64,000 bases of DNA from Thiocapsa bogorovii. GTDB lineage: Bacteria; Pseudomonadota; Gammaproteobacteria; Chromatiales; Chromatiaceae. The translations under genes and the position numbers were made by a program. The stretch covers positions 2,170,001 through 2,234,000 of the forward strand of contig NZ_CP089309.1 in the NCBI RefSeq assembly GCF_021228795.1, in the 5' to 3' direction. The notes beneath the pieces were generated by a model. That model was not told the DNA's origin, did no database searches, and saw nothing but the letters and a program-made list of their open reading frames with translations. Positions 1 through 64,000 of the stretch are shown in pieces. Each line of letters begins with the position of its first letter. Positions within the stretch are counted from its first letter, which is position 1.

Positions 1-87
1 CTCACTCAGCCCGCAATTCCGCTCGCACAGCTCGCCGCCGCCATCGATCCGGCATCCTTCGAGGGATTCCTCCTGCGTGGCCACTGA
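1..87 (+). CDS. C-terminal end of an unidentified protein (partial)
   Basis: Frame 1 is open from the first base to a TGA at 85-87 and gives 28 residues ending in FEGFLLRGH. The amino-acid mix looks like a real protein end, and the stop lies 32 bp before the convergent stop of the next gene. The fragment is too short to assign a family. It could be chance, since open frames are common at this GC content. Confidence 0.45.
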   Translation, partial: LTQPAIPLAQLAAAIDPASFEGFLLRGH

Positions 88-119
88 CGCATCGGGCGAG
101 ACCCGCGCGCCCGTAGACC

Positions 120-2408
120 TCAGGATCGGGGCGTTTCGCGTTGACGGGCCAGCATGGCCCCCAAGCCATTGGCGTCGATAGGGCGGCTGAACAGGTATCC
201 CTGAGCAAGATCGCAGCCCTGCTCAAGCAAAAAGTCGCGCTGCTCGGGCCGTTCAACCCCCTCCGCGAGTACGCTGAGGTCAAGCGCCTGGGCCATCGCG
301 ATGATGGCGCGTGTCAGCTCTGTATCCTCCTGGTTGTCGGGTATGCCCGCGATGAAGCTCCGATCGATCTTCAGCACGTGGAACGGAAACCGCCGCAGAT
401 AACTCAAGGCCGAATAGCCGGTTCCGAAATCGTCGAGCGAGAGCCGAATTCCGCGGCGATCCAAGCCTGCCAGCAAGGCACCGATGGTGGGGCGGTCGCG
501 CAGCAAGACCCCTTCGGTGATCTCCAGCTCCAAGAGTCCTGCATTCAAACCGGAACGTTGCAGTGCCAGCTCCACTTGCTCCGAAAAGGACTCCGGCGCT
601 TGGAGCTGCAAAGACGAGACGTTTACGGCAACCCTGCAAGGCGCGATCGACTGCCATCGCGCTGCGGCCGCGCAGGCACGCTGGAGGACCCATCCGCCGA
701 TCTGCTGGATCAACCCCGCATCTTCGGCCACCGGAACGAGAAGATCCGGGGCAACGGTACCGAGCTCCTCGCTGGTCCAGCGCAGCAGCGCCTCGGCGGC
801 AACGACGCGCCCGCTGCGCAGATCGATCAAGGGCTGGTACAGGAGTGCGAGCTCCCCGCGCTCTGCGGCGTGTCGAAGGAGATTCGCCATCGATAACCGC
901 TCACGGATCTGAACATCGAGCCCCGTGACATAAAAGCTGTAGCGGGCCCGCCCACTGTCCTTGCCCTCCTTCATCGCCAAGTCCGCATTCTTGAGCAGAT
1001 CCTCCGCGCTCTTCCCGTCGTGCGGACTCATGGCGACACCCAGGGTCACCGTCAAAAAAAGTTCTCGACCCTCGATCGAGAAGGGCGCTGCGAAGAGGTC
1101 GAGTAGCGCCTGCGCACGCTCGGCCGCATCGACGGGATCACGAAGATCGGGGTAGATGACGAGGAACTCGTCGGCTGCTAGACGCGCCAGGGTATCGCCC
1201 GCCGACACGAGCGAACTCACCCGTTCGGCCGTCTGTATCAGAACCTCGTCGCCGGCAGCATGGCCCAAACTGTCGTTGACCCGTTTGAAGTGATCCAGAT
1301 CCAGATAGAAGACCAACACCCGATGCCCGTCGCGCGCGGCGATCATCAGGCTCTGCTCGAGTCGATCCATGGCCAAGGTGCGATTCGGAAGGCTCGTCAG
1401 GGAATCGTAGTTAGCCTGGTAGATCAAACGGCGCTCGTACTCCTTCCGCTTCTTGATCTCTCCGCGCAAGCGCTCGTTGTGCTCACTGAGCTTGCGCCGC
1501 TGGTCTCGCGCAACATCCATCCGAGTCTGCAACACCAGGTTCTGACGCTGCGCCCCCAGGAGCATCCAACCACCGACCAACAGGGCGACGGCCAAGACGA
1601 CGAGCGCGAACAGGAACCAGCGCGATGTCAGCAGGCGCTCGTCGAGTGATGCCCCCGCGCGGTCGACCAGTAAGAAAGGTGTCCCGGATACCTCGACCGG
1701 CGCTCCGGCCGCACCCTCCATCGCGGTAAGCTCCTCCGCCGAGCGCAGCAGTCGGTAGCGGGCGAATCCGCTGCCTCCGGGATCGAACCCGACCAGTGCA
1801 GCCAAAGTGGTCCGCTCGTTGACCCAGGCGACCAAGGTCCCGCGCGCACGTCCCGCGATCAAGATCGGCGCTTCCACCAGGATGGCATCCGGGTGATCGG
1901 ATACATCGACAACCAATCGGACCTGTGTCGGAGCGCCACGCTCCCGTAGCGCCCACCGCTCCGACGGCGGCGGATCGGCACCGGTGTCGACCAGGATTGA
2001 CCCGTCGGCATCGAACAAGACGATTCGATCGAAAAACGGCCCTGAATCGACACGCTTCTCGCCGACGCGCTCGATCAGGAGCTCTCGGATCGAGACCAAG
2101 CTCGCTTGTAGCCCGTACTTCATGGACATGCCGAGGTCGCGATTCACGAAAAAAGACTGAACCGCCTGATCACGGCGCAGATTCGCCAGATCGCCGAGAC
2201 GCTCGGCGTAGAAATAACTCAGTGCGTTGGCATGCAGCTGTGCATCCAGCGCATGCCGGGCCGCGGCGGAATGACTCAGACGCTCCTGGGCGACCCAAGT
2301 CGTGACGAGCAGAAGCGCAAGATAGACGACCAGCGCCACGCCGCCCGCAATGGTCGGAGCCAGCAACCAGCGTCGGCTGCGGCCCTTCTTGCCTTTTGGA
2401 TCGGACAT
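120..2408 (-). CDS. Membrane-bound GGDEF-EAL protein, probable c-di-GMP phosphodiesterase
   Basis: About 762 residues from the ATG at 2408 (MSDPKGKK...), chosen because it directly precedes a basic stretch and the first membrane helix; upstream Met codons have no such context. Order: cytoplasmic tail, TM helix at about 13-35, periplasmic sensor region of about 220 residues, second TM at about 265-285 (FLFALVVLAVALLVGGW), short coiled coil, GGDEF domain, EAL domain. The cyclase signature reads AADEF instead of GGDEF, so cyclase activity is probably lost. The EAL domain keeps EALLRW and the DDFGTGYSALSYL and KIDRSF motifs, so it should hydrolyse c-di-GMP. The periplasmic part suggests a signal input; the ligand is unknown. 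Confidence 0.9.
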   Translation of the reverse strand: MSDPKGKKGRSRRWLLAPTIAGGVALVVYLALLLVTTWVAQERLSHSAAARHALDAQLHANALSYFYAERLGDLANLRRDQAVQSFFVNRDLGMSMKYGLQASLVSIRELLIERVGEKRVDSGPFFDRIVLFDADGSILVDTGADPPPSERWALRERGAPTQVRLVVDVSDHPDAILVEAPILIAGRARGTLVAWVNERTTLAALVGFDPGGSGFARYRLLRSAEELTAMEGAAGAPVEVSGTPFLLVDRAGASLDERLLTSRWFLFALVVLAVALLVGGWMLLGAQRQNLVLQTRMDVARDQRRKLSEHNERLRGEIKKRKEYERRLIYQANYDSLTSLPNRTLAMDRLEQSLMIAARDGHRVLVFYLDLDHFKRVNDSLGHAAGDEVLIQTAERVSSLVSAGDTLARLAADEFLVIYPDLRDPVDAAERAQALLDLFAAPFSIEGRELFLTVTLGVAMSPHDGKSAEDLLKNADLAMKEGKDSGRARYSFYVTGLDVQIRERLSMANLLRHAAERGELALLYQPLIDLRSGRVVAAEALLRWTSEELGTVAPDLLVPVAEDAGLIQQIGGWVLQRACAAAARWQSIAPCRVAVNVSSLQLQAPESFSEQVELALQRSGLNAGLLELEITEGVLLRDRPTIGALLAGLDRRGIRLSLDDFGTGYSALSYLRRFPFHVLKIDRSFIAGIPDNQEDTELTRAIIAMAQALDLSVLAEGVERPEQRDFLLEQGCDLAQGYLFSRPIDANGLGAMLARQRETPRS

Positions 2409-2761
2409 GATGGACGGCCCCAACGGATCGATCCTCCCCGAATTGAAACAAGGCTCGGGGACGACCTTGCCAAGCATCCCGAGACATGCCGGCCGGCGCC
2501 CGTCTCGATGCAGCGGCATGCCGATGAGTGTACTGCAACCTCGTGAAATGAGCGGATTCGGATGCGGAGCGATCACGAAACTGTGAGGGCGATCCCAAAA
2601 TCGCCGAGATCGGTTTTCGGGGGTGCGGCCTCTCCCTCGATATTCACGTTGTATGGCGGCAGCGCATGCCGCGTGAGGCTCGCACGGATTTGTAGGAGAC
2701 ACTCCGCCGCCCCATCTCGGGAACCATGTATCTTCACCGACCCCGAGGACAAGGTCCTGCC

Positions 2762-3637
2762 ATGCGCGACATCCTGCTGGTCGACAACGGTTCGAAGAGA
2801 GCCGATGCCACGCTGAGGCTGAGACAAATCGCGAGCCGTCTCGCCGAGCGCCTCGGCGAGACCGTTCACCCCGTCTCCCTGCTGCACTCGGACCGAATTC
2901 CGCCGGACAAGCTGCACGGTCAGCCCGCCGAGACCTTCGAGCTCTTTCTGCGTCGTCGTCTGAGCGAGGACGCTCGGCGCTTTTTGATTCTCCCGCTCTT
3001 CTTCGGCCCGAGTCGAGCCATCAGCGACTATGTCCCCGAGCGCATCGCGGCCCTGCAAAACGATTTCGGCCCGTTCGAGGTCCAGATTGCGCGAGCCCTC
3101 TGTCCCCTCCCGGAGGGCGAGCCCGACATGGTCGAGATCCTTCTGGAGCGGATTCACGACGTCGCCATCGAGCAGAACATCGCGCCGCGTCGGATCGTGC
3201 TGCTCGACCACGGCTCGCCCATTCCCGCCGTCACGGAGGTACGGCGTTGGCTTGCCCGACAGTTGACGCAACGGCTCGCCAACGACCCGGGTCCCGACGT
3301 CACGCTCGGCGAGGCCGTGATGGAGCGGCGCTCAGGAGCTGAATACGACTTCAACGGAGAGCTTCTGGAGGATCGTCTGCGCGCGCTCGCCGCAGAGGAC
3401 ATCTCGACGCCCGTCATCCTCGCCATGCTGTTCCTGTCGCCCGGACGGCATGCCGGCCCACGCGGCGATATCGCCGAGATCTGCTTGTCCGTGGAACGCG
3501 AACACCCGGGCTTTCGTGTCCACCCCTCTGGGTTGGTCGGCGATCATCCTCGGCTGCTCGACATCTTGGCGGCGCGCATGGCGGAGACGGAGACGACACC
3601 TGCCGGCCGAACCGACATCTTAGAACCGGCTCGTTAA
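2762..3637 (+). CDS. CbiX/SirB-like sirohydrochlorin chelatase family protein
   Basis: 291 residues from the ATG at 2762 (MRDILLVDNGS). An ATG at 2726 is also in frame but adds a poor leader. It is made of two tandem CbiX-type halves: the first opens with LLVDNGSKR and the second, near residue 145, with LLDHGSPIP. CbiX/SirB enzymes insert Co2+ or Fe2+ into sirohydrochlorin for B12 or siroheme synthesis, and the HGS histidine binds the metal. The first half has Asn where that His is expected; the second keeps it. Only one half may therefore be catalytic. The gene stands alone, with no cobalamin genes nearby. Confidence 0.75.
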   Translation: MRDILLVDNGSKRADATLRLRQIASRLAERLGETVHPVSLLHSDRIPPDKLHGQPAETFELFLRRRLSEDARRFLILPLFFGPSRAISDYVPERIAALQNDFGPFEVQIARALCPLPEGEPDMVEILLERIHDVAIEQNIAPRRIVLLDHGSPIPAVTEVRRWLARQLTQRLANDPGPDVTLGEAVMERRSGAEYDFNGELLEDRLRALAAEDISTPVILAMLFLSPGRHAGPRGDIAEICLSVEREHPGFRVHPSGLVGDHPRLLDILAARMAETETTPAGRTDILEPAR

Positions 3638-3795
3638 GGACGGTTGCCGGCCGGCGGCCCTCGCCACGACGCCCGACCGAAAGTGCCTTGTCGGCTCGGG
3701 CGGAAGACACCCTTCAGCGCTTTCGGATTCCCATCCACGCCGTCGCAGTCCATATTGCCGAATCGGAACACCACCCCGAGAAGGAGAAGACTCGA

Positions 3796-5416
3796 ATGGC
3801 CAAATCCGTTCGTGCCCCGGACTTTCGCTGACGCTTCCAATCGCCGATATCATGGGCTGCCTCGGCAGCACGCCCGACCGCAGCGGCGCCGAGGGCATCT
3901 CCCCGGAAATTTGCGAGCGCTTCTTCGCGGAGGCCCGCGCCTATTCGGAATGGTGGGCTGAAGCCGAGACGGATCCCGCCAATCTGCTGCCGCTCGGCGA
4001 GGCGACCAAGTCGGCAACGCAAGCATTCGATGCGGTGAAGGCCAAGATCGACGACTTCTTCACCCGTACCCGGCTCGCCGAATATGACCGCAGCGCGGCC
4101 GGCGCCCTGAATCCGAGCGAAGCGGCCTATCTGGCCGTCTCGGCGCGAGAGCTGTCCGAGGGCACAGAAGACATCGCCGCCTTTCCGATGACCCGAATCG
4201 AGGCCAAGCGTGCCCTGCCGCTCGACCAAGGCGTCAATCCGGCTTGGTCAGCAGCACTGCGGGAATTTCGCGATCGTGTCGTCAACCCGCTGCTGGGGCG
4301 GCATGAAAAGCTCACCGAGACCGAATGGCTGGACATCCGTCGGCGGTTCGACGCAAACGCCGCTTGGATCGCACGCATACAGGGCTCGACGGTCGCAGCA
4401 GCGAACTGTGTATTCAGGTCAAGGACATCGAGGCACACAGCGCCATGGCCTCGCTCAGCCGGACCTATCTCGCCTACTGCCATTGCGTGCGCCGCGGCGG
4501 AACCGAGACCATGAGCATCGTCGCCGCCTTGACCGGCGGCCATGCCGACAACCTGATGGTCGGTCGCAACGGCATCTTCTACGATCGGCAGGGTCGTGAC
4601 TGGGATGCCACCATCACCAAGATCGTAGAGCAGCCGATCAGCGTCGGCGAGGCCTTCTGGAGGCCCTACAAGCGCACCGCGAGGATGGTGTCGGAGCAGA
4701 TCGAGAAACTCGCCGGCGCGCGCGACAAGGCGGTCGACGATGCCGCCGGCAAGAGACTTACCGAGGCCACGGCCGCGAGTCCGGCCGCCGCGCCCGCGGT
4801 AAGCGGCTTCGACATCGCCAAGTTCGCCGGTATCTTCGCCGCCCTCGGTCTTGCCGTGGGTGCAATCGGCACGGCGCTCGCAACGGTCCTGGCCAGTCTG
4901 CTCAAGCTCCCCTGGTGGCAGATCCCGCTCGCCGTGCTCGGGGTCATCCTCGCGATCTCCGGGCCCTCGACTCTGCTGGCCTACATGAAGCTGCGCGCGC
5001 GCAATCTCGGTCCGCTCCTGGACGGCAACGGCTGGGCGATCGACAGTTCGGCGAAGATCAACATCCCCTTCGGTGCCAGCCTTACGCGGCTCGCCGAGCG
5101 TCCTCGGAACTCGGAATATTCACTCATTGACCCCTTCGCGGAAAAGCGACGCCCCTGGCGACTCTCTCTCATGCTCCTTGTCCTGCTCGGTGTCCTCTTT
5201 TTGCTCTGGCGAGAAGGTTACATCGCGCGCGGTTTGGAGCAGTTTCAGCAGGCATCGGGCGTCTTCGGGGAAGCCGCGCCTGCCGTCGGGACCGAATCTC
5301 CACCCGATACCTCGCACGAGGCCGCACCCGATCCTACAGAGGCCGTCATCGCCGATGATGTCGCCGGCTCCGAAGAGGCGGTCGCAGTGCACCCGGCCGA
5401 GCCGGAAGCCGAGTAG
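3796..5416 (+). pseudogene. Unknown membrane protein, reading frame broken twice
   Basis: A ribosome-binding site (aaggagaag) precedes ATG 3796 (MAKSVRAPDF, then stop). The reading continues one frame over as SLTLPIADIMGCLG from about 3825 to about 4384, then shifts again to SSELCIQVKDIEAH and runs to the stop at 5416. Restoring one T at 3823-3825 and one G at 4382-4384 gives a single protein of about 540 residues. The C-terminal part has a hydrophobic segment near FAGIFAALGLAVGAIG, another at WQIPLAVLGVILAISG, a third at LSLMLLVLLGVLFLLW, and an acidic tail. I do not recognise the family. Both lesions are homopolymer contractions, so this may be a sequencing error rather than a dead gene. 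Confidence 0.6.
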
Positions 5417-5428
5417 GGCCCGCCGGAT

Positions 5429-5442
5429 TTAACATAGATCAA
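5429..5442 (+). promoter_or_regulatory. FNR/DNR-like operator upstream of nosZ
   Basis: The sequence TTAAC-ATAG-ATCAA fits the FNR/DNR palindrome TTGAT-N4-ATCAA: the right half is perfect and the left matches at 3 of 5 positions. It lies 84-97 bp before the nosZ start in the only non-coding gap before the operon. Activation from a -41.5 position would place the transcription start near 5477. Oxygen- or NO-responsive activation is therefore likely but inferred. Confidence 0.55.
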
Positions 5443-5525
5443 GTTCCTCCCCATTGCCTTTTGCTAGCTTGAACCGGTCGAGAGACCGGTTCGAGATCTC
5501 GTTCAATGGCACCGGAGGAGGACAC

Positions 5526-7838
5526 ATGAATAAAAGACCGCAACGTTTGACGACCCTGGCCACGGGAGTCGTCCTCGGACTGGGGGTCGCGGGGGCCGCC
5601 TGGTCGGAAGACACCTTGAAGGACGTCATGGATCGACGCGGCCTTACCGAAAAGGATCTTCTCGCCGCGGCCAAGACATACGTCCCCACGGGAGGGCGCG
5701 ACGAATTCGTGGTCTTCGCCTCCGGCGGACAGTCGGGGCAGGTCATTGTCTACGGCATCCCCTCGATGCGCCTGCTGAAATACATCGGCGTCTTCACGCC
5801 CGAGCCCTGGCAGGGTTATGGCTTCGACGACGAGTCCAAGGCAGTACTCGAGCAGGGCCGTACCCGCGGCAAGGATCTGGTCTACGGCGACACTCATCAC
5901 CCGGCGATATCCGAAACCGACGGCGACTACGACGCCAAATACGTCTTCATCAACGACAAGGCAAACCCGCGCATCGCGGTGATCGATCTGCATGACTTCG
6001 AAACCAAGCAGATCGTCGTCAACCCCTTCTTCAAATCATCGCACGGCGGTGCGTTCGTGACGCCCAATACCGAGTATGTCATGGAAGCAGCGCAATACGC
6101 GGCGCCGCTCCTCGACGACGGCTTCGTGCCCCTCGAGGAGTTCAACGACAAATACCGCGGCGGCTTGACCTATTGGAGCTTCAATCAGGAGAAAGGCCGT
6201 ATCGAGCCCGAAAACTCCTTTACGCTCGAACTCGGCCCCTACAGCCAAGATCTTTCAGACGCAGGCAAGAAGGACAGTTACGGCTGGGGTTTCACAAACT
6301 CCTTCTGTACCGAGCGCTATGTCGGCGGCATCGAGCGCGGACGCCCGCCCTTCGAGGCCGGATGCTCTTCCAAAGACACCGATTATCTGCATGTCACCCA
6401 TTGGAAGAAGGCCGAAGAACTGGTCAAGGCAGGCAAGGTGAAGAAGGAAAAGGGAATGTACTTCATCCCGCTTGAACAGGCGATCGCCGAGGGCCTGCTT
6501 TACCTGGTGCCCGAGCCCAAGAGTCCGCACGGCGTGGATGTCACGCCGGACGGGAAATTCATCATCGTCGCCGGTAAGCTCGACAGCCATGTCTCCGTCT
6601 ACAGTGTCGAGAAGATCATGAAGGCCATCGAGGAGGGCAATTTCGAGGGTAAGGATCCCTACGGTGTGCCGATTATCCCGATGCAGGACGCGCTCCATAC
6701 GCAGGTCAATCTCGGGCTGGGTCCGCTGCACACCCAGTTCGACTCCAAGCCCTGCGTCGCCTATACCTCGCTTTATGTGGACTCGCAGGTCGCCAAATAC
6801 GACTACTGCGAAGGTAAGGTTCTCGACAAGCTGTCCATCCATTACAACATCGGTCATCTCATGACGATGGAGGGCGACACGGTCAACCCGCAGGGCAAGT
6901 ATCTGGTGGCGCTGAACAAGCTCTCGATCGATCGTCATCAGCCCGTCGGCCCTCTGCATCCGCAGAACCATCAGCTGATCGACATCAGCGGCGACAAGAT
7001 GCAGCTGATCTACGACATGCCCTTGCCGCTCGGCGAGCCCCACTATGCCGCCGCCATTCGCGCCGAGAAGCTGCAACCTGCGGTACGCTATAAATCAGGT
7101 TGGAACAGTCGAACCGATGAAGTGCATCCGAATCGCACCCGCGCCGGCCGCGAGACGACCGAGCGTACATGCGATGCCGGCGGAAAATGCACCACGCGCG
7201 TCATGGGTACCGTCATTCGCTCGCACATCACCCCCGAGATCATCGAAGCGGAAGTCGGCGACGAGGTCCACCTGCATCTCACCAACCTTGAGCGCGCTCA
7301 AGATCAAGTCCATGGATTCGCACTTTACGGACAAAACGTGAACCTCTCGATCGAGCCTGGAAAGACCGCGTCTTTCAGCTTCGTCACCGATGAAGAAGGC
7401 GTCTTCCCCTACTACTGCACGGAGTTCTGCTCCGCTTTGCATCTGGAGATGCAGGGATATCTTCTGGTCCGCCCCAAGGGCTATGAAGCGACCACGGTAT
7501 CGATGGTCGAAGGCACGCTGTATTCACAAGCAGACTATGAAACCCAGGTCAAGACCAACCTCGAGACCCAAGCCGTCATCGATCAGGTGGTCGCCTATAT
7601 CACAGCTCGGAACTTCCAGGACTTCCCGACCGCGGTCGCGCTCGTCGAGGACGCCACCGACCAGCTCGGGTTTGCACACGAGTCCAAGAAGAAATCGGAA
7701 GACGCCGCCACCATGGCCGACTGGCAGAACGCCATGCTCTGGGCCAATCAGTGGTGGCAATACCAGGTGAAGGCCGCCGACCTGGGCCTGCGAGCGAAGA
7801 ACCTCCTGGACGAGGAGGGCGCGACGGTCAACAAATGA
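5526..7838 (+). CDS. nosZ: Nitrous-oxide reductase, clade II (Sec-exported)
   Basis: 770 residues from ATG 5526, preceded by the strong site GGAGGA. It reduces N2O to N2 in the periplasm. The signal peptide (MNKRPQRLTTLATGVVLGLG) lacks a twin-arginine motif, which marks the Sec-dependent clade II enzymes. The N-terminal beta-propeller contains DTHHP at about 122-126, part of the CuZ ligand set. The C-terminal cupredoxin domain carries the CuA motif CTEFCSALHLEM at about 631-642. It heads a ten-gene operon of accessory proteins and is followed by a perfect 14-bp hairpin. An alternative upstream start at 5454 was rejected because it has no ribosome-binding site and would bury the signal peptide. 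Confidence 0.97.
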   Translation: MNKRPQRLTTLATGVVLGLGVAGAAWSEDTLKDVMDRRGLTEKDLLAAAKTYVPTGGRDEFVVFASGGQSGQVIVYGIPSMRLLKYIGVFTPEPWQGYGFDDESKAVLEQGRTRGKDLVYGDTHHPAISETDGDYDAKYVFINDKANPRIAVIDLHDFETKQIVVNPFFKSSHGGAFVTPNTEYVMEAAQYAAPLLDDGFVPLEEFNDKYRGGLTYWSFNQEKGRIEPENSFTLELGPYSQDLSDAGKKDSYGWGFTNSFCTERYVGGIERGRPPFEAGCSSKDTDYLHVTHWKKAEELVKAGKVKKEKGMYFIPLEQAIAEGLLYLVPEPKSPHGVDVTPDGKFIIVAGKLDSHVSVYSVEKIMKAIEEGNFEGKDPYGVPIIPMQDALHTQVNLGLGPLHTQFDSKPCVAYTSLYVDSQVAKYDYCEGKVLDKLSIHYNIGHLMTMEGDTVNPQGKYLVALNKLSIDRHQPVGPLHPQNHQLIDISGDKMQLIYDMPLPLGEPHYAAAIRAEKLQPAVRYKSGWNSRTDEVHPNRTRAGRETTERTCDAGGKCTTRVMGTVIRSHITPEIIEAEVGDEVHLHLTNLERAQDQVHGFALYGQNVNLSIEPGKTASFSFVTDEEGVFPYYCTEFCSALHLEMQGYLLVRPKGYEATTVSMVEGTLYSQADYETQVKTNLETQAVIDQVVAYITARNFQDFPTAVALVEDATDQLGFAHESKKKSEDAATMADWQNAMLWANQWWQYQVKAADLGLRAKNLLDEEGATVNK

Positions 7839-7847
7839 AGTCGCGTC

Positions 7848-7877
7848 ATTGACCGGGATCTGGATCCCGGTCAATGG
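7848..7877. other. Intercistronic hairpin after nosZ
   Basis: Perfect inverted repeat with 14-bp arms (cattgaccgggatc) and a 2-nt loop, ten bases after the nosZ stop and 45 bases before nosC1. No T-run follows, so it does not look like a simple terminator. It may stabilise or process the nosZ message, allowing NosZ to be made in excess over the accessory proteins. Confidence 0.7.
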
Positions 7878-7922
7878 CAGCCTCTCGACATCCGCAATCG
7901 GCTATCGACCGGAGAGTCCACG

Positions 7923-8240
7923 ATGAACGCCTTGAAGTCCGTTCTAATCTCGATCGCCGCGGCGATAACGGCATCCTTGCCCGTTCTCGCCATGGACGGC
8001 GCCGAGCTCTATGTCACCAAGACCTGTGTGGCCTGTCACGGCAAGGACGCCAAGACGCCCCTTCTGCCCATCTATCCAAAGCTCGCGGGACAAAGCCCGG
8101 ATTACGCCTACAATCAAATGGTGGATATTAAAAGCGGCGCTCGTAGCAACGGCATGACTGCGGCGATGAGGGGTGTCATGCACCTCGTCAACGAGGAGGA
8201 GATGCGAGCCATCGCAAACTGGCTCGCCACCCTGAACTGA
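7923..8240 (+). CDS. nosC1: Monoheme cytochrome c of the nos operon (NosC1)
   Basis: 105 residues with a Sec signal peptide (cleavage after about SLPVLA) and one heme site, CVACH, at about 36-40. Met residues in GMTAAMRGVM could supply the sixth heme ligand. Small monoheme cytochromes in this position of clade II nos operons are thought to pass electrons from the membrane components to NosZ. A ribosome-binding site (ggagag) precedes ATG 7923. A gap of 173 bp to the next gene is AT-richer than its surroundings and could hold a secondary promoter. Confidence 0.9.
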   Translation: MNALKSVLISIAAAITASLPVLAMDGAELYVTKTCVACHGKDAKTPLLPIYPKLAGQSPDYAYNQMVDIKSGARSNGMTAAMRGVMHLVNEEEMRAIANWLATLN

Positions 8241-8413
8241 CCCTGTGCCCTTTTTGCAATTCCATCATCAATGCATGCATCGTCGTCCGCTTTTATGGCG
8301 CCCTTATCAACTCGCAGCGCAAACATGCTCGATCTCAATAGACAAGACCTCGGAGCGATTTGCAGACGCGTGAGGCGCCGCCCGAGTCCTACGAGCCCGA
8401 ATTGGAGTACGCC

Positions 8414-9175
8414 ATGAATCAAAGTGACCTGTTTCAAATCGCTATCCTAGCGGCGGCCGTCTGTACGGCCGGAACGATCTCGGCAGCGGACACGAGCGAC
8501 GCCGACCGCGTCCATCGCGCCGAACCCATCGATTGGAATCAAGGCGGAGGCGAACAGGACGAAGCCCTGCATCTCGAGCCTGACGTCGAGAACGGCATGG
8601 ACGTCTATGAGGTCTGTGCCGCGTGTCATCTGCCCGAAGGATGGGGCACACCGGACGGGACCTTCCCGCAACTGGCCGGCCAGCATCGCGGTGTGCTGAT
8701 CAAGCAGATGGCGGATATCCGCGCACAAAATCGGGACAATCCGACCATGTATCCCTTCTCGCTTCCGCAATCGATCGGCGATGCACAAGCGCTGGCCGAT
8801 GTGGTCGCCTATATCGAAAGCCTGCCGATGAACCCGGCTTGGGGGAAGGGACCGTATGGACCCGGGACCGAAGACTATGCTCTGGGCGAGCAACTCTACC
8901 AGGACAACTGCGTGAAATGCCACGGCGAGACCGGGATGGGCGACGTGGAGAAATTCTATCCGCGTATCAACGGTCAGCACTATGCGTACATGGTTCGCCA
9001 GTTCGAATGGATCCGTGACCATAAGCGCCGCAATGCCAATCCGGAGATGGTCGAACAGATCAAGAACTTCTCCGACAAGGATATGCAAGCGGTCATCAGC
9101 TATGTCTCTTGGCAACCCGTTCGCGAGGAGCAGTTAGCCGACTCGGTCGATTGGAAGAACCCGGACTTCGAATGA
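8414..9175 (+). CDS. nosC2: Diheme cytochrome c of the nos operon (NosC2)
   Basis: 253 residues from ATG 8414, with ggag 6-9 bp upstream; the open frame extends to 8360 but without support. It has a Sec signal peptide (ending near GTISA) and two cytochrome-c domains with heme motifs CAACH and CVKCH. The layout resembles cytochrome c4-type diheme proteins. It is predicted to be periplasmic and to act in electron transfer to NosZ. A clear paralogue lies at 51609-52325, sharing the LAGQH..VLIKQM and RRNANPEMV blocks. Confidence 0.9.
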   Translation: MNQSDLFQIAILAAAVCTAGTISAADTSDADRVHRAEPIDWNQGGGEQDEALHLEPDVENGMDVYEVCAACHLPEGWGTPDGTFPQLAGQHRGVLIKQMADIRAQNRDNPTMYPFSLPQSIGDAQALADVVAYIESLPMNPAWGKGPYGPGTEDYALGEQLYQDNCVKCHGETGMGDVEKFYPRINGQHYAYMVRQFEWIRDHKRRNANPEMVEQIKNFSDKDMQAVISYVSWQPVREEQLADSVDWKNPDFE

Positions 9176-9200
9176 TCCGAATCGGATCCCGATTCGGATC
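9174..9200. other. Hairpin at the end of nosC2
   Basis: Perfect inverted repeat with 12-bp arms (gatccgaatcgg) and a 3-nt loop, overlapping the last bases of the nosC2 stop codon. No U-tract follows. It is the second strong hairpin in the operon and, like the one after nosZ, separates a well-expressed periplasmic component from the genes that follow. Confidence 0.65.
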
Positions 9201-9385
9201 CGGCGTTTGAAGGACCGAATCGATGCCGCGCCTTCCGGATCACGAGATCCGGAGCTCGATTGCGAACGCGGGACACTGCTGCGGCAGTGTCACGTATCGC
9301 TTTGACGCTCCCCGCTTCAGCTGTCGCCGGCCGCATCGATCCTGAAGGCTCTTTCACCCAACGCACGCGCACGACCGTATCCATC

Positions 9386-10588
9386 ATGAGCAATACATCG
9401 ACTCTCTCCTTTTCGGATCGGCACACGCCGTTGATCTTCGGCTTGATCCTGATCGGACTGCTCCTGCTCGGTGCCATCTATTTCGTTCCCGTCTGGTGGG
9501 TCTCGCTGACCGCGCCCAACTATCCGCCCGAGTCCTTCCCGGACGGCGTGCGCATCCATTTCCACATGAACGGTGTCTTCAATGGCTGTCAAAAGGTCGA
9601 GAAGTCGGAGATCACCGAGGACGAGGCGCTCAATTGTGTCCATGAGATGGACACCATCAATCATTATGTCGGCATGTATCCCATCTCGGCCGGAGGCGTC
9701 GTCGAGCGTGCCTTTTCACCATTCCTGTTGTCGATGCTCGCGGTCATGATCGTCGGATTCGCCATCCCCGGATCCAAGACCCGATTGGCGGTCATGGGCG
9801 TCGGGTTTGCGCTGATTGTCGGCTGGATGGCCATGACCTTCTATACTGCCGACGGGCTGAAGCTGAACAGCCAAGGCTATCTAAGTGCACTGGCGTTCGC
9901 ACTCGATCAAGAGACCGCGACACCCGAGGCCGAAAAACGCCTTTCACCGGCCGAAGCACTGATCGCGCAGATGAAGGCATCGTTGGAGGGTGATGCGCAA
10001 CCGAAGGCCACCTCGGGTGCTCCGAGCATCGACGACACCGGCGAGCCGGACAAGACCGCACTCGCCGCAAACCTGCGCGGCGCTTTCGAGCGCGATCAGG
10101 CAAAACAGCCCGCCGGCGAGCGTCGAGAGTGGACCGGAAGCGGCCACCAACTGCTCACCTGGCATTACGGCAAGAGCCTCGGGCGCTACTTCAACAACCC
10201 CGAAGAAATCCGGCCCATGGTCAGCGTCATGGGCACTGCGGCGCATGTCGTCTTTTGGGGCATCATCGGGGCCATGTTGCTGCTGCTCTGGGGTGCTCGC
10301 CGGTCCGAAGGCCCGATCTATTGGCTCTTGATCCTGGCGCCGATGGCCCTGCCGCTGATCTTCATCCTGGACTATTCCGCCTGGCTCTGGTGGTACGGCC
10401 ACAACATGAACGCGATGGGCGCCTTTACGGTGAAGTCCTTCATGCCGACCGTCTTCGGCGACGGCAAGGTCGCCCAGTTCGGAACCCATTCCTATCCCTA
10501 TTGGGGCTTCGGCCTGATGCTGTTGCTCTCGGCCGTTCTGGCGGCGGCGACCCTGCTGCGACGCAAGCAGCTTAAGTTTGCCCCATGA
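9386..10588 (+). CDS. nosB: NosB-like membrane protein of clade II nos operon
   Basis: 400 residues from ATG 9386 (MSNTSTLSF); the frame is open from 9260 but the upstream part is low in protein character. An N-terminal TM helix (LIFGLILIGLLLLGAIYF) is followed by a soluble loop with two Cys (NGCQKV, LNCVHEM), then five or so further TM helices. NosB is a multi-pass membrane protein characteristic of clade II nos operons and absent from clade I; its exact role is not established. The stop overlaps the nosD start by 4 nt (ATGA), so the two are translationally coupled. Confidence 0.85.
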   Translation: MSNTSTLSFSDRHTPLIFGLILIGLLLLGAIYFVPVWWVSLTAPNYPPESFPDGVRIHFHMNGVFNGCQKVEKSEITEDEALNCVHEMDTINHYVGMYPISAGGVVERAFSPFLLSMLAVMIVGFAIPGSKTRLAVMGVGFALIVGWMAMTFYTADGLKLNSQGYLSALAFALDQETATPEAEKRLSPAEALIAQMKASLEGDAQPKATSGAPSIDDTGEPDKTALAANLRGAFERDQAKQPAGERREWTGSGHQLLTWHYGKSLGRYFNNPEEIRPMVSVMGTAAHVVFWGIIGAMLLLLWGARRSEGPIYWLLILAPMALPLIFILDYSAWLWWYGHNMNAMGAFTVKSFMPTVFGDGKVAQFGTHSYPYWGFGLMLLLSAVLAAATLLRRKQLKFAP

Positions 10589-11955
10589 ACCCGATCCGGC
10601 TTGCTTGCGCTGGACTGCTCCTGATCCCTGCATGGGTCGGGGCCGCCTACCCGTCACTGCAGCCTCTGGTCGACGCCGCGGAAACGGGCTCGGTGCTTAC
10701 GCCCGAGCCCGGCATCTACGCCGGCCCCGTGCGCGTGGACAAGCGGCTGACCATCGACGGTCGCGATCGGGTGACGATCGACGGGGGCGGCAAGGGCACT
10801 ATCGTGCTACTCGAAACCGACGGGGCGACGCTTCGGAACCTGCATCTCACCAACTCGGGCAGCTCGCACAACGACCTGGATTCGGGCGTGCAGGTTCGGG
10901 GCAAGTTCAACGTGATCACGGACAACCGCATCGATAACGCCCTGTTCGGCGTCGACCTGCAGCAGTCCGAAAACAATATCGTGCGGCGTAATGACATCTC
11001 CTCCAAGCCGGTCGATCTGGGTGTGCGGGGCGATGCGATCCGGCTCTGGTACAGCTTTAACAACGAGGTGACCGACAACATCATCCGCAACGCGCGCGAC
11101 ACCGTGGTTTGGTACTCGCGCGACAACCTGATCGCTCGCAACGACGCACGCGGCGGGCGCTATTCGCTGCATTTCATGTACTCGAAGGGCAACCGCGTCG
11201 AGGGCAACCACTACGAGGGCAACACGGTCGGGATCTTCCTCATGTACAGCGACGGCATCGTCGTTCGCAACAACCTGATCGCCAATGCCACCGGCACGAC
11301 CGGCATCGGGATCGGCTTCAAGGAGACCTCGGACGTCGTCATCGAGGGCAATCGCATCCTGTATTGCGCCGAGGGCCTGTATCTGGACGTTTCGCCCTAC
11401 CAGCCGGGCAGCATCAATTATTTTCGCGACAACCTGATCGCCTACAACGGCATCGGGATCCGCTTCATCAACGACTGGCAGGGCAACGTCCTGACCGGGA
11501 ATCGGTTCAAGGGCAACACCACTCAGGTCGTCGTTGAAGGCGGCAAGACCGCCAACCGCAACACCTGGGACGGCAACTACTGGGACGACTACGAGGGCTT
11601 CGACCGAAACGACGACGGCGTCGGCGACTCGCCGCATGCCATTCAAGCCTTCGCCGACCGGCTCTGGATGGACGTGCCCCCGGCGCAGTTCTTCAAGGGC
11701 TCCCCGATGCTCGAGGTCATCGATTTCCTTGAGCGCCTCGCCCCCTTTTCGACTCCGGATCTTCTGGTGCGCGACGAGCATCCGCTGTGGGACGCCGATA
11801 CCGAGGTCGTACTCGCCGTACCGCAAGCCGGATTGGCCGGCGGCTCGGAGTGGGAGCTGGATCCGGACACCGAGGCCGAGGCGCCTGCCCCGGACGTCGC
11901 ACCGGGCGGCTATGACGCCTACGAGGCGTTGCGTCGCTCGCTCGGGAGGGATTGA
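10585..11955 (+). CDS. nosD: Periplasmic copper-processing protein NosD
   Basis: 456 residues with a Sec signal peptide (MNPIRLACAGLLLIPAWVGA). The body is a right-handed parallel beta-helix of the carbohydrate-binding/sugar-hydrolase type, visible as a repeating pattern of N-x-I/V rungs (for example NEVTDNIIRNA, NLIARNDARGG). NosD works with the NosFY ABC transporter in assembling the CuZ centre of NosZ. The ATGA overlap with nosB and close spacing to nosG place it within the operon. Confidence 0.93.
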   Translation: MNPIRLACAGLLLIPAWVGAAYPSLQPLVDAAETGSVLTPEPGIYAGPVRVDKRLTIDGRDRVTIDGGGKGTIVLLETDGATLRNLHLTNSGSSHNDLDSGVQVRGKFNVITDNRIDNALFGVDLQQSENNIVRRNDISSKPVDLGVRGDAIRLWYSFNNEVTDNIIRNARDTVVWYSRDNLIARNDARGGRYSLHFMYSKGNRVEGNHYEGNTVGIFLMYSDGIVVRNNLIANATGTTGIGIGFKETSDVVIEGNRILYCAEGLYLDVSPYQPGSINYFRDNLIAYNGIGIRFINDWQGNVLTGNRFKGNTTQVVVEGGKTANRNTWDGNYWDDYEGFDRNDDGVGDSPHAIQAFADRLWMDVPPAQFFKGSPMLEVIDFLERLAPFSTPDLLVRDEHPLWDADTEVVLAVPQAGLAGGSEWELDPDTEAEAPAPDVAPGGYDAYEALRRSLGRD

Positions 11956-11969
11956 GAGGTGAACCGAGC

Positions 11970-12821
11970 ATGAACGAGAAACCGACTGCCCAACCGAAGA
12001 CGAAGCAGAAATCGAAGCGCAAGACCAAGAAGCTGCGCGAGCAAGGCCGGCGTGAGTTCCTGCGCAGCACAGCCCTCCTGATCGGGATGGTAGGGGCCTC
12101 GCTCGCCGGGCTCATTCCGCTGATCGGCCAGGCCAACGCGCGTCTACGCCCGCCGGGCGCGCTCAAGGATCGGCTCGACGAGCAGGGATTCCTCTCGGCC
12201 TGCATCAAGTGCGGCCAGTGCGTGCAGGTCTGCCCGGTCGAGGCGATCAAGCTGGCGGATCTCAACGACGGTGTCGGCGTAGGCGCGCCACACATCGAGG
12301 CGCGCGACCAGGCCTGCGACTTCTCCTGCGACGGGCTGCAATGCGTGCTGGCCTGTCCGACCGGGGCACTGACACACGATATCGACTATCCCGCCGAGAC
12401 GCGGATGGGATTTGCGCGAGTCGCCCGGCCGGGCCGCTGCCTCGCCGTGCGCGGTCAGCCCTTCAAGGGTGCTGCGCGCGGCCCGGATCACCCCGCATTG
12501 CTGCGCTTCGAGTCCGTCGACCGCTGGAATCCGATCCCGCTGGCCGAGCATCCGTTCGACCTGCCGCTGTGCGATCTGTGTGTCCGACTCTGCCCGATCG
12601 AGATCCGGATCGCCCAATGCGAGGCCGGCACCCCGCCATCGGGCGATCCCAATCAGTGCCCACCCTTGCACGCCATCCGGATGCAACCGATGCCGGACGG
12701 ACGCACCGCGACACCGGTCGTGGAAGACGGCTGTGTCGGGTGCGGCGTCTGCGAGATGGTCTGTCCCGCCGAGCCCGCCGCCATCGTGGTGGAGATCCAT
12801 CGGAGCGCCGACTTCCAATGA
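11970..12821 (+). CDS. nosG: NosG polyferredoxin (NapG-like)
   Basis: 283 residues from ATG 11970. A twin-arginine motif (RREFLRS) and hydrophobic stretch after a very basic N-terminus indicate Tat export. Four [4Fe-4S] ferredoxin-type Cys clusters are visible: CIKCGQCVQVCP, the CDFSCDGLQCVLACP variant, CDLCVRLCP and CVGCGVCEMVCP. NosG with NosH is thought to form a quinol dehydrogenase that feeds NosZ in clade II systems, comparable to NapGH for nitrate reductase. A TTG at 11952 is an alternative start but would separate the start from the aggtga site. Confidence 0.9.
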   Translation: MNEKPTAQPKTKQKSKRKTKKLREQGRREFLRSTALLIGMVGASLAGLIPLIGQANARLRPPGALKDRLDEQGFLSACIKCGQCVQVCPVEAIKLADLNDGVGVGAPHIEARDQACDFSCDGLQCVLACPTGALTHDIDYPAETRMGFARVARPGRCLAVRGQPFKGAARGPDHPALLRFESVDRWNPIPLAEHPFDLPLCDLCVRLCPIEIRIAQCEAGTPPSGDPNQCPPLHAIRMQPMPDGRTATPVVEDGCVGCGVCEMVCPAEPAAIVVEIHRSADFQ

Positions 12822-13789
12822 GCTACTTCGTCGAATCGCTGCGCCAATTGCTCGGGCTCAAACCGATCAAGCCCACACCCGAGCAGATCCCGATCCAGAC
12901 GATCTACAAGGAGAAGCGCAAGACGCCGCTGTCCCGCGAGGCGTTGCACGCGGTCGAGGCGGGTCACGCACGCAGCGCGAACCGCCACAAATGGCGCAAT
13001 CGCCGCTGGATCACCTTGATCGTGGTGAACCTGCTGTTCGTCGTGTCCTACGTGCTCGACGTGCAGTTGGTCGAGGGCGCGCTGACTGCCTCGCGCGTCA
13101 TCGGCTTCCACCTGGCCGATCTGAACTCGGCGCTGCAGGTCACGCTCGCATACAAGCACATCGTCGTCAACCTGCTGATCGGCACCCTGACCGTCCTGGT
13201 GCTCTGGATCCTGCTCGGCGGGCGGACCTTCTGCTCTTGGGTCTGTCCCTATCATCTGGTCGCCGAATGGGCCGAGTCGCTGCACCTGTGGCTCGCCAAG
13301 CGCGGCTGGGCGATCGACATCCAGTTCCATCGCACCGTTCGGGCGGTCTTCTATGTCGTCTTCGCCCTGCTTGCGCTGCTGACCGGCTATACCGTCTTCG
13401 AAACCATCTCGCCGACCGGGATCCTCAGCCGCGCGCTCATCTACGGTCCCGGCCTGGCGCTGCTCTGGATCCTCGCCCTGCTGGTCTTCGAGGTGCTGCT
13501 CTCGCGCCGGGCCTGGTGCCGCTATATCTGCCCGATCGGCATCACCTACGGCCTCGTCGGTGTCGTCTCGCCGCTGCGGGTGCAGTACAACATGCGCAGC
13601 TGCCATCACGAGGGCGACTGCCGGAAGATCTGCATGGTGCCGCATGTGCTCGACGTCACCATTCGCGGCCGTGCGCAAGGACTCACCACCGACATCGGCG
13701 CGGACTGCACCCGCTGCGGTCTCTGCGTCGACATCTGTCCGACCAGCTCGCTGAGCTACACATTCAAGGGACTGGAGAAGGCCCTATGA
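12818..13789 (+). CDS. nosH: NosH membrane ferredoxin (NapH-like quinol dehydrogenase)
   Basis: 323 residues from ATG 12818, overlapping the nosG stop by 4 nt. About four TM helices carry two CxxxCP motifs (FCSWVCP and WCRYICP), as in NapH/NosR/CcoG. The C-terminus binds two [4Fe-4S] clusters (one set around CHHEGDCRKIC, the other CTRCGLCVDICP). It should accept electrons from quinol and pass them to NosG and the cytochromes. No nosR is present, consistent with NosGH replacing NosR in this clade. Confidence 0.9.
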   Translation: MSYFVESLRQLLGLKPIKPTPEQIPIQTIYKEKRKTPLSREALHAVEAGHARSANRHKWRNRRWITLIVVNLLFVVSYVLDVQLVEGALTASRVIGFHLADLNSALQVTLAYKHIVVNLLIGTLTVLVLWILLGGRTFCSWVCPYHLVAEWAESLHLWLAKRGWAIDIQFHRTVRAVFYVVFALLALLTGYTVFETISPTGILSRALIYGPGLALLWILALLVFEVLLSRRAWCRYICPIGITYGLVGVVSPLRVQYNMRSCHHEGDCRKICMVPHVLDVTIRGRAQGLTTDIGADCTRCGLCVDICPTSSLSYTFKGLEKAL

Positions 13790-14670
13790 TCCGTTTCGAG
13801 CAGGTCAGCAAACGCTTTCGTCGCCAGACCGTTCTGAAGGGGATCGACCTCGTCATCGAGCGCGGACATCGCGTCGCCCTCGTCGGCTCCAACGGGGCCG
13901 GTAAGACTACGCTGATCCGCTGTCTGCTCGGGGAGTACGTCTGCCAAGGCAAGGTCCGTGTCGATGATCTGGACCCGCGCGAGCACCGACGCGAGGTGCT
14001 CGGCAAGATCGGATTCGTGCCACAGCTGCCGCCGCCGCTCAAGATGCCGGTCGGGCAATTGATCCAGTTCGCTTCCGGGGTCTGCCGTGCCGATCCGCGC
14101 CGCATGGAAGCGGTCGCGACACGGCTCGGGCTGGATGCGAAGGCATTTCGGCACCAGCCCTTCGTCAAGCTCTCGGGCGGCCAGAAGCAAAAGCTGCTGA
14201 TCAGCATCGCCCTGGGTCGGGATACCGACTTGCTGGTCATGGACGAGCCCGCCGCCAACCTGGATCCCGACGCGCGGCACATCTTCTTCGAGCTGCTGGC
14301 CGAGCGACAAGACAGTGTCGCCATGCTCATCTCCAGCCATCGGCTGGACGAGGTCGCTGCACTCGTCAACCGGGTCATCGAGATGGACCAGGGCCTGGTC
14401 GTGCTCGACGATCGCGTCGCGGACCTGGTCGATCTCACTAGCCGTCTGCGCTGCCATTTGGTCCTGACCCGCGCGGACGACGCCTTTACGCGGGCGGTCA
14501 CGCCATGGGGTCTGCGTAGCAGCGATCGGGGCATCAGCTGGGACGGCTGGGTCGCCGGGGCAGATCGGCTGCGGTTCCTCGGGCTGCTGTCGCGTTACGC
14601 CGCGCTGCTTGATTCCATCCGATTGGATACGGCGACCGAGCCGGAGTTGGCGGAGGTGCGGTATGCGTAA
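13786..14670 (+). CDS. nosF: ABC transporter ATPase NosF
   Basis: 294 residues from ATG 13786, overlapping nosH by 4 nt. All ABC ATPase motifs are present: Walker A GSNGAGKTT at about 36-44, signature LSGGQKQK at about 127, Walker B LLVMDEP at about 148, and the H-loop SSHR. It powers NosY, and the NosDFY complex helps deliver sulfur and copper for maturation of the NosZ CuZ site. The C-terminal 80 residues are a family-specific extension. The 3' end overlaps nosL. Confidence 0.93.
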   Translation: MIRFEQVSKRFRRQTVLKGIDLVIERGHRVALVGSNGAGKTTLIRCLLGEYVCQGKVRVDDLDPREHRREVLGKIGFVPQLPPPLKMPVGQLIQFASGVCRADPRRMEAVATRLGLDAKAFRHQPFVKLSGGQKQKLLISIALGRDTDLLVMDEPAANLDPDARHIFFELLAERQDSVAMLISSHRLDEVAALVNRVIEMDQGLVVLDDRVADLVDLTSRLRCHLVLTRADDAFTRAVTPWGLRSSDRGISWDGWVAGADRLRFLGLLSRYAALLDSIRLDTATEPELAEVRYA

Positions 14671-15391
14671 ACCGCGTCCGGCAGATTATGGATTGGTTGC
14701 GCACGAGCGCTTCATCCGCGGCAATCAACAGGCGTCGCGGTCGACGCGGTGTAATGATCAAGTTTTTCGTTTTCTGAACCGGGTCCAGCTCGGATCTATC
14801 GAGTTGTGCAGGTCGGCGAGTTTGCCGCCGAGTCCCCCGTCATCGCGCGGGACGCGGTTCACGAGCATCGTTTCGGCGGTTGTGCTGACACTCCTCGTTT
14901 CCGCCTGCGGCGGCGATCCGGGACAGGGACCGGTCGAGGTGAAATGGGACCGCGATGCCTGCAAGCGTTGCCGCATGGTCCTCTCTGACCGTCTGCACTC
15001 AGCTCAGGTGCGTGTCCCGACACCGGACGGGCGTTCGCGCGTCTATCGCTTCGACGATATCGGATGCGCGCTGATCTGGCTCGAAGAGCGTGCCGAGCGC
15101 GATGATCCGGCCACCGAGATCTGGGTGAACGACTGGCGCACCGGGGACTGGATCGATGCGCGCACCGCGACCTATCTGCGCGGCCAGGTCACGCCGATGG
15201 AATACGGCCTCGGCGCCCAACCCGAGGCCGCGCCGGACGGGCTCAACTTCCCGCAAGCCAAGGCGCACGTCTTCGATGTCGAAGCCCGGTTCAACGTCCA
15301 CGGCGGACATCTGGATGCCAACTCGGCGCCGCCCGGCGCGGCATCGGATCAGGTCCCGCCGACCGAGCAAACGCATGACCACGCCGATTGA
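14663..15391 (+). CDS. nosL: Copper chaperone lipoprotein NosL
   Basis: The core is clear: a lipoprotein signal (VVLTLLVSAC with lipobox LVSAC), then the Cu(I)-binding CKRCRM motif and the NosL body with FDDIGCALIW. NosL is an outer-membrane-anchored copper chaperone supplying NosZ. The start is uncertain. ATG 14663 overlaps nosF but puts 70 residues of odd, non-signal sequence before the lipobox. A TTG near 14817 would give a normal-length lipoprotein signal. An insertion or small rearrangement between nosF and nosL is possible. The position of nosL between nosF and nosY is unusual compared with the common nosFYL order. Confidence 0.88.
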   Translation: MRKPRPADYGLVAHERFIRGNQQASRSTRCNDQVFRFLNRVQLGSIELCRSASLPPSPPSSRGTRFTSIVSAVVLTLLVSACGGDPGQGPVEVKWDRDACKRCRMVLSDRLHSAQVRVPTPDGRSRVYRFDDIGCALIWLEERAERDDPATEIWVNDWRTGDWIDARTATYLRGQVTPMEYGLGAQPEAAPDGLNFPQAKAHVFDVEARFNVHGGHLDANSAPPGAASDQVPPTEQTHDHAD

Positions 15392-15414
15392 GCCGTTAAC
15401 GGAGTCCCGAGACC

Positions 15415-16242
15415 ATGCGTGAATTCTGGCTGACCGCCCAAACCGATCTCCTCGAGTCGTTTCGGGCCAAGTGGTTCGTCGCCTACACGCTCGTCTTCGG
15501 CGGACTGGTCGTTCTGCTGTTCGCCTTCGGACTGACCGAGTCGCGGATCATGGGATTTACCGGGCTGTCCCGCCTGATGGTGACCTACATCCAGCTCGCC
15601 ATGGCCATCCTGCCGGTCTTCGTGCTCATCACCACCGTGCGTTCGGTGGCCGGCGACCGCGAGGCCGGCGTCTACGAATACCTGCTCTCGCTGCCCATCG
15701 GTCTGGCGCCTTGGTACTGGGGCAAGCTCGCCGGGCGCTTCCTGGTCGTCTTCCTGCCCGTGTTCCTCGCGATGATCGGCGCGATCGTCTGGGGCTCGGT
15801 CAAAGGGGCTGCGGTACCTTGGTTGGTCTTCATCTGGTACACGGCTCTGCTGATGGCGCTCGCCTGGTGTTTTCTCGGCATCGGGATGCTGCTCTCGACC
15901 CTCAGCCGTTCGGCAGACGTCGCCCAGGCCTCGGCCTTCGTCGTTTGGTTGACGCTCCTGCTGTTCCTGGACCTCATTCTGCTCGGCACCCTGATCCGCA
16001 ATCAGATCCCGCCCGAGACGGTCGTCGGCATCGCCCTGGCCAACCCCATGCAGGTCTTCCGCACCGCGGCCATGCTCCTGCTCGATTCGCAGCTGGTCAT
16101 GCTCGGCCCGTCCGCCTACGTCATCCTCGACAACTTCGGGCAGGCCGGTTACATGGCCTATGCGATTGTCTACCCGATGCTTCTCGGCACCGCCTGTGCC
16201 TTCGGCGGGTATCTGCTCTTCCGTCGGGGCGACCTACCGTAG
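15415..16242 (+). CDS. nosY: ABC transporter permease NosY
   Basis: 275 residues with six predicted TM helices in the ABC-2 permease arrangement. The family hallmark VAGDREAGVYEYLLSLPI sits after the second helix. It forms the membrane part of the NosDFY complex with NosF and NosD. This is the last gene of the operon. No nosX/apbE or nosR follows, and no clear terminator is visible in the next 200 bp. Confidence 0.93.
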   Translation: MREFWLTAQTDLLESFRAKWFVAYTLVFGGLVVLLFAFGLTESRIMGFTGLSRLMVTYIQLAMAILPVFVLITTVRSVAGDREAGVYEYLLSLPIGLAPWYWGKLAGRFLVVFLPVFLAMIGAIVWGSVKGAAVPWLVFIWYTALLMALAWCFLGIGMLLSTLSRSADVAQASAFVVWLTLLLFLDLILLGTLIRNQIPPETVVGIALANPMQVFRTAAMLLLDSQLVMLGPSAYVILDNFGQAGYMAYAIVYPMLLGTACAFGGYLLFRRGDLP

Positions 16243-16501
16243 GCACCCGTTGCGCACGCAACTCGACCGGGCGCGGCGCGATCCACTCCCGACGTCCGCC
16301 GATCTCATGCGTCGCCTTGTCCACGCAGACGACCGGCGCCAGATGCCCGCCTTGGCCGGCCTTATAGCGCTCCGCCTGCTCGGATGTATGGCCGTCCGGA
16401 AGCTCGTTGCGCGTGAATCCGAACAGCAGTTGCCGGGGTCCCGGCTGCCGCCGAGCCAGTTGCAGAAAATCGTCAAATGACTCCAGCGCGATATTTTTCA
16501 T
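16243..16501 (-). pseudogene. Possible truncated gene, unknown family
   Basis: A minus-strand frame opens at ATG 16501 (MKNIALESFDDFLQLAR) and reads about 85 residues of plausible protein (RQLLFGFTRNELPDG, APVVCVDK) before running antisense through the end of nosY to a stop at 16121. The part inside nosY has no protein character. It looks like the 5' portion of a gene cut off by the nos operon junction. Family not recognised; it could also be a chance frame. Confidence 0.3.
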
Positions 16502-16697
16502 CGTTGTTGTGATGACCTCGCCTCTTTGGTGGTCTTTGATTCAGTGCTGTCGACCGGCCATCCGACGACTGACTCAAGCCAAAGACTCGTCGTGCATCAG
16601 TCTCTTACCCGCGAATAACCAACCGCAGAAGTCAGAGTACCGACCTCACGACCAACAGCGTCAATTTACCCCGAAGGCTGATCCCGATCCGCCGCCA

Positions 16698-17329
16698 TCA
16701 CACCATCACGAGATAGTCGTATCGCCCCGGACCACAGCGACGCTCCAGCTGCTTGACGATGCGCCGCTGGATCGCAGGGGTATCGTTCGGCCCGTTGATA
16801 TAGAAAGGTTTGCCGTCCTTACCGAAGGTGAAGGACACCGGGCAGGCGCCGGCATCGATGTCCCCGAAGATCAACCGAGCAATCCGGTAGTCTGCGTGCG
16901 GCTCGAAGCCGAGGTCCTTGGCATAGGCCAATGCCTCCTCGACCAGTTTGCGCGCATAGCTCGGATGCTGAGTCTCGACCGATTCCGTTAGATTCCCTCG
17001 GATGCGGGCCAGGACGGTCGGATACTCTGCCGCATCGACAATCTTGTACAAGGCGTCTTTGATGCCCAGACAAAAAACATCGACGACCATCCCGGCTAGG
17101 GCATAGCGCCCATCCGGTAGACTCCGGCTCACCCAGACCGTGCCGATGCCCAGCTCGAAGATATTGGCCGGGACAAAGACGTCCGCGATCGGCGCCCGGC
17201 CCACGTTGGCCCATACGCTCGCCCGGGATAGGGCTCCCGGCAGCCCCGAAGCCGCCGGCTTGGTTTGCCTGCGTTTCAGCTCACGCTTGGCCCGCTTCTT
17301 CTGCAACGCCTTTTGATCGAGCGCCATAA
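16698..17329 (-). CDS. Conserved hypothetical protein
   Basis: 210 residues from ATG 17329 (MALDQKALQKKRAKRELKRR), which has a good GAGGA site; the frame is open further upstream without support. The N-terminus is strongly basic and the rest is a mixed alpha/beta protein with no signal peptide or TM segment. Noticeable blocks are ELGIGTVWVSRSLPDGRYA, FCLGIKDALY, HPSYARKLVEEAL and FTFGKDGKPFYINGPND. I do not recognise the family. It is divergent from the restriction operon and shares its upstream region. Confidence 0.75.
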
Positions 17330-17472
17330 AAAATCCTCGCATGTCTTCGTTGATGGATCGTTTACCGAAGCCTTCTGTCGTCTGGACCGCAGACACTCGG
17401 CTGCGCGAAGCCGAAAATGGTACGCGCAGCTCCACGGACGCGCCCACGGAGGCGATCCAGGTGGTCGAGAAG

Positions 17473-17504
17473 CATCGCGCCATCGCGCCATCGCGCCATC
17501 GCGC
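17473..17504. repeat. Four-copy 8-bp tandem repeat (catcgcgc)
   Basis: Four perfect copies of catcgcgc lie in the 303-bp gap between two divergent genes, 128 bp before the RHH gene that starts the restriction operon. Octamer repeats in promoter regions can slip and change spacing. The rest of this gap (17330-17632) holds no gene I can support. Confidence 0.85.
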
Positions 17505-17632
17505 CGATCCGAAATCAGCGAAGACAAATCCACGACAAGCCATGATTTCGCACACGCCTCGACGCCTTTACCGATTGCCGACACAGCAGTACTTTGGCAG
17601 TACCACAAGGATAACGATCAGGAGACCGCGGC

Positions 17633-17851
17633 ATGGCACGCACCAAGAAAAAAGTTCTAACCATCCGCACCTCCGTCGAGGTCAAGGCGCTGCTCAAGCT
17701 CTCCGCGGAGCGCGAGCGTCGCTCCGCATCTTCGATGATCGAAGTGCTGGTTCTCAGCTACGCCGAAGCCCACGGACTGGCTGTCCCCGCGTCGAATCAG
17801 CCCGAGACCACGGGCTCCATCACAATCAAAAAAGCGAACGCTTCGGAATGA
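17633..17851 (+). CDS. Small ribbon-helix-helix-like DNA-binding protein
   Basis: 72 residues starting with basic MARTKKKVLTIRTS, then helical VEVKALLKLSAERERRSASSMIEVLVLSYAEAHG, the pattern of an RHH (MetJ/Arc or antitoxin-type) fold, and a disordered tail. An aggag site precedes ATG 17633. The stop overlaps the hsdM start by 4 nt (ATGA), so it is translationally coupled to the methyltransferase. It may autoregulate the restriction operon; no toxin partner sits directly beside it. Confidence 0.75.
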   Translation: MARTKKKVLTIRTSVEVKALLKLSAERERRSASSMIEVLVLSYAEAHGLAVPASNQPETTGSITIKKANASE

Positions 17852-19989
17852 CAGGGAACGCCCTCAAAAACATCGAGCAGATCGAAGCCAGCCTCTGGGA
17901 TGCGGCCGACCAGCTCCGCTCCAACTCCAAGCTGACCTCCAGCGAATATGTGATGCCCGTGCTCGGCATCATCTTTCTGCGCCACGCCGCCAATCGGTAC
18001 TACGCCGCTAAAGCCGCCATCGAGGCCGATCAGGCGGCGGGCAAGATGCCCAAGCGCCCGCTGCTCCAGGCCGATTTCAAGAAGCGCCGGGCGATGCTGC
18101 TGCCGCGGGAGGCGCAGTTCGATGAGCTACTGAGGCTCCCGAAAGACGCCGACCTGGGAGCAGCACTGCTCGGCGCCATGAACGCCATCGAGGCCGCGTT
18201 CCCGCCGCTCGCCGATCAGCTTCCGAAGGACTACGAGGGTTTCGATCCCGATCTGCTCGAAAACCTGCTCCGAATCTTCGACAGCGAGGCCCTGCGTACC
18301 GCATCGGGCGATGTCTTCGGCCGTATCTACGAATACTTCCTGATGAAGTTCGCCATGCAGGGGGCGCAGGACAACGGCGAATTCTTCACGCCGCCCTCGC
18401 TGGTGCAGACCATCGTCAACGTCATCGAGCCCGATCACGGCGTCGTCTTCGACCCGGCCTGCGGGTCGGGTGGCATGTTCGTGCAGTCGAGCCACTTCGT
18501 CGAGGAGCGAGGACGAGACACCAGCCATGAGGTCACCTTCTACGGCCAAGAGAAGACCGGCACCACGATCCGGCTGGCCAACATGAACCTCGCCGTGCAT
18601 GGGCTCGAAGGCGACATCCGCGAGGCCAACACCTTCTACGAGGACCTGCACAGCCTCTTCGGCCGATGCGACTTCGTCATGGCCAATCCGCCCTTCAACG
18701 TCGACATGGTCGATGCATCCCGCGTCTCGGGCGATTGCCGTCTGCCGTTTGGACTCCCAGGCATCACGAAGAACAAGCAGACGAAAAAGGAGACCGTCTC
18801 CAACGGCAACTACCTGTGGATCTCCTACTTCTGGAGCTATTTGAGCGAGACGGGGCGGGCCGGTTTCGTCATGTCGTCTCAAGCCTCCAGTGGCGGCCAT
18901 GGCGAGGCGTTGGTGCGCCGCAAGCTGGTCGAGACCGGCGATGTGGACGTGATGATCGCCATCCGTTCCAACTTCTTCTACACCCGCACCGTCCCCTGTG
19001 AGCTGTGGCACCTGGACCGCGGCAAACCTGAGGAGCGGCGCGACCTGGTACTGATGATCGACGCGCGCAACGTCTATCGGAAGGTCACACGCAAGATCTA
19101 CGACTTCAGCCCCGAGCAGCTCGCCAACCTGACGGCCATCGTCTGGCTCTACCGAGGGCAGCGGCAGCGCTTCCTGGATTTGGTCGCGGGCTACTTCGAC
19201 CGAATACGCGACGAGATCGCCCTGATCGAGGATGCCGTGCTCGCATTCGAGGAACGGCTCGTCGAGATCGAGGACGGACTCAAGGCATTTGCCGATGGAG
19301 TCGGCGGCATCGCGGGCATCGACGAAGCGCAACGGAAACCGCTGGCCGATGCCCTGACCGAGTTGACCGAGACCGAGAGCGCCTACGAGACCGATCGCGC
19401 CACCCTGCTCAACACCCTGGCCACCTTCGCCGAGGTGACGAGCAAGACACCGCCCGACAGCAACGAGGAACAGCACGCCGCCCGACACGCCTTCGCCCCG
19501 CTCGCCGATCGCACCAAGGGACTGGTCAAGCAGATCGACCTGCTCTACAAGCTCGCCGCCCGCGCCGCGCAACTGGCCCAAGACCTCACCCGCGATGAGC
19601 CTGAAGGGGCGAATTCATTCGTCCGCGACGCCAAGGCCATGTCACGCCGCCTCAAACCGCTCGACGCCGACCGCAAGACCGCGGTCGAGCAGCTCAAACT
19701 CGCCGTCTATTTCCACCGTCAGATCCTCTGGCTCCAGGAGCGCTTCCCCGAGGCCGAATTTGTCGCCGTGCCGGGTCTGTGCAAGGCCGTCACCCGCGCA
19801 GAGATCGAGGCCGCCGACTGGAGCCTGACGCCTGGTCGCTATGTCGGCGTCGCGCCACCCGAGGAGGACGAGAACTTCGACTTCGAGCAGACGCTGCGGG
19901 ACATCCATATCGAGTTGGCGGACCTGAATCGCGAGGCGGCCGAACTGGCGGCAAGGATTCAGGAGAATTTTGAGGAGTTGGGGGTGTGA
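17848..19989 (+). CDS. hsdM: Type I restriction-modification system methyltransferase subunit
   Basis: 713 residues from ATG 17848; the frame is open from 17341 but that leader lies in the regulatory gap. HsdM transfers a methyl group from SAM to adenine within the HsdS-defined site. It has the N-terminal helical domain, the SAM motif DPACGSGGMF at about 202 and the catalytic NPPF at about 280. The C-terminal 200 residues are long and helical (coiled-coil-like), longer than in classical HsdM. It overlaps hsdS by 4 nt (GTGA). Confidence 0.95.
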   Translation: MTGNALKNIEQIEASLWDAADQLRSNSKLTSSEYVMPVLGIIFLRHAANRYYAAKAAIEADQAAGKMPKRPLLQADFKKRRAMLLPREAQFDELLRLPKDADLGAALLGAMNAIEAAFPPLADQLPKDYEGFDPDLLENLLRIFDSEALRTASGDVFGRIYEYFLMKFAMQGAQDNGEFFTPPSLVQTIVNVIEPDHGVVFDPACGSGGMFVQSSHFVEERGRDTSHEVTFYGQEKTGTTIRLANMNLAVHGLEGDIREANTFYEDLHSLFGRCDFVMANPPFNVDMVDASRVSGDCRLPFGLPGITKNKQTKKETVSNGNYLWISYFWSYLSETGRAGFVMSSQASSGGHGEALVRRKLVETGDVDVMIAIRSNFFYTRTVPCELWHLDRGKPEERRDLVLMIDARNVYRKVTRKIYDFSPEQLANLTAIVWLYRGQRQRFLDLVAGYFDRIRDEIALIEDAVLAFEERLVEIEDGLKAFADGVGGIAGIDEAQRKPLADALTELTETESAYETDRATLLNTLATFAEVTSKTPPDSNEEQHAARHAFAPLADRTKGLVKQIDLLYKLAARAAQLAQDLTRDEPEGANSFVRDAKAMSRRLKPLDADRKTAVEQLKLAVYFHRQILWLQERFPEAEFVAVPGLCKAVTRAEIEAADWSLTPGRYVGVAPPEEDENFDFEQTLRDIHIELADLNREAAELAARIQENFEELGV

Positions 19990-21152
19990 GTTGGGCTAAA
20001 CGGAACTTCGAGGAATTGGTTGAGTTCCACGATCACGAACGCATTCCCCTTTCGACGCTTGTACGCGAAACCCGTCAGGGCGAATATCCATACTATGGAG
20101 CACAAGGAATCATTGACTCAATCGACGATTTCATATTCGACGGTGAGTATGTACTGATAGCTGAGGATGGAGCGAATCTCGTAACGAGAAAAGAGCCTAC
20201 TGCACGAGTAGTGCACGGTCAATTCTGGGTTAACAACCATGCACACGTTGTAAGAGCAAGAAAGGGGATAGCTACAAACAGATTTCTCAACCTCTTACTG
20301 AATCACTCTGATCTTCGCGGTTACGTCACTGGTGCTGCTCAGCCGAAACTGTCACAAGGCAATCTGCGGAAAGTGACGTTTCTTTGCCCGAGTTATCAAG
20401 AACAGCTTCGAATCGAAGCTGTTGTGTCGGAGTACGACGACCTGATCGAAAACAACCGCCGCCGGATGGCGCTGTTGGAGGAGGCAGCGCGGCAACTCTA
20501 CCGGGAATGGTTCGTCCGCCTGCGCTTCCCCGGCCACGAGCACACTCGCATCATCGACGGTTTGCCGGAGGGCTGGGAAAGAAGATCGTTGAACGACCTC
20601 GCCGAGTTTCAACTTGGGAAGATGCTCGATGCACGAAAGAACAGAGGTGAACTTCGACCTTATCTTGCCAACATCAATGTGCGATGGGGTCAGATCGATC
20701 TCAGTTATCTTCGGGAGATGCCTTTTGAAGAGCACGAAATCGACAAGTACGGCTTGAGGTATGGCGACATCGTCATGTGCGAGGGTGGCGAGCCAGGCCG
20801 TTGCGCCATCTGGAAGGGTCAAGCTCCCGGGATGATGTTTCAGAAGGCGATCCATCGTATTCGTGCCGCCGAGAGCTTTGACCACCACTTTCTCTACTAC
20901 AGCCTCTATTACAAGGGCATATCCGGGCAATTGGCGGGGCTTTTCACAGGCGCAACAATCAAGCATCTGCCTCGCGAGAAGCTCGCAAAAGTAGACGTGA
21001 AAGTGCCGCCTAGACGTCTGATCGGACTATTCTCCGAACATGTCGGCCCTATCGAGCAGCAGATTGGCATACTGCAAGCCGCAGCGAGACGAGCGACCGA
21101 GGCCCGCGACCTCCTCCTCCCCCGCCTCATGAGCGGCGAGATTGCGGTATGA
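19986..21152 (+). CDS. hsdS: Type I restriction system specificity subunit
   Basis: 388 residues from GTG 19986. Two target-recognition domains are each followed by a conserved helical spacer: the first ends at QEQLRIEAVVSEYDDLIENNRRRMALLEEAARQ (residues roughly 140-172), the second at EHVGPIEQQIGILQAAARRATEARDLLLPRLMSGEI. The first domain (about 20020-20400) is clearly less GC-rich than the flanking genes, as expected for exchanged recognition domains. Start and stop overlap the neighbouring genes by 4 nt each. Confidence 0.93.
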   Translation: MSWAKRNFEELVEFHDHERIPLSTLVRETRQGEYPYYGAQGIIDSIDDFIFDGEYVLIAEDGANLVTRKEPTARVVHGQFWVNNHAHVVRARKGIATNRFLNLLLNHSDLRGYVTGAAQPKLSQGNLRKVTFLCPSYQEQLRIEAVVSEYDDLIENNRRRMALLEEAARQLYREWFVRLRFPGHEHTRIIDGLPEGWERRSLNDLAEFQLGKMLDARKNRGELRPYLANINVRWGQIDLSYLREMPFEEHEIDKYGLRYGDIVMCEGGEPGRCAIWKGQAPGMMFQKAIHRIRAAESFDHHFLYYSLYYKGISGQLAGLFTGATIKHLPREKLAKVDVKVPPRRLIGLFSEHVGPIEQQIGILQAAARRATEARDLLLPRLMSGEIAV

Positions 21153-21673
21153 CGGTCCAGAGGAAGATCGTCATCATCGCCGGCCCCAACGGCGCCGGGA
21201 AGACAACCTTCGCCCGCGAACTTCTGCCCAATGAGGCCAACTGCCCCATCTTCGTGAATGCCGACCTCATCGCCGCGGGACTGTCCCCGTTCCGACCGGA
21301 AGCGGCAGCGTTCCGCGCCGGACGGCTGATGTTGGAGGAGATACGCCGCCACGTCGCGAACGGGCGCAGCTTCGCCTTCGAGACCACGCTCTCCGGCCTG
21401 ACCTATGCCGCCATGATCGACCGTTGGCGGGCCGACGGTTATGTCGTGAAGCTGGTCTTTCTATCATTGCCCTCGGCGGAAGAGGCCATCGCTCGAGTGG
21501 CCGTGCGCGTGCGTCAAGGCGGTCACGATGTCCCGACCGACACCGTCCGACGGCGCTTCGCATCCGGGCTCGACAACTTTCAGAATGTCTACCGCCATCG
21601 CGTCGATTACTGGCAATGGTTCGATAACGGCGGCGAATCGCCAGTCCTGTTAGCCGAGGGGAAGAAGCCATGA
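21149..21673 (+). CDS. Zeta-toxin-like P-loop kinase
   Basis: 174 residues with Walker A GPNGAGKTT at about 11-19, then FVNADLIAAGLSPF, FRAGRLMLEEI and FAFETTLSG, the signature blocks of the zeta-toxin/AAA_33 family. Classical zeta toxins phosphorylate UDP-N-acetylglucosamine; short chromosomal members like this have unproven substrates. The start overlaps the hsdS stop (ATGA) and the stop overlaps the next small gene, so it is embedded in the restriction operon and should be made with HsdMS. Confidence 0.85.
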   Translation: MTVQRKIVIIAGPNGAGKTTFARELLPNEANCPIFVNADLIAAGLSPFRPEAAAFRAGRLMLEEIRRHVANGRSFAFETTLSGLTYAAMIDRWRADGYVVKLVFLSLPSAEEAIARVAVRVRQGGHDVPTDTVRRRFASGLDNFQNVYRHRVDYWQWFDNGGESPVLLAEGKKP

Positions 21674-21882
21674 GCAACCCTGAACATACCACCCCGGTAT
21701 CCAATCTCCAGGATGACGACATGCAGGCCGTCCCGCACGCGCTCGTCCGGGCCGCCCAACGGGCACGAGAGATCGCGGCCAGGACGGGCACGCCCTTGAT
21801 CGTGAGCCGGGCCGGGCAGGTCGTCGAATGCCCTATGACCGACCGGAATCTGGAGCAGGCCGGCACCGATGGATCAGGTTGA
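21670..21882 (+). CDS. Small protein, possible antidote to the zeta-like kinase
   Basis: 70 residues beginning MSNPEHTTPVSNLQDDDM, with a helix ALVRAAQRAREIAARTG and a short strand pair TPLIVSRAGQVVECP. The start overlaps the preceding kinase stop by 4 nt. Small proteins of this kind commonly sit beside short zeta-like genes, which suggests an antitoxin role, but this is inferred from position only. The gap that follows (21883-22152) shows nothing I can identify. Confidence 0.6.
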   Translation: MSNPEHTTPVSNLQDDDMQAVPHALVRAAQRAREIAARTGTPLIVSRAGQVVECPMTDRNLEQAGTDGSG

Positions 21883-22152
21883 GACGCCGAGTGCTCGGTA
21901 AGAGAAGCGATACCTTTGGCTCAGCGAAGCCGCAAAAACAGGCAAAGAGCCGCCCAGGTGAGCCATTCGCGGCACGCGATCATCGCAAGCAACTGTTTTA
22001 GAAATAGTTTCGCCAAACCCACCTGATATCGAATGAGCCAAAGTCGAGCCAAACGGGTGAGCCAAACACCGGAACATGCCACTATGCTCGACAAGATCCT
22101 GCCCTCCGAGAGACACGGTGTCTGAACGGACCGTCCCGTAGAGGAATCAGCC

Positions 22153-22362
22153 ATGACATCCAACCCGCGCCAATTGCCGGTTAGCGAGCGCACACGCCTG
22201 GTCGAAGACCTGTGGGACAGCATCGCGGCTGAGCAGTCGGCGCTCCCCTTGACCGATGCGCAGAAGCGGGTGCTGGACCAGCGGCTGGATGCCTATGAAT
22301 GCGACGGAGACTCGGGCCGGCCGGCACGGGAGGCGATCGCGGAGATCAGGACCAGGAGTTGA
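22153..22362 (+). CDS. Addiction-module antitoxin component (orphan)
   Basis: 69 residues: an LPVSERTRLVEDLWDSIA block followed by LTDAQKRVLDQRLDAYE, the pattern of the small putative addiction-module component family (TIGR02574 type), normally followed by a RelE/ParE toxin. Here hsdR follows after 21 bp and no toxin gene is present, so it is an orphan or has a partner elsewhere. A gaggaa site lies 8 bp before ATG 22153. Confidence 0.7.
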   Translation: MTSNPRQLPVSERTRLVEDLWDSIAAEQSALPLTDAQKRVLDQRLDAYECDGDSGRPAREAIAEIRTRS

Positions 22363-22383
22363 TTTCAGGCGGAGGGATAAGCC

Positions 22384-25300
22384 ATGGCCATCACGGATAT
22401 CAACAGCGAAGACCGCTTGGTCCAGGAGACCTTCGCGGATCATCTGCATCGGGTCCTGGGGTGGGACAGCCTCTACGCCTGGAACCAGGAGACCTTCGGA
22501 CCCGACGGCACACTCGGGCGCACGGACACCAAGGAGGTCGTGCTGACCCGCGATCTGCACGCCGCCATCGCCAAGCTCAACCCGGAGCTGCCCGCAAAGG
22601 CCGTGGAGGACGCCATCGCCCAGCTGACCCGCCAGGACTTCACCCGCTCGACGCTTCAACACAATCAGGGGTTCTACCGCTACATCCGCGATGGGGTGCC
22701 GGTCAGCTATCGGGATGCCAAGGGGCAGATGCGCCAGGGCTTTGCCCGGGTCATCGACTTCCGCCGGCCCGAGAACAACCGCTTCCTCTGCGTGCGCGAG
22801 CTGAAGATCACCGGGCTGCGCACGCCCAACTACAATCGCCGCGCCGATCTGGTCTGCTTCGTCAACGGCTTGCCGCTGGTCTTCATCGAGCTGAAGGCGG
22901 TCTACAAAAACATCCGCGCCGGCTTCGACGGGAATCTGCGCGACTATCTGGACGAGCATGTCATCGCCCATGCCTTCCATCACAACGCCTTCCTGATCGT
23001 CAGCAACGGCCACCGGGCGCGCTATGGCTCCATCACCAGCCAGTGGGAGCATTTTGCGGAGTGGAAGCGCCAGGACGAGCGCGACGCGGGCAGCCTGGAG
23101 GCCGAGGTGCTGCTGAACGGCCTGCTCGCCAAGGAGCGACTACTCGATCTCGTCGAGAACTTCATCCTCTTCGATGCCAGCAAGCCGGGCGCGGTTCGCA
23201 AGATCGTCGCGCGCAACCATCAGATCCTGGGCGTCAATCTCGCCGTGGATTCGGTCGTTCGACAAGAGGTGTTGAAAGGCGAGTTTCCGCGCGGCAAGCG
23301 TCTGCGCAGCCGGGTCATCGAGCTGCCGCTCGAATCCCAGCGGTTTTTGAAGGCGGCCGAGGAGCCCAGTCCCTACATCCCCAAAGGACCGATCGAGCTG
23401 ATCGAGCGTGCCCACCCGGACCTCGGCAGGCTCGGCGTCTTCTGGCATACGCAGGGCAGCGGCAAGTCCTACTCCATGGCCTTCTTCACCGAGAAGGTGC
23501 GCCGGATCGTGCCGGGCAACTTCACTTTCGTCCTCATGACCGATCGCAACGATCTGGACAGTCAGATCTACAAGACCTTCGTCGGCTGCGGGGTCGCGGA
23601 CGACCGGACACCGCGCGCCGGGTCCGGGAAGGAGCTGGAGCAGCTGCTCAGGGAGAACCATCGCTACGTCTTCAGCCTGATCCACAAGTTCAACCAGGCC
23701 GTGAAGTTCGACGAACCCTACAGCAAACGCGACGACATCATCGTGATCTCGGACGAAGCGCATCGCACTCAAGCGGGCTGGCTCGCACGCAACATGCGCC
23801 TGGCCTTACCGAATGCTGCCTTTATCGGCTTCACCGGAACACCGCTGTTCAAGCACGACGAGCTGACCAAGCGCATCTTCGGCGGCTATATCTCGTGCTA
23901 CGACTTCAAGCGCTCCGAGGAAGACGGGGCCACGGTCAAGCTGGTGTACGAGAATCGCGGCGAGAAGCTAGGCATCGCCCGGCTCGATCTGAACGACCGC
24001 ATCGCCGACAAGATCGATGAGGCCGATTTGGACCCCGATCAGGAGGCGTTGCTGGAGAAACTGCTCGGCAAAGACTACGAGATCATCACGGCCGACGATC
24101 GGCTGGACAAGATCGCCGAGGACTTCGTCGAGCATTGCGCGACCCGCTGGGAATCCGGCAAGTCGATGCTGGTGTGTATCGACAAGATCACCTGTGCCCG
24201 TGTCTTTCAGCGCATTCTGCCGCGCTGGACGGCCAAGGCCGAATCCGTGCACGGCAAGGCCGAGGCCAAGCACGTCGAAATCGCCTCCGAGACGGATCCG
24301 TATGTCCGCGAGCGCCTGAGGGCGGAGTTGGATCGGCTGCGCAGCCAGGCCCGATGGCTGGACAAGACCCTTATCCAGATCGTCATCAGCGAGGCGCAGA
24401 ACGAGGTCACCGACTTCAAGAGGTGGGGCTTCGACATCATCCCGCATCGGGCACTGCTGAAGCAGGGATTCGAGACGACGGACGGCAAGCGGGTGGATGT
24501 GGAGACCGCTTTCAAGGACCCGGAGCATCCCTTCCGTGTCGCCATCGTCTGCGCAATGTGGCTGACCGGATTCGATGTGGAGAGCCTGTCCACGCTCTAC
24601 ATCGACAAGCCCATGAAGGCGCACACCCTGATGCAGGCCATTGCACGCGCCAACCGCTGCTATCCGGGCAAGGACTTCGGTCTGATCGTCGACTACAACG
24701 GCATGCTCAAGAGCCTGCGCGAGGCGCTCGCCCAGTATGCACTCGGTGATGACAGCGGAGGTGAAGAGGAGATCATCGCACCCATCGAGGAACGGGTGCA
24801 GGCGCTGCTCGAAGCCATCGAGGCGACCGAGGCCCATGTTCGTGCCCTGGGGGCGGAGATGACGGCCCTGCTCGGCACACACGGATTCGCTCGCATCAAG
24901 GGTATTGCGGATGCCGTGGACGCCGTCTACACGAGCGATGAATCCAAGCGGCGTTTCGAGATCCTGGCCCGTCAGGTCTTCGTCCGCTTCCGGGCACTTC
25001 TGATGGAGCCGATGGCCTTCACCTATGCCGAGCGACACGACAACATCGAAGCCATCTACAAGAAGCTCACCGAGCGGCGCGACACCGCGGACGTCACCGA
25101 GCTTCTGAAGGAGCTGCACCGCATTGTGAATCAGGCCATCCGCGCCGACGCACCGGGGGACGACCAAACCGTGGGGCTGACCTACGATCTCAGCCGGATC
25201 GACCTGGAGAAGCTCCGCGAAGAGTTCGCGAAGAAGGTCAACCATAAGGCGACGGCACTCCAGGACATCCGCGAAATCGTCGAGCAAAAGCTCGCCGAGA

Positions 25301-25776
25301 TGCTTAGGCACAATCCGAAACGGATGGATTATTACAAGCGTTACCAGCAGATCATCGCCGACTACAACCGCGAAAAGGACCGGGTCACGATCGAGGACAC
25401 CTTCACCGAGCTGACGGACCTGATTGAGGGTCTTGATGCCGAGCAGAGACGCGCTGCCGAGGAGGGTCTCAGCGAAGATGAGCTCGCGCTCTTCGACCTG
25501 CTGCAAAAGGAGACGCTCGGCAAGGCGGAACGCGAACAGGTCAAGCAGGCGAGTCAGTCCCTGTTGGCGTCACTGCGCGAGCTGCTGTCGCCCATGGAGC
25601 GATGGACAGAAAAGGAGCAGACCCAAGCCGAAGTCGAAATCTTCATCCTCGATCGGCTCTACACTGAGCTGCCGTCGCCACCCTTCACGGACGACGATAA
25701 GCAAGAAATGGCCGCGGTCGTCTATCGCCACGTCTGGCAGCAGTCGGTGAGCGGCGCACTCGGAATGGCGGCTTGA
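22384..25776 (+). CDS. hsdR: Type I restriction endonuclease subunit R
   Basis: 1130 residues. It has an N-terminal PD-ExK nuclease domain (DLVCFVNGLPLVFIELKAV around 155-175), then SF2 translocase motifs: Walker A TQGSGKS at about 355, DEAHRT at about 457, and GFTGTPL. The C-terminal helical region binds the methyltransferase. HsdR cuts unmethylated DNA after ATP-driven translocation. The protein is full length and intact. It is separated from hsdS by the zeta-like and orphan antitoxin genes, and it ends the island. Confidence 0.95.
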   Translation: MAITDINSEDRLVQETFADHLHRVLGWDSLYAWNQETFGPDGTLGRTDTKEVVLTRDLHAAIAKLNPELPAKAVEDAIAQLTRQDFTRSTLQHNQGFYRYIRDGVPVSYRDAKGQMRQGFARVIDFRRPENNRFLCVRELKITGLRTPNYNRRADLVCFVNGLPLVFIELKAVYKNIRAGFDGNLRDYLDEHVIAHAFHHNAFLIVSNGHRARYGSITSQWEHFAEWKRQDERDAGSLEAEVLLNGLLAKERLLDLVENFILFDASKPGAVRKIVARNHQILGVNLAVDSVVRQEVLKGEFPRGKRLRSRVIELPLESQRFLKAAEEPSPYIPKGPIELIERAHPDLGRLGVFWHTQGSGKSYSMAFFTEKVRRIVPGNFTFVLMTDRNDLDSQIYKTFVGCGVADDRTPRAGSGKELEQLLRENHRYVFSLIHKFNQAVKFDEPYSKRDDIIVISDEAHRTQAGWLARNMRLALPNAAFIGFTGTPLFKHDELTKRIFGGYISCYDFKRSEEDGATVKLVYENRGEKLGIARLDLNDRIADKIDEADLDPDQEALLEKLLGKDYEIITADDRLDKIAEDFVEHCATRWESGKSMLVCIDKITCARVFQRILPRWTAKAESVHGKAEAKHVEIASETDPYVRERLRAELDRLRSQARWLDKTLIQIVISEAQNEVTDFKRWGFDIIPHRALLKQGFETTDGKRVDVETAFKDPEHPFRVAIVCAMWLTGFDVESLSTLYIDKPMKAHTLMQAIARANRCYPGKDFGLIVDYNGMLKSLREALAQYALGDDSGGEEEIIAPIEERVQALLEAIEATEAHVRALGAEMTALLGTHGFARIKGIADAVDAVYTSDESKRRFEILARQVFVRFRALLMEPMAFTYAERHDNIEAIYKKLTERRDTADVTELLKELHRIVNQAIRADAPGDDQTVGLTYDLSRIDLEKLREEFAKKVNHKATALQDIREIVEQKLAEMLRHNPKRMDYYKRYQQIIADYNREKDRVTIEDTFTELTDLIEGLDAEQRRAAEEGLSEDELALFDLLQKETLGKAEREQVKQASQSLLASLRELLSPMERWTEKEQTQAEVEIFILDRLYTELPSPPFTDDDKQEMAAVVYRHVWQQSVSGALGMAA

Positions 25777-26605
25777 CGCTCATGGAGCAGGCGAACGTCG
25801 TGTCGATCTGTTAAAGGCAGTGAGGTTGAAGCACGTCTTCGATTTCGAGGGAGCAGATCGCGCGAGCCAGCGCCCAATTCCCATCCGATTACGAAACTCC
25901 GCATGGCCCTCAACCAACATCAACTGAATAAATATCAGAGTTTTATGCAGAGATCGAGGCAATGACCGGGCAACGTCGAAAGCTGCGGCAGCGGGGTCCC
26001 CCAGGCAAAACGGAAGCGCCGAGGACGCGGGAGAGTCTAGGCAACAAGAGATGCAGCTCTAGATCAACTGAACCTGACCCTTTCTTCGAAAGATCCGCTA
26101 CTTATAACGCCAGCAACACAAGCGGGAGTTCGACCCGGACGCCGTTCTGAATTGTTTCGGCCCAGGGAACCGCCAGCAATGTCGCAGATCGGCGGCGAAG
26201 GATTCCAGTAACTTACTGTTTTATAAGCATTCCGGCTTTAGGTTAGCGCCATTCGAGCCAGGCCCCTCTTATCGGTGCCTTGACCGCTTGCCGACACAGC
26301 TGTACATCGCAATACGACCGAGGACGAGGCCAGACGATAACCACTTCGAATCGAGATCGAACCTCGCGCGGCCGAAATGGATGGTCGGGTTCAATCTCGC
26401 CTTCACCATGGCGATCCATTGGAGCGTGCTTTCGTAAAGATCGGCCCGTCACGGTGACAGAAACACCCGCCGTTATGGCGGATTTTCTGTGCCGACGTGG
26501 ATCGTTGCTGACGCCTTAATGAGGGCCAGACGGGGATTTCGTGGGGACAGTGAGCGCGAAAAGCAGAAGGGGTCGCAGGCGGAAACCTGTAACCCCTCGA
26601 TTTAT
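25777..26605. other. Non-coding gap between hsdR and tRNA-Asn
   Basis: About 830 bp with lower GC than its surroundings and only short open frames (the longest about 80 codons). I see no gene I can support. The composition suggests decayed mobile DNA at the edge of the restriction island. A short imperfect hairpin (aggggt ... acccct, about 26563-26595) lies just beyond the tRNA 3' end and may help terminate it. Confidence 0.6.
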
Positions 26606-26681
26606 TGGCTCCCTGGGACGGGCTCGAACCGCCGACCTAGTGATTAACAGTCACCCGCTCTACCGACTGAGCTACCAGGGA
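26606..26681 (-). tRNA. tRNA-Asn (GTT)
   Basis: The minus strand reads TCCCTGG...CCAGGGA-G-CCA with a 7-bp acceptor stem, a D-arm (GCTC...GAGC), anticodon loop CTGTTAA giving GTT (Asn), and a T-arm with GGTTCGAGCC. The CCA end is encoded. Its 3' end faces the restriction island, the side where integrating elements usually lie. Confidence 0.97.
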
Positions 26682-26745
26682 TCTATGGTAGCCCGCAATG
26701 TTAGCCGGGCACCCGGGTGGAGTCAAGATCGCGAAGATGCTGCAT

Positions 26746-27930
26746 TTATGCGACCGCAGCGGCGATCCGCTCCAGCGCCTGCTCCAGATTCGCACGGCTG
26801 GTGGCGATCGAGATGCGCGCGTAGCCGTTGAGGCCGAAGGCGGAGCCGGGCACGAGGGCCACGCCGGCCTTCTCGATCAGGTATTCCGCGAAGTCCAGGT
26901 CGTTGGCGATTCCGGGGAGCTTGTCGATCGCGCCCTGCACCTTCGGGAAGACGTAGAAGGTGCCGTCGGTCGGCAGACATTCGATGCCGGGGATCTGGTT
27001 GAGGCGTTCGACCACGAAGTCGTGGCGCTCGTGGAACGCCTTGAGCATGACGCCGATGCACTCCTGCGGGCCTTCCAAGGCGGCTTGGGCGGCGACTTGG
27101 GAGATGGAGGTCGGGTTGGAGGTGCTCTGGCCCTGCACCTTCTTCATGGCCTTGATGATCTCGGCCGGGCCGCCAGCATAGCCGATGCGCCAGCCGGTCA
27201 TGGAGTAGGCCTTGGAGACGCCGTTGAGGACCAGGCTCCGCGGGTAGAGCTCCGGGCAGGCGTTGACGATGTTGACGAAGGGCTCGGGGCTCCAGCGGAT
27301 GTGCTCGTACATGTCGTCGGTGGCAACGAGGGTGCGCGGGAACTCGCGCAGCACCTCGCCGAGCGCTTCAAGCTCCTCGCGGCTGTAGGCCATGCCGGTG
27401 GGGTTCGACGGACTGTTGATGACGACCAAGCGGGTCTTGTCGGTGAGGGCGCCCTTGAGCTGTCCGGGGGTGATCTTGAAGCGCTGATCGGCCCCGGCAT
27501 GCACAAGCCCGGGCGCGCCGCCGGCGAGCAGGACCATATCCGGATAGGAGACCCAGTAAGGCGCAGGGATAACGACCTCGTCGCCCGGATCCAGAAGCGC
27601 TTGGGCGAGGTTGAAAAAGCTCTGCTTGCCGCCGCAGGAGACCAGGATCTGGTCGTGGGCATAGTCCAGCCCGTTCTCGCGCTTGAACTTGTCGATGACG
27701 GCTTGCTTGAGCTCGGTGGTTCCGTCGACAGCGGTATATTTGGTGAAGCCGGCGCGGATCGCGGCGATCGCCGCTTCCTTGATGTGATCGGGCGTGTCGA
27801 AGTCAGGCTCACCGGCGCCAAGCCCGATGACGTCCTTGCCCGCGGCGCGCAGGGCCTTGGCGCGGGCCGTGATGGCCAGGGTGGCGGAGGGTTTGACAGC
27901 CTGAACGCGCGCGGCGAGCTTGATGGTCAT
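26746..27930 (-). CDS. aspC: Aspartate-type aminotransferase (class I PLP)
   Basis: 394 residues from ATG 27930 (MTIKLAARVQAVKPSATLAI). It is a class I PLP aminotransferase of the Igamma/AspB type, transferring amino groups between aspartate and 2-oxoglutarate. Visible landmarks are GAGEPDFDTP, the NSPSNPTG block, the PLP-lysine region SKAYSMTGWRIGY and a C-terminal RISIATS with the substrate-binding Arg. The close tRNA-Asn neighbour is probably coincidental. Confidence 0.9.
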   Translation of the reverse strand: MTIKLAARVQAVKPSATLAITARAKALRAAGKDVIGLGAGEPDFDTPDHIKEAAIAAIRAGFTKYTAVDGTTELKQAVIDKFKRENGLDYAHDQILVSCGGKQSFFNLAQALLDPGDEVVIPAPYWVSYPDMVLLAGGAPGLVHAGADQRFKITPGQLKGALTDKTRLVVINSPSNPTGMAYSREELEALGEVLREFPRTLVATDDMYEHIRWSPEPFVNIVNACPELYPRSLVLNGVSKAYSMTGWRIGYAGGPAEIIKAMKKVQGQSTSNPTSISQVAAQAALEGPQECIGVMLKAFHERHDFVVERLNQIPGIECLPTDGTFYVFPKVQGAIDKLPGIANDLDFAEYLIEKAGVALVPGSAFGLNGYARISIATSRANLEQALERIAAAVA

Positions 27931-28038
27931 CGGGTGTCTTCTCTGGGCTCTTGTGGTAGGGCGATGATAGTCGTGACTGGACATGCGGTGTCTCGCTCCC
28001 AATCATAACGAAACCGCAAACACCCGGCACGTACTCCG

Positions 28039-30048
28039 ATGTCCGAACGCCCTTTTCAACTGGTCTCGCCGTTTGCCCCCGCGGGCGATCAGCCCGAGGC
28101 GATCCGCCGCCTGGTGGAGGGCCTAAGTGACGGGGAGTCTGCGATGACCCTACTCGGCGTGACCGGCTCGGGCAAGACCTTCACGATCGCCAACGTGATA
28201 GACCGGGTGCAGCGCCCGGCCTTGGTCCTGGCGCCGAACAAGACCCTCGCGGCCCAGCTCTACGGCGAGATGAAGGAGTTCTTCCCGCACAACGCCGTGG
28301 AGTATTTCGTCTCCTATTACGACTACTACCAGCCCGAGGCCTACGTCCCTTCGACAGACACCTATATCGAGAAGGACTCCTCGATCAACGAGCACATCGA
28401 GCAGATGCGTCTCTCGGCGACCAAGGCGCTGCTGGAGCGTCCCGATGTCATCATCGTGGCGAGCGTCTCCTCCATCTACGGCTTGGGCGACCCGGACGCC
28501 TATCTTAAGATGGTGCTGCATCTGAACCGCGGCGATCTGATCGATCAACGCGCCCTGCTGCGCCGGCTCGCCGATCTGCAATACCGGCGCAACGAGATCG
28601 AGCTCTCGCGCGGCACCTACCGGGTGCGCGGCGACGTGATCGACATCTACCCGGCCGAGTCGGACGACGAGGCGCTGCGGGTCGAGCTGTTCGACGAGGA
28701 GATCGAGAACCTATCGCTCTTCGACCCGCTCACCGGCGAGCAGCTGCGCAAGGTCCCGCGCTATACGGTCTTCCCGAAGACGCACTACGCCACGCCGCGC
28801 GAGACCATCCTGAACGCGGTCGAGCAGATCAAGGTCGAGCTGAAGGACCGGCTGACCTGGCTGCGGGACAACGACAAGCTGGTCGAGGCCCAGCGCCTGG
28901 AGCAGCGCACCCTGTTCGATCTGGAGATGATGCTCGAGGTCGGCTACTGCTCCGGGGTCGAGAACTACAGCCGCTATCTCTCCGGACGCGGACCCGGCGA
29001 GCCGCCGCCGACGCTGTACGACTATCTGCCGGCGGATGCCATCGTCGTTATCGACGAGAGTCATGTCACCGTTCCCCAGCTCGGCGGCATGTACAAGGGC
29101 GACCGCTCGCGCAAGGAGAACCTGGTCGACTACGGCTTCCGGCTGCCCTCCGCGCTCGACAATCGCCCGCTGCGATTCGAGGAGTTCCAGGCCCGCCAAC
29201 CCCAGACCATCTATGTTTCGGCCACCCCGCGCGACTATGAGATCCAGCACTCGGGCGCCGTCGTCGAGCAGGTGGTCCGACCGACCGGCCTAGTGGACCC
29301 GGAGGTCGAGGTCCGTCCCGCGCTGACCCAGGTCGACGATCTGCTCTCCGAGATCGGACTGCGGGTCGCCGCCGGCGAGCGGGTTCTGGTCACGACGCTC
29401 ACCAAGCGCATGGCCGAGGATCTGACGGAGTATCTCAACGAGCACGGGGTGAAGGTCCGCTATCTGCACTCGGACATCGACACGGTCGAGCGCGTCGAGA
29501 TCATCCGCGACCTGCGCCTGGGCGAGTTCGACGTCTTGGTCGGGATCAATCTGCTGCGCGAGGGGCTCGACATGCCGGAGGTCTCGCTGGTGGCCATCCT
29601 GGACGCGGACAAGGAGGGCTTCCTGCGCTCGGAGGGCTCCTTGATCCAGACCATCGGGCGCGCCGCGCGCAACGCCAACGGCAAGGCGATCCTCTATGCC
29701 GATCGCGTCACCGGCTCCATGCGCCGTGCCATCGACGAGACCGAGCGGCGCCGCTCCAAGCAGATCCTTCACAACACCGCCGAGGGCATCACGCCTCAGA
29801 CCATCCGCAAGGCGGTCGCCGACATCATGGAGGGCGCCATCCCGGGCGCGCCCATGAAGGCACGCAACTATGCCAAGGTTGCCGAGGAGATCATCGAATA
29901 CGCCACCCTGACGCCGCAGCAGATGTCCAAGAAGCTCAAAGCGCTGGAAAAGACCATGTACCAGCACGCGAAGAACCTCGAGTTCGAGCAGGCCGCCGCC
30001 GTCCGGGATAAGATCAAAGAGTTGCAGGGACGCGGGCTTGCGGCCTGA
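28039..30048 (+). CDS. uvrB: Excinuclease ABC subunit B
   Basis: 669 residues, the normal UvrB length. It is the damage-verifying helicase of nucleotide excision repair. Motifs: Walker A GVTGSGKT at about 40-47, the beta-hairpin region with [16 protein letters not shown], the helicase motif [18 protein letters not shown], and the C-terminal UVR domain ([15 protein letters not shown]) that binds UvrC. It is divergent from the aminotransferase gene, sharing a gap of about 110 bp. Confidence 0.98.
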
Positions 30049-30169
30049 GGTTTTTCGGCTCGAGTCCGAGCGCGGTAGCTCGATCCGGCGACGCACTTCA
30101 TGTTGAGAGACACCTACGCCGAAAACCGATCGATACGCTGCCGACATCGTCGCTTGGTCCGATCAGGCA

Positions 30170-30433
30170 TCAACCGCCACGCCCCGGCAGAACAATCGGT
30201 CCCGGTACCGAGACCGCGGGGCTCGGCGAATCGGTGACCGGATCCACCGGCTTGCGCCGAGGACGGACCACGCGAGAGCGACGCCGCGGACGTTGTGGCC
30301 GCACGCGCGTGCGCCGCAGCCGTGCATCCGCCTCGTCGGGAGCATGCTCGAAGACGGCGCACACAAGGCTCAGGATCACGAAGATCCCGGAAAGGCACAG
30401 CAGGATGACGAAGAGGTCAGTAAGGGTGTTCAT
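30170..30433 (-). CDS. Small single-pass membrane protein, unknown
   Basis: 87 residues from ATG 30433, with a GGAG site 7 bp upstream. One TM helix (LFVILLCLSGIFVILSLVCAVF) is followed by an acidic patch, a very basic Arg-rich stretch (RLRRTRVRPQRPRRRSR) and a Pro-rich tail. I do not recognise a family. It lies alone between uvrB and the heme oxygenase gene, on the opposite strand to both. Confidence 0.55.
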   Translation of the reverse strand: MNTLTDLFVILLCLSGIFVILSLVCAVFEHAPDEADARLRRTRVRPQRPRRRSRVVRPRRKPVDPVTDSPSPAVSVPGPIVLPGRGG

Positions 30434-30644
30434 CGTCGGCTCCGCAGGGTTTGCACTGGACGGAACCACAGCATGCCGCGGTGGGTGGCTCAAAACGTGA
30501 GCCCGCGACCCCGGATACTCGACCGTTCGTCGGTCGAGCACCGTCGGTCTATCGTGCCGCACGACGGACCGGTCTTTTTCAGGGATGACGAGGACGGGTG
30601 TTAGACTTGCCGCGAGCGCAGAGCGCAGCGAGCCCGAAGACCCC

Positions 30645-31352
30645 ATGCAAGACATTCAAGACACGTCCCGACCGGCGACCTCCGAGCGACTGGCGGTTGT
30701 CCTGCGCCGCGCGACGGCCGAGACACATGAGGCGGTCGAACGCTTGCCCCTGATGACCCGACTCACGTCGCCGACGGTCACCCGCGAAGACTATCTCAAG
30801 TATCTGCATGCCTTGGCCGATGTCTACGCGGCCCTGGAGGACGGCCTGCTCGACGCGCTGGACGAGGAAATCCGCAACGATCTGGGGGTTCGACGCAAGT
30901 TGCCGGCGATCCTCAAGGATCTTGCTGAGCAGGGCCAGCCGCACGTGCTGCGCACCTCGGCCCAGCTCGCCCCGAGCGGGGCAGCTGCCGCGCTGGGCGG
31001 CCTCTATGTGCTGGAGGGTGCAACGCTCGGCGGTCGGGTGATCGCGAAACACCTGCGCCGCTGTCTTGGCCCGGTGCTGGGCTCCGCCGGTTTCCTAGAC
31101 TTTCACGGCAAGCAGTCCGCGGCGGCCTGGAAACGCTTTGCGAACATCCTCGACAGCCTTCCCGTCCACGGTCGCATGGATCCGTCCGAGGTGATCGCAG
31201 GCGCACTTGCGACCTTTACGGCGATTCATCGGATGCTCGAAAGCCCAGGCGCATGGAGCGCACCCGCACGGGCAGATCCGTCTCCCGTCGGATTGCCGTG
31301 CCGGAGGCGGAGACACCTGAGGGACTCGGTTCCACCCACCAACGAGGATTGA
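30645..31352 (+). CDS. Biliverdin-producing heme oxygenase
   Basis: 235 residues from ATG 30645 (MQDIQDTSRPATSE); an earlier in-frame start at 30585 lacks support. The helical heme-oxygenase fold is indicated by RRATAETHEAVERLP (containing the proximal His), the LYVLEGATLGGRVIAKHL block with the glycine-rich distal helix, and FAN.LD. The enzyme cleaves heme to biliverdin, CO and iron. In phototrophs such enzymes often supply bacteriophytochromes, but none is in this window. The final 25 residues are basic and atypical. The stop overlaps mtgA by one base (TGATG). Confidence 0.85.
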   Translation: MQDIQDTSRPATSERLAVVLRRATAETHEAVERLPLMTRLTSPTVTREDYLKYLHALADVYAALEDGLLDALDEEIRNDLGVRRKLPAILKDLAEQGQPHVLRTSAQLAPSGAAAALGGLYVLEGATLGGRVIAKHLRRCLGPVLGSAGFLDFHGKQSAAAWKRFANILDSLPVHGRMDPSEVIAGALATFTAIHRMLESPGAWSAPARADPSPVGLPCRRRRHLRDSVPPTNED

Positions 31353-32182
31353 TGAAGGACGACAAGCAAGGGTCGGAAACGCTCGGAGTGGATCGCGGGA
31401 TCGAGGCTGGACACTATGCGGCGCCGGGCGAGCCGTTGTCGCAAACCCGCGTCTTTCACATCCGATCCATCGGCCATGACCGACATCCGCTGACCCGCGT
31501 CGGTCGCTTTCTGCTCAGAGCGTTGGGCAATCTGGCGCTGCTCTCGATCGCGCTGGTCTTGACGCTACGCTGGGTCGACCCGCCCGCATCCGCCTTCATG
31601 CTGCGGCACGCCTTTAACCTCTGGCGACTCGACCAATCGCCGCCCTACTATCATCAGACCTGGGTACCCTGGGATCGGATCTCGCTGCCGACTCGCCTGG
31701 CGGCCATCGCCGGCGAAGACCAGCGTTTTCCGAGCCATCGGGGTTTCGACCTGATCGAGATTCGCCTGGCTTGGGCCGACTATAAAAACGGCGGACGCCT
31801 GCGCGGAGCCAGCACCATTACGCAACAGGCGGCCAAGAACCTCTTCCTCTGGCCGCGTTCGGATCTGCCGCGCAAGCTGCTCGAGGCCTGGTTCACGCTG
31901 CTGATGGAGCTCCTGTGGCCGAAGGAGCGCATCCTCGAGGTCTATCTGAACATCGTGCAGTTCAGCCCCAACACCTACGGTATCGGCGCGGCCAGCCTGC
32001 GCTATTTCGATCGACCGGCGAGCGAGCTGACCATGCGCGAAGCCTCGCTGCTGATCGGCGTGCTGCCTGCGCCCGGACATTATCGTCTGGACAAGCCCTC
32101 GGAACGTTTGGAGCGACGCGCGGCCTGGATCAGCGATCAGGCGAGCCGACTGGGTGGCATCCGTTACCTGGACCAGCTTTAA
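31352..32182 (+). CDS. mtgA: Monofunctional peptidoglycan glycosyltransferase
   Basis: 276 residues from ATG 31352 with a GAGG site. One N-terminal TM anchor (LALLSIALVLTLRW at about 55-70) precedes a GT51 domain with the catalytic EDQRFPSHRGFD, the RGASTITQQAAKNLFLW block and YLNIVQFSPNTYGIGAAS. It polymerises lipid II into glycan strands on the periplasmic side. The one-base overlap with the heme oxygenase stop indicates cotranscription, although no functional link is obvious. Confidence 0.93.
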   Translation: MKDDKQGSETLGVDRGIEAGHYAAPGEPLSQTRVFHIRSIGHDRHPLTRVGRFLLRALGNLALLSIALVLTLRWVDPPASAFMLRHAFNLWRLDQSPPYYHQTWVPWDRISLPTRLAAIAGEDQRFPSHRGFDLIEIRLAWADYKNGGRLRGASTITQQAAKNLFLWPRSDLPRKLLEAWFTLLMELLWPKERILEVYLNIVQFSPNTYGIGAASLRYFDRPASELTMREASLLIGVLPAPGHYRLDKPSERLERRAAWISDQASRLGGIRYLDQL

Positions 32183-32211
32183 CGCCGGATTTCGGGTTTC
32201 CGGATCCGGGG

Positions 32212-33264
32212 TCAAAGGCCGCGGCGGCGCGCGACGGCATCCGCAAGCTCCTGCAGCATCGGCACCGTATCGTCCCAGCCGATACAGGCATCGGTGACGC
32301 TTTGACCGAAGACCATACCGTCGCTCGAGGCTAGGTCTTGCCGTCCCCCGACCAGGTGACTCTCGATCATGACGCCCATGATGCCGCGATCCCCGCGCGC
32401 GATCTGACCGGCGACGTCCTGGCAGACCCGCACCTGTTTTTCGGGGCGCTTGCGGCTGTTGGCGTGGCTGAAGTCAATCATGATCTTTGGCGTCAGACCG
32501 GACTCGATGATCTGCTCCGCGGCGATGCTCACGCTCTCCGTATCGTAGTTCGGCCGTTGGCCGCCGCGCAGGATGATGTGGGTGTCGACGTTCCCTGTGG
32601 TGCTGAAGATCGCAGACTGACCCTCCTTGGTGACCGACATGAAGACGTGCGGACGCGCCGCGGCGTGAATGGCATCGATCGCGACCTTGACATCCCCGTT
32701 GGTGGCGTTCTTGAAACCCACCGGGCAGGACAGACCGGAGGCCAGCTCGCGATGGCCCTGGCTCTCGGTCGTACGCGCACCGATGGCGCCCCAGCTCACC
32801 AGGTCGGCGATATATTGCGGGCTGATAAGATCGAGGAATTCGGTCCCGGCTGGGATCTGCATACTGTTGAGGTCCAGCAGGAGCTTGCGCGCAATGCCGA
32901 GCCCCTGGTTGATCTCGAAGCTGCCATCCAGGTTCGGATCGTTGATCAGGCCCTTCCAGCCGACCGTGGTCCGTGGTTTCTCGAAATAGACACGCATGAC
33001 AATCAGCAGGCGATCGCTCAGCGCGTCGCGGACGCCATGGAGACGCGCGGCATACTCGAGCGCGGCACGGGGATCGTGAACCGAGCATGGACCCGCAACG
33101 ACCAGCAGGCGATCGTCCCGACCGTGGAGGATCTGCTGAATGGCGTGGCGCGTGGAATAGACGGTCTGCGCAGCCGCCTCCGAGATCGGGAATTCCCGGT
33201 GCAACGCGCTCGGGGAGCGGACTTCTTTGATTTCGCGGATGCGCAGATCGTCGGTCTTTTGCAT
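32212..33264 (-). CDS. aroG: 3-deoxy-7-phosphoheptulonate (DAHP) synthase, class I
   Basis: 350 residues, the full length of AroF/G/H enzymes. It condenses phosphoenolpyruvate and erythrose 4-phosphate in the first step of the shikimate pathway. Landmarks are VAGPCSVHDP, RVYFEKPRTTVGWKGLINDP, GARTTESQGHRELASGLSCPVGFKN and the C-terminal MIDFSHANS. The feedback-inhibition class cannot be told by eye. It is convergent with mtgA. Confidence 0.95.
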   Translation of the reverse strand: MQKTDDLRIREIKEVRSPSALHREFPISEAAAQTVYSTRHAIQQILHGRDDRLLVVAGPCSVHDPRAALEYAARLHGVRDALSDRLLIVMRVYFEKPRTTVGWKGLINDPNLDGSFEINQGLGIARKLLLDLNSMQIPAGTEFLDLISPQYIADLVSWGAIGARTTESQGHRELASGLSCPVGFKNATNGDVKVAIDAIHAAARPHVFMSVTKEGQSAIFSTTGNVDTHIILRGGQRPNYDTESVSIAAEQIIESGLTPKIMIDFSHANSRKRPEKQVRVCQDVAGQIARGDRGIMGVMIESHLVGGRQDLASSDGMVFGQSVTDACIGWDDTVPMLQELADAVARRRGL

Positions 33265-33445
33265 GGTCTGGGGTTACAACGACGTCGAAAGCCGTTGAGT
33301 ATAGCCCAATCGTCCCGGTCTCCTCTCCTCGATGCTCGGGCACAGCCCGCGCCACGCGCCGGCACAGGGCGTTATGGGGGCGTGATCGCGAGCCTGCAGA
33401 GCGACGCCGCGGACTTGTGGCGTCGTTCATGATATCGGCCGGTAG

Positions 33446-33515
33446 GGTGGACGAGTGCGAGCGAAGTCCACCGAACCCGGCGCCGGCGCTGGTAGACTGC
33501 GCTCCGCCGTCCACC
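33446..33515. repeat. Two inverted copies of a short palindromic repeat
   Basis: The unit GGTGGAC-N13-GTCCACC at 33446-33472 recurs, diverged and in reverse orientation, at 33491-33515 (ggtagac...gtccacc). Similar GTGGAC palindromes are scattered in intergenic DNA of many proteobacteria. The 33265-33585 gap holds no gene I can support. Confidence 0.5.
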
Positions 33516-33585
33516 CCGCGCAACGTCATCGCGGTGGCCGGCGTGACGAGCACCGCCCGCGCTCGTGACCGCCCCTCCGCTCAGG

Positions 33586-33694
33586 TCACCGGTAGCCATC
33601 GTGCAGCAGTTGCACGACGGCGAACGGACAGGTATCCGGAAGATCGGCAGGATTCAAGTCCATCTCGAGCGCCGCATGCTGGCGAGCGTTAGCA
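33586..33694 (-). pseudogene. Remnant of a DUF29-family gene (C-terminal end)
   Basis: The minus strand encodes HAALEMDLNPADLPDTCPF followed by AVVQLLHDGYR and a stop, which matches the usual end of DUF29 proteins (LPxxCPxxxxQLLDxxF). No complete upstream part exists, because the histidine phosphatase begins immediately. DUF29 is common in Chromatiaceae and cyanobacteria. Only the tail survives. Confidence 0.5.
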
Positions 33695-34294
33695 CTAACA
33701 CAGCGTCCGCGCGTTGACCCACTCGATGCTCGGACCGAGACGCCCGTGACGGACCCGCACGAGCCCGGCGTAGTCGATCCTGATGCGATACCAGCGGCGC
33801 GCATCGGCACCGAGCAGATGCCCGACCAGCGCCCGCATCACACCGGCATGGCAGACGATCAGCAGCCGGCGACCCGGATAGGCGGCCAAATGACGGGCGT
33901 AGGCATCCGCAACGCGCGCGAGCAGGCGCTCCAAGGGCTCGGCGCCGGGCGGGCGCTCGCCAACGGGATCCCGATAGAAGGCGGCGAAGCGCTCGGGCTC
34001 CTCCTCGGCAACCGCGCTGCGGGCACGCCCCTCCCAGGCGCCCATACCGACCTCGATCAGGCTCGGGTCGACGACCAGCGGCAATCCGTATCGCCCGGCG
34101 AGATCCGCGGCAAAGACACGGCAGCGCGACATCGGCGAGCTGATGACCTGATCCCAAGGCGCCGCCTCGCCGAGCGCCTCGGCCATCTGCGACCAGCCCG
34201 CCGGGCTGAGCGGATCGTCGGTCCCGTTGCCGCGATAGCGCGGACCGCCGACGGGCTCGCCGTGACGGATCAGATCGACCAGGATCTCGGACAT
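33695..34294 (-). CDS. Histidine phosphatase family protein (CobC/phosphoglycerate-mutase-like)
   Basis: 199 residues from ATG 34294 (MSEILVDLIRHGEPVG); in-frame Met codons further upstream add a low-complexity leader. Catalytic landmarks are the LIRHGEP phosphohistidine motif, a second Arg in SSPMSRCR, GAWEGR with the acid, and the C-terminal CHAGVMR. It could be an alpha-ribazole phosphatase (CobC) or a general sugar phosphatase. The CbiX-like gene is too far away to decide. Confidence 0.85.
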   Translation of the reverse strand: MSEILVDLIRHGEPVGGPRYRGNGTDDPLSPAGWSQMAEALGEAAPWDQVISSPMSRCRVFAADLAGRYGLPLVVDPSLIEVGMGAWEGRARSAVAEEEPERFAAFYRDPVGERPPGAEPLERLLARVADAYARHLAAYPGRRLLIVCHAGVMRALVGHLLGADARRWYRIRIDYAGLVRVRHGRLGPSIEWVNARTLC

Positions 34295-34420
34295 GGGCAG
34301 GCTCGCTTTGGTGGACCGCATCGATGGCTCAGACTCGGCCTTGGGTTCGGCCTCGGGCAGACGTAGCAGTCGGAGAGGCAAGGCGCTAGAGTGTAGCGGA
34401 TATCAACCAGGGCAGACCTT

Positions 34421-34723
34421 ATGAAGAACAAGATCTACGAGGGCATCGACAAGCAGCAGGGCGGCGCCATGACACCGACCGCCAACATCATCCGAGACGC
34501 CTGGGTGTTCGGCATCATCCCCGAGGAGCAAACCTGCGCGGGCTGGACCATTCAGGGCATCGAGGACCTCTACGACAAGGTCACGGAGGCATGGCACCCC
34601 TACGGACATCTCGTCTCCAGACTCCCGCCCGAGTTGCGCGAACGACATGAGCGGATCTATTCGGCGGCGATCGAGAAGGCACGTGCAGCCGGCTGGGATC
34701 CGGAGCTCGGCGACAGCGACTGA
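34421..34723 (+). CDS. Conserved hypothetical protein
   Basis: 100 residues, soluble, with no signal or TM segment. It contains one Cys (EEQTCAGWTIQGIEDLYDKV) and many aromatic residues, and ends in an acidic tail. I do not recognise the family. The next gene starts 42 bp downstream in the same direction, so the two probably form a small operon. Confidence 0.65.
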   Translation: MKNKIYEGIDKQQGGAMTPTANIIRDAWVFGIIPEEQTCAGWTIQGIEDLYDKVTEAWHPYGHLVSRLPPELRERHERIYSAAIEKARAAGWDPELGDSD

Positions 34724-34765
34724 GTCAGCACCGTTTCCAGTGGCGGCCCATCGACATCCGGATCC

Positions 34766-35236
34766 ATGGGACATTTCGACATGGCCGACTACTTGATGCA
34801 CGAGACCTTCTTTCGACCCGACGAGGCACATGCGTACGAGCAGACGCGGATCCCGGCAGCGCTTTACAACGGGATGCAGCTGCTCCTGCGACGCAGCGCT
34901 GGAAAAGCCGTCTTCATCCCGATCCGCTCCATGCAATATCAGGCCGTGGTCGATCGCGAGGAGGTCGTCTTCGTGGACAGCCACGGCGGTTATGCCTACC
35001 AGGACGGCGAAGGCGGTCGCCTGATCCGTATCGCCTGGCGACCGGCGGTCGGACGGGAGTCCATTTCGGACCCCGTCGATTGTGAGGTCGTCTACTATTA
35101 CAAGGATCTAAAGGAGACACAGACCCGGCTGCTCGGCGAGATCCATATGGCGATCAAACAGATGCTCGAGCGCCAGCGAACCACGGGAGAACCGACGCAG
35201 ACCCCGCGGGTCTTAGCGTTTAGGCGCCCCGCCTAG
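34766..35236 (+). CDS. Conserved hypothetical protein
   Basis: 156 residues, soluble. The first 60 residues include YEQTRIPAALYNGMQLLLRRSAGKAVFIPIRSMQYQAVVD, and the middle section is strongly beta (DREEVVFVDSHGGYAYQDGE). A second Met six codons in (MADYLMHETFF) is an alternative start. I do not recognise the family. It follows the 100-residue gene in what is likely a two-gene unit ahead of the bacteriohemerythrin. Confidence 0.7.
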   Translation: MGHFDMADYLMHETFFRPDEAHAYEQTRIPAALYNGMQLLLRRSAGKAVFIPIRSMQYQAVVDREEVVFVDSHGGYAYQDGEGGRLIRIAWRPAVGRESISDPVDCEVVYYYKDLKETQTRLLGEIHMAIKQMLERQRTTGEPTQTPRVLAFRRPA

Positions 35237-35400
35237 TTACCGGTGCTTGGCCGAGGACAAGCTCCGACCCGCCGGCACGACAACAACAAGATGTCCCTTG
35301 GTCTCGACGACACAGCGGACCCTGCGCCCGACCCATCCCGGGAGGGCGAGACCTTTCGGCGCCCGCAGGCTGCGGCGCCGGCTGGACGACGGAGGACCCG

Positions 35401-35901
35401 ATGACAAGGCTTTTGGCTTGGCACGACGAATGGTCACTCAACATCGAGAGCCTGGATGCAGAGCATCGTGGGCTCATCGAGCTCCTCGCGGATATCTGTC
35501 ACCGTTTCGGTCCCGAGGCGTCCCCGCGACGCTCCGGCGACGCCTCCGCCCTCATTGATGCCCTGACCGACCTCGGCGAGGCCGCGCGGGAGCACTTCAA
35601 ACGCGAAGAGGACATGATGCATGCAGTCGGCTACGAGGACATGGCCGAGCACCGCACAGAGCACGCGCTCTTGATGGCCGAGTACACCGATCAGCTACGC
35701 CACTGGCGTGCCGAAGGGATCGACGTCTTCGACGAGGAGGCGCAGAACAACGCGCGCGACTGGATCCTGGACCACATTCTGGGCGCGGATCGCGATTTCG
35801 CGAAGGCATTTCACGAGATTGAAGGCCACTTGCCCGCTCCGGGCCACCCCCATGACGTGGCGGAGCAGTCCCGCCTCAACGCGGCCCGAAGATATCCTTG
35901 A
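35401..35901 (+). CDS. Bacteriohemerythrin
   Basis: 166 residues with all iron-ligand positions of the hemerythrin four-helix bundle: His in LAWHDEW, DAEHRGL, HFKREEDMM, EHRTEHALL and WILDHILGADRD. It binds O2 at a di-iron site and may store, sense or scavenge oxygen, useful beside anaerobic metabolism. A ggagg site precedes ATG 35401. The last 26 nt overlap the convergent sdhB end. Confidence 0.93.
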   Translation: MTRLLAWHDEWSLNIESLDAEHRGLIELLADICHRFGPEASPRRSGDASALIDALTDLGEAAREHFKREEDMMHAVGYEDMAEHRTEHALLMAEYTDQLRHWRAEGIDVFDEEAQNNARDWILDHILGADRDFAKAFHEIEGHLPAPGHPHDVAEQSRLNAARRYP

Positions 35902-36631
35902 GCAACTGCACCGTGGTCTGACGCCCAAGCTCGCCGATCGCCGTCGTCAAGGGGATCTCCTTGGGGCAGACCCGGACGCAATTCTGCGCATTGCCGCAAT
36001 CGCTCAACCCACCATCGGCCATGATGGCGTGCAGGCGTTCCGTCTTGTCGTAACGCCCGGTCGGATGGGCGTTCATCAGGCGGACCTGGGCCAGCGGCGC
36101 CGGACCGAGAAAGTCCGAATCCGTCCCAAACTGCGGACAGGCGGCCATGCAGCAGCCGCAGGACATGCAGCGGCTGTAGAGATAGTTCGCCGCCCACTCG
36201 CTCGGTCCGATGCGCGGGGCGCCTTCGTGCGTGTCCCAGACGCCGTCGATCTTGATCCACGCCTTGACCTGCTTGAGACCCTGATCGATCCGACGGCGAT
36301 CGACCAACAGATCGCGCACGACCGGAAACTTCGGCAACGGCTCCAGCCGGATCGGCTGCTCCAGCTCGGCGACCAGAGCCGAGCAGGATGGTCGCGGCAC
36401 GCCGTTGATCAGCAAGGCGCAGGCGCCGCACACCTCTTCCATGCAGTTGTGCTCCCACACGACCGGATCGACCCGCTGGCCCGAGACCGTGACCGGATTC
36501 TCCCGCAACGCCATCAGCAGCGAGACGATGTTGTGGTCCGAACGCCCAGGGATCGCAAACTCCTGCCAATAGGGCGCGCTGTCGGGTCGGTCCTGACGAC
36601 GGATACGCAAATGGATCGGCTGCTCGGTCAT
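35876..36631 (-). CDS. sdhB: Succinate dehydrogenase/fumarate reductase iron-sulfur subunit
   Basis: 251 residues from ATG 36631. The N-terminal [2Fe-2S] domain has CMEEVCGACALLINGVPRPSC. The C-terminal ferredoxin domain has CMSCGCCMAACP and CVRVCPKEIP for the [4Fe-4S] and [3Fe-4S] clusters. It carries electrons between the flavin subunit and the membrane. The start overlaps the sdhA stop (ATGA). Direction (oxidase or fumarate reductase) cannot be decided from sequence by eye. Confidence 0.95.
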   Translation of the reverse strand: MTEQPIHLRIRRQDRPDSAPYWQEFAIPGRSDHNIVSLLMALRENPVTVSGQRVDPVVWEHNCMEEVCGACALLINGVPRPSCSALVAELEQPIRLEPLPKFPVVRDLLVDRRRIDQGLKQVKAWIKIDGVWDTHEGAPRIGPSEWAANYLYSRCMSCGCCMAACPQFGTDSDFLGPAPLAQVRLMNAHPTGRYDKTERLHAIMADGGLSDCGNAQNCVRVCPKEIPLTTAIGELGRQTTVQLLKDIFGPR

Positions 36632-38517
36632 CGGTAGTCCCTCGGCTCGGTCGGCGGATAGACGCTCAAATCCACCTCCTGGTAGCTGAGCCGAGGCCCG
36701 TCCTCGGTGTGCTCGGCGATGGTCGTCTTCAGCCACTGGGCGTTGTTCGCGTGCCAGCGCGCGCGATACGTCTCGAACTCGGGGTCGCCTGCGAACTTCC
36801 CCTCCGGAATCGGGATCCGAAACGCGGGTTTGTAATGGGCACCGCGACACTCGTCGCGGGCCAGTGCGCCCCGGGCCACGACTCCGGCCAGCTCGATCAT
36901 GTCGCCGAGTTGACGCGCGAAGGCCAGACTCTGATTCGACCAGGTGCTCGACTCGCCGAGCCGGGCGTTGCGCAAGCGGTCCCGTAGCACCTGAAGCTCG
37001 CCGACGGCGGATTCCAGCTCCGGGTTCGAGCGCACCACACCCACCTTGGCCGTCATCAGTGCACCCAGCTCCTTCTGAATCAGATACGGCGTGTCCGCTC
37101 CATCGGCCCTCATGAGATCCGCGTTGATCGCCTGCTGGCGCGCGACCTCGGCCTGCGGGATCTCCGGAGCCAGAGACGCGCCATCGGAGGCGAGCCCCTT
37201 GAGATAGCTCACCACCGACTCTCCGGCGATGCGTCCCGAGTAGCTCGCCGACAGGAGCGAGTTAGCACCCAGTCGGTTGGCCCCGTGATAGGCGTAGTCG
37301 CACTCGCCGCAGGCATAGAGTCCGGGGATGTTGGTGGCGTGATTGCGTGGGCTGTCGGGTTGAATGCCGCCGTCGGCCGAGCGCTCGAAATCGACCCAAA
37401 GGCCGCCCATCCCGTAATGGGCCGCCGGAAAGATCTCCATCGGCTCGGTCATGGGGTCGACACCGGCGAACTTGCGATAGATCTCCAGGATGGCGCCCAG
37501 GCGCGCGCCGATGAATGCCGCATCCAGGTGCGTGAGATCGAGATAGACCCGGTCACCGCCGTCACCGCCGATGCCCAGCCCCATCTGTCGGGTCACGGTC
37601 CAGATGGCGCGCGCCGCCTCGTCGCGGGCCACCGTGTTGCCGTAGGCCGGGAAGAACTCCTCCAGAAAATAGAAGCGCTCGGACTCCGGGATGGTCTTGG
37701 GAGGTCGCCGGTCGCCGGGCGTCTTCGGCACCCAGATGCGCCCGCCCTCCCCGCGCGCCGCCTCGCTCATGAGGCGATTCTTGTCGTGCCCCATCATGGC
37801 GGTAGGATGGAACTGGAAGAACTCGGCGTTGGCCATCCAGGCACCCTGTCGGTAGCAGCGGCTCGCCGCAGCGCCGGTCGAGTTCGTCGACGTCGTGCTC
37901 TTGGGCGCATAGAGCTGGCCCATGCCGCCGCTCGCGACCACGATCGCATCGGCCGCGAAGGCTCGCACCTCCAAACTTTTCAGATCCATCGCCACGATGC
38001 CGCGACAGACGCCGTCGGCATCCAGCAGCAGGGACAGAAACTCCCACCACTCGTGCTTGACGACCTTGTCCTCGGACTCGAGTCGCCGGACCTGCTGGTC
38101 GACGCCGTAGAGGAGCTGTTGCCCCGTGCTGGCACCCGCAAAGCAGGTCCGCTTGTTCTTTACGCCGCCGAAGAGACGCTGATCGAGCAGTCCCTCGGAC
38201 GTTCGCGAGAAGGTCACGCCCATGCGCTCGAAGGTGCGGATCAGGCCGGGGGCATCCTCGCACATGGCCTTCACCGGTGGCTGATTCGCCAGATACTCGC
38301 CGCCCTTGACGGTGTCGATGATGTGCTGACGGATCGAGTCGTGCTGCCCCTTGCTGTCGAGCACGGCATTGATACCGCCCTGCGCACAGACCGAGTGGCT
38401 GCGCTTGACCTCGAAGAGCGAGAAGAGCTCGACCGGAAAGCCGGCATGGGCGATCCGCAAGGTCGCCCAGAGCCCGCCCAGGCCGCCGCCGATGACGATG
38501 ACGTTCGGCTTGCTCAT
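36628..38517 (-). CDS. sdhA: Succinate dehydrogenase/fumarate reductase flavoprotein subunit
   Basis: 629 residues from ATG 38517 (MSKPNVIVIGGGLGGLWATLRIAHAG), which gives the FAD dinucleotide fold. The covalent-FAD region is HSVCAQGGINAVLD, and the active-site part contains ARGEGGRIWVPK and the C-terminal HYGMGGLWVDF. The C-A-B gene order matches Bacillus-type enzymes. Overlaps of 4 nt couple it to sdhC and sdhB. Confidence 0.96.
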   Translation of the reverse strand: MSKPNVIVIGGGLGGLWATLRIAHAGFPVELFSLFEVKRSHSVCAQGGINAVLDSKGQHDSIRQHIIDTVKGGEYLANQPPVKAMCEDAPGLIRTFERMGVTFSRTSEGLLDQRLFGGVKNKRTCFAGASTGQQLLYGVDQQVRRLESEDKVVKHEWWEFLSLLLDADGVCRGIVAMDLKSLEVRAFAADAIVVASGGMGQLYAPKSTTSTNSTGAAASRCYRQGAWMANAEFFQFHPTAMMGHDKNRLMSEAARGEGGRIWVPKTPGDRRPPKTIPESERFYFLEEFFPAYGNTVARDEAARAIWTVTRQMGLGIGGDGGDRVYLDLTHLDAAFIGARLGAILEIYRKFAGVDPMTEPMEIFPAAHYGMGGLWVDFERSADGGIQPDSPRNHATNIPGLYACGECDYAYHGANRLGANSLLSASYSGRIAGESVVSYLKGLASDGASLAPEIPQAEVARQQAINADLMRADGADTPYLIQKELGALMTAKVGVVRSNPELESAVGELQVLRDRLRNARLGESSTWSNQSLAFARQLGDMIELAGVVARGALARDECRGAHYKPAFRIPIPEGKFAGDPEFETYRARWHANNAQWLKTTIAEHTEDGPRLSYQEVDLSVYPPTEPRDYR

Positions 38518-39146
38518 GACAGAAATCCCATCAATCCATGGATACCCATGGCCGACAACAACAGGCCGATCAGGACGCAGAACCAACCGAACAGTCTTTG
38601 CGCACGAACCGAGGTTGTGAGCCCCCAGACGATCGCCATCGAGGCGAGCCCGTTGGCCAGATGAAACACCGAGAGCGCCAGTCCGAGCAAATAGATCCCG
38701 AGCATCCAGGGTTGGGTCAACATCGCCTGCATATGGGCGAAGAGATCATCGCCCACACTCGGGTCCCAGAGTCCGGCAATCCGCGTCATCCCCACATGCA
38801 GCAACAGAAAGAGCAGGATGCCGATGCCGGAGATCCGCTGCATCCAGTACAACAGGTTGCGCGTGTAGCTGTAGCGAGCCAGCTCGGAGCGCATCTGAGC
38901 CGTGATCACCAGTCCGTAGCCTGCATGAAGGAGCAGGGGCAGTGCGATCACGAAGATCTCCATCAGGGGCAGATAATTCATACCCTTGAGCGCTGCAACG
39001 ACATGCTCGTTGTAATGCTTCGCACCGAAGCGCGACTGAGAGTTCTCCCAGAGATGGAAGATCAGGAAGGCGCCGACGGGGAGCAGACCAAGCAGGGAGT
39101 GCAGGCGACGCAGGAGAAAATGCGGATTGTCGATGGATGCGGACAT
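38514..39146 (-). CDS. sdhC: Succinate dehydrogenase cytochrome b subunit (Bacillus type)
   Basis: 210 residues from ATG 39146 (MSASIDNPHFLLRRLHSLLG). Five TM helices with His residues in RRLHSLLG, IFHLWENS, LLLHAGYG, LLHVGMT and VFHLANG could bind two b hemes, as in the single-subunit membrane anchors of Bacillus and epsilonproteobacteria (about 200 residues). It anchors SdhAB and exchanges electrons with the quinone pool. First gene of the minus-strand sdhCAB operon. Confidence 0.92.
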   Translation of the reverse strand: MSASIDNPHFLLRRLHSLLGLLPVGAFLIFHLWENSQSRFGAKHYNEHVVAALKGMNYLPLMEIFVIALPLLLHAGYGLVITAQMRSELARYSYTRNLLYWMQRISGIGILLFLLLHVGMTRIAGLWDPSVGDDLFAHMQAMLTQPWMLGIYLLGLALSVFHLANGLASMAIVWGLTTSVRAQRLFGWFCVLIGLLLSAMGIHGLMGFLS

Positions 39147-39312
39147 GGGCGAGCGGACAGCAGGAACCAGAGGCAAAGCTTACCGTGATCAGGTTGCCGA
39201 GGATCTGATCGGGCTCAGTCGAGTGTGATGTTGGTCGGTAGAACAGCGTGAGGCGGCCGGTCTTTGGTGTCGGTTGTCGGGTGTCGGCTTCCGGCCAACT
39301 TCATGAACGACC

Positions 39313-40116
39313 CTATCGACGCCCTTCGGCTGGCGGCCGGCGGACGTACGCGACCGCAGGTGGCTCCCCGGGGAGTCCGCCTTCGACCATGATCGGCTTG
39401 ATCGCATGCAGGATGTTGGCGAAGAGATGACTGTGCTCGGCCTCTTCGCGGGACAACAGGGCCTTCATGTGCTCGCGTCGGGTAGGCATGGAAAAGCAGG
39501 CCGGGCATGAGTCCAGGACGACCGGGAGCCCGGCGCGCTCGGCATAGTCCGCGGTCTGGCGCTCGCGGCAATAGACCAGCGGACGGATGATGCGCACGTC
39601 GCCTTCGCTGTTGAGATAGTGGGCCTTCATGGTGCGCAGTTGGCCACCGTGAAACAGCGACATCAGCAGACTTTCGGCCAGATCGTCGAGATGCTGGGCC
39701 AGTGCGAGCACGCCATAGCCCTGCTCGCGGCAAATGCGGTACATGATGCCGCGCTTCATGCGCGAGCAATAGGCGCAGAAGGAGTCGCCGTCCATATGCT
39801 CCTTAGCCTGATCCATCAGGGGCTGCTGCTCGTAGAACCAGGGCACGCCCAAACGTTCGTAATAGTCCTTGAGGTGCTCCGGATCGAATCCAGGTACCTG
39901 CGGATCGACGGTCAGCACCGCCAGATCGAAACGCACCGGGGCATAGGTCTGCAGATGCTTGAGGATGTGAAGGAGGGAGAGCGAATCCTTTCCGCCCGAG
40001 ACCCCGAGCAGGATGCGGTCGCCCTCGCCGATCATGCGGAAATCCGCGATGGCGCGGCCGACGAGACGCAGCAACGACTTCGGGGGTTTCGGCTGATTGC
40101 GAGTGATAGGGCTCAT
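39313..40116 (-). CDS. ttcA: tRNA 2-thiocytidine biosynthesis protein TtcA
   Basis: 267 residues from ATG 40116. The PP-loop is SGGKDS at about 42-47. Cys pairs in FCAYCSRMKRG and SCPACF provide the ligands for the [4Fe-4S] cluster that TtcA uses to thiolate C32 of certain tRNAs. The frame is open to 40464, but the upstream part overlaps the phosphoesterase and is not coding here. The 4-nt overlap with the preceding gene suggests an operon. Confidence 0.9.
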   Translation of the reverse strand: MSPITRNQPKPPKSLLRLVGRAIADFRMIGEGDRILLGVSGGKDSLSLLHILKHLQTYAPVRFDLAVLTVDPQVPGFDPEHLKDYYERLGVPWFYEQQPLMDQAKEHMDGDSFCAYCSRMKRGIMYRICREQGYGVLALAQHLDDLAESLLMSLFHGGQLRTMKAHYLNSEGDVRIIRPLVYCRERQTADYAERAGLPVVLDSCPACFSMPTRREHMKALLSREEAEHSHLFANILHAIKPIMVEGGLPGEPPAVAYVRRPPAEGRR

Positions 40117-40736
40117 GTAAGGGTCGTCTTCGCGTGCCGTACGACTTTGCGATCGAAAACCGGGGCCTTGGAACGGCGGGTTGCGAGGAAGGCGAACCGA
40201 TGGACCTCGACCTGCCAATCGGTCTCGCCGGCAATCAAGAGCAGGCAGGAAGGCCCGCCGTAGGTTCGGGTCCGGCCGGCAGCACCCGGATTCAAAACCC
40301 AGGGCACCGTGTCCATGTCCAGAACAAGCCGATGGCTGTGCCCGTAGACGATCGCCCGTGCCATCGGGAAGCGGGCGCGTAGACGCGCATGCCGGTCGCG
40401 CGCCGGACCCTGATGGCCGTGGATCACGACTAAGCACCCACCCGGCAGCGCGAGCTCGAGCCATTCCGGAAGCTGGCGCAAGAGGTCATGATCGCGCTCC
40501 GGCCATCGGCGCGAGACATCGTTGTTGCCGAAGACGGCGAACACGCGTCCGAGACCGGGCTGCATCCGGGCCAGGATGTCGGCATTGCCGATATCCCCGC
40601 CATGGATCGCCAGATCGCAGGTCGTGACCATGTGTTCGACACGCGCGTCGAGGTGTCCGTGCGTGTCGGACAGGATCGCGAGGCGCAGTCTGCGGCCGGG
40701 TATCCGAGCAATCACCCCCGCAGCACCGGAGCCCAT
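40113..40736 (-). CDS. Metallophosphoesterase (YfcE/MJ0936-type)
   Basis: 207 residues. Metal-binding motifs are in order: SDTHGHLD (about 23-30), HGGDIGNAD (about 44), FGNND (about 68), HGHQGP (about 105) and GHSHR (about 131). Such enzymes are Mn2+-dependent phosphodiesterases. The C-terminal 25 residues are basic and not part of the fold. It is transcribed towards ttcA with a 4-nt overlap. Confidence 0.88.
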   Translation of the reverse strand: MGSGAAGVIARIPGRRLRLAILSDTHGHLDARVEHMVTTCDLAIHGGDIGNADILARMQPGLGRVFAVFGNNDVSRRWPERDHDLLRQLPEWLELALPGGCLVVIHGHQGPARDRHARLRARFPMARAIVYGHSHRLVLDMDTVPWVLNPGAAGRTRTYGGPSCLLLIAGETDWQVEVHRFAFLATRRSKAPVFDRKVVRHAKTTLT

Positions 40737-40740
40737 CGCC

Positions 40741-41739
40741 CTACTCCATGGTCAACGCGAGCTTTCCGGTCACATGACCCGTCTCGAGACGCTTATGCGC
40801 CTCCTGAACTTGCTTAAGCGGGAAGGTCTCCGAGACATGGATATGCAGGTCGCCCCGGTCGATCAGCTTGGCGCAGCGGCGCAGGATCTCGCCCTGATGG
40901 GTTCGTGCCCGCGGCAGATCCCGAAGCATCGGGGTCAGCATGAGCTCCAGGCTGATGCGCAGATTGCGCACCCGCGCCTCCTTCAGATCCAGGTCGGGCC
41001 CGGGATCCAGAATCGTCACCAAGTCCCCGTAGTGCGCCATCGCCGGGACGGTCTTGCGGAAGACATCCGGGCCGACGGTATCCAGCGCGATATCCACGCC
41101 CTGCCCTTCGCTCCACTCCATCACGGATTCGACGAGGTCCTCTTCCTTGTAGTTGATGCAATACTCGGCGCCGAGCGCATGGACGAAATCGGCCTTCTCC
41201 GAGTTGCTGACGGTCGTGCAGACGCGCGCACCGGCCGCCTTGGCGAGCTGGATCGCGACATGCCCGACCCCGCCTGCGCCACCGTGGATCAGAACCCGCT
41301 GCCCCTCGGCCAAACGCGCCCGGTCGTGCAGGGACTCCCAGGCCGTGAGCAGCACCAGCGGCGCCGCGGCGGCCTCGACGAACCCGATTTCGCGCGGCTT
41401 GGCCTGAGCCAGATGGTTGTCGAGCAGGATATACTCCGCATAGTTGCCGACCGGACCACCGAGCCCGCCCCAGCAGAACCAGACCTCGTCGCCCGGCTTG
41501 AAGCGCGTGACCGCCTCGCCCGCAGCCTCGACCACGCCGGCCCCGTCGCAGCCCAAGACCGCCGGCAACCCGTTCGGCACCAGGGGACCGTTGCTGCGGA
41601 TCTTGGTATCCACCGGATTCACACCGGCGGCCTTGAGCCGAACCAGGATGTCGTCCGGCCCGCCGATCTCGGGACGAGGCCGATCGACCAGTTGCAGGAC
41701 GGCCGGCCCGCCGGTCTCGCGCATCTCGATTGCCTTCAT
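40741..41739 (-). CDS. Zinc-type/quinone oxidoreductase (MDR superfamily)
   Basis: 332 residues. The N-terminal GroES-like domain (KAAGVNPVDTKIRSNG) is followed by a Rossmann fold with HGGAGGVGHVAIQLAK. The catalytic zinc Cys/His set of alcohol dehydrogenases is absent, placing it in the zeta-crystallin-like NADPH:quinone reductase group. Natural substrate unknown. It starts 4 bp upstream of the phosphoesterase gene in the same direction. Confidence 0.87.
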   Translation of the reverse strand: MKAIEMRETGGPAVLQLVDRPRPEIGGPDDILVRLKAAGVNPVDTKIRSNGPLVPNGLPAVLGCDGAGVVEAAGEAVTRFKPGDEVWFCWGGLGGPVGNYAEYILLDNHLAQAKPREIGFVEAAAAPLVLLTAWESLHDRARLAEGQRVLIHGGAGGVGHVAIQLAKAAGARVCTTVSNSEKADFVHALGAEYCINYKEEDLVESVMEWSEGQGVDIALDTVGPDVFRKTVPAMAHYGDLVTILDPGPDLDLKEARVRNLRISLELMLTPMLRDLPRARTHQGEILRRCAKLIDRGDLHIHVSETFPLKQVQEAHKRLETGHVTGKLALTME

Positions 41740-41905
41740 GGACGTTTCACCTCGTGTCGTAAGTCTTCTGAATCCACTACCGACGGCAGCGCTCGGGGCA
41801 TGCTAGCCCCATCGACAGGTTCGGCACAATCCGAGGAACCGGCCGAAAGCACGGCCGGAACCGAGCCCTGCCCTGATCGCCAGCCATCACACCGGAGTAC
41901 CCAGC

Positions 41906-43480
41906 ATGTCCAGCACGGCCAAGACCAAGCACCCGAAACCGCCTTTGATCGTGCGCAACGCTCGCGTGAAAGACATCCCCCACATCCGCGGCCTGGTTTC
42001 GCGCGTCTATCAAGCCAGCGGCATGGGAACCTATTCGCGGGCCATGCTTCTCGGCCAGATCCACAACTTCCCCGAAGGGCAGTTCGTCGCGGAATACGAG
42101 GGTGCCATCGTCGGCTACTGCGCCACCTTCCTGATCAACGGCGACGTGGCTCTCAAGCCGCACACCTGGAACGAGATCACCGGGGGCGGCTACGCCTCGC
42201 GTCACGATCCGAACGGGGACTATCTCTACGGCATGGAGGTCTGCGTGGACCCCGATTATCGCGGGTTGCGGCTGGGCCAGCGCCTCTACGACGAACGCAA
42301 GAAGCTGGCCCGCTCCTGGGACGTCAAAGGCATCGTCTTCGGCGGGCGCATCCCCTCGCTCGGCAAACGCCTGCGGCGTTACGGGACTCCGGATGCCTAT
42401 CTCGAGGAGGTCAAGGCGAACCGATTGCGGGATCCGGTCCTGACCTTCCAGATGCGTAACGGCTTCGAGGTCTTGGGGCTGTTGCCGCGCTACCTGCCCG
42501 AGGACAAGGAATCCGAGGGATACGCGGTTCACTTGGTCTGGCGCAATCCCAATGCACCGGACGAGAAGGAAGAGCAGCGCGCCAAGAGCTACGGAGGCCG
42601 GTTACCCGACACCGTACGCGTCGCGACCGTTCAGTACATGCAACGCCGGGTCGGCTCGTTCGAAGAGTTCACCGATCTGGTGCGCTACTTCGTCGACGTC
42701 ACCGCCGACTATCGGGCGGACTTCGTCGTTTTTCCCGAGCTCTTCACCCTGCAGCTACTTTCGATGGAGGATCAGGAGCTCTCGCCCGCCGAGTCCATCG
42801 AGGCCCTGACGAAGTACACCGAGCCGCTCAAAGAGGCGCTGCGCGACATGGCCGTGCGCTACAACATCAACATCATCGGCGGCTCACACCCGACGCGGAT
42901 GCCCAACGGCCGAGTCGAAAACATCTGCTACGTCTGTCTGCGCAGCGGCGAGGTTCATGAGCAACCCAAGATCCACCCGACTCCGAACGAGGTCTACTGG
43001 TGGAACATTGAGGGCGGTCATTCGCTGAACGCCATCGAGACCGACTGCGGCCCCATCGGTGTCCTGATCTGCTACGACGCCGAGTTTCCGGAGCTTGGCC
43101 GCCATCTCGCCGACCAGGGTGCAAACATCATCTTCGTGCCCTTCTGCACCGACGAGCGACAGTCCTATCTGCGGGTACGCTACTGCGCCCAGGCACGCGC
43201 AATCGAGAACCAGTGCTACATCGCCATGTCCGGCAATGTCGGCAACCTGCCGAAGGTCCACAACATGGACATCCAGTACGCACAAAGCTGCATCCTCACA
43301 CCCTGCGACTTCCCCTTCGCGCGCGACGGTGTCGCCGCCGATACCACGCCGAATGTCGAGACCGTGGCCTTCGCGGATCTGCGCCTGGAGGCCCTGCGCG
43401 CCGCCCGCAACTCGGGCACGGTGCAGAACCTGAAGGACCGCCGGCACGACCTCTATACAACCGTGTGGCGGGAACGCTGA
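41906..43480 (+). CDS. GNAT acetyltransferase-nitrilase fusion protein
   Basis: 524 residues. Residues 1-205 are a GNAT domain (EVCVDPDYRGLRLGQRLYDERK carries the acetyl-CoA loop). Residues 230-520 are a carbon-nitrogen hydrolase domain with the Glu-Lys-Cys triad: FPELF, KIHPTPNE and LICYDAEFPEL. The linker is short. Fusions of this type are known in proteobacteria; the substrate is undetermined. It is divergent from the quinone oxidoreductase gene. Confidence 0.9.
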   Translation: MSSTAKTKHPKPPLIVRNARVKDIPHIRGLVSRVYQASGMGTYSRAMLLGQIHNFPEGQFVAEYEGAIVGYCATFLINGDVALKPHTWNEITGGGYASRHDPNGDYLYGMEVCVDPDYRGLRLGQRLYDERKKLARSWDVKGIVFGGRIPSLGKRLRRYGTPDAYLEEVKANRLRDPVLTFQMRNGFEVLGLLPRYLPEDKESEGYAVHLVWRNPNAPDEKEEQRAKSYGGRLPDTVRVATVQYMQRRVGSFEEFTDLVRYFVDVTADYRADFVVFPELFTLQLLSMEDQELSPAESIEALTKYTEPLKEALRDMAVRYNINIIGGSHPTRMPNGRVENICYVCLRSGEVHEQPKIHPTPNEVYWWNIEGGHSLNAIETDCGPIGVLICYDAEFPELGRHLADQGANIIFVPFCTDERQSYLRVRYCAQARAIENQCYIAMSGNVGNLPKVHNMDIQYAQSCILTPCDFPFARDGVAADTTPNVETVAFADLRLEALRAARNSGTVQNLKDRRHDLYTTVWRER

Positions 43481-44167
43481 GGGCCGGGGTCGAGGATCAA
43501 GCGTGCAGACCGCAATCGCGCTCGAGCTGAAAGATGCGGGTCCGCTCCGCCCGGCCGCGCTCGACGTTTGCTTTACGCCGCGCAGTCGAGCCGACGCTAT
43601 CGATCGAGGACACGATCGCGCGTTACCTTGCCGATCGGCCCCCGCAGCTCTATCGCGGGGGGCCTGAGCGCGGCGGCCGGGATCAGGACATCACCGCTCA
43701 GGGAATCACCGCCGCCTTGATCTGCTCCGCGGTCAGCGCCCGGGCGCGCATTCGAAGACGAAGCGCATGGGATAGTCACGCGGAAATTAGCCGCCTCGCG
43801 GGGCCAAGCGGCGGTGTTGACCTCGAACATGTCGGGGGGTGTCGAGTAGGCACAGGCTCGCCTCGCACGCCGATAGGCAGCCGCTCCGTACCGCACCGCA
43901 CTCGCACCCGGTCGTCGTCACGGGAGTGCATGCCATTTCCATGCAATAGCAAAAGGTAATCACGCAACATCGCAAGCTTGACGTATTCTCTCGATTGCCC
44001 CATTTTTCTACTGTGTACTTGAGACTCGCGAATAGATGATCGATTTTGTTGGGATCGGACTCCGGAAGGAAGACTTCCCTTCCTTAGAAGATTCAGAATC
44101 CTCTGCAGACCTACCCAATTGTTCGGATGCCGACCCCTTCCATGCGGATCCGGCATGAGCCGACACA
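43481..44167. other. Gap without a supported gene
   Basis: 687 bp. The first half is GC-rich and holds only overlapping short frames. A minus-strand frame at 43597-43896 contains a protein-like stretch (FEVNTAAWPREAANFRVTIP) and could be a decayed gene, but I cannot name a family. The second half (about 43960-44150) is AT-richer and may carry the promoter of the next gene. Confidence 0.5.
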
Positions 44168-44668
44168 ATGATCGAACCTACCGCAACCCCTGAAGCGCGA
44201 TTGCTCATGTCGACCATCAGGCATCGACTGAGGTCTTCGAACGAAGATCGCGAGGAGGCCTGGTTTCGCAATCACGGGCGCCGCTTCGCATCGCGGCGAT
44301 TTGTTGTTTTCGGGTGGGCCTTGACTGCCGTCTCGTTCGCCGGAGACTGCTTCGGTGCGGACGTGCGGCTCACCTGGAACCCGGTGAATGATCCACGAGC
44401 AGCGAGATACCAGGTCCATTTCGGGCAAACGAGCCGGACATACGCAGGCTCGCTGGATACAACGCAAACGACCGTCGTCATCAATGGCCTTACCCCCGGA
44501 CAGCTCCACTATTTCGCCGTACGTGCCTGTACGCAAGACGGCCGAGTATGCAGTGAATTCTCGAACGAGGTGATTGCCGCCATCGCGGCTGACGGCGAAG
44601 CGCTTCCGGTTGAGCCGTGCTGGGCGTGCCTACCGAATCAAGGAGGCTGGCGCATACTGTTGAAATGA
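44168..44668 (+). CDS. Exported fibronectin type III domain protein
   Basis: 166 residues, with an internal start possible at 44207. A signal-like helix (VVFGWALTAVSFAGDCFGA) is followed by one Fn3-type beta-sandwich: VRLTWNPVNDPRAARYQVHFG, then TTVVINGLTPGQLHYFAVRA and SEFSNEV. Such domains usually bind other proteins or polysaccharide at the surface. The last 20 residues (EPCWACLPNQGG) contain a Cys pair. The neighbours are also small exported proteins. Confidence 0.7.
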   Translation: MIEPTATPEARLLMSTIRHRLRSSNEDREEAWFRNHGRRFASRRFVVFGWALTAVSFAGDCFGADVRLTWNPVNDPRAARYQVHFGQTSRTYAGSLDTTQTTVVINGLTPGQLHYFAVRACTQDGRVCSEFSNEVIAAIAADGEALPVEPCWACLPNQGGWRILLK

Positions 44669-44766
44669 GTTCGGATTGCCACGCGGCCGCGGCGTTCCGA
44701 ATGTGTTCAAGCGCACTCTAAGACTCCGCCGGCATTCTCACGATACAAGCTCGGCGCCTTGACGTT

Positions 44767-45351
44767 ATGACCTTTCGATATAACCTGCTCGTGGTGGTCG
44801 CAGCGGTGACTGCGGCTCTGGCTCTAACCCCGGACGAGCAGGGACGAATGCTGTCGCAACCGAGCGAACATGAGCGGATCTTATCTCTGGACGATGGGCC
44901 GCCTGCCGACGGAAAGACGCCCGGTCCCGCCACCGCGGCCGTGCCTTCGGTGACTCACGAGACATTCCGCTCGGATGCGAAGAGCGTAGGAATGGCCCGG
45001 ATGACAGGCCGAGTCGAACGGCGACGCGGTCACGGCATCAGTGATCCGATCCCCGTTGAAGAAACCGGGCTAGTGACCAGGCCCGAAGTGGTGGATATCG
45101 GGGAACTCCTCGACGCCGATGCGCTCTCCGCCGAGTCGGCTGACGCTCGGGAATCCATGCCAATTCAGATCGGCGGGATCATCGACGCGAACGATACTGA
45201 TGTTTGGTATCTTTCCGAAACATCCGTCGAGGTCATCGAGATCGGCGCCCGGCTCGACGCCGATTTTCCATGGCCGGAACACACTCAGGAACGGGAGCCC
45301 GTGGACATCGGGCCACCAATCGAGCCCGAAGGACTCGGCACCTTGTTTTGA
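44767..45351 (+). CDS. Hypothetical exported protein with a repeated I-G-x-x-L-D-A-D motif
   Basis: 194 residues. The N-terminus has a hydrophobic stretch (YNLLVVVAAVTAALAL) that could be a signal peptide or anchor. The C-terminal half repeats a short motif four times with 23-26 residue spacing: VDIGELLDADA, IQIGGIIDAND, IEIGARLDADF and VDIGPPIEPEG. The linkers are acidic. I know of no family with this pattern. It lies in a run of three small exported proteins. Confidence 0.55.
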   Translation: MTFRYNLLVVVAAVTAALALTPDEQGRMLSQPSEHERILSLDDGPPADGKTPGPATAAVPSVTHETFRSDAKSVGMARMTGRVERRRGHGISDPIPVEETGLVTRPEVVDIGELLDADALSAESADARESMPIQIGGIIDANDTDVWYLSETSVEVIEIGARLDADFPWPEHTQEREPVDIGPPIEPEGLGTLF

Positions 45352-45486
45352 GGCGATGGTCCTGCGGGTTTCGGTGCGAAACCCGAGCGCGTCGGCCGCC
45401 GTTTACACCTATCCGGTATACGGCCCGACCCACAGCACCATCTGCTCCTCAATGTCTTCAAACGTGGAAGAATGCCGGGGGCACCG

Positions 45487-45861
45487 ATGAATTTTGTTTC
45501 GATCACCAGGAAAGCAGTCGTCGCTGCAAGCCTGCTTAGCATTTTGTCCAGCAGCGCGGTCTTCGCGGCCGAGGCCATGATTTCGGCCCAGGTCAATCGG
45601 GTTTTGATCTCGGCCGACAGCGCTTACGGGGGCTGCATGGCCGCCCTGAGTGCCGATCCCCAGGACGTCTTGCCGGCGTGCCTCGCCGACTGGGTGAGCT
45701 TCAGCTGCAGCGGTCACTTCACGGATGCGGTCCGCGGGTTTCGGATGTTGGACCAAGCACAGCTCGCCCTCGCCACCAACAAGAGTGTCCTGGTCGCGGT
45801 GGACGACAGTCGCCGCCACAATGGCTATTGTTTCGCGTCTCGCATCGATGTGATCCGATGA
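45487..45861 (+). CDS. Small exported cysteine-containing protein
   Basis: 124 residues from ATG 45487 (MNFVSITRKAVVAASLLSIL), giving a clear Sec signal peptide ending near SSAVFA; an in-frame ATG at 45472 adds five residues. The mature part has four Cys (GGCMAAL, PACLADW, FSCSGHF, GYCFAS), likely paired as two disulfides in the periplasm. Family not recognised. Confidence 0.7.
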   Translation: MNFVSITRKAVVAASLLSILSSSAVFAAEAMISAQVNRVLISADSAYGGCMAALSADPQDVLPACLADWVSFSCSGHFTDAVRGFRMLDQAQLALATNKSVLVAVDDSRRHNGYCFASRIDVIR

Positions 45862-45921
45862 AGCGGGTTGGATGAGCTCCGATTGCTTCGGGCGACTCCA
45901 AGCGCTTCGGCCTGATACCGA

Positions 45922-46269
45922 TCAGGACGTCAGCAGAAACGCAGTCTCGTCTACCGGAAGCACCTGAAATAGCGTTGGGACAGGCACGCTGCCGATGGCG
46001 CAGACCTTGCCCAGATCGTTGTACAGCAGATCGGTAATCATGAGGCTTTCGGCCCGGTCCTTCGTGCTTTGGCGCAGAGATTCCGCGAGCATCCGATCCT
46101 CGGCGGAATGACTCCGCGGCCTGGTCTCTATGATCAGCCTGATCTCGGCCCGCTCGCCGCGCACTCGCAGGAAACGCTCGGGCGAGGAGCAAAGGATCCG
46201 GCAGTCCGGTGTCTCGCGATAGGCCCGAAACGGCGCAGGATTCAGCCGCCGAAGGGCCTTGTACGCCTG
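45922..46269 (-). pseudogene. Fragment of a chorismate-binding enzyme (pabB/trpE-like)
   Basis: The minus strand reads about 115 codons: QAYKALRRLNPAPFRAY, then ILCSSPERFLRVRGERAEI, RPRSHSAEDRML and STKDRAESLMITDLLYNDLGKVC, ending at a stop just after the PVPTLFQV block. These are the conserved central blocks of aminodeoxychorismate synthase/anthranilate synthase component I. The N-terminal two thirds and the last catalytic blocks are missing, so it is non-functional. It ends against a methyltransferase fragment on the other strand. Confidence 0.75.
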
Positions 46270-46317
46270 TCAGGCGGCGCGCCCTTTTTCGGGAATAACC
46301 CATGAGCGCACGGCATG

Positions 46318-46461
46318 ATGAGCATCGTTCGCACCCCAAGCGAAAATCGCCGCCGCACAATGATCCATCTCTTCTCGGGTACCAGAGGCATGAGCTTCGG
46401 CTTCGACGCACACCCTTCGTTCCGAGTGGGCGCCGCATTCGACGGCGAGCGCAACATCTAG
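46318..46461 (+). pseudogene. N-terminal fragment of a DNA cytosine methyltransferase
   Basis: 48 codons (MSIVRTPSENRRRT, then IHLFSGTRGMSFGFDAHPSF) end at a TAG at 46459-46461. LFSGxxGMSxGFxAHPxF is motif I of C5-cytosine methyltransferases, normally LFSGAGG. No further motif follows; folK on the other strand begins at once. It is probably the broken end of a restriction-modification gene. Confidence 0.5.
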
Positions 46462-47057
46462 GGGTGACCGTCGGAGCTCCGGATGGGGCCCGACCCGCTC
46501 CGAGACGGTTTCCCCTCGGGATCCGAGTCGCCCAAGGGCTTCACCCCGTCGCGCGCGCATCGCTCTAACAGCTCGACCAAAATCCCGACGCCGGGCACAG
46601 CAAGATCCGGCGGCGCAATATCGGCCAGCGGGACCAGCACGAAGGCGCGTCGGGCCATCTCCGGATGCGGGATCGTCAGGCCGGGCTCGTCGAGGCTTAG
46701 GTCGCCGTAGACGAGGATGTCGAGATCCAGGATACGCGGCCCCCAACGGGTACCATCGCGCCGACGGCCGTGGGCCAGCTCGATCCGATGGAGCTCCGCC
46801 AAAAGAGCCTGCGGTGCCAGCCGTGTCTCGAGACGAACCGCCGCATTGATGTAGTCGGGTTGGCCGAGCGGGCCGACGGGCGCGGTCCGATACAGTCGCG
46901 AGGCGGCTCGGAGACGGGTTTCAGGCAGCGCGGCCAGCTCGCCGATGGCTGACTCGATCTGACGCTCCGGCTCCTGTAGATTGCTGCCGAGGCCGATCCA
47001 GACGGCGACCGGCGCACCGTGGGTCAACCGGCGGGAGGAAGGGTCAATCAGGGTCAT
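46458..47057 (-). CDS. folK: 2-amino-4-hydroxy-6-hydroxymethyldihydropteridine pyrophosphokinase
   Basis: 199 residues from ATG 47057. HPPK transfers pyrophosphate from ATP to the pterin in folate synthesis. Landmarks: WIGLGSNLQEPE, SRLYRTAPVGPLGQPDYINA and the signature RWGPRILDLDILVYGD with metal-binding Asp residues, then IPHPEMARRAFVLVPLADI. The last 25 residues after LLERCA are a non-conserved extension running into the methyltransferase fragment, so the C-terminus may have been altered by the rearrangement. Confidence 0.93.
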   Translation of the reverse strand: MTLIDPSSRRLTHGAPVAVWIGLGSNLQEPERQIESAIGELAALPETRLRAASRLYRTAPVGPLGQPDYINAAVRLETRLAPQALLAELHRIELAHGRRRDGTRWGPRILDLDILVYGDLSLDEPGLTIPHPEMARRAFVLVPLADIAPPDLAVPGVGILVELLERCARDGVKPLGDSDPEGKPSRSGSGPIRSSDGHP

Positions 47058-47086
47058 GGAGGCCGCCTCGAACGCATCCGCAAAAA

Positions 47087-47129
47087 GACCGCCCCCGGCA
47101 TCCGTTCTCGCGGATGTCCGGGGGCGGTC
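47087..47129 (-). terminator. Rho-independent terminator of the hsp20 gene
   Basis: A long GC-rich inverted repeat (gaccgcccccggcatccg and its complement with one bulge, loop ttctcg) is followed on the minus strand by five T's. It lies 50 bp after the hsp20 stop codon and before folK, which reads the same way, so it should isolate folK from hsp20 transcription. Confidence 0.8.
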
Positions 47130-47178
47130 GGCGCACGCGCGATAGCGTGCGATCGGGCGCTCCAGGCGCCTTTAAATG

Positions 47179-47685
47179 TTACGCAACCTCGATCCGCCGA
47201 CGCTCCGTTTTCTCGGTCTTCGGCAGATGGACCTCAAGCACACCGTCCTTGAACTCGGCCTTGGCGTTCTCCAGGTCCACGTTCTCCGGAAGCCGCAGCG
47301 AGCGCACGAAACTGCCGCGCGCAATCTCGGACCGGTAGTAGGTGCCCTTCTCTTCGGTCTCCTCATGCTTGCGCTCGCCTTTGAGCGTCAACACTTGGCC
47401 GACCAGCTCGATTTCAAGATCCTTTTTCTCGACGCCAGGCACCTCGGCGCGCACCAAGACCTCATCTTCGCGATCGATCAGGTCGACCCGCGGGGTGAGA
47501 TCGACCGCCTGCTCAAGGCGCGCCCACTCCGGCCACATCTCCCGGAACGGGTGCATCCACCCGTGGCGCCAGCCGCGCGGCGTGCCGCCCAGCATCAGAT
47601 CATCGAAGGCGCGATCCATCTCGTCGAAGAGTGTCATCTCACGACGCGGGACCGCTTCGCCAATCGCTTTGCTCTTGGTTTTCAT
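47179..47685 (-). CDS. Hsp20-family small heat-shock protein
   Basis: 168 residues from ATG 47685, with an AGGAGG-like site (agtcctcc on the plus strand). The alpha-crystallin domain runs from about residue 63 to 160: VDLIDREDEVLVRAEVPGVEKKDLEIEL, LTLKGERK, and the conserved GVLEVHLPK. It is an ATP-independent holdase forming oligomers. The typical I-x-I tail is represented by RRRIEVA. Confidence 0.93.
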   Translation of the reverse strand: MKTKSKAIGEAVPRREMTLFDEMDRAFDDLMLGGTPRGWRHGWMHPFREMWPEWARLEQAVDLTPRVDLIDREDEVLVRAEVPGVEKKDLEIELVGQVLTLKGERKHEETEEKGTYYRSEIARGSFVRSLRLPENVDLENAKAEFKDGVLEVHLPKTEKTERRRIEVA

Positions 47686-47805
47686 GGCAGTCCTCCTGTC
47701 TTCTATTCCCAATTAAAGTATAGCTCAGAGGCCCGAGCTTGCTCGTCAGACCGGCCCCTGGACAAGCGCAGCGCAGTCGACCAGCGTCGGCGCCGGGCTT
47801 GGGCC

Positions 47806-47855
47806 GCTGGCCTTCAAATCAGCGGAAGAAGTCGACTGCAAGTCGACGATCCCGG
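47806..47855. repeat. Dispersed repeat, partial copy
   Basis: This stretch (gctggcctt ... agcggaagaagtcgactgca ... cgatccc) matches the right half of the palindromic element at 59526-59598 with only a few differences. It lies downstream of the aas gene, in the 180-bp gap before hsp20. Confidence 0.7.
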
Positions 47856-47866
47856 GGGCTGTCGCC

Positions 47867-50800
47867 TCAAGCGGCCAGCGCCAGCCGCTTGGCCGCGCCG
47901 AAGTCGGTCTTGCCGCTGCCGAGCTTGGGGATCCCCTCGACCTGCACCACCTCGGCGGGGATGCCCAGCGGATTCACCCCGGCCTCGAGCAGCTGCTTGC
48001 GCAGTCCATCGGCATCGATCTCGCCGGCGACCAAAAGCAGAATCCGCTCGCCCTTGCGCTCGTCGGGGAGGTTGACTGCGGCCAGCTCCAGCTCGGGTTG
48101 GCCGAGGATGCGGCGGATCTGGTCCTCGACGGCGCCCAGGCTGATCATCTCCCCGCCCAGCTTGGCGAAGCGCGAGTAGCGATCCACGATGGTGAGGAAG
48201 CCGTCCGGGTCCAGATGGCCCTTGTCGCCGGTCTTGTACCAGCGCTGGCCATCCAGCTCGACCACCGCATCGGCGGTCTTTTCCGGGTCGTTGAGATAGC
48301 CCTTCATCACCTGGACACCGCCGATGAGGATCAGCCCGTCCTCGCCGGGCGGCAGGGTCTTCAAGGTCTCGGGATCGACGATGCGGAAGCTGGTGCCGGG
48401 CAGCGGCAGACCCACGGTGCCGGGACGCGAGCCGGATTGGATCTTCCAAGTCTCGGTCTCGAGTGCGTCCGGGACGTTGACGCTGGCGACCGGCGTGGTC
48501 TCGGTCGCACCATAGCCCTCGTAGATCGGCTTGTTGAACTTGAGTGCGAAGGCATCGCGGACCTCCGGGGCAAGCCGTTCCGCGCCGGCGACCACCACAC
48601 GCACGGACTGAAGCATCAAGGGATGGACACGCTGATTGCGGATATAGAGCCGCAGGAAGGTCGAGGTGCTGCACAACACGGTCGCGCGATAACGGGCAAT
48701 CGCCTTGGCGGTGCCGACCGCGTCCGTGGGATCGGGATGGCAGACCATCGGGATACCTTCGAGCAGAGGCAAGAAGGTGGTGACCGTCAACCCGAAGGCA
48801 TGGAAAGGCGGCAGGTTGGCGAGGATGAGATCGTCCGGCTCGGTGTTGAGCACATCCGAGATCTGGCGCACGTTGGCCATGATGTTGCGATGGCTGAGCT
48901 CGATCCCCTTGGGCGTGCCCTCGCTGCCGCTGGAGAAGAGGATGGCCGCGGTGTCGTCGGGTCGGCCGGGCCGACCGAACAACCAGAGCAAAACGCCGGC
49001 GGGGAGGAGGCTGCCGATGCCCAGCAGCGCCAGCGCCTCCGCCTTGCCGATCTCTGCGCGCAGCCCTTCCATCGGATGCAGCGTCGCCTCCGCGAAAGCC
49101 GTGTCCAGGTCGATCCCGCGCTGCTGCAGCTTGGCGAGGAAGCGATCCGAGGTGATCACATGGCGCACGCCGGCGTTGCGCATCCCGGCCACGAGCGCCT
49201 CGCTGCTCGCGGTGTAGTTGAGATTGACCACCTGCTTGCCGACGAGCAGCGCGGCCAGATTGGCGATGGCCGCCGCGCTGCTCGCGGGCAGCAGGATGCC
49301 GACGGCCGGCTCGGGGCGAGACGCTTGATCCGACGCGCGAACAACAAGACCGCCGCGATCAGGCGCCGATTGGTCAGCCGGGTGCCGACCGAATCGATCA
49401 CGGCGACCTCGCCGAGACGCCGCTTGGCCGCGGCGAGCCAGGCCGCGGGGAGTGTCGGCAGGGTCGCGATGTGGGTCTGCCAGGAGGTCACCGACAGCTC
49501 GAAGACCGCCTGCTTGACCTGCTCCGCGCTCGCCTCGCGCGGCAGCGGCTGGCCGAAGGCGACCAGGACATCGCGGGTGCGGCCCTCGCGGCGACTGGCC
49601 TTGAGCTTCTCCTTGGCGTAGGAAAAGCGGCTGCCCCAAAGACCGCGTAGGTAGAATGGCAGGATGACGCCGGACGTGGCGGCCCGCGCGGACTTCTCGA
49701 AGCCGCGCTTGAACTCCGAGAGCTGCCCGTTCTTGCTGATGGTGCCTTCCGGGAAGATGCAGACCACCTCGCCCGCGTCGAGCAATCGAGAGACGGTCTC
49801 GATCGCCTCGCGGCTGCGCCCGCCCGAGATGGGCACCACACCGAAGAAGTCCAGGAACCAGCGCAGATACCAGCGCTCGTAGATCACCCGCTCCATCACG
49901 AAACGCACCGGCCGCGGGCTGGCCATCTGCACCATCGCCCAGTCGACCCAGCTGATATGGTTGCCGAGCATCAGCACGCCGCCCTGCGCCGGGATGTTCT
50001 TCAAGCCGATCACGTCGAGGCGATAATGGGTCGACATGGCGCGCATCATCAGGAAGCGCACCATCGACTGAGGCAACTGATAGAGGGTGTAGATGGCCCC
50101 GCAGAGCGCAACGACCGCAAGCGCGAGCATCACCGTCAGACCGCCGATCTGCAGATAGGCCGCCAGCACCGTGAGTCCGAGGAAGCTCAACATCACGATG
50201 TTCTGAATGAAGTTATTGGCCGCGAGCACCCGCCCGAGCCCTGTCTCGCCGGCGTTGAACTGGATGAGTGCGTTGAGCGGCACCAGAAAGACACCGCCGA
50301 GGAAACCGAGCAGCAGAAAGTTCAGCCCGTGCGCCCAAGCCGATCCCAGCCCCGGCAGAACAAAGAGCGCCGCCGCGACGCCGAGTGCGCCCACCGGGAT
50401 CAGGCCGGTCTCGATATGATTGCGCGACACCCGGCCGGCCACGACCGAGCCGAGGATGATGCCGATCCCGGAGCAGGCAAGAACGCCCTGGATCACGACC
50501 GTGTTGGTCTCGCCGAGCGTCTCCTTCGCGAACGCGGGGAAAGCGGCGAGGATGACCTGCGCGATCGACCAGAAGACCGCAAGCCCCACGATGGAGAGCC
50601 AGATCACCTGGTTGTCCCAAGCGGCATGCAGATTGTTTCGCAGATAGCGCCCACTGGCGTAATCCGGCCAGTTGAATCGCATCTCGCTGCCGGGGGCGCG
50701 CACGGGCAGACGGTAGGCCAACACGACCTCGATCAAGGCGCCGGCAACCAGTGCCCAGCCGATCGGCGCCATCATCCCCATCACCTCGTCCGGTGTGGTG

Positions 50801-51312
50801 TAGCTCGTGCCGGCCAGACGTCCCTCGAAGAGGATCGAGAAGAAGAAGATCCCCGCCAGGATCGCCGTGGTGGTCGTCGCCTGGACCCAGCCGTTGGCCG
50901 AGGCGAGCGCCTCCTTGCCGACCAGCTCCTTGATATAGCCGTACTTGGCCGGGGAATAGAAGGCGCTCTGCACCGCCAACAGGAAGGTCATGGCGAAGGC
51001 CGCCCAGAACCAGCCCAGATAATAGAAGAGCGTAATGGCGAGCGTGACGGCGACCGCCACCCAAGCGCTCGCGCGCATCACCAGATGCTTGGGGAAACGG
51101 TCCGCGAGGTAGCCGGACGGCGTGAACAGCAGGACGAAGGGCAGCAGGATCAAGGCATTGACGATCGCCGTCAGCAGGATCTGGGCATCGCCGTCATAGG
51201 TCTTGAAGAGCGTATTCTGGATGATGATCTTGTGACCCAAATCCACGAAGGCATTGAGAAAGATCATGCCGATATAGGCGACGAAACCGGTGATGCGAAA
51301 GAGCTGACCCAT
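47867..51312 (-). CDS. aas: LplT-Aas type fusion: MFS transporter, acyltransferase and acyl-ACP synthetase (frameshifted)
   Basis: Starts at ATG 51312 (MGQLFRITGFVAYIG). The first 420 residues are an MFS transporter (LplT-like), followed by a PlsC acyltransferase (NHISWVD with the HX4D motif, FPEGTISKNG). After that the frame is lost near 49316 and continues one frame over as an AMP-dependent acyl-ACP synthetase (LFSSGSEGTPKGIELSH, YGATETTPV, YKTGDKG) to the stop at 47867. One G restored in the GGGG run at 49313-49316 gives a single protein of about 1148 residues. It recycles lysophospholipids by flipping and re-acylating them. The frameshift may be a sequencing error. Confidence 0.88.
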
Positions 51313-51440
51313 GCGAATGCGCCCCCTGGCGTCGACCGAGATTGTTGTCGTTGTGGCCCGTGGACCGCGTGATTGCCGCGGACGGGCCTCGTGCATCACT
51401 CCGGCCGAAGCGGCACCTGGCGCGGAGCGCCAAGAGAGGC

Positions 51441-51464
51441 GTGACACCGCATGAGCGGTGTCAC
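51441..51464. other. Perfect 10-bp hairpin in the gap before aas
   Basis: gtgacaccgc and its complement flank a 4-nt loop. It lies between the cytochrome operon and the aas start on the minus strand and could end the cytochrome transcript, but no T-run follows. The rest of the gap (51313-51608) shows nothing else I can support. Confidence 0.5.
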
Positions 51465-51608
51465 GAGCAATGCCGGCGAGCGAGCAATATCACCGGAGAA
51501 ACGCGCGACGCGACAGAAAAAAAGCAAAGCGGGTTCATTTTCTGAATCGCGTCGAGCGCCGAGCTCTTGGGGTTCAACAATCGACGCTTACCCCCTGTAC
51601 ACAAATCG

Positions 51609-52325
51609 TCACTCCGGACGCGATTCAACCGGTAAGCGGGACATATAGTCGCTCACCGCCGCAATATCCGCGTCGCTGTACCCCTTGATCGCCTTCACCA
51701 TCTCGGGATTCGCATTGCGCCGTTCGCCGTCGCGAATGAGCTTGGACTCACGGTCGAGATAGCTGAAGTGCTGATGCGCGACCCGCGGGTAGAACTCCGC
51801 GGCGTCGCCCTCGCCGTGCGCCCCGTGGCAGGTCGCACAGTCCTTCTCGTAGAGGGCCTGACCGCGCGCCAGGTCCGTGCCGTCGCCTTTCAGATTGGTC
51901 GACGGGATGGGGAGCTGCGACAGATAGGCGGCGATATCCGCGACCTCCTCGGATGACACGACCCACTCGGCGACGAACGGGTGCATCTTGGGGTTGTCGC
52001 GGCGCCCGGCGCGCACGTCGACCATCTGCTTGATCAGCACACTCGCGTGTTGGCCGGCCAGCTGCGGATAGATGGCGTCGCCGCGACCCGAGCCATCCGC
52101 CTGATGGCAACCCCGACAGACGGCATAGGCCTCCGCGCCGTTCTCGGGGTCGGCGCGATGGGCGAGCGCGATCATCTGCTCCTCGTTGGGCGCGTTCCAG
52201 ACATAGCCGGGCGATTCGATGCCGGGTGCATGGGGCTGCGGCGGCGTAGACGCCGAGGTGGTGCCGGCTAGGAGTGCAAGAGCGAGCGATCCGAAGCAGA
52301 CGAGACGGGTCATCATGGCGTTCAT
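51609..52325 (-). CDS. Diheme cytochrome c, paralogue of NosC2
   Basis: 238 residues from ATG 52325; the longer open frame is out of register with the upstream gene. It has a Sec signal peptide (LALALLAGTTSA) and two heme motifs, CRGCH and CATCH. Large blocks match NosC2 of the nos operon: YPQLAGQHASVLIKQMVDVRAGRRDNPKMHPF and RRNANPEMVKAIKGYSDADIAAV. It is periplasmic and may be an alternative electron carrier to NosZ or a terminal oxidase. It overlaps the preceding cytochrome gene by 4 nt. Confidence 0.9.
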   Translation of the reverse strand: MNAMMTRLVCFGSLALALLAGTTSASTPPQPHAPGIESPGYVWNAPNEEQMIALAHRADPENGAEAYAVCRGCHQADGSGRGDAIYPQLAGQHASVLIKQMVDVRAGRRDNPKMHPFVAEWVVSSEEVADIAAYLSQLPIPSTNLKGDGTDLARGQALYEKDCATCHGAHGEGDAAEFYPRVAHQHFSYLDRESKLIRDGERRNANPEMVKAIKGYSDADIAAVSDYMSRLPVESRPE

Positions 52326-52996
52326 TCCTCCTCCGTGTCGAGGACCATCAGGCTGGCGATGTATTGGGCCACGGCTAGGGTCTCGGCCTCGCTCATGCGC
52401 TCGGCCACCGTCTGCATGAGACCTCGATCGTTGGTCCGCTCGCCGGCGGCATAACGGCGCATCTGCTCGAGGGTGTAGCCGATGTCCTGACCGGCGAGTC
52501 GCGGGAACCGACGCGTGCCCTCGCCCGCGTCGCCGTGGCATCCGGAGCAGGCCGGTATGCCGCTGCCAGGGTTGCCGTCGTCGTAGACCCGTCGGCCGAG
52601 CTTCAGCAGCGAAGGGTCGGTCACTATGCCCGGTATCACCTCCTGAACGGCATAGTAGGCCGCGACGTGCGGGATCTCCTCGTCCGTCAGACTCCCGATG
52701 TAGCTGCCCATCACCTCGCTGGTGCGCCGACCCGCGCGGTAATCCTTCATCTGCTTGACGAGATAGGTCGCGTGCTGGCCGGCCAGACGAGGCGTGTTGG
52801 GCATCGGACTGGTCCCGTCCTCGGCATGACAGGCCACACAGACCCGCGCCGCGATCCCCGCACCGATCTCCGGATCGCCCTTGGTTTGAGCAAACAGAGG
52901 CGTGGCCGAAAGGATCCCGACACAGCCGGCCACCCCGACGAGCGATTGAATTGCGAGCAATCTCACTGCGGTTCCTCGAATTTGATCGTTCCCCAA
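52322..52996 (-). CDS. Diheme cytochrome c4-type protein
   Basis: 224 residues from ATG 52996 with a Sec signal peptide ending near ATPLFA. Two c-type domains carry CVACH and CSGCH, each followed by PRLAGQ and a Met-containing loop (SEVMGSYIGSLT and RGLMQTVAERMS), the typical cytochrome c4 duplication. It carries electrons in the periplasm and is cotranscribed with the NosC2-like cytochrome (ATGA overlap). Confidence 0.9.
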   Translation of the reverse strand: MGNDQIRGTAVRLLAIQSLVGVAGCVGILSATPLFAQTKGDPEIGAGIAARVCVACHAEDGTSPMPNTPRLAGQHATYLVKQMKDYRAGRRTSEVMGSYIGSLTDEEIPHVAAYYAVQEVIPGIVTDPSLLKLGRRVYDDGNPGSGIPACSGCHGDAGEGTRRFPRLAGQDIGYTLEQMRRYAAGERTNDRGLMQTVAERMSEAETLAVAQYIASLMVLDTEEE

Positions 52997-53109
52997 TCAT
53001 GTCGCACGCCATTGGCTCCGGGCAAGTCGACCGTCTTGCGCCCGTGCTGAAGTCGCCATCGCTCGAAACCGCTCGTGCTCATGCCGAACCCGCAAGCCGA
53101 CTCTTCACC

Positions 53110-53192
53110 TAAACCGCGTCTCACAAGGTTCCCGGGTCGAGCCAACACCGAGCCGACACCACGACAAGGCAAATCACTCGGGACGCGGTTTA
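53110..53192. mobile_element. MITE-like element A (83 bp, TA-flanked inverted repeats)
   Basis: The ends are perfect 11-bp inverted repeats, TAAACCGCGTC at 53110-53120 and GACGCGGTTTA at 53182-53192. The interior shows no coding and no similarity to the other copies. TA at both outer ends fits target duplication by IS630/Tc1-mariner-type transposases. It sits between the cytochrome operon and the serine hydrolase gene. Confidence 0.75.
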
Positions 53193-53240
53193 GCGGTTTA
53201 GCGGTTTAGCGGTTTAGCGGTTTAGCGGTTTAGCGGTTTA
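53185..53240. repeat. Seven-copy 8-bp tandem repeat (gcggttta)
   Basis: Seven perfect copies of gcggttta, the unit being the last 8 bp of the inverted repeat of element A. It appears to have grown out of the element end by slippage. The last copy supplies the stop codon (TAA, minus strand, 53238-53240) of the serine hydrolase gene. Confidence 0.9.
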
Positions 53241-54884
53241 GCGCCTGAACGTCCCCATCCCCTCCTCGTCCAGATATTCGATCTGCAGGGACGCGGCGCG
53301 ATCGTCCTTGAAACCAAAGACCGCACCGCTGATCCCGAGCGCGTCCTCGCCGATGGGTCGGAAGGTGAAGGCATCACCGTCGAAATGACCCATCGGAAGC
53401 GCAATCGGACTCGGGCCGAGCCTCAGGACCAAACCGGCATCGGTCGCTTCCACGACAGCCGGTCCATAGAGGTCGTTGGCATATCGACCGACATAGGCAC
53501 CCAACGGGCGTGCCGGGGCGGGTGCGCTCGGGGTCTCTGCGAACGCGGTGGTCTCCGCGTAGAGTCTCGCGATCGCACCGCCGAAGAGGGCCGGCCAGTC
53601 GTGCCGGATCTCGCCGGTCTCCACCAGCTCGAGGAAGCCGGCGGCGACACCCTCGGGCGCACCGACAGGTTGTCCGTTGGTCAGGATGACGATCCCCAAG
53701 GACTCCGAGGGCAGCATGGCAAGCGTCGTCGACGCGCCCAAGAGAAAGGCGCCCGAATGCGACCAGCGGACGCGCCCGGCGCTATCGACACTCACTCCGA
53801 GACCCAGCCCGTAGAAGCTCGGACGGCTGCTCGGTCCGTGCAGGGGGGAGCTCATCAGATTCGGCGCGTGGATCCGTGCCAATGCCTGCGCTCCGATGAC
53901 CGGCTTGCCCTCCAGCATTCCCTCGCCCAGAACCAGCCGTAGCCACTGCGCCATATCGGACGCCGAGCTGCTCACGCCGCCCGCGGGCGACTGTGCATCC
54001 GGCTGGCGAACCTCGGGCGTCACCACCCAGACACCGTCTCGGCGGACGTGTCCGATCGCATGATTGGGGGCCGAGATGAAGTCCGCGAAACGCGAGCTGG
54101 TCGAGGTCATGCCGAGCGGGCTGTAGAGGAGCTCTTGGCTCAAGCGCTCCCATGAGGTGCCCTCCGCGCGCGCGACAGCCTCCGCCGCGGCGGTCAGGCC
54201 GAAGTTGGTGTAGGCGTAGCTGGCCCGGAAGGGTGCCAGGGGGTAAAAGCGCAGGCGCGAGAGGATCTCCGCACGCCCGTAGCCGATGCTCTCCAAGAGG
54301 TCGCCGGCATGGTCGGGCAGTCCGCTGCGATGAGCGAAGAGATCCGCGATCGTGACCCGCGACGTGATCGCCGGATCACTCAAGGCGAAATCCGGTAGAT
54401 GGCGGACGATCGGGTCATCCCAGGTGACACCTGCTCGGCTGCTGACTTCTCCGTCGACGCCGCCTGGATCGACACCTGCTCGCTCGCCGTGGGCGCGATC
54501 GATCGCGGCCGCGACCACCGTCGCCGCAACCGGCTTCGACAAGGAGGCCAGCTGAAAGACCGTCTCGTCATCGACGCGCGCCTCGCCGTCGAGGCTACGC
54601 CGACCAAAGCCCTTCAGATAGACGACGCGATCGCGGTGCACGACCGCGATCGCCATGCCCGGGACCCCGGTCGTCTCGAGCGCCGCCTCGGCCATGGCGT
54701 CGAGCTGCGCCACGGCAGCCTCGACGCGCCCCTCGGGGATCGGCACGTCCGAGAATGCGGAGGGATCGAGGCGGGCCGACTCGTCCGGGTTCTCGCTCGC
54801 CGCCACACCGAACGACATCATGAGCATCAGCGCCAAGATCACGAACGGACGAGCCTTCAGCGGCTTCACGTTAAGATCGATCAT
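53238..54884 (-). CDS. Exported serine hydrolase (class C beta-lactamase-like)
   Basis: 548 residues from ATG 54884 (MIDLNVKPL) with a ggaggc site; a GTG at 54890 is possible. It has a Sec signal peptide, then the beta-lactamase/PBP fold with the active-site SLSK at about 115-118, a Tyr in YAYTNFG (YxN motif), and an HSGAFLLG region in place of the KTG motif. A 150-residue C-terminal lipocalin-like domain follows. Such enzymes are peptidases or esterases, not true beta-lactamases. The stop codon lies in the tandem repeat. Confidence 0.88.
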   Translation of the reverse strand: MIDLNVKPLKARPFVILALMLMMSFGVAASENPDESARLDPSAFSDVPIPEGRVEAAVAQLDAMAEAALETTGVPGMAIAVVHRDRVVYLKGFGRRSLDGEARVDDETVFQLASLSKPVAATVVAAAIDRAHGERAGVDPGGVDGEVSSRAGVTWDDPIVRHLPDFALSDPAITSRVTIADLFAHRSGLPDHAGDLLESIGYGRAEILSRLRFYPLAPFRASYAYTNFGLTAAAEAVARAEGTSWERLSQELLYSPLGMTSTSSRFADFISAPNHAIGHVRRDGVWVVTPEVRQPDAQSPAGGVSSSASDMAQWLRLVLGEGMLEGKPVIGAQALARIHAPNLMSSPLHGPSSRPSFYGLGLGVSVDSAGRVRWSHSGAFLLGASTTLAMLPSESLGIVILTNGQPVGAPEGVAAGFLELVETGEIRHDWPALFGGAIARLYAETTAFAETPSAPAPARPLGAYVGRYANDLYGPAVVEATDAGLVLRLGPSPIALPMGHFDGDAFTFRPIGEDALGISGAVFGFKDDRAASLQIEYLDEEGMGTFRR

Positions 54885-54908
54885 CGCCACAAGCCTCCGG
54901 AGTCAGAC

Positions 54909-55340
54909 ATGGATCCAAACCGTTTCGCCTATGCCTTCAACGTCCGCCTTCACGACACGGACGCGGCCGGACGGCTGTTCTTCGGCCACCTCTTCCGTCA
55001 TGCGCACGATGCCTACGAGGCCTTCATGGCGCAGGTCGGCCTCCCGCTCGAGCGCCTCATTCGCGAGGGCGAGATCCTGCTCCCGCTCGTGCACGCCGAG
55101 GCAGACTATCACCGACCGCTCTGTCAGGGTGATCGGGTCGAGGTCGCGCTGGCGATCGAAGAGATCCGCACCCGATCCTTCGCCGTCGGCTATCGCTTCG
55201 AGACGCAGGACGGGACGCTCGCCGCAACGGCCAAAACCGTCCACCTCCAGATCAATCGAGACGGCTCACCCGCTGCGGGTCTGGACGATGCGATTCGCGA
55301 CGCCATCCTGCCGCACCTCCGCGAGGACCGCCCGCGGTGA
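54909..55340 (+). CDS. 4-hydroxybenzoyl-CoA thioesterase family protein
   Basis: 143 residues from ATG 54909, divergent from the serine hydrolase with 24 bp between starts. Hotdog fold with VRLHDTDAAGRLFFGHLFRHAHDAYEAFM, where the Asp in DTDAAG is the catalytic residue of the 4-HBT/YbgC/DHNA-CoA group. It resembles the 1,4-dihydroxy-2-naphthoyl-CoA thioesterases of menaquinone synthesis, but the true substrate cannot be settled from sequence. Confidence 0.85.
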   Translation: MDPNRFAYAFNVRLHDTDAAGRLFFGHLFRHAHDAYEAFMAQVGLPLERLIREGEILLPLVHAEADYHRPLCQGDRVEVALAIEEIRTRSFAVGYRFETQDGTLAATAKTVHLQINRDGSPAAGLDDAIRDAILPHLREDRPR

Positions 55341-55364
55341 CCAAACGGCCGCCGGCGCGGCATC

Positions 55365-55730
55365 TCAGGTCACGGGCGGCAACAAGGGGATCTTCTGCCC
55401 CTGCTCATCGACCCGCACGAAGGTGATGCAGGTCGTGAAGATCGGCTCCTCGTCGCCCGTCTGCAGATCGTCGGCGAAGACGTGTACCGAGTAGCTGAGC
55501 GAGGTATTGCCGCGACAGCTCTCGATTGCGTCGAAGCGCAGCACCGCGCCCTGACGCACGCTGCGGTGAAACTCCACGCGATCCATCGCGATGGTCACGA
55601 AACGGCACCCCGGATGATCGCGACTGGCCGCGATCCAGGCGATCTCATCGACCCATTTCAGCAAAAAACCTCCGAAAAGATAGCCGTAATGGTTCAGAAA
55701 CTCGGGGCGTACGACTTTGAAACTCTCCAC
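55365..55730 (-). CDS. Acyl-CoA thioesterase (hotdog, YciA/BFIT-like)
   Basis: 121 residues. The hotdog fold is shown by FLNHYGYLFGGFLLKWVDEIAWIAA (the NxxGxxxGGxLLxxxD signature) and RVEFHRSVRQGAVL. Related enzymes hydrolyse medium- or long-chain acyl-CoA. It is convergent with the other thioesterase gene, with 24 bp between the stops. Confidence 0.87.
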   Translation of the reverse strand: MESFKVVRPEFLNHYGYLFGGFLLKWVDEIAWIAASRDHPGCRFVTIAMDRVEFHRSVRQGAVLRFDAIESCRGNTSLSYSVHVFADDLQTGDEEPIFTTCITFVRVDEQGQKIPLLPPVT

Positions 55731-55898
55731 GAGCGGGCTCTCCTGGTCATCGAAACGTCAGCAATGGGTCGTTGAGGGGTCAAAACCGCCGTTTAACTGC
55801 GCTGGATCTATATAACGATACGAACGTCCAGGTTATTTTTCGCCCCCGCACGTCCTGACAAGACAACAACGACTGTTTCGGGATCCTGAGGGGGACTC

Positions 55899-57728
55899 AT
55901 GACGGCGCATTCTTCCGTAGGCTGGGTCGACATCGTCGTCATTCTGGCCTACCTCTTCGCGACCGGCTATCTCGGCTGGCTCGGCTATCGCGGCACCCGC
56001 TCGGCCGCGGACTTCTTGGTCGGCGGGCGGTCGGCCCACCCGATCATCATGGCGGTCTCCTACGGGGCCACCTTCATCTCGACCGCAGCCATTGTCGGCT
56101 TCGGTGGGGTCGCGGGGCTCTTCGGCATGAGCCTCCTTTGGCTCACCGTGCTCAACATCGGGGTCGGGATCCTGATCGCCTTTATCCTGCTGGGCGAACC
56201 CACACGGCGACTCGGTCATCATCTCGGCGCCCACACCTTTCCCGAGCTGCTGGGTCAACGGTATCAGAGTCGCGGTATCCAGATCTTCGCCGGCGCGCTG
56301 ATCTTTCTCTTCATGCCGCTCTACTCGGCTGCGGTCATGACCGGGGGCAGCATCTTCGCAGCCACCCAGTTCGGGATCGATTTCGAGGTCGCGCTCCTGA
56401 TCTTCGCGCTCATCACCGCCGCCTACGTCATCCCCGGCGGCATCAAGGCGGTGATGTACACCGATACGCTCCAGGGCTTCGTCATGGTCTTCGCCATGAT
56501 CTTTCTGCTGATCTTTACCTACATGAGCCTCGGCGGCGTCACCGAGGCCCACCGCACCCTCACCGACATGGCGGATCTGGTCCCCGCACCGCTCGCGCAG
56601 ATGGGCCATCAAGGTTGGACCGCAATGCCCGCCTTCGGCTGGGGCGCGACCACCTACGATCTGTGGTGGACCGTCATCACCGCGCTGGTGCTCGGCGTGG
56701 GGATCGGCGTGCTCGCTCAGCCCCAACTGGTGGTTCGCTTCATGACGGTGCGCAGCCGTCGCGAGCTCGACCGGGCCGTGCCGATCGGCGCCGTCTTCAT
56801 CCTGCTCATGGTCGGGACGCCCTTCGTGGTGGGCAGCCTCTCGAACGCCTGGTTCGCGCAGAACGGACCGCTCCTGCAGGGCAAGGTCGTCGAGGTCATC
56901 GATGCCGAGAAGGATCGCGCCTTGGTCGAGCTGATGCAGCAGGGCGAATCCGGGACCTGGACCTCGATCATCAGCCCCAAGACGCAGGCACCCGCACGCG
57001 CGCCCATGATCATCAGCGAGCGCACCTCGGCACAAGACGGCGACGGCGCAACCTTCGAGCGCGTCGCTGGCCGTTCCATCGCCGCGACCTACACCAAGGG
57101 CGACGCCGACAAGATCATCCCGGCCTTCATCATGGCCGCGATGCCCCATTGGTTCGGCGTCATCTTCTTCCTCGCCCTGCTCGCCGCCGCCATGAGCACC
57201 ATGTCGAGCCAGTTCCACACCATCGGCACGGCGGCCGGGCGCGACCTCTACGAGCGTATCTCGGACAAGGGACATCAACGGGAGCCGAGCATCCTGGTGA
57301 TGCGCCTCGCCATCATGATCGGACTGCTGATCGCCGTGACCATCAGCTATACCGTGCGGCAGGAATACGTCATCGCCCGCTTCACTGCGATCTTCTTCGG
57401 ACTCTGCGCAGCGAGCTTCCTGCCCGCCTACATCGGCGGACTCATCTCCAAGCGCGTGACCCGAGCCGGCGCACTCGCCTCCATGACCGTCGGCATGAGC
57501 GTCTCGCTGTTCTGGCTGGCCTTCATCAAGGCACGCGAGGCCAGTGCGATCGGGCTGGTGCAGCTGGTCACCGACGGCAAGACCAGCCTGCTCGCGGATT
57601 ATCCCAATTGGCCGTCGGTGGACCCGATCATCATCGCGCTGCCGGCATCCCTGCTGACCTTGATCCTGGTCAGTGCGGTGACACGGCCGCCGGATAAGGC
57701 GCACCTGCGTCGCTGTTTCCCCGATTAA
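55899..57728 (+). CDS. Sodium:solute symporter (SSS family)
   Basis: 609 residues with about 12-13 TM helices. Family landmarks are GGRSAHPIIMAVSYGATFIS, GGIKAVMYTDTLQGFVM and AAAMSTMSSQFHTIGTAAGRDLYE. A soluble insertion of about 80 residues between helices (KVVEVIDAEKDRALVEL...) is unusual for the family. The substrate may be an organic acid such as acetate or a solute linked to the neighbouring porin. The stop codon TAA is the first three bases of element B. Confidence 0.9.
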   Translation: MTAHSSVGWVDIVVILAYLFATGYLGWLGYRGTRSAADFLVGGRSAHPIIMAVSYGATFISTAAIVGFGGVAGLFGMSLLWLTVLNIGVGILIAFILLGEPTRRLGHHLGAHTFPELLGQRYQSRGIQIFAGALIFLFMPLYSAAVMTGGSIFAATQFGIDFEVALLIFALITAAYVIPGGIKAVMYTDTLQGFVMVFAMIFLLIFTYMSLGGVTEAHRTLTDMADLVPAPLAQMGHQGWTAMPAFGWGATTYDLWWTVITALVLGVGIGVLAQPQLVVRFMTVRSRRELDRAVPIGAVFILLMVGTPFVVGSLSNAWFAQNGPLLQGKVVEVIDAEKDRALVELMQQGESGTWTSIISPKTQAPARAPMIISERTSAQDGDGATFERVAGRSIAATYTKGDADKIIPAFIMAAMPHWFGVIFFLALLAAAMSTMSSQFHTIGTAAGRDLYERISDKGHQREPSILVMRLAIMIGLLIAVTISYTVRQEYVIARFTAIFFGLCAASFLPAYIGGLISKRVTRAGALASMTVGMSVSLFWLAFIKAREASAIGLVQLVTDGKTSLLADYPNWPSVDPIIIALPASLLTLILVSAVTRPPDKAHLRRCFPD

Positions 57729-57810
57729 ACCGCGTCTCGGTGGGATATGAGAGATTTCAGCTTGCTGCTGCGTTCTCGCCATTAATGAATCTTGGCGCGG
57801 ACGCGGTTTA
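57726..57810. mobile_element. MITE-like element B (85 bp)
   Basis: Inverted repeats TAAACCGCGTC (57726-57736) and GACGCGGTTTA (57800-57810), both perfect and identical to those of element A. The left repeat provides the symporter stop codon, so insertion replaced the original 3' end. The interior is non-coding. The gap on to 57929 is AT-rich and probably holds the promoter of the next gene. Confidence 0.8.
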
Positions 57811-57929
57811 AGTCATTAAAATTTTTGTTTGAATTGCGTCGGCTGGGTTTGTTTTGGGAGCGGCGAGGGAACGCGTTTGCACCAGGACCAACCGTCGCTC
57901 GGACCCAATTCAATTCAGGAGCACACGGG

Positions 57930-58100
57930 ATGCTGGGTATCGATGATCCGTATGTCCTCATGGCCTATCTCGGCGCCATCGCGATGGCCGTGATCGGCAT
58001 CCTCTACGGGCTCGTGCGTCGCAATGCGGCGCGCGACGAGGTGACCCCGGAGGACCGCCTTTGGGCGCTGGACGAGAAGAAGGTGGACGATGAGTTCTAG
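57930..58100 (+). CDS. Symporter small accessory protein
   Basis: 56 residues from ATG 57930 with a caggag site. One TM helix (YLGAIAMAVIGILYGLV) is followed by RRNAARDEVTPEDRLWALDEKK. This matches the small accessory proteins that accompany SSS transporters. Its gene follows the symporter and overlaps the porin gene by 11 bp. Confidence 0.8.
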   Translation: MLGIDDPYVLMAYLGAIAMAVIGILYGLVRRNAARDEVTPEDRLWALDEKKVDDEF

Positions 58101-59481
58101 ACACGCATCGACATGGCTGGCGGCACTCGCCGCGGCGCTGGTTTCGACGGGAGCCTCGGCCGGCACTCAGGAGACCGACGCGGTCTCGAGCTTCAAGCCC
58201 GGGGCGGATCTGCGTCTGCGCCAGGTCTTCGTCGGCAATGTGGGCCTGAACGACCAGAGCCCGATCGCCGATCGGACCTTCCAGCGATACCGCGGGCGCC
58301 TTTGGGGGATCTACGCACCGACCGACCATATCGTCGGCACCGCGCGACTCATGTGGGAAGGCCGTCATTACAACAAGCCCAAAGAGAATCAATGGCCGGT
58401 GCCGGGTTTCGAGACCTGGTACAGCGGTGGTCTCTTCTTCGACCTGCTCGATGTCACCTTCAACGAGATCGTCGGCTCGCCGCTCTCGGTGAAGCTCGGC
58501 CGCCAGGAGATCATCCTCGGCAACGGCTGGCTGGTGCTCGAAGGCACCCCGATCGACGGTTCCCGGACTATCTATTTCGACGCGGCGCGTGCGACCTACA
58601 ACCTCGAGTCCATCGGGACCACGCTCGATGTCATCTATCTGAATCAGGACGCCGACACCGGCCGCTTCCCGAGTCCGCTGAACGGCGTGATCGAGGATCA
58701 GATCGAGCAAGACGAGACGGGCGCCATCCTCTACGCGCGCAACAAGGGCCTGGTCAAGGCCACCGACCTCGACGCCTATCTGATCTACAAGAACAGCACT
58801 CCGGACAACACACCTGGCAATATTCGCGTCAACAACGGTGCACCCTTTCCGTCCCCTCCCGACTCGGGCGTCGCCTACACGGTCGGCCTGCGCGCCGAGT
58901 CCAAACCGACCCCGCAATGGGCACTGCGTGCCGAGGGCGCCTACCAATGGGGCACCCGCAATGATGCCGACCTGGATGCCTTCGGGTTCAACGCACGCGC
59001 CACCTACAGCCTGAACGATCCGCTCGCCAACCGGTTTCACCTCGGCTATGAGTTTCTCTCAGGCAACGACCCCGACAGCAACGGCACACAAGCCTTCGAT
59101 CCGCTCTGGGGCCGCTGGCCGCAGTGGAGCGAGCTGATGATCTACCAGTGGCCACTGGAGAGCCGCGTCGGAGAGGCGACGAATCTGAATCGCCTGAATC
59201 TCGGCTGGGGGATCCAGGCCCATCCGACCACCTTGGTCACGGTCGACTATCACGCCCTCTGGGCCGACGAGATGACCACCCGAACCCCGGCGCAATTGGT
59301 CAACCTCAGCGGAGAGAGCCGCTTCCGCGGACATCTCGCCGCCGTCTGGGTCAAGACCAAGCTCAGCAAGCACGTCGCCGGTCATCTGGTCGCCGAATAC
59401 CTCTGGCCTGGGGACTATTACGCGGAGAATCGGCGCGACGAATCCTATTTCGTCCGCGCGGAGTTGAGTCTCAGCTGGTAA
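58090..59481 (+). CDS. Alginate-export-family outer-membrane beta-barrel protein
   Basis: 463 residues with a Sec signal peptide (WLAALAAALVSTGASA). The mature part is a strand-rich barrel (LRLRQVFVGN, RTFQRYRGRLWG, VKLGRQEIILGNGW) ending in an outer-membrane-protein type C-terminus (YFVRAELSLSW). It resembles AlgE/alginate export family porins. It probably lets the symporter substrate across the outer membrane. Confidence 0.85.
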   Translation: MSSRHASTWLAALAAALVSTGASAGTQETDAVSSFKPGADLRLRQVFVGNVGLNDQSPIADRTFQRYRGRLWGIYAPTDHIVGTARLMWEGRHYNKPKENQWPVPGFETWYSGGLFFDLLDVTFNEIVGSPLSVKLGRQEIILGNGWLVLEGTPIDGSRTIYFDAARATYNLESIGTTLDVIYLNQDADTGRFPSPLNGVIEDQIEQDETGAILYARNKGLVKATDLDAYLIYKNSTPDNTPGNIRVNNGAPFPSPPDSGVAYTVGLRAESKPTPQWALRAEGAYQWGTRNDADLDAFGFNARATYSLNDPLANRFHLGYEFLSGNDPDSNGTQAFDPLWGRWPQWSELMIYQWPLESRVGEATNLNRLNLGWGIQAHPTTLVTVDYHALWADEMTTRTPAQLVNLSGESRFRGHLAAVWVKTKLSKHVAGHLVAEYLWPGDYYAENRRDESYFVRAELSLSW

Positions 59482-59525
59482 GGCCGGGCGAGACAGGCCA
59501 TCGCCGCCGAGCGGCGAGCCCGCCC

Positions 59526-59598
59526 GGGATAGTCGACTTGCAGTCGACCCGCTGGCCTTTAGGCCGGCGGAAGAGGCCGACTGCAAGTCGACTATCCC
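59526..59598. repeat. Palindromic dispersed repeat with nested inverted repeats
   Basis: Two perfect 21-bp arms (59526-59546 and 59578-59598) enclose a second imperfect inverted repeat (gctggcc-ttta-ggccggc). Half of the same unit occurs at 47806-47855. It lies 45 bp after the porin stop and could act as a terminator or a REP-type element. Confidence 0.75.
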
Positions 59599-59658
59599 AG
59601 GGAATCCGTATTCGCGTGTCGAGAGGATCCAAACGGCGCAGCATTCGTGCAGTTCGAC

Positions 59659-60104
59659 TCAGCCCGCGCTGCCGAACACACAGCCCAAATCGATCTCGAC
59701 GGCATCGAAGGGCGGCACCCGGACAGGTCCGGGTACCGTACCGAGCGGGTATTCAGCGGAGAAGATGACGCGATAGCCGCCCGCATCGAGCGCATAGGCG
59801 ATCAGGGTCCGATCTTCCGGGGAAATGATCCAGTAGTGCGGGACATGGGCACGCTGGAGCAACATCAGATGATGAACCAGGTCTTTACCCTCGTGACCGG
59901 GCGAAAGGATCTCGCAGACCCAGTCGGGGACCAGCGTCATGACGCCGCTCGGGCACTGCGGAACCCGCGCCTTGCGCCATCCTGCGAGATCGTGGCTCGG
60001 GCACTGGTGCTCGCTGTATTGGACACTGATCTCGGTGACGATCCACCATCCGTCCGGACCGCCGCGACGCTTGAAGACCTGGATCTCGTCTGCGGGGCGT
60101 CGCT
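59659..60104 (-). pseudogene. Uma2/DUF820-family remnant lacking its N-terminus
   Basis: The minus strand encodes a continuous stretch from the edge of element D: DEIQVFKR, GPDGWWIVTEISVQYSEHQ, DLAGWRKARVP, PDWVCEILSPGHEGKDLVHH and the tail to a stop at 59659. These are the nuclease-like core blocks of Uma2 proteins. No start codon or N-terminal third is present; the frame runs into the repeat. ATG 59940 would give only 93 residues without the core. Confidence 0.75.
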
Positions 60105-60190
60105 TAAACCGCGCCCAGCGCGGTATGCGTCGTTTGTTGGATTGGCTTGGCCACGCCGGCTACGATTATTGTCGGAGGCGACACGGCTTA
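60105..60190. mobile_element. MITE-like element D (86 bp, degenerate)
   Basis: Ends TAAACCGCG (60105-60113) and GACACGGCTTA (60180-60190) are diverged versions of the 11-bp repeats of elements A-C. The length and TA-type outer ends match. It joins the truncated Uma2 gene to the IS1380-type element. Confidence 0.55.
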
Positions 60191-60199
60191 AGGTATTAA

Positions 60200-61859
60200 C
60201 CTAAAAAGAGCAGTTAAACCTTGCCTCGAGTGATCCAAGCCGCTGAAATATCGGCGCAAGGAGGTCCCCATGAGCAACCCGATCCCTCACCCGCAGGGTG
60301 AACCCGAAACCACCGCATTGGTACCGCATGCCGGCCCGGTTGCGGTGGACACGTTTGGCGGCCGCGTCCACGTCGAGTGGGATGCGCAGGCGGCGGTCAC
60401 CCCGCTGGGGCAGCTGCCGTTCTTCACCGAGTTTCTGCGCCTGGGCGGGCGTTTCGATGCCTGGGTCGAGAGCTGCCCGCTGAAGCTGACCAGCCCGAAC
60501 GCCCCGAGCACGCGCGACGTTCTGGGTACCGCCATCCTGGCGGTGCTGTCCGGGCATCAGCGCGATGCCCACATCAGTGCCCTGCTGGGCATGGAGGCGG
60601 TGGTGAGCGAGGACTCGGTGCGCCGCAACCTCGGCAAGCTCGATGAAGCCGACGGGGTGGACTGGTTGCAGAACCACCTGGACGCCTGCATGGCGCCGGT
60701 GCTGGGCGTGCCCTGGATTCTCGATGCCGACGTGACGGTCAAGCCGCTCTACGGGCATCAAGAGGGTGCGCTCAAAGGCGACAATCCGCACAAGCCGGGT
60801 CGGCCCTCGCACACCTACCATACCTATTTCGTTGCCGGTCTGCGTCTGATCCTGGACGTGGAGGTGCTGGACGGCAACCAAACCGCGTCCAAGTACAGCG
60901 CGCCGGGGCTGTGGGAGTTGCTCGCGCGCCTGCCGCGGGCGCACTGGCCGCTGTGCATTCGCGGCGACCGCGATTGGGGCACCCAAGCCAACATGGCACG
61001 GGCCGAGCAGGAGGGGATCCCGTATCTGTTCAAGCTGCGCATGACCTCCAAGGTCAAACACACCGTCGAGCGCCTGATGCGCGACGCCGAGTGGCGCGAT
61101 GCCGGTCAAGGCTGGCAGGGGGCCGAGACGACCCTGCGTCTGTCGGGCTGGAGCCGTGCCCGGCGCGCCGTCGTGCTGCGCCGGCGCATCAAGGCCGACC
61201 TGGCCGTCGTCGAGCAGGGTGATCCCGAGCAGCTGCGCCTGAGCTTCGCCGAGTTCACCGACCAGACGATCCTCTACGAGTACGCCGTGCTGGTGACCTC
61301 GCTGCCCCATGAGATCCTGAGCGTGGCGCAACTCTATCGCGATCGCGCCGACGCGGAGAATCCCTTCGACGAGCTCAAGAACCATTGGGGCTGGGGCGGC
61401 TTCACCACCCGCGACATCAAGCGCTGCCGCTTCATGGCGCGCATCACCGCCTTGACCTACAACTGGTGGAGCCTGTTCGTGCGCCTGGCCGACCCGACTC
61501 GGCACACCGAGGCGATCACCAGCCGCCCGCTGCTGCTCAGCGCACCGGCACGACTGACCCGTCACGGCGGGCAGACGCGCCTGACCATCAGCCATCCCCA
61601 TGCCGAAGCCGGGTGGGTGGAGGCGACCTGCCGCGAGATCGCGGCCTTCTTCAACACGCTGCGCCGAACTGCGGAGCAGTTGAGTCCCCTGCAACGCTGG
61701 TACCGGCTGCTCTCGCGTGCGCTGGTGAAGTACCTCAACGGCCGCCAATTGCAGCCGCCGGGGGTGTTACCGGCCCCGGCGTAGCCGCCGAACCGCCGGT
61801 ATGTGTACTCGCCCGCGGGCCGAAAACGCTCCGCGACGGGCGCTAACTGCTCTCCTAAG
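60200..61859 (+). mobile_element. IS1380-type insertion sequence
   Basis: About 1.66 kb with imperfect inverted repeats: left end at 60201-60216 (ctaaaaagagcagtta) and right end at 61844-61859 (complement cttaggagagcagtta), 13 of 16 bases matching. It carries one transposase gene. I could not find a convincing target-site duplication. The right end overlaps the stop codon of the neighbouring IS110-type transposase. Confidence 0.7.
60270..61784 (+). CDS. IS1380/IS4-type DDE transposase
   Basis: 504 residues, intact, with an aaggaggt ribosome-binding site before ATG 60270. DDE-type motifs: ILDADVTVKPLYGHQEG (first Asp), IRGDRDWG (second Asp) and the YRDRADAENPFDELKNHWGWGG block containing the catalytic Glu. 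The length is typical of IS1380 transposases, so the element may still move. Confidence 0.9.
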   Translation: MSNPIPHPQGEPETTALVPHAGPVAVDTFGGRVHVEWDAQAAVTPLGQLPFFTEFLRLGGRFDAWVESCPLKLTSPNAPSTRDVLGTAILAVLSGHQRDAHISALLGMEAVVSEDSVRRNLGKLDEADGVDWLQNHLDACMAPVLGVPWILDADVTVKPLYGHQEGALKGDNPHKPGRPSHTYHTYFVAGLRLILDVEVLDGNQTASKYSAPGLWELLARLPRAHWPLCIRGDRDWGTQANMARAEQEGIPYLFKLRMTSKVKHTVERLMRDAEWRDAGQGWQGAETTLRLSGWSRARRAVVLRRRIKADLAVVEQGDPEQLRLSFAEFTDQTILYEYAVLVTSLPHEILSVAQLYRDRADAENPFDELKNHWGWGGFTTRDIKRCRFMARITALTYNWWSLFVRLADPTRHTEAITSRPLLLSAPARLTRHGGQTRLTISHPHAEAGWVEATCREIAAFFNTLRRTAEQLSPLQRWYRLLSRALVKYLNGRQLQPPGVLPAPA

Positions 61860-63219
61860 AAACTCCGGCTGCCGGGGCGGGCTCAAGGGTGAAACCGAGC
61901 TGTTTGGCGCGACGCTCGAGGTTTTGCACCACCCGCCGGCGATGCCGCTCTTCGTAGTCGGACGCTCCCGGATCACTGTAGTCCATTCCATGGCGAAGCG
62001 TGTTGTAGAAGAGCACCGCGAGCTTGCGTGCGGTGGCGGTGACGGCCTTGGCCTTGCCGACACGCATCGCCAGGCGACGATAGAAGGCGCCGAGCGCGCT
62101 GTCGGTCTTGCCGACGTTGACGGCCGCCAAGCGTAGCAGGGCACTGGCGCGGTTGTGCGAGCGGCGGGTGCGCGCCGAGAGGACCTTGCCGCCCGAGATC
62201 TTGTTGCCGGGCGAGAGGCACAGCCAGGAGGTGAAGTGCTTGGCGGTCGGCCAGGCGGACAGGTCGGTTCCGCATTCGCCGACGAGCTTGAGTGCCAGAT
62301 AGGGGCCGATGCCGTGGATCTGCGTCAGATCCACGCCGATGACGGCATGCAGCGCCTGGCGAACCTCGAAAGCGAGGGCATTGGGCTGGCGGGTCTTGTG
62401 TCGGGGGGCGGGTAACGGCTCGGACGGCGGCTCGGGTGGCGCCAGTTGTGCGAGCGCCGCTTCGATGCGCCGATCACAGGCCACAACCCGTTCCTGATAG
62501 GCGTCGTAGAGCGCCACCGCCTGTTCAAGGGCAAACAGGTGCTCGGGTCGATAGTTGCCCTCCAGCGCCTGAGCAATGGTCTCGACCGACGCCTTGCAGC
62601 GCCCGTCGCGATAGCTCGCGAGCACCTGCGGATCCCGTGTCCCGTCAAGGATCGCGCGGATGATGCGCATCCCGGTCTTGCCGGTGATGTCGGAGACGAC
62701 GTGGTGCAGCTGCAGATTCATCTGCGTCAGCGCCTTCTGCATGTGCTGGATGTGGGAGGCTGCGTAGTCGAGCAGACGCTCGCGCTGGCGCAGATAGGCG
62801 CGCAAGGCGGCAATGTCGCCCGGAGGATGAAAGCTGCCGCGCAGCAGGCCATAGGTATGCAGTTGTTGCAGCCACTGGGCGTCGTTGACGTCGGTCTTGC
62901 GCCCCGGCACATGCTTGACGTCGCGAGCATTGGCGACGACCACGCGGATGCCGCGTGCCTCGAGGATCTCGTAGAGGGCAATCCAGTACACGCCCGTCGA
63001 CTCCATGGCCACCGTTTCGATCCGGCAGGCGACCAGCCAGTCCGCGAGGCGATGCAGATCGCCGGTGAAACTCCGAAAGGTGCGCACCGCCTCGGCATCG
63101 CACTCCGGCGGGACGGCAACAACATGAAATTGTGCACCGACGTCGATCCCCGCCGCACGGGGATTGACGGTGGACAGCGGTTTGGCGCGACGGCTCTTCT
63201 TGGACGGGATCGGCTTCAT
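61855..63219 (-). CDS. IS110-family transposase (DEDD type)
   Basis: 454 residues from ATG 63219. The N-terminal RuvC-like domain has AGIDVGAQFHVV, ESTGVYW and KTDVNDAQWL, giving the DEDD set. The C-terminal Transposase_20 domain has IHGIGPYLALKLVGECGTD and LSPGNKISGGKVLSARTR with the catalytic Ser region. IS110 recombinases are guided by a bridge RNA encoded next to the gene. The stop codon (TAG, 61855-61857) lies inside the right repeat of the IS1380-type element, so the last residues may come from that repeat. Confidence 0.92.
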   Translation of the reverse strand: MKPIPSKKSRRAKPLSTVNPRAAGIDVGAQFHVVAVPPECDAEAVRTFRSFTGDLHRLADWLVACRIETVAMESTGVYWIALYEILEARGIRVVVANARDVKHVPGRKTDVNDAQWLQQLHTYGLLRGSFHPPGDIAALRAYLRQRERLLDYAASHIQHMQKALTQMNLQLHHVVSDITGKTGMRIIRAILDGTRDPQVLASYRDGRCKASVETIAQALEGNYRPEHLFALEQAVALYDAYQERVVACDRRIEAALAQLAPPEPPSEPLPAPRHKTRQPNALAFEVRQALHAVIGVDLTQIHGIGPYLALKLVGECGTDLSAWPTAKHFTSWLCLSPGNKISGGKVLSARTRRSHNRASALLRLAAVNVGKTDSALGAFYRRLAMRVGKAKAVTATARKLAVLFYNTLRHGMDYSDPGASDYEERHRRRVVQNLERRAKQLGFTLEPAPAAGVS

Positions 63220-63275
63220 GACATGGCCCTCGACAGTCGAACAGGATCGAGAGCAGGGACAGCGAGATCAATCAC

Positions 63276-63512
63276 CCTAGATCCGGCAGTTGAACGGCCC
63301 CTGGAGTGCGTCCCGCGTGGTGTCCGGCAAGGCGCAACGAGGCGTCGTAGTGGTTCTACGACAACGAGTTGCAACGCGGTCGGGCGCCGCGCGGGACGTG
63401 CTCCAGGGGTCGTAGCGGCCGCCACCCGGCGGGTGAGGCATCAGATGACCATGATGCTCAACAAGGTCAAACCCTTGCATGCGGCACGAAGCGGTCAACT
63501 GCCGGATCTAGG
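63276..63512 (-). ncRNA. Candidate IS110 bridge RNA region
   Basis: This 237-bp non-coding segment starts 57 bp upstream of the IS110 transposase. It is bounded by perfect 18-bp inverted repeats (cctagatccggcagttga at 63276-63293 and its complement at 63495-63512). Inside, a 20-bp stem (63298-63317 with 63390-63409, 18 of 20 pairs) encloses a smaller hairpin (63344-63362, 7 bp, loop tggtt). In IS110-group elements the bridge RNA lies exactly here, upstream of the recombinase. It could instead be an unrelated folded MITE. Confidence 0.4.
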
Positions 63513-63726
63513 ATCACCTTCCTATTCGGGATCGCCGAACGGCGTCACCACACGCAGACTCGCAACAGTCCCCGGGCCACGTTTTTTTACGGGGTCAACG
63601 CCACCAAAAAGCAGACGGCCTCGGCTCTCGAAGTCGCCCCAAGTCTATGCCGAAAGGAGTTTGTGCGCCTACAGGAGCGGGGCGCGCCCCGAGGAGGGTT
63701 TTTTAGGATTAAAAAATATAAAATTC
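63513..63726. other. Non-coding gap after the IS110 element
   Basis: 214 bp with no gene. It includes T- and A-rich stretches (gttttttta near 63577, and attaaaaaatataaaattc at 63708-63726) that contrast with the surrounding GC content. Confidence 0.5.
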
Positions 63727-63810
63727 TAAACCGCGTTCCCGCTAAGGGCCGTGGATGCACCAAACGTCGAACTCACGCGAAAGTGAGCATCTCGCTCTGG
63801 ACGCGGTTTA
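63727..63810. mobile_element. MITE-like element C (84 bp)
   Basis: Inverted repeats TAAACCGCGTT (63727-63737, one mismatch) and GACGCGGTTTA (63800-63810). The interior is non-coding and unlike the other copies. It lies 3 bp beyond the pntB stop codon, so again directly at a gene end. Confidence 0.75.
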
Positions 63811-63813
63811 GGC

Positions 63814-64000
63814 TCAGTGCCCGCCGCCCTTCAGCGCGCTGTTCATCCCCTCGATGGTGTCCTTGGCATCGCCGAAGACCAGCGAGGTGTTCTCTTGGTA
63901 GAAGAGGAGGTTGTCGACGCCCGAGTAGCCCGGCCGCATGGAGCGCTTGAGGAAGTAGACCTGACGCGCACGCCCGGCCTCGAGGATGGGCATGCCGTAA
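63814..64000 (-). CDS. pntB: NAD(P) transhydrogenase subunit beta, C-terminal end (partial)
   Basis: The minus strand enters from the window edge and reads [20 protein letters not shown], then [14 protein letters not shown] and [22 protein letters not shown] to a TGA at 63814-63816. The KRSMxxGYxGVDNxLF and MLFGDAKDxV blocks are the NADP-binding end of PntB, the proton-translocating transhydrogenase subunit. The rest of the gene lies outside the window. Confidence 0.93.

What the first reader, a model, noticed from the sequence alone, without database searches (positions are those of the whole stretch)
63220..63512. Strongly folded segment with 18-bp inverted repeats upstream of an IS110 transposase: candidate bridge RNA
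IS110 recombinases use a non-coding bridge RNA with two target-pairing loops, encoded upstream of the recombinase in the IS110 group. This region contains a long stem (18 of 20 pairs), an inner hairpin and outer perfect 18-bp inverted repeats. The outer repeats are not a standard IS110 feature, so this could be a variant guide architecture or a nested element.
Basis: partly seen in the sequence, partly recalled or inferred. Interest (0 to 1): 0.7.

Follow-up and report, generated by a model that had tools for sequence, protein, structure and literature searches.

The report
Miniature transposon inside IS110 bridge RNA
The strongly folded segment is not the guide RNA of the neighbouring IS110 element but a small, gene-less jumping element that landed inside that element's likely guide-RNA region and split it, a neat but ordinary case of one mobile element hitting another.

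Summary
The fold is real: perfect 18-bp outer repeats, a 33-nt inner stem (82% complementary), z -8.5 and -11.8 on the two strands. It is not the bridge RNA. It is a 237-bp MITE (63276-63512) flanked by a 5-bp duplication, ATCAC. The same element occurs away from this IS110 elsewhere in the genome and in 9 of 10 congeners; 35 of 48 readable copies have a perfect 5-bp duplication. Its ends and duplications resemble those of the IS1380-type element in the same window. The three other IS110 left ends found in the genome are uninterrupted at this site.

The real bridge-RNA-like domain lies in the same left end, minus strand, about 63518-63624, with its closing strand at 63256-63266 beyond the MITE. 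It is supported by compensatory changes across 53 sequences. The MITE sits in the donor-type loop. Most likely it impairs this copy's guide RNA, which a full-length sister copy could supply in trans; in silico the MITE closes on itself, so tolerance is not excluded. The window holds a nest: IS1380-type element, IS110 in its right repeat, MITE in the IS110.

The parts
63276..63512 (+). MITE, 237 bp, perfect 18-bp terminal inverted repeats CCTAGATCCGGCAGTTGA, internal 33-nt hairpin arms, no gene assigned
63271..63275 (.). left copy of the 5-bp target-site duplication ATCAC
63513..63517 (.). right copy of the 5-bp target-site duplication ATCAC
61854..63703 (-). IS110-group element that carries the MITE (ends uncertain by a few bases because of a T run at 63699-63704); about 1609 bp without the MITE in sister copy L011
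61855..63219 (-). IS110 recombinase, 454 aa, complete; stop codon within 2 bases of the right end
63518..63624 (-). main part of the bridge-RNA-like domain: target-type loop (stem strands 63616-63620 / 63575-63581; putative guides 63606-63615 and 63581-63590) and the 5' part of the donor-type loop (stem strand 63559-63573, putative right donor guide 63519-63527)
   Evidence: guide assignment is by inspection
63256..63266 (-). closing strand of the donor-loop stem, cut off from the rest of the domain by the MITE
60200..63707 (+). IS1380-type element (transposase 60270-61784) whose right terminal repeat is split after 61853 by the IS110; 5-bp duplication ATTAA at 60195-60199 and 63708-63712

Best explanation
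63276-63512 is a non-autonomous MITE. A transposase of the IS1380 type, recognising ends like CCTA-N6-GCAGTTRA and duplicating 5 bp, inserted it into the left end of an IS110-group element, inside the donor-type loop of that element's bridge-RNA-like domain, between the putative right donor guide and the closing strand of the loop's stem. Most likely this IS110 copy makes a disturbed bridge RNA and depends on a sister copy in trans. Shown: MITE anatomy, duplication, empty sites, conserved domain and its interruption. Inferred: the mobilising transposase, the guide assignments and the loss of function. Rough odds: MITE nested in IS110 0.97; it interrupts the bridge-RNA domain 0.88; this impairs the guide RNA 0.6.
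For: Nine further near-full-length copies in the own genome and 9 of 10 congeners with matches; apart from the window's, none of the MITE-bearing loci tested held this IS110. 35 of 48 copies with readable flanks have a perfect 5-bp duplication; among those 35, position 2 is T in 34 and position 4 is A in 35. Nine of ten IS1380-type copies with both ends have a perfect 5-bp duplication of the same NTNAN form and share CCTA-N6-GCAGTT at the ends. The other three IS110 left ends align without a gap across the site. The bridge-RNA-like domain: 96.9% of 1046 cells paired, 125 cells changed on both sides against a shuffled mean of 42.7, 0 of 500 shuffles as high. The covariance model finds it at 63624-63494 (109.7 bits) and runs out of register in the MITE; the sister copies score 114-130 bits.
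Against: No autonomous element with the MITE's exact ends was seen in the 11 genomes of the genus (exact pattern), and the IS1380-type transposase is below the NCBIfam IS1380 cut-off (127.1 against 180 bits), so the mobiliser is inferred. 13 of 48 copies lack a perfect duplication. The interrupted RNA still folds its helices in silico, which speaks against certain loss of function. No transcript data. The consensus structure was derived from the alignment on which it was counted.
Confidence: 0.88

Rival explanations
1. The folded segment is itself the bridge RNA, or a variant guide architecture with outer inverted repeats.
For: It lies upstream of the IS110 recombinase and folds strongly.
Against: Absent from the three other IS110 left ends found in the genome; occurs elsewhere without this IS110; has its own 5-bp duplication; a different, conserved and covarying two-loop domain is present in the left end.
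Confidence: 0.02
2. The MITE is a tolerated insert: its ends pair, so the bridge RNA keeps its helices with an extra side arm and the element is still active in cis.
For: Mean helix probabilities with the MITE (target outer 0.71, target inner 0.59, donor outer 0.99, donor inner 0.54) are close to those without it (0.57, 0.47, 0.56, 0.69) and above the means of 40 shuffled inserts (0.35, 0.30, 0.48, 0.26).
Against: 12 of 40 shuffled inserts also keep the donor outer stem at 0.9 or more; the donor inner helix is less probable than without the MITE; folding alone ignores protein contacts near the guide; none of the 53 sequences of alignment A1 has a long insert there, though the way they were collected could miss such cases.
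Confidence: 0.12
3. The MITE's own hairpin is under selection as a structured RNA or single-stranded DNA, beyond its terminal repeats.
For: 97.8% of 2425 cells paired over 64 pairs in 38 copies; 6 pairs with changes on both sides (2 of 500 shuffles as high), 24 such cells (0 of 500).
Against: Two pairs carry most of the signal; the number of further pair types is not exceptional (52 of 500 shuffles as high); slid versions at -1 and +2 also give 6 such pairs, with 7 cells; the copies are closely related. No Rfam family reached its gathering score here.
Confidence: 0.2

Closest known systems
Bacterial MITEs of IS elements (here IS1380-type ends)
   Same: Short, gene-less, terminal inverted repeats, target-site duplication, many copies; ends and duplication resemble an IS in the same genome.
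   Different: No autonomous element with identical ends was seen in the genus; the inside is an unusually long hairpin. This family was not met in the listings.
IS110-group elements with bridge RNA in the left end (IS621, PMC11208160, PMC11208158; ISEc21, PMC11187229; passages seen)
   Same: DEDD recombinase domain plus Transposase_20 domain, long non-coding left end, almost no right end, two-loop covarying domain upstream of the gene.
   Different: A 237-bp MITE sits inside the donor-type loop of this copy; no sequence match to a solved structure at E <= 0.001.
IS1383, IS4321/IS5075: IS110/IS1111-type elements that target terminal repeats of other elements (titles seen in the reference list of PMC11208160)
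   Same: The window's IS110 lies in the right terminal repeat of an IS1380-type element.
   Different: Other copies of this IS110 lie at other A-rich sites, by eye in IS3-like transposase genes, so the repeat is only one of its targets.

Membership tests
MITE (63276-63512) | terminal inverted repeats | tested here: met
   18 perfect bp
MITE (63276-63512) | target-site duplication | tested here: met
   ATCAC here; perfect 5 bp in 35 of 48 readable copies
MITE (63276-63512) | multiple copies at unrelated sites, short, without transposase | tested here: met
   nine further near-full-length copies in the own genome, 9 of 10 congeners with matches; at 237 bp too short for a transposase
MITE (63276-63512) | shares ends with an autonomous element that mobilises it | tested here: inconclusive
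   CCTA-N6-GCAGTTRA and NTNAN duplication shared with the IS1380-type element; exact ends on no autonomous element seen; mobilisation not tested
IS1380 family (element 60200-63707) | transposase reaches the NCBIfam IS1380 cut-off | tested here: not met
   127.1 bits against 180; PF13701 and PF01609 over their cut-offs; hence called IS1380-type only
IS110 group (element 61854-63703) | recombinase with PF01548 and PF02371 and IS110 family model | tested here: met
   74.1 and 48.2 bits over cut-offs; NF033542 261.3 against 140
IS110 group (element 61854-63703) | long left end, short right end | tested here: met
   about 243 bp before the gene without the MITE, right end within 2 bases of the stop codon
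Bridge RNA: folded segment 63276-63512 | present in the left ends of sister copies of the IS110 | tested here: not met
   absent in L009, L010, L011
Bridge RNA: domain 63518-63624 plus 63256-63266 | conserved two-loop structure with compensatory changes | tested here: met
Bridge RNA: domain 63518-63624 plus 63256-63266 | loops pair with target and donor | tested here: inconclusive
   resemblance to target and donor by inspection only; no covariation test of guides against targets was made
Bridge RNA: domain 63518-63624 plus 63256-63266 | expressed RNA bound by the recombinase | not testable with these tools
   needs RNA sequencing and copurification

The most novel reading that the evidence does not exclude
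A natural bridge RNA carries a self-closing insert of 242 nt (MITE plus one duplication) in the 3' side of its donor loop and still works: the MITE's ends pair, keep the guide and its closing strand together, and so mark a permissive site for extra arms in bridge RNAs.
Probability: 0.1. Interest if true: 0.55.

Novelty: new member of a known kind. Interest (0 to 1): 0.28.

Why it matters
It removes a false lead for a variant bridge-RNA architecture and places the real bridge-RNA-like domain of this IS110 subgroup, with covariation support. It offers a natural insertion mutant of a bridge RNA beside a full-length sister copy in the same genome, so that supply in cis against in trans, and tolerance of inserts in the donor loop, could be tested. 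It also describes a genus-wide MITE family with a long conserved hairpin.

Tried and rejected
Bridge-RNA reading of 63276-63512: rejected by empty sites, copies away from this IS110, and the target-site duplication. Rfam at gathering threshold over the window gave one tRNA and nothing else. A PDB sequence search with the IS110 protein gave nothing at E <= 0.001. Search for an autonomous partner of the MITE: the exact 18-bp end in the 11 genomes of the genus gave no inverted pair that I could see at the spacing of an IS, only pairs at MITE spacing and single ends (judged by eye from the list); the IS1380 family model found a second, 29-copy IS1380-family element in the own genome, whose ends I did not work out systematically. 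In one search the donor inner helix was indexed wrongly (zeros shown); one search repeats it and only one search is used for helix probabilities. A regular-expression step for guides was not used; the loop letters printed there were read by eye.

Rows dropped before counts. Bridge-RNA alignment: 80 loci were kept out of 404 that encode a relative; 64 sequences (63 loci and the window's joined left end) in the first alignment; 55 after removing near-identical ones; 53 in A1, because I left out L069 and L078, whose 5' half did not align. MITE alignment A2 holds 38 of the 50 copies; left out were L012, L014, L017, L018, L179, L180, L190, L193, L194, L196, L200 and L204 (a duplicate of the window copy, copies cut by a contig end, and copies with a shifted or disturbed end). 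The 50 copies come from the own genome (10) and eight congeners (40); the ninth congener with matches, G009, was not fetched. First looks were capped: one search scored 40 of 78 candidates, one search scored 150 of about 900-1480 per genome.

Full report
Observation. The 18-bp end is found at only these two places in the window. The segment folds far better than shuffles on both strands, z -8.52 and -11.84, 0 of 200 shuffles as stable in each case.

What it is. The own genome holds nine further near-full-length copies of 63276-63512, two at 99-100% and seven at 78-88% identity, plus fragments. Separately, 63220-63276 matches three places that are other copies of the IS110 left end. The segment is flanked by ATCAC on both sides. 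With it and one ATCAC left out, the three other IS110 left ends (L009, L010, L011) align across the site without a gap. L011 is a full-length copy of about 1609 bp with a complete 454-aa recombinase; L009 and L010 keep the left end and only the start of the gene. Of 50 near-full-length MITE copies read in the own genome (10) and eight congeners (40), 48 had both flanks readable. 35 of these show a perfect 5-bp duplication; the 13 others have 4 (3 copies), 3 (2), 2 (4), 1 (2) or 0 (2) matching bases, in part because the end of the copy is shifted or cut, as in L018. The family has matches in 9 of the 10 congeners searched and, more diverged, in seven of the 45 genomes outside the genus; with the own genome that makes 17 of 56. 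The genus is probably Thiocapsa: the main contig of congener G008 has the length of the Thiocapsa sp. KS1 contig NZ_LN848257.1.

Who moves it. The window's IS1380-type element begins CCTAAAAAGAGCAGTTA, the MITE CCTAGATCCGGCAGTTG. Of 11 loci of this IS1380-type element read, 10 had both ends; 9 of these 10 had a perfect 5-bp duplication of the form NTNAN, the form that the MITE also shows, and one had 4 of 5. That is why I name a transposase of this type as the mobiliser. No autonomous element with the exact ends of the MITE was seen, and the transposase is below the NCBIfam IS1380 cut-off, so this step is inference.

The nest. The IS1380-type element starts at 60200 after ATTAA (60195-60199). 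Its right terminal repeat is split after 61853, resumes within the T run 63699-63704, and ends at 63707, followed by ATTAA (63708-63712). Between these lies the IS110 element, whose recombinase (61855-63219, minus strand) matches PF01548, PF02371 and NF033542 over their cut-offs. The MITE lies inside the IS110. The order of events that this implies is IS1380-type element, IS110, MITE.

The real bridge-RNA domain. The IS110 gene ends within 2 bases of the right end, so a guide RNA would have to be in the left end, as in the IS110 group (PMC11208160 and PMC11187229, passages seen; structure paper PMC11208158, passages seen). About 110 bases of the left end are conserved in relatives. On 53 sequences the consensus has a target-type loop and a donor-type loop. 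96.9% of 1046 cells are paired, 13 of 20 pairs show changes on both sides, 125 cells do so against a shuffled mean of 42.7, and 0 of 500 shuffles reach any of the five measures. Sliding partners by 1-3 columns lowers pairing to 40-53%. The structure was derived from this same alignment, which favours it over the slid versions, and related sequences can exceed shuffles; the compensatory changes are the stronger evidence. A covariance model built from these sequences, L011 among them but not the window, finds the domain in the window (63624-63494, 109.7 bits), where its last part runs out of register in the MITE, and in the three sister left ends (114-130 bits); among the ten congeners it has matches in two.

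Where the MITE hit. The duplicated GTGAT (minus strand) lies at alignment columns 127-131, between the conserved TTAGGAA-type stretch (putative right donor guide, 63519-63527) and the closing strand of the donor-loop stem (63256-63266, columns 145-150). The domain is thus split into 63518-63624 and 63256-63266. None of the 53 sequences of A1 has a long insert there, though an interrupted left end could have been missed by the way they were collected. In silico the MITE closes on itself and the four helices stay about as probable as without it (0.71, 0.59, 0.99, 0.54 against 0.57, 0.47, 0.56, 0.69 for target outer, target inner, donor outer, donor inner), and more so than the mean of 40 shuffled inserts (0.35, 0.30, 0.48, 0.26); 12 of those 40 also kept the donor outer stem at 0.9 or more. 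So loss of function is the likelier outcome but is not shown. For ISEc11 and ISEc21 the non-coding region was reported to act in cis or in trans (PMC11187229, passages seen), so the full-length copy L011 could serve the window copy.

Targets. The left-end flanks of the copies read are CCT|AAAAAA (window, L010), CTCC|AAAAAA (L009, L011, L046) and ATCTT|AAAAAA (L045). The window's flank is the IS1380-type repeat; those of L009, L011, L045 and L046 look, to my eye and from recall of such proteins, like IS3-family transposase genes; no search was made for this. The putative guides TCTGCTTTTT and GTAAAAAAAC resemble these sites and the IS1380-type repeat ACTGCTCTTTTTAGG by inspection only. The conserved TTAGGAA stretch resembles the right end TTTCTTAGGA, again by inspection.

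The MITE's hairpin. Over 38 copies, 97.8% of 2425 cells are paired. Six pairs show changes on both sides (shuffled mean 3.1; 2 of 500 as high) and 24 cells do (mean 8.6; 0 of 500). The number of further pair types is unremarkable (52 of 500 as high), and the versions slid by -1 and +2 also give 6 such pairs, with 7 cells. Some constraint on the hairpin is possible; relatedness of the copies could explain part of it.

Literature. Full-text searches for MITE with IS1380 (16 papers, 15 listed), IS110 with bridge RNA and MITE (none), Thiocapsa with insertion sequence and inverted repeat (1) and IS1380 family with miniature inverted-repeat and target site duplication (none) showed no description of this element in the listings. 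Those papers were not opened. Only the open-licence library was searched.

Verdict. It is a new member of a known kind (a MITE), made mildly interesting by its landing place inside a bridge-RNA domain.

Noticed in passing
window 63708-63811: A palindromic repeat of about 100 bp directly beside the nest; one search lists 37 further places in the own genome apart from the window and the three IS110 copies.
   Followed up: no
L014, L017, L022 (MITE ends): In three MITE copies the end at CTAG abuts the same foreign sequence (CCCGGATGTTTCATA); a second IS1380-family element, with 29 copies over the cut-off in the own genome, lies within about 350 bases of each.
   Followed up: partly
L009 and L010: Truncated IS110 copies that keep the whole left end with the bridge-RNA-like domain but only the start of the recombinase gene.
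   Followed up: partly
L112:1279-1416: Apparent short duplication in the donor-loop hairpin of a relative's bridge-RNA-like domain.
   Followed up: no
window 60200-61853: The window's IS1380-type copy appears about 27 bp shorter than the 1688-bp copies elsewhere in the genome (open frame 516 against 525 aa).
   Followed up: no
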